The position numbers were made by a program, and so were the translations under genes. Shown here piece after piece: positions 1 through 20,041 of a stretch of DNA of 20,041 nucleotides (within the stretch, counting starts at the first letter, position 1; each line of letters starts with the position of its first letter). The notes below the pieces were generated by a model. That model had not been told where the DNA came from, did not search any database, and saw only the letters and a list, made by a program, of their open reading frames with translations. The stretch comes from a virus. The stretch lies in IMG/VR virus record IMGVR_UViG_3300025889_001238, positions 1 to 20,041 of that record; one strand, given 5' to 3'.

Positions 1-100
1 GTAACTTCGCTTGATGCTTTGCTTGGGCTTGTTCATGTTTGTTGTTTAAATACCCGCCAACTAAATTAGTAATGGGTGAAATTAAAGCCTGCCACGCCAT
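1..100 (-). CDS. Partial small phage protein, N-terminus only
   Basis: The ATG at 100 is preceded by a GGAG ribosome site about 6 bases upstream, and the frame stays open to the left edge of the window. Only about 33 residues are visible, starting MAWQALISPITNLVGGYLNN and continuing into an Ala/Gln/Lys/His-rich helix. The start looks like small phage membrane or lysis-cassette proteins (holin-like proteins often begin with a short amphipathic or hydrophobic helix and then a charged helix), but the visible part is too short to decide. It lies 9 bases downstream of the secreted cysteine protein gene and is probably co-transcribed with it. The gene is real on start context; the function is open. 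Confidence 0.6.
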   Translation of the reverse strand, partial: MAWQALISPITNLVGGYLNNKHEQAQAKHQAKL

Positions 101-109
101 ATAAAACTC

Positions 110-508
110 CTAAGAGCAGTAAGCACCATCTTCTGATTCATCAAACTGCTTATCACCACAACCATACTTGTAATCGTTGTTAGTGTCACACGCACGTTGC
201 CATGTAATCATATCAAACGTCAGGCCTTCGCTCCATGGTATATATGCTTTACACCATTCGTGTGAACCTACAGCATGATCGTCTTGTGGTTGAGGAACAT
301 AGTCACGTTTTGTCCAAGGTGATTGCGCTCTAAAGTATGTATTTTTATTATTTAGTATTTGTCGAGTAAACAAAGTACTGTTCGGTGTACTGATGTAGAT
401 TTCTTGATTGTCTTTTAATGTATATGTAGAACCATCATCATAATTAATTACAGTTTCTGCGTATGCAGAGCTAACACAAAAAACAACAAACAAAAGAAAA
501 TACTTCAT
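110..508 (-). CDS. Secreted small protein with four mature cysteines
   Basis: This 132-residue protein has a classical signal peptide: Lys2, a hydrophobic core to about residue 15 and an AYA cleavage motif at residues 15-17. The mature protein should therefore be exported to the periplasm or surface. It has four cysteines (86, 107, 117, 131), an even number that suits two disulfides. Residues 108-123 are Asp/Asn-rich with glycines (D108, N110, D112, G116, D119, D123), loosely like a calcium-binding loop but not a canonical EF-hand. The start overlaps the stop of the upstream gene by 4 bases (ATGA), so translation is probably coupled. Its place at the end of the small-gene cluster suggests a lysis, superinfection-exclusion or envelope role; this is inference. 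I do not recognise the family. Confidence 0.8.
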   Translation of the reverse strand: MKYFLLFVVFCVSSAYAETVINYDDGSTYTLKDNQEIYISTPNSTLFTRQILNNKNTYFRAQSPWTKRDYVPQPQDDHAVGSHEWCKAYIPWSEGLTFDMITWQRACDTNNDYKYGCGDKQFDESEDGAYCS

Positions 509-768
509 TCTTCTTTCTCCTTTTTTCCTAAAAGTTGTCTTGCACGAGACAAGTCATTTAAAAATGCTTGTTTGCAATGATCCTCACCCCAACGCTTAAA
601 AACAAAATTAATTGCTTTTTCAGCTTGCTTCCAGCCTTGCTCATCATTTAAACGATAAGCTCTACCAGAAACAGATTCATTTGGGTTGTTAGAAAGCAAC
701 ACAGCAGTATTTATTAACTGGCTTGTTGCATCTCCAACATGAATAAAGTATTGTATTAGTCTATCCAT
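505..768 (-). CDS. Conserved phage hypothetical protein (NES-SGR motif)
   Basis: The ATG at 768 is chosen because a GGAG sits 5 bases upstream. An upstream extension to 831 would run through the ribosome site and into the preceding gene. The product is 87 residues, soluble and mostly helical: an N-terminal amphipathic helix, then an NESVSGRAYR segment, a Trp-containing helix (GWKQAEKAINFVFKRW), a DHCKQAFLNDL helix and a charged KKEKEE tail. From memory it resembles a small family common in phages of aquatic bacteria and found near lysis genes, which carries a D/NE-(T/S)-(I/V)-S-x-R motif followed by a conserved HC pair. Biochemical function is unknown. It sits between the XhlA-like gene and the secreted protein gene. 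Confidence 0.78.
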   Translation of the reverse strand: MDRLIQYFIHVGDATSQLINTAVLLSNNPNESVSGRAYRLNDEQGWKQAEKAINFVFKRWGEDHCKQAFLNDLSRARQLLGKKEKEE

Positions 769-779
769 AATAACTCCAT

Positions 780-1061
780 TTATTTCATAAAATAAACAAT
801 TAGTGATGCTCCAGCAGTTACACACACCCAAAACATCCTTTCTATATTATTAGATGTTTTAGTATTAAGCAAGACAGCATTGCTTAGATTTTTTATGTCA
901 TCTTCCTGATCATCTAAACGCTTTTCATGTCGATCAAGCCTTTTGAAAACCGACAATAATCGTTCTTCAATCCTTGCAAGTTCAGACACAGTATCAGTCA
1001 ATTTATCTAACTTTTCTTCTATGCGCTGTAAACGCGGCTCGTTCTCTGGTACAACAGCCAT
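780..1061 (-). CDS. Coiled-coil protein with C-terminal membrane anchor, XhlA-like
   Basis: The product is 93 residues. Residues about 8-70 are heptad-rich (repeated RIEE/KLD/RLDRHEKRLDDQ patterns) and predict a parallel coiled coil. Residues about 76-91 (FWVCVTAGASLIVYF) are one transmembrane segment ending in Met-Lys. A short coiled coil plus one C-terminal membrane helix is the architecture of the haemolysin XhlA family, which works with a holin in phage lysis; the match here is by architecture, not by alignment. The ATG shares bases with the upstream stop (TAATG at 1059-1063), indicating reinitiation coupling. Alternatives are a generic membrane-anchored virion protein or a spanin-like protein. 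Confidence 0.8.
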   Translation of the reverse strand: MAVVPENEPRLQRIEEKLDKLTDTVSELARIEERLLSVFKRLDRHEKRLDDQEDDIKNLSNAVLLNTKTSNNIERMFWVCVTAGASLIVYFMK

Positions 1062-1528
1062 TAGGCACCTCTTATTATTAATACTGTGCCGTAGATTATA
1101 CCGGCTGATAAAGCCACAGCTACTGCTATAAGTAAACTATCTAATAACATTCGCTGACGTTTACGTTGTTTATAGATTGCTTGTTCACGTTGCGCCTTAA
1201 TCTTACGTCTAAGCATTATCATATCTTGATAAGTCTCAACGCCATATGTCCAAACAATTAATTCTCGTATTTGTTTTTCTTGTTCCTCTAATTTCTTTTT
1301 AGCTATGACACTGTTTAAAGCTTGTTGCTCAACAGTGTTACCATCAAAAAGCTTTTTAAATATGCCGGGATTTTCAGCTTCTTTTTCAGCTTCTTTAATG
1401 TCAGATGCAAAGCTGTACCATTGTCCTAGTTTCTGAGCAACGTGTTCAATCTCAGCACCTTTGTTTACTAGCACCTGTATACCTTTGAAGGTAGTAGATG
1501 CCATAGCAATTAGAGATAAAGGATCCAT
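1061..1528 (-). CDS. Small phage protein with long helices and C-terminal membrane segment
   Basis: The product is 155 residues. The start MDPLSLIAMAST is hydrophobic, the middle (about 35-125) is strongly charged and helical with KKKLEEQEKQIRE-type runs, and residues about 129-152 form one hydrophobic transmembrane helix. From memory, proteins beginning MDP(L/I)(S/T)LIA with this layout are frequent downstream of tail-fibre genes in marine podophages and are annotated as hypothetical. A membrane or virion-internal role is possible. It follows the 87-residue gene by 8 bases and its stop overlaps the start of the XhlA-like gene. The ribosome site before the ATG is weak, so coupling to the upstream gene is likely. 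DNA here is clearly AT-rich (17 GC of 60 in 1261-1320), unlike the upstream gene. Confidence 0.8.
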   Translation of the reverse strand: MDPLSLIAMASTTFKGIQVLVNKGAEIEHVAQKLGQWYSFASDIKEAEKEAENPGIFKKLFDGNTVEQQALNSVIAKKKLEEQEKQIRELIVWTYGVETYQDMIMLRRKIKAQREQAIYKQRKRQRMLLDSLLIAVAVALSAGIIYGTVLIIRGA

Positions 1529-1536
1529 TCATTATT

Positions 1537-1800
1537 TTACTCAGGATCAGCTTCTGCCGCTGGAGTTTGTGCCGCTTGCAGTGCCGCGATTACTTCAGCC
1601 GTATGAACCGCCGCGCAGATAGCCTGCACCTCTGAGGTTTCGCCGCTGTAGTCCTCTCCCGCTTGGACAACGTGCCGATGAAATGATCGGGTAAGCTCCT
1701 CGCCATCCCTCTCAATAATCGTCGCAGTGCGAACCTGTACAGATTTGTACGGGCCAACCACTTCAATTTTGTCTACTTCTTGTCTTTCAGTTAATGCCAT
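1537..1800 (-). CDS. Small conserved phage protein downstream of the fibre
   Basis: This 87-residue protein begins MALTERQEVDKIEVVGPYKS and contains VQVRTATIIERDGEE and a SFHRHVVQAGEDY stretch, ending in an Ala/Pro/Glu-rich tail. I recognise this pattern (VQVR-T-x-I-x-RDG-E, then FHR) as a small, widespread phage protein usually encoded beside tail-fibre or tail-tip genes; its molecular role is not established. An AGAGGAAAC ribosome site lies about 6 bases before the ATG. The gene is markedly GC-rich (35 GC of 60 in 1561-1620), like the distal half of the adjoining fibre gene and unlike the gene after it. This suggests the two travelled as one module. Confidence 0.82.
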   Translation of the reverse strand: MALTERQEVDKIEVVGPYKSVQVRTATIIERDGEELTRSFHRHVVQAGEDYSGETSEVQAICAAVHTAEVIAALQAAQTPAAEADPE

Positions 1801-1849
1801 TTTTGTTTCCTCTTTTTAGTCCGTCCCAATCGTCCGATTAGGATATTAA

Positions 1850-4800
1850 TTAAACGCGATAGGTAACACTAAAATAAAGATCACCCAAATTGCTATCAAA
1901 ATGGTTGTACTGTAATGCAGTCCATGCCGCGCCATCATTTCTTGAAACATAAAACCGTAGCACTGAACTACTTGAAGATACATACGCGGTTAGGTCTGCT
2001 ATAGTGCTAAGACTAACATCTCTGTACATTACAGCGCCGATTGCCGTGCTAGATGAGGCTGATGTAAAAGGTAGTCCAGAGATATTAATATCTGATGTTG
2101 TTGAGTAATCGCTGAAATTCGCTAACGCCCCAGAAACATGAACGGTATTTCCTATCTTTGTATAAATACAATCAATTGCGCTCACGGTTCCGGAGTCTGG
2201 TGATGGCGTCCAAGTCCCTTCTTCATAATCGTCTAGCGCATTAACGGCGGCAGTGTCTCCGTTAAACTTGATGCCATCAGAATCAATTCTAAGCATCTCG
2301 TTAAGGCTACTTGTTGGCCCGTTTATAGTCAGTGCGCCATCGTCAACCAAATGGCGAAGGTCAATATATTTGTTTGAGTTAGCAGTATTATTTCCTTGGA
2401 GTCTAATATAAACATCATCGCCAGCTTTTGCTGTGCCTAAAGTGCCAAACCTAGCCGCCAAAACGTTTCCGACATTGACACCGACACAAAAAGGAACATC
2501 AGGATTATCGTAATTAATTCCTACGCGACCGTTGGCGTCGATACGCATGGCTTCTGCGCCTTCAGTCTTGAACACAAGCGTATCAGTGCCTTCTGCGCCT
2601 ATGCGTGAGCGCCCCTGCGCTGTAGTGCTGTTGGCAAAATCAATATATGAGCTTGCGCCAGCAGATTCAAAAAGCGACGTTACTTGCTCCGAGCCGCTAT
2701 TAACGTGCAAGCTCCGTGATGGCGTTGTATTTACGCCAATGCTTCCAGTGACGTTTATGCCTTGAGTTATGGTTGTTATTTTTGTAGACCCTGCAAACGT
2801 TAGCTTTGTCGATCCATATTGGTTGTTTACGAAAAAGTCACCAGTGTTTGCAGTGCCGACATAGGCCACTCTGGTTCCCGCGCTATCATCAAACGCAATA
2901 CGGATGTTGCCGATATTGCTTGCGCTTGCAGTTAAGTTAGTGTCAACAAGCGTAAAAATATCGCCGCTCGTTCCAAAGACGGACGTTTCGGTATTTGTGA
3001 TTCTTAATTCTTCAGTGCCGTTAATCGTAAATGAATGTTCTGTTGGCGTTTCATAAATAATATCGCCAGTGAGAAAGTTTGTTACATTAAGGTCCGCACC
3101 ATTCGTATAGTTAAAACTTCCGGCATTGGTCGTGCCATAGCGCAAAAGCAAACCCGCGTTTACGTTGGTGCTTGTGCCGTTTGTGTCGTCGATGCTTATT
3201 CGCGGTGAATCAGAAGCACGAACCGATAGCTCATGCGTGGTTTGAGATGCAGGAGCGCCTATACTTACCGCTCCATTGCTCGCTATAGTGAAATATTCGG
3301 TAGACCCTAATCCCCAGCTAAAGCCGTTGTTAATTAAATTCCATGCGGTTGGAAACCCAGACGTAAAAGTAGAATTGTCCGTAATTAAAACGGAATCCGC
3401 GTTCAGTTGAAGTTGCCCGTTATTTTCTAAAGACGAATCATAACCAGCCCCGCCATTTCCTAAAGTGCCAGTGCTTTCAATCCTCACTGGCAGTGACGGT
3501 TCTTCTTGATCCGTTAAATCTATAGCGCCGCTATACAGAAGAAGCTCACCAGAGCTATCAACACGCATACGTTCTTCGTAAGTTGAAGCACCTGTTCTTG
3601 TTTGAAATACGAGATGATTATCGTAATTTGAAGAAGTCGATACGGTTCCTATATTCCACCAACCTAAAGCCGCGTTTCCATTATTAGCCGCAAGCTGTAT
3701 TGCTGTGTATGAACCTGTAGTTGATTCCTGCGAATGAAATCTAGTGGTAGCCTCCATGTTCGTTGTGGATGAATACGCTCCATTTGCTGGACTTTCTTTT
3801 ACATGAAGTCGATAGTCAGGGCTGGTTTCGCCAATACCAACATTCTCTGACGCATCAATCGTAATCGCAGTGCTTGTGGCGTTATCGTCGATGCCTAATG
3901 ATGTAAACGTCCCTTCTACAATCAGGTTGTTTTTTTGAGTTAAATGCCCAGACGCCGCCCACCTCGCAAATTCATTAAATCCGTCGCCATAACCACCTAT
4001 TAGAATATTGCCATCAGCAGTGTCGTTCCTAGAGCCAAAGTATGTATTGCCGTTTGAGTTAGTAAGCTGAGTGTATTGATTGGTTCCGTCAGAGTCTTGA
4101 ATCCGAAAAAGCGGAGTGCCTTCCGAAATAGTTATGTCACCAGAAGTAATCGTTCCTGCGAAAGTCGTATTCTCGCTTGAGTCAATAGTGATAGCCGTAG
4201 ACGTAGCGTTATCGTCGATGCCAGTGGAGGTAAAACCTGCAACAGTCACAGATGACGCATTGCTCATGTCAATAACGTCTTGTACCTGATTGTGAGAAAA
4301 GATTGCTGTGCCGTTATTTACCAAACGAATTGTTTTGCCGCCAACACCACCATCGCTAATTCGCAAACCAAAGTCTGTACTAGACGCAGAAAAATTTGCC
4401 TCGCCGCCAGAAGGTAAGTCCAGCTTTACGTCAGAGCTAGAAGTGCCTTTTGTTATCCTTACAACATCGTTTGTAGCAGTGCCGTTTTTGTCATAATTTA
4501 TAGACAAGTTACCAGAAGTATCTGCCTCAAGTTGCCACTCATGCGGCCCACCCGTACCAGCCAGCCCCACTTGATCGGCCTTTAGTTTTAGAAATGCCTG
4601 ATAGTTGCTTCTGGCATAAATAGTGTCGCCAAGGGTGATATCTCCGGTAGCACTAATGTTGCCGTTAGACTCAATCGTTAAATGTGCCGCCCCAGTTTCG
4701 TAGCGTGTACTACCAGCCGCGAAATACAGATTCATATTTCCAGAGGTATCAGCCGACTCGGCCCACATTCCCGCATAGTGCGGTGGCGACCCTGTTGAAT

Positions 4801-6319
4801 CTGCGTTTCTGAATACATAGCCGCCCATGAATGCGCCGCTGGATATTACAGTGTCATTGGTTCCTGCAATAAACTCAGCGCCCAACGATGCTGTAGCGTG
4901 AACCGCCGTTGATCCGTTTATTGGCGTTGGATTGGTGCCTGTATTCCCAATGGCAATTCCGCTATCAGTAATCGTCAATCGTTCGCCCGTGGCGTTATCG
5001 TCGATGCCTGTGGAGGTAAATGTAGTAAAGGTGCCTGCGGCTGGTGTAGAACCTCCGATTGTAACGCCATCGGCTGTTCCACCGTTTATGTCGGCAGTAG
5101 TAAGTACGGCACTTGGTATTGTTACCACACCAGAAGAATTTATGCGTAAATTACCCGTGATAACGTCACCAGCCGGTGACCATAGCTCTACAGCGCCGTT
5201 GTCATAAAAAGCCATACCGCTATTGCCGGTACCGGCAGACGGGCCATCATTTATAAAATAAGCATATCCAGTACTTGTCGTGCCAACTCTTAAACTATCG
5301 GTACTTCCGTTAAACTTGATGTAGTGGTTTGTAGCGTCAAATTCCGTAAAGCCGTTACTTATAGTTAGTCGCGTAGCGGTAGCGTTATCGTCGATGCCTG
5401 TAGAGGTGAATGTGGTAAAGGTTCCTGCGGCGGCTGTGGTTCCACCAATAACAGTATTATCAATTGTACCTGCATTAATGTCGGCAGTATCAGCTACAAG
5501 GCTATCAATGTTAGCTGTACCGTCAATATAAAGGTTTCGCCACTCTTTTGTAGAGCTACCAAGATCGTAAGTATCGTCGGCATCTGGAGTAATGTGTGAA
5601 GCCACATCAGCCGTTAGTGTAATACTGTCGGTATCTGCATCACCAAATGTAAGATTACCTGAGATTGTTGCATTGCCTGTAACAGTTAAATTACCGCCAA
5701 TAGCCACATCACCTGTAGTCGTAACAGCGTCTACATAGGCATTTGCCCAATACAGTGAAGTGCTACCAAGATTCCAAGTACTATCAGCTTCAGGAACAAA
5801 ACTAGAATTAACAAGAGCATTTACAATTAAAGTATCAGCCGTAGCATTTCCAAGAGTAACATCTCCTTGAAAACTAGAAGCACCACCAACCAAAAGGGTT
5901 GTACCAATAACCGCTGAAGCATCTACAGTTAAATCATCAATTGTTGCAGTGCCATCAATGTAAAGATTTTTAAACTCTAAAGAACTAGAACCTAAATCAA
6001 TATCATTATCAGTTACAGGAACAATTGCACCGTCTTGAATGCGAATTTGTTCTACAGCGGCACTAGAAACTTCTACATAAAATCCCCAACGATTATTAGT
6101 GCTGTCTACTTCAATTTTGTTGTTGAAGTCTAAGTCGCCAATCTTTGGAATGTTACCGCCCTGTGCGGCTGTACCATCGTGTCGATGTCCAGTAGAAGTT
6201 GCATCTGTACTAGAATATGCAAAAGCATTTACTAATTGATTATATTCATCATTAAACAACGAAGCAGTAATTGTGTCGCCATCTGAAAATGAACTTTGTC
6301 TTGTATAATCTTGAGCCAT
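1850..6319 (-). CDS. Long tail fibre / receptor-binding protein with repeats
   Basis: The product is 1489 residues, very Ser/Thr/Gly/Asp/Asn-rich and beta-repetitive, as in trimeric fibres. The N-terminal part (about 1-130) has an HRHDG segment and probably joins the virion. Residues about 100-270 repeat a D-DLGSSS-EF-NLYIDGTA-I module. A GIDDNAT motif recurs four times (about residues 308, 438, 700, 809), twice within an AAGTFTTFTSTGIDDNAT block. The C-terminal domain (from about 1362, YEEGTWTPSPDSG, then YTKIGNTVHVSG) matches a C-terminal module I know from many phage fibres. No S74-type self-cleaving chaperone is visible. The ATG has GGAG 6 bases upstream. The 5' end of the gene is AT-rich and the middle GC-rich, so the fibre looks mosaic. 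It should set host range. Confidence 0.93.
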   Translation of the reverse strand: MAQDYTRQSSFSDGDTITASLFNDEYNQLVNAFAYSSTDATSTGHRHDGTAAQGGNIPKIGDLDFNNKIEVDSTNNRWGFYVEVSSAAVEQIRIQDGAIVPVTDNDIDLGSSSLEFKNLYIDGTATIDDLTVDASAVIGTTLLVGGASSFQGDVTLGNATADTLIVNALVNSSFVPEADSTWNLGSTSLYWANAYVDAVTTTGDVAIGGNLTVTGNATISGNLTFGDADTDSITLTADVASHITPDADDTYDLGSSTKEWRNLYIDGTANIDSLVADTADINAGTIDNTVIGGTTAAAGTFTTFTSTGIDDNATATRLTISNGFTEFDATNHYIKFNGSTDSLRVGTTSTGYAYFINDGPSAGTGNSGMAFYDNGAVELWSPAGDVITGNLRINSSGVVTIPSAVLTTADINGGTADGVTIGGSTPAAGTFTTFTSTGIDDNATGERLTITDSGIAIGNTGTNPTPINGSTAVHATASLGAEFIAGTNDTVISSGAFMGGYVFRNADSTGSPPHYAGMWAESADTSGNMNLYFAAGSTRYETGAAHLTIESNGNISATGDITLGDTIYARSNYQAFLKLKADQVGLAGTGGPHEWQLEADTSGNLSINYDKNGTATNDVVRITKGTSSSDVKLDLPSGGEANFSASSTDFGLRISDGGVGGKTIRLVNNGTAIFSHNQVQDVIDMSNASSVTVAGFTSTGIDDNATSTAITIDSSENTTFAGTITSGDITISEGTPLFRIQDSDGTNQYTQLTNSNGNTYFGSRNDTADGNILIGGYGDGFNEFARWAASGHLTQKNNLIVEGTFTSLGIDDNATSTAITIDASENVGIGETSPDYRLHVKESPANGAYSSTTNMEATTRFHSQESTTGSYTAIQLAANNGNAALGWWNIGTVSTSSNYDNHLVFQTRTGASTYEERMRVDSSGELLLYSGAIDLTDQEEPSLPVRIESTGTLGNGGAGYDSSLENNGQLQLNADSVLITDNSTFTSGFPTAWNLINNGFSWGLGSTEYFTIASNGAVSIGAPASQTTHELSVRASDSPRISIDDTNGTSTNVNAGLLLRYGTTNAGSFNYTNGADLNVTNFLTGDIIYETPTEHSFTINGTEELRITNTETSVFGTSGDIFTLVDTNLTASASNIGNIRIAFDDSAGTRVAYVGTANTGDFFVNNQYGSTKLTFAGSTKITTITQGINVTGSIGVNTTPSRSLHVNSGSEQVTSLFESAGASSYIDFANSTTAQGRSRIGAEGTDTLVFKTEGAEAMRIDANGRVGINYDNPDVPFCVGVNVGNVLAARFGTLGTAKAGDDVYIRLQGNNTANSNKYIDLRHLVDDGALTINGPTSSLNEMLRIDSDGIKFNGDTAAVNALDDYEEGTWTPSPDSGTVSAIDCIYTKIGNTVHVSGALANFSDYSTTSDINISGLPFTSASSSTAIGAVMYRDVSLSTIADLTAYVSSSSSVLRFYVSRNDGAAWTALQYNHFDSNLGDLYFSVTYRV
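3879..5398 (-). repeat. Four dispersed copies of a 17-bp repeat inside the fibre gene
   Basis: The 17-mer GCGTTATCGTCGATGCC (plus-strand sense) occurs at 3879-3895, 4206-4222, 4992-5008 and 5382-5398. It encodes the core of the GIDDNAT motif on the minus strand. Around the last two copies the similarity extends over roughly 50 bases (the AAGTFTTFTSTGIDDNAT block). Such near-identical DNA copies suggest recent internal duplication or recombination between fibre repeats. They could allow fibre-length change by homologous recombination. Confidence 0.85.
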
Positions 6320-6321
6320 TA

Positions 6322-7932
6322 TTATCTCCTACCTGATGGCATATAATCTATATAAAAACCATTAACTGCGTATGAAAAATTTTTATCTTCTGTTTTAATT
6401 CTCAAACTTATTGTGTTTCCACTTCCCTGAATAGTTGTACGAACCATTGGATCATTAGTTCCTCCAAATGTTGCTGTACCAAATGTAGAAGTTCCAAAAA
6501 TAGCAGGAAGCGGAATACCCGTAATTGTAGTGTCTGGTGGCTGTTGGACATCAACAGATTTATAGTCATATCTTACTCGTAATATAGGAACAACATCTCC
6601 TTCAGGAGAAAAAGAAGTACGAACATATTTTACCGTTTTTCTTGTTCCTATATCACCAAAATCTAAATCTGGGGTTTCATATACCGCTGTAATATTTTGT
6701 TCAGAACCACTAACTAAAAAAGAAGTTCCTGTGTCGTGATTATAAATATAACCATCTTTATCGCCATGATAAATTTTTTCAAGGCCATTTATATCAATTG
6801 TTGAACTTAAACCAAAAGCTTGTATGCCTTGTGTTTCAGACCATTCAAAACCTTGGCCTGTAAAAGTAGCAATAACCCCTTTAGCTTCTAAATAATCGGC
6901 ATTAGGGCCAGAATAAAAAAGCCTATATTGAGATTTAGATCTAATAACACAACTATCAATTTCATAATCTGTAATATTTGTAGTTATGTTTGAAATAATA
7001 CTTTGTATTTGTCTTGAAACAGAACTAAGCTCTGTGTCGCCAATACGCGCTGTTGCCGCAACGGTACGAATACCATCAGGCGCTAGAAAAACTAGATCAC
7101 CTCCAAATTCTTGAATACTATAACCGCTAAGACAGCCTACGTTTTCTGTAATAGGGTCTACTCGGGCAGTATCTTTATCATTTATGTTGATAAGTTTGTG
7201 AATACTGTTTTTAGCAAATACAATAAGATTTTCTCTAAAACCTTTTATTCCTTGTATTTGATCTGATATAGTTACTGAACCGCCTGTAGCACCATTTGAA
7301 AAATCACTTGGATCATTATACTCACTAAAAAATATAGTATTTAAATTATCTTCTACTCCTGCCGCACATAAGTGATGATCATGGACAGTAATATATTTTA
7401 CGCCGTTTGTACCGCTGACTGTAATTTCATTCGCAAAAAAAGTACGAGTGCTTAATGCTCCTGTGCCTTCCATACGAAAAGAATAAATTTGATTTGCGCC
7501 ATCAGCAATAAAGACTTCGCCATAATCAAAAGTAGCACCTTCAAATAAAGCAAACTGGCATTGACCTTGGTTTGTTCGTGTGAGCGTAGAACGGCCTGTA
7601 AAAACTGTATAGTTGTCACCACCATTAGCTACAGAACTACGATTTATCTGAAGCCATGTAATACCATCATTACTAAAGTGTATGTCTGTTCCAGAACAAA
7701 CAATAATTCCATCTGCATATGCAAACGTGCCTAAGACACGATTAGTGCTGTTAGGGCGTGTAGCTGAATCACCACCAAAGGCTGTAAAGCCATTTATCCG
7801 ACGATAACCACCATCTGGATCTACTTCAAAGTTTAAAAGTCTTGAAGCAAAACCGGGCTGTGCCAAAAGCTCAAGAGAATTTAAATTTGTATTTAAGCCG
7901 CCCTTACATGGAAAACCAAATGCCTGAGACAT
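6322..7932 (-). CDS. Tail nozzle / stabilisation protein (P22 gp10 or T7 gp12 type)
   Basis: The product is 536 residues, beta-rich, with repeated Trp/Tyr/Gly strands such as ITVHDHHLCAAG, IFFSEYNDPSDF, FRENLIVFAKNSIHKL and GDLVFLAPDGIRTV. This is the beta-propeller-like pattern of podoviral nozzle or tail-needle-bearing proteins, which form the short tail tube below the adaptor. It lies directly downstream of the adaptor gene, and its ATG overlaps that gene's stop (TAATG at 7930-7934). It is followed after two bases by the fibre gene. Length is close to P22 gp10 (472) and below T7 gp12 (794). Position and fold pattern support the call; the exact subfamily is not resolved. Confidence 0.85.
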   Translation of the reverse strand: MSQAFGFPCKGGLNTNLNSLELLAQPGFASRLLNFEVDPDGGYRRINGFTAFGGDSATRPNSTNRVLGTFAYADGIIVCSGTDIHFSNDGITWLQINRSSVANGGDNYTVFTGRSTLTRTNQGQCQFALFEGATFDYGEVFIADGANQIYSFRMEGTGALSTRTFFANEITVSGTNGVKYITVHDHHLCAAGVEDNLNTIFFSEYNDPSDFSNGATGGSVTISDQIQGIKGFRENLIVFAKNSIHKLININDKDTARVDPITENVGCLSGYSIQEFGGDLVFLAPDGIRTVAATARIGDTELSSVSRQIQSIISNITTNITDYEIDSCVIRSKSQYRLFYSGPNADYLEAKGVIATFTGQGFEWSETQGIQAFGLSSTIDINGLEKIYHGDKDGYIYNHDTGTSFLVSGSEQNITAVYETPDLDFGDIGTRKTVKYVRTSFSPEGDVVPILRVRYDYKSVDVQQPPDTTITGIPLPAIFGTSTFGTATFGGTNDPMVRTTIQGSGNTISLRIKTEDKNFSYAVNGFYIDYMPSGRR

Positions 7933-8702
7933 TAAACATACCTCGTTCTATCGTCTTTCATGTAAAAAGGCTCTGGAACCATAAGATGTGTTTTCATAAG
8001 TCGTAGGCCACGACGATATTCATCATTTGCTAGGGCCGCTGGCTGAATATTTTCTTTAAACTGATGAACATAATACCTAGCTCTAGACAATAGTACTGGA
8101 CGATATACGTCAGGAAAAACTATTGCATCACTATATGCAGAAAGCTCTGTAGGTTGATTGTAAGCATAAAACCAAACACGATATACTTTATCGGGTATTG
8201 GACTAAGGCCTAACATACGTCCATCAGGACTGCGAATAACACGACGAGGCTCGCCGCCTTGAGCATCTTCAGCATCGTCTGAGTTTTCATTAGTCCTATA
8301 AAAATCTTTCCATTCTTCAATGGTAGTAAACCGTAAATTTTTTGCAGTATATGGAGCGGCTTCTCCACTTACACCAACCGTTGTCAAATAAAAATTATCC
8401 CAATCAACATAACCATAGTCATCTAGTATTGAACTAGCAGAGGGCTTTAATTCATACCAACGGGTATTAGCAGTAGTTTCAATGTATGTGTTTCCGTACA
8501 TTGGATCTGTAGTCCCACTAGTGCCTACAGATAAAAAAGGCCATTGAGGTTCTTCAAGCACAATATCAAGATATGCGCGATTAACGCAGTCTTTAACGTG
8601 CGCCTGTACCCCAATGGCTGAAGCAAAATTACTAGCAGTCAAAACGACTTCGTTCATTTCGCGCAAAAGTTCATTTGTTAGTTGTAAATAGTTTGTAGCC
8701 AT
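7932..8702 (-). CDS. Head-tail adaptor (gp4 / tail tubular protein A type)
   Basis: The product is 256 residues. The N-terminal helical segment (LQLTNELLREMNEVVLTASNF, then VQAHVKDCVNRAYLDIVLEEPQWPFL, residues about 6-57) is the characteristic start of podoviral adaptor proteins, which form the ring under the portal and carry the nozzle. A beta-rich middle (about 60-170) and a C-terminal helical part (RPVLLSRARYYVHQFKENI) follow. The gene comes after the head genes and before the nozzle gene, as expected for assembly order. The ATG at 8702 lies 2 bases after the stop of the 53-residue gene. Confidence 0.88.
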   Translation of the reverse strand: MATNYLQLTNELLREMNEVVLTASNFASAIGVQAHVKDCVNRAYLDIVLEEPQWPFLSVGTSGTTDPMYGNTYIETTANTRWYELKPSASSILDDYGYVDWDNFYLTTVGVSGEAAPYTAKNLRFTTIEEWKDFYRTNENSDDAEDAQGGEPRRVIRSPDGRMLGLSPIPDKVYRVWFYAYNQPTELSAYSDAIVFPDVYRPVLLSRARYYVHQFKENIQPAALANDEYRRGLRLMKTHLMVPEPFYMKDDRTRYV

Positions 8703-8704
8703 TA

Positions 8705-8866
8705 TTATTTATGAACCTTTTGTATTTCAAAGTTAGCTGATTTAGAAGCGCCTTTGTGGGGTTTATAACCACCTTTAGGGTCTTTCATTAGTTTATAGCT
8801 TTTACCGCTTTTCATCCAATGATAACCTTTAGGGGCTTGTACCTTCACCTTTTTGCTCCTGTTCAT
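8705..8866 (-). CDS. Small basic protein (53 residues)
   Basis: The product starts MNRSKKVKVQAPKGYHWMKS and is rich in Lys, Gly, Tyr and His, with two similar units (KGYHWMKSGKSYKLMK and KGGYKPHKGASK). It is strongly basic and probably binds nucleic acid or acts as a minor virion component. The segment before the ATG is TAGGA with almost no spacer, so translation may depend on the overlapping upstream gene: its ATG lies inside the 3' end of the 54-residue gene (overlap 8829-8866). Short K-G-Y-H-x-M proteins occur in other marine phages from memory, with no known function. Confidence 0.65.
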   Translation of the reverse strand: MNRSKKVKVQAPKGYHWMKSGKSYKLMKDPKGGYKPHKGASKSANFEIQKVHK

Positions 8867-8993
8867 TCCTAGCTTTGGGATATTTCAGAGGCATCTCTTT
8901 CTGATAAGGAAATTGATTTCCCTCCATTTCAGCACAAATCCTTTCTTTTTCTTGAATAGATTTGTATTTTTTCATTTCAACTTGAGTAGTCAT
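8829..8993 (-). CDS. Small charged protein (54 residues)
   Basis: The product begins MTTQVEMKKYKSIQEKERIC and is highly charged and helical, with one Cys and a Gly/Glu/Lys-rich end. Its ATG overlaps the stop of the Arg/Pro-rich gene (TAATG at 8991-8995), which argues for coupled translation, and its 3' end overlaps the next small gene by 38 bases in another frame. No family is recognised. It is supported by the coupling pattern and by filling the space between its neighbours. Confidence 0.6.
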   Translation of the reverse strand: MTTQVEMKKYKSIQEKERICAEMEGNQFPYQKEMPLKYPKARNEQEQKGEGTSP

Positions 8994-9490
8994 TAGCAAG
9001 GCTTCGCTGTTTTCATAGCCGTAGCCACACCGCCTTCTGCACGACGAGCGCGACCTGAAGGCTTACCCATACCCATAGACATAGGCCTTTTGGGACGAGG
9101 AACAGGCTTACGAGGGGTTGGCCCGCCCGTTTGTATTGGACGAGAATTTGGCATAACCGTTGACTTACTAATTCCACCCATTTTTGGACGAGGCATAACA
9201 CCACCTGTCTTTGGTCTAGGGGGGCGACCGCCGGGGCTAGTAGGGCGCGGAGTTGGTCTAGCAGGACGCGCACCGCCAGTTACTGCGCCTAATAAACCAC
9301 CGGGACGGGGCATAGCACCACCTGTTTTTGGTCTGCCGGGACGCGGTGCTGGCCTAGAAGGACGCGCACCACCCGTTGTTGGCCTTTTAGGGCGCGGTGC
9401 TGGCCTGCTAGGACGCGCACCACCCGTCATAGGGCGACCACGGCGACCACGAGCCATACTTCCTCTACGATAAGTAGATCTATCTTTCAT
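8993..9490 (-). CDS. Arg/Pro/Gly-rich tandem-repeat protein, probably disordered
   Basis: The start at ATG 9490 (165 residues) is preferred over an upstream extension to 9571 because a strong GGAG site lies about 7 bases before it, inside the preceding gene. The protein is extremely basic and low in hydrophobics. TGG recurs at residues 22, 39, 56, 71, 95 and 121, each followed by a run of the type ARPSRPAPRP. The ends differ: KDRSTYRRGSMARGRRGRP at the N-terminus and RRAEGGVATAMKTAKPC at the C-terminus. It lies just after the capsid terminator among small genes. A DNA-condensing, head-decorating or RNA-binding role is possible from composition alone. The repeats make this stretch GC-rich relative to the capsid region. 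Confidence 0.75.
   Translation of the reverse strand: MKDRSTYRRGSMARGRRGRPMTGGARPSRPAPRPKRPTTGGARPSRPAPRPGRPKTGGAMPRPGGLLGAVTGGARPARPTPRPTSPGGRPPRPKTGGVMPRPKMGGISKSTVMPNSRPIQTGGPTPRKPVPRPKRPMSMGMGKPSGRARRAEGGVATAMKTAKPC
9180..9440 (-). repeat. Tandem coding repeats of about 51 bp
   Basis: Within the Arg/Pro-rich gene, blocks such as GGACGCGCACCACCCGT (plus-strand sense) recur near 9360 and 9411 with a diverged copy near 9263. The TGGAR(P) units are spaced 17, 17 and 15 codons apart. The DNA similarity is high enough to indicate tandem duplication rather than convergent composition. Confidence 0.75.
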
Positions 9491-9635
9491 TTTTGCTCTC
9501 CTTTTTACCAAAAATACGATCATAATTATCTTCGTATTTTTTACGGTTTTCGTTTTTAATATATCGCCCATTAATCCGTACAGTTCGGTTAGGGCTTATT
9601 CTTACAGGATTTGGATCATTTCCAATTTGTGGCAT
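9480..9635 (-). CDS. Small basic protein (51 residues) after the capsid gene
   Basis: The ATG at 9635 has AAGGA about 7 bases upstream. The product starts MPQIGNDPNPVRISPNRTVR and continues with an Arg/Lys/Asn-rich helix; it is hydrophilic. Its 3' end (stop TAG at 9480-9482) overlaps the start of the Arg/Pro-rich gene by 11 bases and contains that gene's ribosome site. The position immediately after the major capsid gene is a common place for head-decoration or completion proteins, but no homology is recognised. Confidence 0.6.
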   Translation of the reverse strand: MPQIGNDPNPVRISPNRTVRINGRYIKNENRKKYEDNYDRIFGKKESKNER

Positions 9636-9654
9636 TTTATATCCTTAAAGAAAA

Positions 9655-9674
9655 GGGGGAGTATTTCATCCCCC
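9655..9674 (-). terminator. Rho-independent terminator after the capsid gene
   Basis: On the minus strand the sequence reads GGGGGA, an 8-base loop (TGAAATAC), TCCCCC and then TTTTCTTT (9654-9647). A perfect 6-bp, GC-rich stem followed by a U-rich run is a classical intrinsic terminator. It starts 9 bases after the major capsid stop (9683) and would limit or attenuate read-through into the tail genes, raising capsid relative to tail transcript. Confidence 0.9.
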
Positions 9675-9682
9675 ATGTATTA

Positions 9683-10645
9683 TTAATCAACCGTATAAAA
9701 AGCAGAAACAAGTGCTTCGGGTCGCAGAACCTTTGAGCCATAAACGTGAAGACCACGAACAATGTCACCAAAGCTTGTTACGTCACGAACCGTTTCGGTA
9801 TTAACGATGGTTTGTGCAGTACAAGTAGATGACATATGACCAGCCAGTACCTTACCAGAAGCAGTGCTAGTAGCGGCAATGTTGTTGGTCTTGTACATAT
9901 CAAAACCACGCAACTTACCAGAGCTTACCAGACCATTACGGATAGAGCCTTGACCAGCGTTAAAGTCTACGCTCATCAACTTAGATGAAGACTTAACAAG
10001 CTCTTCATAAAAATCTGGGCCTGCAATAAACCAACGACCTTCTTCGGGTACATTTTGGTCATCCAACAAACGAGCCATACGAGCCATCAAATCAATAGCG
10101 TCAACGCCATCTGCATCTGAACCAAGCAGATCAACAGAAGCAGTAGTTTCTGCTACACCGCCAGTACCCGCCGCCGCATCAGCACCAATAATGTGGTCTG
10201 GGCTAGAGGAAGATACGCCAGCAAACATTGTAGCAATTACGCCACTGTCAAAAGCGTCACGCAAAGAGTAAGCCGCTGAAGATGCCGCCGCCTCTTTAAA
10301 GTTGACATGAGACATAGAAGTTTCGATGTCATCAACGATGAACTTAAATGCGTTCGCCGTATCAACAACCAAAACAACTTCGTTGTCGGTCAAAGTTGTT
10401 GCAGTGATAGAACCACCACGCTCGTACTGATCAACAGTGATTACAGGCTCTTTGATGATCTTTACAGAGTCACCAAATGCTGAAATCTCACCAGCATAAT
10501 CAGTGTTGGTGATAGCTTCTACTACTGAAGCCTTACGGAAGAAGTTAAGTACCTTCTTGGAATAGATTTCTGGCAAAAAGTTATTGCCACTAAAGTTGCT
10601 CCCCGATGATTGAGCAAAATACTGATCGGATGTATTACTAGCCAT
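9683..10645 (-). CDS. Major capsid protein
   Basis: The product is 320 residues, Ala/Ser/Val/Asp-rich. It has a flexible N-arm (about 1-25), a long helix region (SKKVLNFFRKASVVEAITNT), then AFGDSVKIIKEPVITVDQYE with the beta/E-loop character of HK97-fold coat proteins of podophages. Mixed helix/strand follows (a MARLLDDQNVPEEGRWFIAG segment is typical of the P/A-domain region). It directly follows the scaffold gene and precedes a strong terminator, as expected for the most abundant virion protein. GGAG lies 9 bases before the ATG. Many copies should assemble the icosahedral head with the scaffold. Confidence 0.92.
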   Translation of the reverse strand: MASNTSDQYFAQSSGSNFSGNNFLPEIYSKKVLNFFRKASVVEAITNTDYAGEISAFGDSVKIIKEPVITVDQYERGGSITATTLTDNEVVLVVDTANAFKFIVDDIETSMSHVNFKEAAASSAAYSLRDAFDSGVIATMFAGVSSSSPDHIIGADAAAGTGGVAETTASVDLLGSDADGVDAIDLMARMARLLDDQNVPEEGRWFIAGPDFYEELVKSSSKLMSVDFNAGQGSIRNGLVSSGKLRGFDMYKTNNIAATSTASGKVLAGHMSSTCTAQTIVNTETVRDVTSFGDIVRGLHVYGSKVLRPEALVSAFYTVD

Positions 10646-10669
10646 GTTTAAAATCTCCTAAAAGACAAA

Positions 10670-11497
10670 TTATTTTACAACTCTGCCTTCCATGACTGCT
10701 CTATCAATTTCTTCTTCAAAGCGGTCATATTCGTCCATAGACAAGGCAGAGATTTCCCTTGCTGTCCAAATCTTAGGCTGATTAGAATCAACCGTTGTGG
10801 TTTTTGTCGAAACCATATCAGCCGCAGTGGACTGTGAAGTTTGTGACCGACGAGGAGTTTGATTAAAAGCAATATTATTTTCCATCTTGTAAATGTCAAT
10901 TGCTCGACTAGCTAAATCAGCATTATCTGGGTTTTTGTAAATCCAGCGTTGAATTTCTTCAGGCTGTGTTTGCGCCCATTCATGAAACCGATCATCACCT
11001 CTAATTTCATCAAAATCAGGATGACGCTCTTTCAACTTAGTTTCTGCATCACGCTTGCTAACTTCTAGCTCACGCTTTTCAATTGCAGAAAGCTTTTGTT
11101 GAAGTTCATTTAGTTGCTCTGCACTTCGCAGATGTGCAACTGTTTCAACAGTATCATATAGATCAGGATAATCATTTTTAAACCGCTCAAGATCTTCTAC
11201 GCTCTTAGGTGGCGTATATTGTGGGACAGCGGCTTTCGCCATTGCCTGAAGTTCTTCTTCACGCTGTTTAAATTCTGAAAGTTTCTGATCGTAATGCTTT
11301 TTTAGATCATCGTACCGCTTTTTATAGTTTGTGCTTTGCGATTGTTGAGGGGTAGCTTCTTCGCTAGTAGCCTCTTCGCTATCTGCATAAAACATCGAAT
11401 CTGCACTTCCTTGAGGCTTTGACTTTACATTGTCGTGCCAAGGCTTTCGGGCGTTATACACATTCGCTTGCGGTTCATCAAATTGTTCTTCGTTCAT
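10670..11497 (-). CDS. Capsid scaffold protein
   Basis: The product is 275 residues, acidic and Gln/Glu/Lys-rich. The N-terminal low-complexity part (SEEATSEEATPQQSQ around 40-55) is followed by a long coiled-coil region (about 55-160, e.g. KKRYDDLKKHYDQKLSEFKQ) and a helical C-terminus ending in basic residues, which in scaffolds typically contact the coat. Its place directly upstream of the coat gene, its length and its composition match podophage assembly scaffolds. A strong GGAG site precedes the ATG. It is preceded by a 130-base non-coding stretch with hairpins. Confidence 0.88.
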   Translation of the reverse strand: MNEEQFDEPQANVYNARKPWHDNVKSKPQGSADSMFYADSEEATSEEATPQQSQSTNYKKRYDDLKKHYDQKLSEFKQREEELQAMAKAAVPQYTPPKSVEDLERFKNDYPDLYDTVETVAHLRSAEQLNELQQKLSAIEKRELEVSKRDAETKLKERHPDFDEIRGDDRFHEWAQTQPEEIQRWIYKNPDNADLASRAIDIYKMENNIAFNQTPRRSQTSQSTAADMVSTKTTTVDSNQPKIWTAREISALSMDEYDRFEEEIDRAVMEGRVVK

Positions 11498-11627
11498 ATC
11501 ACTGCTCCTTTTGGGGCTTGCTGTCTTTCAAGGTGGCTGTATTATTGCGCTGTTTAATACAGGGTCTTGATACTACAAGGTGGCCTTAAGGTTATTATAA
11601 TGATAAGGGGCTAAAAATTAGGTAGCC
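11498..11627 (-). promoter_or_regulatory. Intergenic hairpin region upstream of the scaffold-capsid genes
   Basis: This is one of the few gene-free gaps in the leftward block. It holds an 8-bp perfect hairpin (CTGTATTA 11537-11544, 10-base loop, TAATACAG 11555-11562) and a second hairpin (GATAA/TTATC with inner GGCTA/TAGCC near 11602-11632). It also has two copies of a CAAGGTGGC motif (near 11529 and 11578). A TATAAT reads on the minus strand at 11594-11599 but has no convincing -35. The stems lack a U-run, so they look like mRNA processing or stability elements, or a promoter region, rather than a terminator. This would fit separate control of scaffold and coat. Confidence 0.55.
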
Positions 11628-13595
11628 TTATCGGTTAAGAAGGCTTGGCACTTTACTGGAGTACATCATTTGGCGTCCAATATCTTTTTGTTGTTGAATT
11701 ACTGGATCTTCCATTTTATTAGCCATCTCATAACCAGTTGCTTCTATTTGTTGCGGCTGGTTAAAAAGATCGGCTTCGTACATACCGCCTTGTGCTTTGC
11801 CTTGTCGCTGATCAAATTCACGTTCTGCATCGTCCATCATTTTTTGGAGTTTGTCAGCACCGATTTGATCAACGGCTTTTCGGGTGAATACAAATTCACC
11901 GTCCGATAACCTTGCGGGTATCGAATCTGAAATACCAGTTCCCGGCCCTTCGACTTCACCGGAACCAGTAAATTCTGTTGCATCAAGAATAATTTTATCT
12001 AAAATCTTTTCAAGACGATCATTGTCATCTAAGGCTTTAAATAAATATTCTTGCTCATCTTCAGTAAGAATCTTTTCTGCAACATAATCTATATATTCAT
12101 CTTCCATTTCATCGTCTGGAAGCATATCTTTTTCTTGTTGCTTCTTTTCTTCAGGACTAATATTATCGTATGTGTCCTTTGGTTTTTCGTTATATTCAGC
12201 AGGCATTAAGATTGCTACACCTGAAACACCACCATGAGCCTTTACTTCTCGTGGCCCAAGGCTAGAACCAACATCAGGAAGATCTGCACCAAAGATTTCA
12301 AGATCTTCGTCAGAAAGATTATCCATAAATTGTCGAGCGCCTTTTGCATCAAGAGTATCTGCATATTCAAAAATCTCATCAATGTCATTAAACATTTCAA
12401 GATTCTTAGCTACTTCTGCTGGCTCCATGCCGCGAGCTATTTCAACCATATCGTCTAAAGGCTCATCGCCCATACCAAGCTTTGCGGCTTGACGTTGTGG
12501 AAGCTTTGAAACAACTGTTTCATAGTCTTCGTCTGAAAGATCGTCTAAGGCTCTAGGATCGTTATCTAAAATCTTTTCTAAGTCTTGAACTGCTTTTTCT
12601 TCAGAAACCATTTTTTTCTTAGCGGCTTTAGTTTGCTTGCCTGTAATAGCCGCAACTAAATCTAGAATTGCACCGCCTTTGTTTTTAGAATCTCTTTTAA
12701 AAGAATCATTATTTAAACCATCTTGAATTTCTTTTAAAATAGCACGGCTTTTTTTAGTAATTATTTTACCATTATTTCCTTCTTGCATAGAAATAATTTT
12801 GTCATCAAGCGCCCAGAAAAATTCTTGCGGATCAGTTAAATCATAGTCATCAGCAAATGAATCAATATCATAATATTTGCCACCCTGTATATTAGTTTTA
12901 GGTTTACGCTGAATCCATTCTTTAAATTCTTCTTTCATGCCTTCTTTTGTAATACCATCAGGCTCGGGAGAAGCTACAAACTCTAACTCATCTATAACTT
13001 TTTCTACTTCTTTTTGAATTTCAGGATCTATTTTAGTATCAGTTTGTTTAGGTGCATCACTTTTTTTACTCAATGCACTAAGAACACTTTTAACTAAACT
13101 GCCTTTGCCATAACCCTCACGCTCGGGAGGAACCATTAAAGATCCTGTATTTTTTTTCATTCGTTCTGCTTCGCCTTTTGCAACTATATATTTTTCGCCG
13201 TTATGCGTAAAAGTTTTACCGTCCCTTCTCCAAGTAGTAACAAATTTTTGACGAAAAGCTTCACTTCCTTCTGGAATGTCTTCTTGTAATAAAATTTGTG
13301 TACCTGAACGGCCCTCTGTCATAGAAAAATAAGTACGAGGAATAAAAGGCCGCTCATAAATTTTTCTTCCTTTGGGTGGGATTACTATAGCTTTTTTTGC
13401 ACGTTCAATATCTGCTTTTATAACTTTTTCGCCTTCGGGCTTCCAAAGAATACCATCGGGGTGTTGCTCACCAAATACTTCAGGAATTTCGTCTGATTGT
13501 TTTGGACTTAAAGCTCTTATAATTTTTGCAAGCGCACCGCCTTTACCATATGCTTCACGCTCTGTAGGAACCATTAAAGAATCATTAGCCATCAT
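11628..13595 (-). CDS. Large acidic phage protein with duplicated module, probable internal virion/head protein
   Basis: The product is 655 residues; two adjacent ATGs (13595, 13592) are possible starts. An N-terminal unit (SLMVPTEREAYGKGGALAK, residues 6-24) is repeated at 152-170 (SLMVPPEREGYGKGSLVK), each followed by an ALS segment; the copies are similar in DNA too. The middle is highly acidic and helical with two LSDED units. Near residues 545-590 comes EGPGTGISDSIPARLSDGEF, then KAVDQIGADKLQKMM. From memory that motif is common at the C-terminus of tape-measure and other virion proteins of aquatic phages. There is no tape measure here. Lying between portal and scaffold, it may be an internal, ejected or head-assembly protein. 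The start overlaps the 77-residue gene by 11 bases. Confidence 0.8.
   Translation of the reverse strand: MMANDSLMVPTEREAYGKGGALAKIIRALSPKQSDEIPEVFGEQHPDGILWKPEGEKVIKADIERAKKAIVIPPKGRKIYERPFIPRTYFSMTEGRSGTQILLQEDIPEGSEAFRQKFVTTWRRDGKTFTHNGEKYIVAKGEAERMKKNTGSLMVPPEREGYGKGSLVKSVLSALSKKSDAPKQTDTKIDPEIQKEVEKVIDELEFVASPEPDGITKEGMKEEFKEWIQRKPKTNIQGGKYYDIDSFADDYDLTDPQEFFWALDDKIISMQEGNNGKIITKKSRAILKEIQDGLNNDSFKRDSKNKGGAILDLVAAITGKQTKAAKKKMVSEEKAVQDLEKILDNDPRALDDLSDEDYETVVSKLPQRQAAKLGMGDEPLDDMVEIARGMEPAEVAKNLEMFNDIDEIFEYADTLDAKGARQFMDNLSDEDLEIFGADLPDVGSSLGPREVKAHGGVSGVAILMPAEYNEKPKDTYDNISPEEKKQQEKDMLPDDEMEDEYIDYVAEKILTEDEQEYLFKALDDNDRLEKILDKIILDATEFTGSGEVEGPGTGISDSIPARLSDGEFVFTRKAVDQIGADKLQKMMDDAEREFDQRQGKAQGGMYEADLFNQPQQIEATGYEMANKMEDPVIQQQKDIGRQMMYSSKVPSLLNR
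13060..13580 (-). repeat. Two-copy coding repeat (about 40-80 bp each) at the ends of this span
   Basis: The stretches around 13541-13580 and 13101-13142 (plus strand) align with few differences, sharing AACCATTAAAGA, CACGCTC and GCCTTT(A/G)CCATA. They encode the SLMVPxERExYGKG units of the 655-residue protein. The nucleotide similarity supports duplication of an N-terminal module. Confidence 0.7.
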
Positions 13596-13818
13596 CTTTT
13601 TCCTTTCGTCTTTGATTTACTTGTTCTTGTAGTGTCAGTAAATTAGCCAGAGAATTCGCTTTCCCCTGCTTGCGGAACATTTCCTGTTCCGATGTTGCCA
13701 CCGCCAGTGCCTGTAACTCCTGCATCCGCAGGTTGTTCAGGTGTTCCTTCAGGGGATTCCATAGCTCCGGGTTGTTCACCAGCGGAGCCAGCTTGTGCGC
13801 CAGTTGCTTGTCCAACAT
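13585..13818 (-). CDS. Small helical phage protein overlapping the portal 3' end
   Basis: The product is 77 residues, starting MLDKQLAHKLAPLVNNPELW and continuing with helices rich in Leu, Gln and Glu (LKEHLNNLRMQELQALAVAT, then SEQEMFRKQGKANSLANLL). I recognise this from podophages as a small conserved protein encoded after the portal, with an 'EQE-FR-QG' signature; its role is unknown. It is well formed and family-like although 176 of its 234 bases lie inside the portal gene in another frame. AGGA lies about 10 bases before the ATG. The stop overlaps the start of the 655-residue gene by 11 bases. It is a real gene, not a shadow frame: at the protein level the portal frame is the low-complexity one here. 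Confidence 0.82.
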   Translation of the reverse strand: MLDKQLAHKLAPLVNNPELWNPLKEHLNNLRMQELQALAVATSEQEMFRKQGKANSLANLLTLQEQVNQRRKEKDDG

Positions 13819-15811
13819 TATTTTGCATTCCTATAATCTGCGCGGCTATTGCCGCTTCTTCAGGGTCGTTAAGGATTTCGTCAGGATCAAGATCCAAACT
13901 ATAAGCCAATTCACTAATTAGTTTTGACATCTTAACAAAAGGAGCAACTGCTGGGTTTTGTGCAGTTTGAAGGAACATTGTCAATCTTTGACTTCGCACT
14001 TCCTTTTGCATTAGGCTATTTGTTCCCATAGCCTTAACTTCTAAGTCACCTTCAGTATTTAACTTACCTTCAAAAAATTGCATATTCCACTGAAAGTAGG
14101 CTTTGCCCAAAGGCTTTAATAAAAAATCATCCAGATTCTTTACAACTGTTTTAATATTAAGAGATGCGGCTCCTAACAACATTGACATACCAGATGCTGT
14201 TCGCGTCATGCTTTGAACGCCTGTCTGACCATGCGAATAACTAGGAATGCCTGTTTGTTCGTCAGCAAGCTGTCTAAAGCGGTCAAACATCATCATATTT
14301 TCTTGGGATGTGTTCGGGAACTTAAGACCGTGTATAGCTTGTCCCGGCATACCAGACTGACGCCTAAATACTTTGCCGGGATAGATTTCCATGCTTTGTC
14401 CACCGACAAGCATAGTCTCATCTACGTCAAAAACTAATGAACCACTTAACGCCAAATTATCAATAGCCATTCGTGCATGACCATTCATAATTTGCTGGCT
14501 GTCGTTCATGTTTTCTGCAACACCTACACCAAAGAAACTATATGGGTTACGCTCATACGGAAAAGCATTGTATGGTATACGTGAAGGTGTAAAAGGATTT
14601 ACAACGGCTCTAAGAACCTTGCCATTACAAATCCAAGCATTAATTTGAATCTCATCTAAAGAGTCTGTTTCAGGAGAAAGATCCATACCAATTTCTTTGG
14701 CATATTCAACGTCCATCATTCCCCAATACTCTAAGACTTCAAACTTACTAGAACCAAGATCGCTCATGCGATTATCGTCTTTTAGCTCGTACTCATAGTC
14801 TTTTTCGACATAGTTAGGCCCAAGCATTAGACACTCACGAATAGCGTCTTCATTGAAGTAAGGCATCTTACGCAATGCCCTAAGTTGAGACTTATTTAAC
14901 TTATGTCTGTGTACAACATATTCACACTCATCAATGGAAGTAGCATTAGGATCAGGAAAAAAGTCCCAGATGCTAACAAACTCAATACGAGGCACTCTGA
15001 CAAAAATTGGATCATAAGCGCGTTCTCCGTCTTTATTGTTCCAACGATGCAAAGTCTTATTAAAATTAAATGGGCCTTTTATAATTCCTGTACCAAAAAG
15101 AACAGCTTCTAATAAAGCATTTCGTAGCTCTGTTGTTCCGTTTGATTCTTCAATTTGATCATGAATTAATTTTTCCATGTTCCTTGCGGCTTCTTTAGCC
15201 GGTGAGATTTCTAGTGTCTCTGGAACTGGAGATGGGCCTTCTTCAAATGTAAGCTCTTCAGCATTTTTTAAGTCTTCAAAAATACCTTTGCCTGAAGACA
15301 TTGTAGCGCCTGCTTTTAGTACTTTGCCATCTCCTTTGTATCCAAAGTCAAATGGGTTGGTTGGTTCTTCAGGGGCTGGCGCAGGGCGGCTCGTTTCAAT
15401 ATTAGGTGCTTGTTCTGAACTAAGGTGCATATATTCGCTAACACCTTCTGGAAGATCCGTTGGACTAACGCCAATCGGAAACTTACCTGTTCCAAAGATT
15501 ACATCGACTAGCTGACCAAAAGCCGCAAGAACCTTAGTCTTTGTAACTTTAATAAATACACGAGACTTTTCAGACTCTCTAAATTTTACATTCTGAGGGT
15601 ATAAGCCTCTAAAATTATGATAAGCAGTAATCCAACGCTTTTCGTCAGTATCTCGCGCTAATTCAGAAGCAATGTAACGAGCTTCAATTATGCCAGCAAG
15701 ATTAGACTTTAAACTTTCTTCTAGGTTTAGTTGCTTACCATCTTCATTTTCTACATCTTCAAAATAAAGATTATTAGCACTATCCATAAATGTATTTTCG
15801 TCTTGTGCCAT
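13643..15811 (-). CDS. Portal protein
   Basis: The product is 722 residues, close to P22-type portals (725). Portal proteins form the dodecameric ring at one head vertex through which DNA is packaged and ejected. The N-terminal half contains a YHNFRGLYPQ segment and a FIKVTKTKVLAAFGQLVDVIFG helix seen in podophage portals. The middle has Trp/Tyr/Pro-rich wing segments (FVSIWDFFPDPNATSIDECE, then YNAFPYERNPYSFFGVG) and the tunnel-helix region follows. The last about 60 residues (from 664) are Gly/Ala/Pro/Gln/Glu-rich and disordered, and are encoded by DNA that also encodes the 77-residue protein. The position after large terminase supports the call. Confidence 0.93.
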   Translation of the reverse strand: MAQDENTFMDSANNLYFEDVENEDGKQLNLEESLKSNLAGIIEARYIASELARDTDEKRWITAYHNFRGLYPQNVKFRESEKSRVFIKVTKTKVLAAFGQLVDVIFGTGKFPIGVSPTDLPEGVSEYMHLSSEQAPNIETSRPAPAPEEPTNPFDFGYKGDGKVLKAGATMSSGKGIFEDLKNAEELTFEEGPSPVPETLEISPAKEAARNMEKLIHDQIEESNGTTELRNALLEAVLFGTGIIKGPFNFNKTLHRWNNKDGERAYDPIFVRVPRIEFVSIWDFFPDPNATSIDECEYVVHRHKLNKSQLRALRKMPYFNEDAIRECLMLGPNYVEKDYEYELKDDNRMSDLGSSKFEVLEYWGMMDVEYAKEIGMDLSPETDSLDEIQINAWICNGKVLRAVVNPFTPSRIPYNAFPYERNPYSFFGVGVAENMNDSQQIMNGHARMAIDNLALSGSLVFDVDETMLVGGQSMEIYPGKVFRRQSGMPGQAIHGLKFPNTSQENMMMFDRFRQLADEQTGIPSYSHGQTGVQSMTRTASGMSMLLGAASLNIKTVVKNLDDFLLKPLGKAYFQWNMQFFEGKLNTEGDLEVKAMGTNSLMQKEVRSQRLTMFLQTAQNPAVAPFVKMSKLISELAYSLDLDPDEILNDPEEAAIAAQIIGMQNNVGQATGAQAGSAGEQPGAMESPEGTPEQPADAGVTGTGGGNIGTGNVPQAGESEFSG

Positions 15812-15813
15812 GC

Positions 15814-15924
15814 TTATCCCATTGGTGTCAGACTGACAAGAGCATAGATCATTGTAAATGAAATAACGATACCTAAAGTATAAATTCCGTAGCTATTAAG
15901 TGGTCGCCAAATTCTATGTTTCAT
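15814..15924 (-). CDS. 36-residue single-pass membrane protein
   Basis: The product starts MKHRIWRPLNSYGIYTLGIV and has one hydrophobic helix (about 12-32) after a basic N-terminus, so by the positive-inside rule the N-terminus should be cytoplasmic. The ATG shares bases with the large-terminase stop (TAATG at 15922-15926) and the stop lies 2 bases before the portal ATG, so it fills the gap exactly. No family is recognised. A small membrane protein in the packaging module is unusual; it could be a pinholin-like or host-membrane-acting peptide, or a minor conserved small phage protein. Confidence 0.65.
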   Translation of the reverse strand: MKHRIWRPLNSYGIYTLGIVISFTMIYALVSLTPMG

Positions 15925-17606
15925 TAGTACCCAAATGTCCCGTCTGCTGGTTGATATATAGTTTGTAGTTGTAATTCTCGCATTTGGCTATAAGTATCGT
16001 TTATTCTTGGTCTAGCCATAATAAGATACCGTAAGGCATCATATGCGTGATCAGATGCCTTAGTATCTACATCTTCAGGGTTGCTTTTATCCAGAGGAAT
16101 ACTTTGAAGTTCGCGTATCAGGTTAGGACAAGTATTAAATATTTGTATTTTGGGCCTTCCGCTTTGCTGTAACTTCAGGTATTCATGGATTTGTATTTTA
16201 CCTGCAACTCTATTTTTATCTGCTCGTCGTAGCTTATGTCCAGCTTTAACAAGCGTTTCTCCTACTGTTGGGCCTGTTTGACCCGTTCTGTTCCAACACG
16301 CTGTATCTAATACGCCGGGAACGCTCATTGGATCATTTAGCTCCATTTCAGTAATCATGAAGGCTAGATCGGTTCCTAATAGACCTTTACGATATAACTC
16401 TCTATATATTATTAAAGTACCGTCATCTGGGTCTATTGCTCCCCAAACACAAGCCGATTCTGAAGCATATCCATAGTCAATTCCTTTTGTTCGTTCCCAA
16501 TGTAAAGGAATTTCAAAAGGTTCAATGACATGAAGATGCCTATCAAACTCTGTAAAGGCCGCACCTTCTGCAACCTCCCAATCACCTTCTAGTAGCTGTC
16601 TGCGTTGCGTTGGTGGCAACGCCTTCAGCATTTGTTCGTATCGTCCATCATTAGCTAAGTATGGATTATCATCTAACCTAGCCGGTATAAACTTACGGCT
16701 TAATCCATCTGCGCCTCTAAAAGATTCGTAAGGCGGTGAAGGATCAATATATCTTTTCTTTACCCAATGCGCTCCAACACCACCGGGGTTAGCGGTACAC
16801 CGCATATAAGGTATAATCTCTGGATCTGTTGTACGCAGTCGTGAAGCCAAGTAGTTCCAAGAAAACTCTGTAGCTTGGTGCGTAATCTCATCAAACCCAA
16901 TCCAACTATACGCTTGTCCTTGGTAGCGATAAACATCTGCATCTCTCTCCAAGAATCCAAATTCTATTTTAGCTCCAGAAGGAAAGTTCCAGAGCTTTTC
17001 TACTTCTTTATACTTACAACCGGGAAAGGCTTTCGGGTAAAGTTCACGAGATTTATCTATTAACTCGCGTAACTCTGGCATAGAACGCCGCAGGATCAAA
17101 GCCCTATGCGCGGCCCGATGAGCAAAACGAAGTGGATCAACCAACATCGCATAGCTCTTGCCTCCACCAGCCGCACCACCATATAAAACATCAGTCTCAG
17201 AAGCGGCGAGAAAGTCAGTTTGTGGGCCATCGTTGGGCCTAAAGATGACATTCTCTTCTGCGACAGTCCTTAACGACTTGGGCAGTGCATCAGGAGTTTC
17301 TGTTGTTATTTTGCCTTCTGCTTTAGCCTCAGTTCCTTCTAATTTTTTTAAAGTATTTTTAGAAGTGTCAAGCGACCTTTTATAGTTTTCAAGTTTGGTG
17401 CGTACCTGCGCTAACCGTTTTTCTTTCTTTCGTACTGTTTTTCTGGCTTCAATTTTGGCCTTGGTCTGGGAGTGGTAGTTGTAGCCTCTACCGGACGAAC
17501 CTTTGGGTCTGCCAGTTTTTTTACGAGGTGTTCCATCCTTTTTGAGTATGAAATCCCCGTTGTTGTCTCGCATATACGCATCTGGATTTTTATCCCAATC
17601 ATTCAT
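15924..17606 (-). CDS. terL: Terminase large subunit (ATPase and nuclease)
   Basis: This is the packaging motor that cuts DNA and pumps it through the portal using ATP. From the ATG at 17606 it has 560 residues; a TTG at 17618 would add four. Visible motifs: Walker A GGAAGGGKS (143-151), Walker B WIGFDEIT (catalytic DE 239-240), coupling motif TANPGG (271-276), and nuclease acidic residues in KGIDYGYAS (D377), VLDTACW (D434) and DHAYDALRY (D519, D523). An N-terminal extension of about 115 residues carries an AT-hook-like GRPKGSSGRG and a Lys/Arg-rich coiled coil (about 48-95), which not all large terminases have. The start overlaps the upstream gene by 8 bases. Confidence 0.96.
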   Translation of the reverse strand: MNDWDKNPDAYMRDNNGDFILKKDGTPRKKTGRPKGSSGRGYNYHSQTKAKIEARKTVRKKEKRLAQVRTKLENYKRSLDTSKNTLKKLEGTEAKAEGKITTETPDALPKSLRTVAEENVIFRPNDGPQTDFLAASETDVLYGGAAGGGKSYAMLVDPLRFAHRAAHRALILRRSMPELRELIDKSRELYPKAFPGCKYKEVEKLWNFPSGAKIEFGFLERDADVYRYQGQAYSWIGFDEITHQATEFSWNYLASRLRTTDPEIIPYMRCTANPGGVGAHWVKKRYIDPSPPYESFRGADGLSRKFIPARLDDNPYLANDGRYEQMLKALPPTQRRQLLEGDWEVAEGAAFTEFDRHLHVIEPFEIPLHWERTKGIDYGYASESACVWGAIDPDDGTLIIYRELYRKGLLGTDLAFMITEMELNDPMSVPGVLDTACWNRTGQTGPTVGETLVKAGHKLRRADKNRVAGKIQIHEYLKLQQSGRPKIQIFNTCPNLIRELQSIPLDKSNPEDVDTKASDHAYDALRYLIMARPRINDTYSQMRELQLQTIYQPADGTFGY

Positions 17607-17823
17607 ATCGGTCTGCAATCTTCTTCAGGCCCATATGCGAAATAGATCTACCAGTATCGTGTTCAAGCCACATTGCCCCTTCCCTTAAAGATAAAACTTT
17701 ATTTTTTATTAGTGGAACGACTTTGTTTAGGGCTTTTAGTTCCTCTGGTATTTCTGTTAAATGTGTACCATTTTCGTCTAGTTTGTAACCAAACGGAATG
17801 GTACTGCTAGTTCTTCTCTTCAT
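17599..17823 (-). CDS. Small resolvase-like helix-turn-helix protein beside terminase
   Basis: ATG 17823 is chosen (AAGG five bases upstream) over a TTG at 17835, giving 74 residues. The pattern PFGYKLDENGTHL, then IPEELKALNKVVPLIKNKVLSLREGAMWLEHDTGRSISHMGLKKI resembles the DNA-binding tail of serine recombinases (PxGYxxD-G, then SLREIAxWL and a recognition helix), but no catalytic resolvase domain is present. From memory, similar small proteins sit beside terminase genes in marine phages. It overlaps both neighbours, small terminase (17 bases) and large terminase (8 bases), which suggests coupled synthesis and a role in packaging-site recognition or in regulation. Function is inferred. Confidence 0.75.
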   Translation of the reverse strand: MKRRTSSTIPFGYKLDENGTHLTEIPEELKALNKVVPLIKNKVLSLREGAMWLEHDTGRSISHMGLKKIADRYE

Positions 17824-18202
17824 ATTCGCCTTCAAGTATTACTTCTTGTTTGGCTGGTAGAATGAAAAGACCATTTGATCCTTGTACATTTACATCTAGT
17901 TTGTCTGTCTTGGCTAGGCCCACACGGTCTAGGAGCGTCTGAGCGGCCTGTAAACGAACATTAGCTTGAGGTATAGGCTGTTCACTGTCCATAACCTCAA
18001 CGAGCTTTAAAGCGGCTTTGGGGGCACTCTGGGCTAATATACTTTCAGCTAGTTCAATTATTTCTGTTTTTAGTGCTTTAACTACGGATGTATAAGAGCC
18101 TTCAGCGTACCCCGCTAATTCTGCCGCCTGTTTAGCATTACCGTTACAAGACATAAGATTGTCTAAAAACGATTGCTGTTTGGTTGTCAATTCTTTTTTC
18201 AT
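17807..18202 (-). CDS. terS: Terminase small subunit
   Basis: The product is 131 residues from ATG 18202. The N-terminal LTTKQQSFLDNLMSCNGNAK followed by QAAELAGYAEGS is the classic small-terminase helix-turn-helix (LT-KQ-xF, GNA-QAA--AGY), which recognises the packaging site. A central helical region (about 45-95, AESILAQSAPKAALKLVEVM, then ANVRLQAAQTLLDRVG) would form the oligomer, and the acidic tail EGEYEEKN may contact the large subunit. The frame stays open upstream to 18481, but that part contains the promoter and has no family-like sequence, so it is excluded. It is the first gene of the leftward block. Its ATG lies 6 bases after a perfect -10 box. Confidence 0.9.
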   Translation of the reverse strand: MKKELTTKQQSFLDNLMSCNGNAKQAAELAGYAEGSYTSVVKALKTEIIELAESILAQSAPKAALKLVEVMDSEQPIPQANVRLQAAQTLLDRVGLAKTDKLDVNVQGSNGLFILPAKQEVILEGEYEEKN

Positions 18203-18208
18203 TATTAT

Positions 18209-18237
18209 ATTATATACCTGATTTACAGTTTTGTCAA
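18209..18237 (-). promoter_or_regulatory. Consensus sigma-70 promoter for the packaging/structural block
   Basis: On the minus strand TTGACA (18237-18232), a 17-bp spacer and TATAAT (18214-18209) match the consensus exactly with ideal spacing. A second TATAAT overlaps five bases downstream. The small-terminase ATG begins 6 bases after the first -10, so the expected start site falls on or next to the ATG. Confidence 0.88.
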
Positions 18238-18269
18238 GTGGTAATATATCACAATAGTCTTGACAAAAC
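18228..18269. promoter_or_regulatory. Inverted repeat and near-palindrome between divergent promoters, candidate operator
   Basis: GTTTTGTCAAG (18228-18238) and CTTGACAAAAC (18259-18269) are perfect 11-bp inverted copies 20 bases apart, each containing one -35 box. Between them GTGGTAATATATCAC (18238-18252) is a near-palindrome (five Watson-Crick pairs plus one G-T over 15 bases). A dimeric repressor or activator bound here could control both directions at once. Confidence 0.6.
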
Positions 18270-18288
18270 AAGAATTCAAGGTTATAAT
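18260..18288 (+). promoter_or_regulatory. Consensus sigma-70 promoter for the rightward transcript
   Basis: TTGACA (18260-18265), 17-bp spacer, TATAAT (18283-18288): a perfect match. Transcription should start near 18295, about 555 bases before the first rightward start codon, giving either a long structured leader or a separate non-coding RNA. Confidence 0.88.
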
Positions 18289-18294
18289 AGACTA

Positions 18295-18665
18295 TGTAGC
18301 CCACCGGGGTACATATAGACGTACAGCCCCGCCCTAGCTTTAAAGATCTTTGAAGTGGGGCGACAATCTGGTTGACATTCAAATCCTTCCAAGTTGTGCG
18401 TGAATGAGTATATATACCCCCACCCCCCCATGGCCACCTGCCCGCCCCCATACGCACTTCAAAACTCTCCAGAGTTTTCAATAACTATTGCCCCAGCCTC
18501 AGAGAACTTCAAAATATTTTAAAAATCTCTAAAGATTTTTAAAGCCCCAGCCAGAGATTTTCTAGTTTACGAAACTAGAAGGACTTTGAAGAGTGTAAAA
18601 ATTTTTAGAATTCTCAAAAGAATTCTATAGATTTCAAAAACCTACCAAAAAATAACAGTGTTATT
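18295..18665 (+). ncRNA. Candidate structured leader RNA with serial hairpins
   Basis: Perfect or near-perfect stems follow one another. CGGGG/CCCCG with an inner TAC/GTA lies at 18305-18331. The palindrome AAAGATCTTT is at 18342-18351. AAAACTCT-CC-AGAGTTTT is at 18461-18478, and AAAAATCT-CTAA-AGATTTTT at 18521-18540. TTCTAGTTT-ACG-AAACTAGAA is at 18560-18580, and TAGAATTCT-CAAA-AGAATTCTA at 18606-18627. AATAAC-AGT-GTTATT is at 18651-18665. The spacing is fairly regular in the second half. It could be an untranslated leader, a processed small RNA or DNA-level structure such as an origin. Expression is inferred from the promoter only. Confidence 0.5.
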
Positions 18666-18850
18666 ATTTGTATCTCCGAAGAATCTCAGCCAAGCGCCCA
18701 TGATCGCGTCACACACTCTGTCACAACCGCATAATGCAAGGGACAGCAGTTGACAATTTTCGAGAGCTATGCCCTTAATGGAATGGCCTTGGCGATGACC
18801 GCCTCGGCTTAACTCACATTTACGGGGCAAAGCCCTGACGGAGATTACAT

Positions 18851-19339
18851 ATGAGCAATTCAGCCATTTCATTCGACGCTACTGCTAAAGCAACCGTCAA
18901 GCAAATCTACTTCATCGGGTCACACTTCGCTAAACTAACAGGCGATACTTCGCAGGAAGTTTATGGGCTTTCAAAAGTCTTTCCTGCCGCAATGCTTAAG
19001 TGGAATGCAGAGCATTTGGATACCCCAATCACCATGGGTGATATCGACACTTGGAAGAAAGGAACTAAAGTTCCCGCCAAGTTCACCAAAATGATTCAGG
19101 TGAAAAAGCCGAAGGCTAAAGCGACACCCGCTAAAACTAAGGCAACTCCGAAGCCTACGGCTTCTCCAAAGCCCTCTGAGATGCCAATCGGTGACTTCAA
19201 AGATCACTTTGAAAAGATTACAGGCCGCGTCTTTAGGCTTGAAGAAACTTCAAAGGAACATTCAAAGCGAATGGCGACGATGGATGCCAAGCTGGATATT
19301 ATTATGGCACACATCATGGAGACTCCCGATAGCGAGTAA
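18851..19339 (+). CDS. Coiled-coil protein with Lys/Pro/Ala linker, first rightward gene
   Basis: The product is 162 residues; GGAG lies 7 bases before the ATG. There are three parts. Residues 1-80 form a folded-looking domain (KQIYFIGSHFAKLTGDTS, then LSKVFPAAMLKWNAEHL and DIDTWKKG). Residues about 85-110 are a repetitive Lys/Ala/Thr/Pro linker (KAKATPAKTKATPKPTASPK), like histone-tail-type or nucleic-acid-binding linkers. Residues about 114-155 are an amphipathic coiled coil (FRLEETSKEHSKRMATMDAK). No family is recognised. A DNA-associated early protein is possible. It is followed by a GC-rich hairpin that may attenuate transcription. Confidence 0.78.
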   Translation: MSNSAISFDATAKATVKQIYFIGSHFAKLTGDTSQEVYGLSKVFPAAMLKWNAEHLDTPITMGDIDTWKKGTKVPAKFTKMIQVKKPKAKATPAKTKATPKPTASPKPSEMPIGDFKDHFEKITGRVFRLEETSKEHSKRMATMDAKLDIIMAHIMETPDSE

Positions 19340-19348
19340 TACTATATC

Positions 19349-19369
19349 GCCCCGTTTCGGCGGGGCTTT
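19349..19369 (+). terminator. GC-rich hairpin, possible terminator or attenuator
   Basis: GCCCCG (19349-19354), a 6-base loop TTTCGG, CGGGGC (19361-19366) and then only TTT. The stem is strong but the U-run is short, so partial termination between the first and second rightward genes is the likeliest role. Confidence 0.65.
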
Positions 19370-19397
19370 CCAACCTTCTCACACAGGAAATAATATT

Positions 19398-19640
19398 ATG
19401 AGCATGATTAACAAATCCGACTGCGATAAATTATTGGCTGACTGCGCGGCTATTACTAATCCCACCGAAGGCCAGCTAGTAATCACTGAGCCAGTAATAT
19501 GTAAAACTTGTGCATATTATATTGGCAGTTGGTGTGCTGAATGGCTCGGTAACGAGTGGCTCCCTCAACCCTACGATAGATATACAGAGTATATGGCTAC
19601 CGAACAACAAGCCAAAGAAGTTTTGGAGTGCTGGGTATGA
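19398..19640 (+). CDS. Small Cys-containing protein (80 residues)
   Basis: The ATG at 19398 has AGGAAA upstream and lies inside the palindrome ATAATATTAT. An open frame continuing from 19191 is out of frame with this start and overlaps the previous gene; it is ignored. The protein starts MSMINKSDCDKLLADCAAIT and has a CKTCAYYIGSWCAEWLGNEW core with a C-x2-C and a third Cys seven residues on, ending ECWV. The Cys/Trp/Tyr content suggests a small metal-binding fold, probably zinc. Its stop overlaps the next start (ATGA). Family and function are not recognised. Confidence 0.72.
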   Translation: MSMINKSDCDKLLADCAAITNPTEGQLVITEPVICKTCAYYIGSWCAEWLGNEWLPQPYDRYTEYMATEQQAKEVLECWV

Positions 19641-19825
19641 ATAATATTATAACCGTAAAGATCAAGAATCATTATGGCGCTGAACATATCTATCCCGTTT
19701 GTCCCAAAGCTCACGACTTTGCAGAGATTGCAGGCACTAAAACTTTGACGCCTTATGTAATAATTTTAATTAAGTCGCTGGGCTTTAAAGTTATCGTTCA
19801 ACCTACCGAGCTAAGGGAGCTATAA
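19637..19825 (+). CDS. Small protein (62 residues)
   Basis: It is translationally coupled to the previous gene by an ATGA overlap (19637-19640). The protein begins MNNIITVKIKNHYGAEHIYP and looks like a small alpha/beta fold (strand, loop with His/Tyr, helix TLTPYVIILIKSLG, strand FKVIVQP). No family is recognised; it is likely one of several small phage early proteins. Confidence 0.68.
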   Translation: MNNIITVKIKNHYGAEHIYPVCPKAHDFAEIAGTKTLTPYVIILIKSLGFKVIVQPTELREL

Positions 19826-19827
19826 AG

Positions 19828-19926
19828 ATGACTCACGCTGAAGCCAAGTATAAAGAATCACGCCTGATGATCTTTGCAGGCTGTTATATCTTTACTGTCG
19901 TTGCTGTTGTTTTAGTTCTTATCTGA
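19828..19926 (+). CDS. 32-residue membrane microprotein
   Basis: ATG 19828 follows the previous stop by 2 bases and has GGGAG about 8 bases upstream, inside that gene's 3' end. The protein starts MTHAEAKYKESRLMIFAGCY and ends with a hydrophobic run to the C-terminus (about 14-32), giving one tail-anchored transmembrane helix. Membrane-acting microproteins are common among phage early genes; the function is unknown. Confidence 0.6.
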   Translation: MTHAEAKYKESRLMIFAGCYIFTVVAVVLVLI

Positions 19927-19940
19927 TTGGAGATAATATT

Positions 19941-20041
19941 ATGTTATTAACCATTAGTGCTAAGTGCCACGCTTGTCCTACGATTAATTCTATTGAGGTT
20001 TTTTCTGACGATTACCGCAATTATTTCCATAATAATCAGTT
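19941..20041 (+). CDS. Partial CxxC protein, cut by the window end
   Basis: GGAG lies 8 bases before ATG 19941, and the start overlaps an ATAATATTAT palindrome as in the 80-residue gene. About 33 residues are visible, beginning MLLTISAKCHACPTINSIEV. The CHAC segment is a C-x2-C pair that may bind metal if a second pair lies beyond the edge. Confidence 0.6.
   Translation, partial: MLLTISAKCHACPTINSIEVFSDDYRNYFHNNQ

Follow-up and report, generated by a model that had tools for sequence, protein, structure and literature searches.

A conserved composite control region with a palindrome array between the small terminase gene and the early genes of HMO-2011-type marine phages

Introduction

The closest described counterparts of the region reported here are the packaging initiation (pac) sites of tailed phages. 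In SPP1, pac overlaps the promoters of the small terminase gene, and the small terminase protein (TerS) binds pacL and pacR while the large subunit (TerL) cuts between them (PMC6316719). The TerS proteins of SF6 and SPP1 recognize bent DNA and show little specificity for individual bases (PMC4737164). Nearer to the present phage, position 1 of the PhiM6 genome was set at a pac cut predicted by PhageTerm (PMC6256558), and headful packaging is predicted for that phage. Apart from this predicted site in PhiM6, the papers searched on HMO-2011-type phages, a group of marine phages used here as in PMC9038755, describe no control region or non-coding RNA of the kind presented below.

A comparison of our locus with these systems shows both shared features and some significant disparities. 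As with the SPP1 and SF6 pac sites, it lies next to or overlaps TerS promoters, repeated motifs flank the presumed cut, and recognition need not be base-specific (PMC6316719, PMC4737164). In contrast, a palindrome array and a G/C tract that flips between strands are not described in the available part of the SPP1 literature, and the core element presented here is known from sequence alone and also turns up well away from TerS and on bacterial chromosomes. PhiM6 belongs to the same phage group, and its predicted cut falls about 74 bp from an apparent core; unlike our locus, it lacks a perfect promoter upstream of that core and has no dense array in the 600 bp around it, and the resemblance of the cores is weak and was recognized by eye.

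Results

The leader and its surroundings

The window, by which we mean the whole 20,041-nucleotide stretch analyzed (IMG/VR record IMGVR_UViG_3300025889_001238), is assigned from its gene sequences to an HMO-2011-type marine phage. Its TerL shares 67% identity with the TerL of Pelagibacter phage HTVC115P and is also related to those of the HMO-2011, CRP, and PhiM6 phages. Head and packaging genes occupy the minus strand, including the terminase large subunit (15924-17618), portal, and capsid, and small early genes run along the plus strand from 18851 onward. The small terminase gene (17810-18202, minus strand, divergent from the leader) matches the PHROG TerS families with an E value of 4e-8, falls just below the Pfam cut-off for Terminase_2 (5.9e-5, 24.2 bits against a cut-off of 26.1), and weakly resembles the solved structure of a small terminase, 7joq (E = 0.0026). 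The first early gene (18851-19339, plus strand), supported by its ORF and by the loci of relatives, encodes 162 aa of no recognized family, with no match in PHROG or Pfam. A tRNA/tmRNA search of the window returned none. Elsewhere in the window, a repetitive ORF of 192 aa rich in proline, glycine, and arginine (8993-9571, minus strand) lies between the capsid gene and the tail genes, and a strong stem-loop with a short T-rich tail (GCCCCG-TTTCG-GCGGGGC, 19351-19370) directly follows the 3' end of the first early gene.

The region of interest is the gap between the TerS gene and the first early gene. A preliminary description of this DNA had proposed serial hairpins in a leader without genes, and the leader (18294-18850, 556 bases) is indeed free of genes. 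Searches of the window leader against phage records found no nucleotide relatives; the relatives used here were gathered as 80 TerL loci and 27 loci of the early gene. Both flanking genes are present in 45 entries, several of which duplicate a contig or stand for the window, and in every one of these the gap from TerS to the early gene measures approximately 600-930 bases. About 21 contigs among the TerL loci (L004-L083) stop inside the leader, 31-611 nt after its promoter P1, far above the expectation for random ends, and these probably represent assembly breaks at the array. The leader is a composite control region from which the late (TerS, TerL, and head) and early operons diverge, and it consists of three separable parts: P1 with a 5'-terminal hairpin, a conserved core, and a palindrome array.

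Structure in the leader exceeds chance, as had been proposed. RNA folding of 18294-18850 gave a z-score of -6.15 against dinucleotide-shuffled controls, and no shuffle was as good; 18294-18670 gave -5.32, again with no dinucleotide shuffle equaling it, and the opposite strand gave -3.5. The hairpins listed earlier all exist, with five in the array, one at the RNA start, and an additional imperfect one at 18338-18355. The description of 18295-18665 as a row of hairpins holds for the array part but not for the first 160 bases (18295-18455), which are not hairpin-rich and hold the conserved core. Short repeats of ACTTCAAA (18456 and 18506) and CCCCAGCC (18490 and 18544) are likewise present, but relatives do not conserve them, and they are probably incidental.

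Promoters and the 5'-terminal hairpin

Two perfect sigma-70 promoters lie back to back at 18260-18288 (plus strand) and 18237-18209 (minus strand), each with a 12/12 match. The first, P1 (TTGACA-17-TATAAT), is the perfect promoter previously noted just before the leader; it is matched in most of the 80 TerL loci, and several of the remainder end before the P1 position. The second (18209-18237) points towards TerS and is kept in relatives. The -10 box of the TerS promoter sits very near the TerS start codon (18202-18214), and so the TerS mRNA appears to be leaderless.

The predicted P1 transcript begins with a hairpin, UAUGUA-g-CCC-acc-GGG-UACAUA (18293-18315, plus strand), whose stem recurs in relatives. 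Across 65 leaders it starts mostly 4-9 nt past the -10 box, and its sequence varies while the stem is kept (UAUGUA/UACAUA, GUAACACC/GGUGUUAU, UUGUACC/GGUACA, and others), with G-U accounting for 36 of 500 pairs. Of 48 leaders, 39 show better folding of this hairpin on the transcribed than on the opposite strand (p = 2e-4). This 5'-terminal hairpin behaves as an RNA feature. In HTVC033P both P1 and the hairpin are kept although the next annotated gene is convergent. Stem-loops of the ompA type at the 5' terminus of an mRNA delay its decay; compared by position, the P1 hairpin is alike in beginning at the first transcribed bases, and it is the only one of the leader hairpins that fits this type.

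Further elements lie downstream of P1. In many CTGGTAGACA-form relatives (L119, L131, L137, L145, L158, L168, and L169 among others) an intrinsic terminator, AAAGGCC-GGTG-GGCCTTTTTTT, is found at approximately +90 after P1 and before the core, so P1 may yield only a short RNA there or may be subject to attenuation. The imperfect hairpin CTTTAAAG-AT-CTTTGAAG (18338-18355, plus strand) belongs to a module that is duplicated in some relatives, and the leaders of HTVC103P and HTVC104P (L116 and L117) contain, about 330 bases further downstream, a second, degenerate version of the hairpin and motif module (CTTTGAAGCTGGG...TTGAC...CAAATC). A second promoter candidate, P2 (18750-18779, plus strand), combines TTGACA with a weak -10 box 101-104 nt before the early gene, and its TTGACA is conserved in close relatives. 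A small hairpin (18824-18836, plus strand) lies just 5' of the early gene's ribosome-binding site; the stem sequence differs in relatives yet still pairs, and this covarying hairpin has GGAG in its loop in L012 and L013.

The conserved core

The conserved block of the window (18368-18441) consists of CTGGTTGACA, GTATATATA, a 12-bp G/C tract, and CATGG-C-CACCTGC. Its first element is copy 1 of a motif with the consensus CTRGTWKACA (18368-18377, plus strand), which in most of 65 leaders lies about 40 nt before the TATATA of GTATATATA. The core itself (18408-18441), defined by pattern and profile searches, runs from GTATATATA through the 12-bp G/C tract to ATGG and CACCTGC and is a candidate packaging-initiation site. 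Among relatives the tract is approximately 12 bases long with 81% G+C and is followed by YATGG-N-CACCTGC. Of the 93 distinct leaders described below, 47 have a G-rich tract, 31 a C-rich one, and 7 a mixed one, with 8 not parsed; that of the window is C-rich. About 28 of 65 leaders have a second copy of the motif 97-229 nt past the core. The core module is unstructured, with a mean folding z-score of -1.3 in 48 relatives.

The exact core pattern occurs in at least 112 stretches of viral contigs, and the profile also matches the isolates CRP-1 (6e-7), HTVC103P (5e-6), HTVC104P (4e-5), and HTVC115P (1.4e-4). In HMO-2011 the core at approximately 53,552 scores 0.07 by profile, and the 63 bases around it match CRP-345 by blastn at 1e-5. 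Rhizobium phages I3_11 and N3_19 have weak profile scores (E = 0.02 and 0.24), and the apparent PhiM6 core, ACCCCACCC-TTGG-CCCTGCC, was recognized by eye and not found by the profile. Since HMO-2011, CRP-1, PhiM6, and N3_19 lack a perfect P1 despite their core or apparent core, the core is independent of P1; it is also present in isolates without the promoter or without the array.

Other readings of this block were rejected. A small ORF after the G/C tract (ATGGCCACC...) does not keep its reading frame in relatives. Pairing of the tract with an upstream GUGGGG or CCCACC was dismissed, as these partners do not flip together with the tract, and a second promoter formed by CTGGTTGACA and TATATA would have an excessive spacing of about 31.

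The palindrome array

Downstream of the core, the array spans 18461-18670 and contains five palindromes found by stem search and clade comparison. Palindrome 1, AAAACTCT-CC-AGAGTTTT (18461-18478), has an 8-bp stem and a loop of 2; palindrome 2, TTTAAAAATCT-CTAA-AGATTTTTAAA (18518-18543), has 11 bp and a loop of 4; and palindrome 3, TTCTAGTTT-ACG-AAACTAGAA (18560-18580), has 9 bp and a loop of 3 and holds motif copy 2, CTAGTTTACG. Palindrome 4, AAATTTTTAGAATTCT-CAAA-AGAATTCTATAGATTT (18599-18634), has a perfect 9-bp core within an imperfect 16-bp stem, and palindrome 5, CAAAAAATAAC-AGT-GTTATTATTTG (18646-18670), has 6+4 bp; three pairs in each of these last two have changed on both sides. Stems scoring 7 or more number five in 410 bases (18441-18850), or 12.2 per kb, compared with 0.41 per kb over the remainder of the window. 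A collection of 224 leaders was reduced to 93 distinct ones, whose arrays share less than half of their 16-mers, and in these strong stems occur at 2.56 per kb in the leader versus 0.106 per kb elsewhere in the same contigs, a 24-fold difference. Relatives carry up to about 10 hairpins each, with perfect stems up to approximately 30 bp, and loops are 0-4 bases long in 176 of 196 stems.

The preliminary description had named a lack of compensatory changes in relatives, folding no better than shuffled sequence, and the lack of a transcript as joint grounds for abandoning its proposal. Folding exceeds the shuffles, as shown above, and compensatory changes are present: in the window clade both sides have changed at 8 of 55 pairs, and in the L134 clade at 21 of 97, exceeding all 500 shuffles and all slid controls. 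The hairpins are genuine and evolutionarily maintained.

An RNA under selection is expected to tolerate G-U over A-C. Mismatches in 181 stems amounted to 10 GU, 9 AC, and 31 others, the 1:1:4 ratio of random mismatches, and the two strands of the array fold alike (z-scores of -6.85 and -6.43, p = 0.14). With G-U no more common than A-C and the strands folding equally, the array is unlike a selected RNA, and arrays that covary while being strand-symmetric warn against taking compensatory change by itself as proof of an RNA. The window clade alone, with 6 GU pair columns versus 1 AC, gives a hint of RNA selection on the array. The positive control for this test, 16S/23S rRNA, supplied too few stems to calibrate it well and gave 7 GU and 1 AC at the loosest setting. 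Rfam searches returned only chance miRNA matches for the window stretch and nothing above the gathering threshold for 11 relatives; neither CsrA-type GGA loops nor identical repeats like those of type III antitoxins were seen.

The array is a feature of the marine group but is not universal, being near-absent in HTVC115P and around the PhiM6 core, and it is weak in HMO-2011, where six 6-bp stems in 554 bases represent a 5.5-fold enrichment over the genome. We infer that the palindromes are a DNA-level feature associated with the core rather than an ordinary non-coding RNA. In yeast, template switching is known to perfect imperfect palindromes in highly transcribed DNA (PMC3820800). By a comparable route, template switching between arms could keep the palindromes perfect in an exposed, strongly transcribed stretch; alternatively or additionally, they may be selected as extruded hairpins near a cut and not for an RNA function.

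Core copies in bacterial chromosomes

Twenty-one solo copies of the core were found in chromosomes of marine Gammaproteobacteria (G002, with L359, L362, and L379-L383; G001, with L356; G009, G011, G013, G015, G016, G061, G063, and G092). One assembly holds 10 of them, a Halieaceae assembly holds 2, and each of eight further related genomes has 1-3; several of these genomes are metagenome assemblies. These copies carry neither P1 nor the array and lie between ordinary genes; one is approximately 110 bp from the 3' end of a tmRNA gene and others are near tRNAs. Three pairs of copies share an orientation at distances of 1-10 kb, and one pair is head to head. A prophage origin was rejected, as 9 of the 10 copy-bearing genomes have no relative of TerL. 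A satellite origin was likewise set aside: phmmer searches with the HMO-2011 integrase and the window TerS and TerL, the queries used, found none of these proteins nearby. The copies would fit remnants of helper-dependent elements in marine Gammaproteobacteria such as the PICMI phage satellites (PMC10803314); unlike that case, no satellite genes were found near the core copies, and the packaging sites of PICMI themselves have not been identified (PMC10803314).

Discussion

We tentatively read the core as a pac-type packaging-initiation site in DNA beside the TerS gene, with an associated palindrome array and an RNA-capped early transcript, a reading to which we give somewhat less than an even chance. 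TerS would bind the core through the repeated CTRGTWKACA motifs on either side, the rigid TATATA and G/C tract would be read by shape and not by base, TerL would cut slightly to the right of the core, and packaging would then run leftwards through TerS. The strand-flipping of the G/C tract would be allowed if TerS reads the shape of bent DNA, as in SF6 and SPP1. In the window family the core is approximately 210 bp from the TerS start, and in PhiM6 the apparent core lies, in leader orientation, between the predicted cut and TerS. PhiM6 has a 2.5-kb stretch without annotated genes from TerS to the first early gene (L226/L227; 66224-68176 and 1-600). Two circular Rhizobium phage records, N3_19 and I3_11 (both with weak core profile matches), start inside the core, as does N3_13 judging by alignment; as the paper on these phages gives no reason for the start point, this is one supporting hint. 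Against a pac site are the distance of 5 kb or more between the core and TerS/TerL in HMO-2011 and CRP-1, the diffuse contig ends without a single cut point, and the solo chromosomal copies, which a pac site does not explain. A cos site was rejected, as contig ends scatter over the leader and assemblies read through the core.

The preliminary description had suggested a non-coding RNA or an origin, and the evidence bears this out in part: covariation and folding agree with it, while the array is strand-symmetric and the most conserved part is unstructured and DNA-like. As a structured leader RNA, the region would give rise to a transcript of approximately 500 nt from P1, whose hairpins would shield it from nucleases and Rho, be targets of RNase III processing, or interact with a protein. 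The perfect and conserved P1, the hairpin at its start site with RNA-like strand asymmetry, the covarying array with its tight loops, the retention of P1 and hairpin in HTVC033P, and the GU excess in the window clade all speak for such a transcript, but neither strand preference nor G-U tolerance is seen across 51-93 arrays, no Rfam family matches, subgroups have no common RNA fold, and the conserved core is unstructured, leaving this reading, roles included, rather doubtful. A replication origin, in which host RNA polymerase from P1 would prime DNA synthesis near the TATATA and G/C tract and the palindromes on the exposed strand would be used by the primase or replisome, is unlikely. It would suit the divergence point of the genome, a strong promoter, an alternating AT tract beside a G/C tract, DNA-level hairpins, and a group that encodes a primase, a helicase, and a family A polymerase of its own (PMC9038755). 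However, about one third of leaders have the C-rich side of the tract on the transcript strand, which strongly disfavors an RNA G-quadruplex or R-loop primer with G-tract arrest like that of mitochondrial CSB II, and PhiM6, N3_19, HMO-2011, and CRP-1 have no perfect P1. The region may be an origin, but nothing singles that role out, and the published PhiM6 prediction favors a packaging site, PhageTerm reporting virion ends and not origins.

Neither a pac site, an origin, nor an RNA accounts for the chromosomal copies, and a role related to recombination or satellites is the natural guess for them. A site-specific recombination or mobile-element site, with the core and flanking GTWKACA as an attachment-type site for a tyrosine recombinase or for satellites, would account for dispersed copies, some near tRNA and tmRNA genes, and for the same-orientation pairs that flank 1-10 kb, and repeated GTAGACA motifs follow some copies. 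HMO-2011 carries an integrase gene and CRP-3 can integrate (PMC9038755), but subgroups IV to X lack an integrase (PMC9038755), which means that a recombinase is not a general property of these phages. The low-sensitivity phmmer search with the HMO-2011 integrase found no integrase near the chromosomal copies, and a G/C tract that flips between strands would be unusual in a crossover site; for the phage leader we consider this explanation quite improbable. A broader and highly speculative possibility, which we hold to be very unlikely, is that the core is a transferable recognition site common to HMO-2011-type phages and marine Gammaproteobacteria, through which phages or satellites would mobilize host segments, with the self-perfecting array marking exposed or cut DNA.

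Conclusions

In conclusion, the composite region between TerS and the first early gene is genuine and conserved and has apparently not been described before. A transferable recognition site, if true, would be a site of DNA exchange between phage and host of a new type. HMO-2011-type phages are reported to be widespread and dominant in the ocean, and a short profile built on the core and its fixed motif spacing marks the proposed packaging site in those contig stretches, at least 112 in number, and in several cultured isolates.
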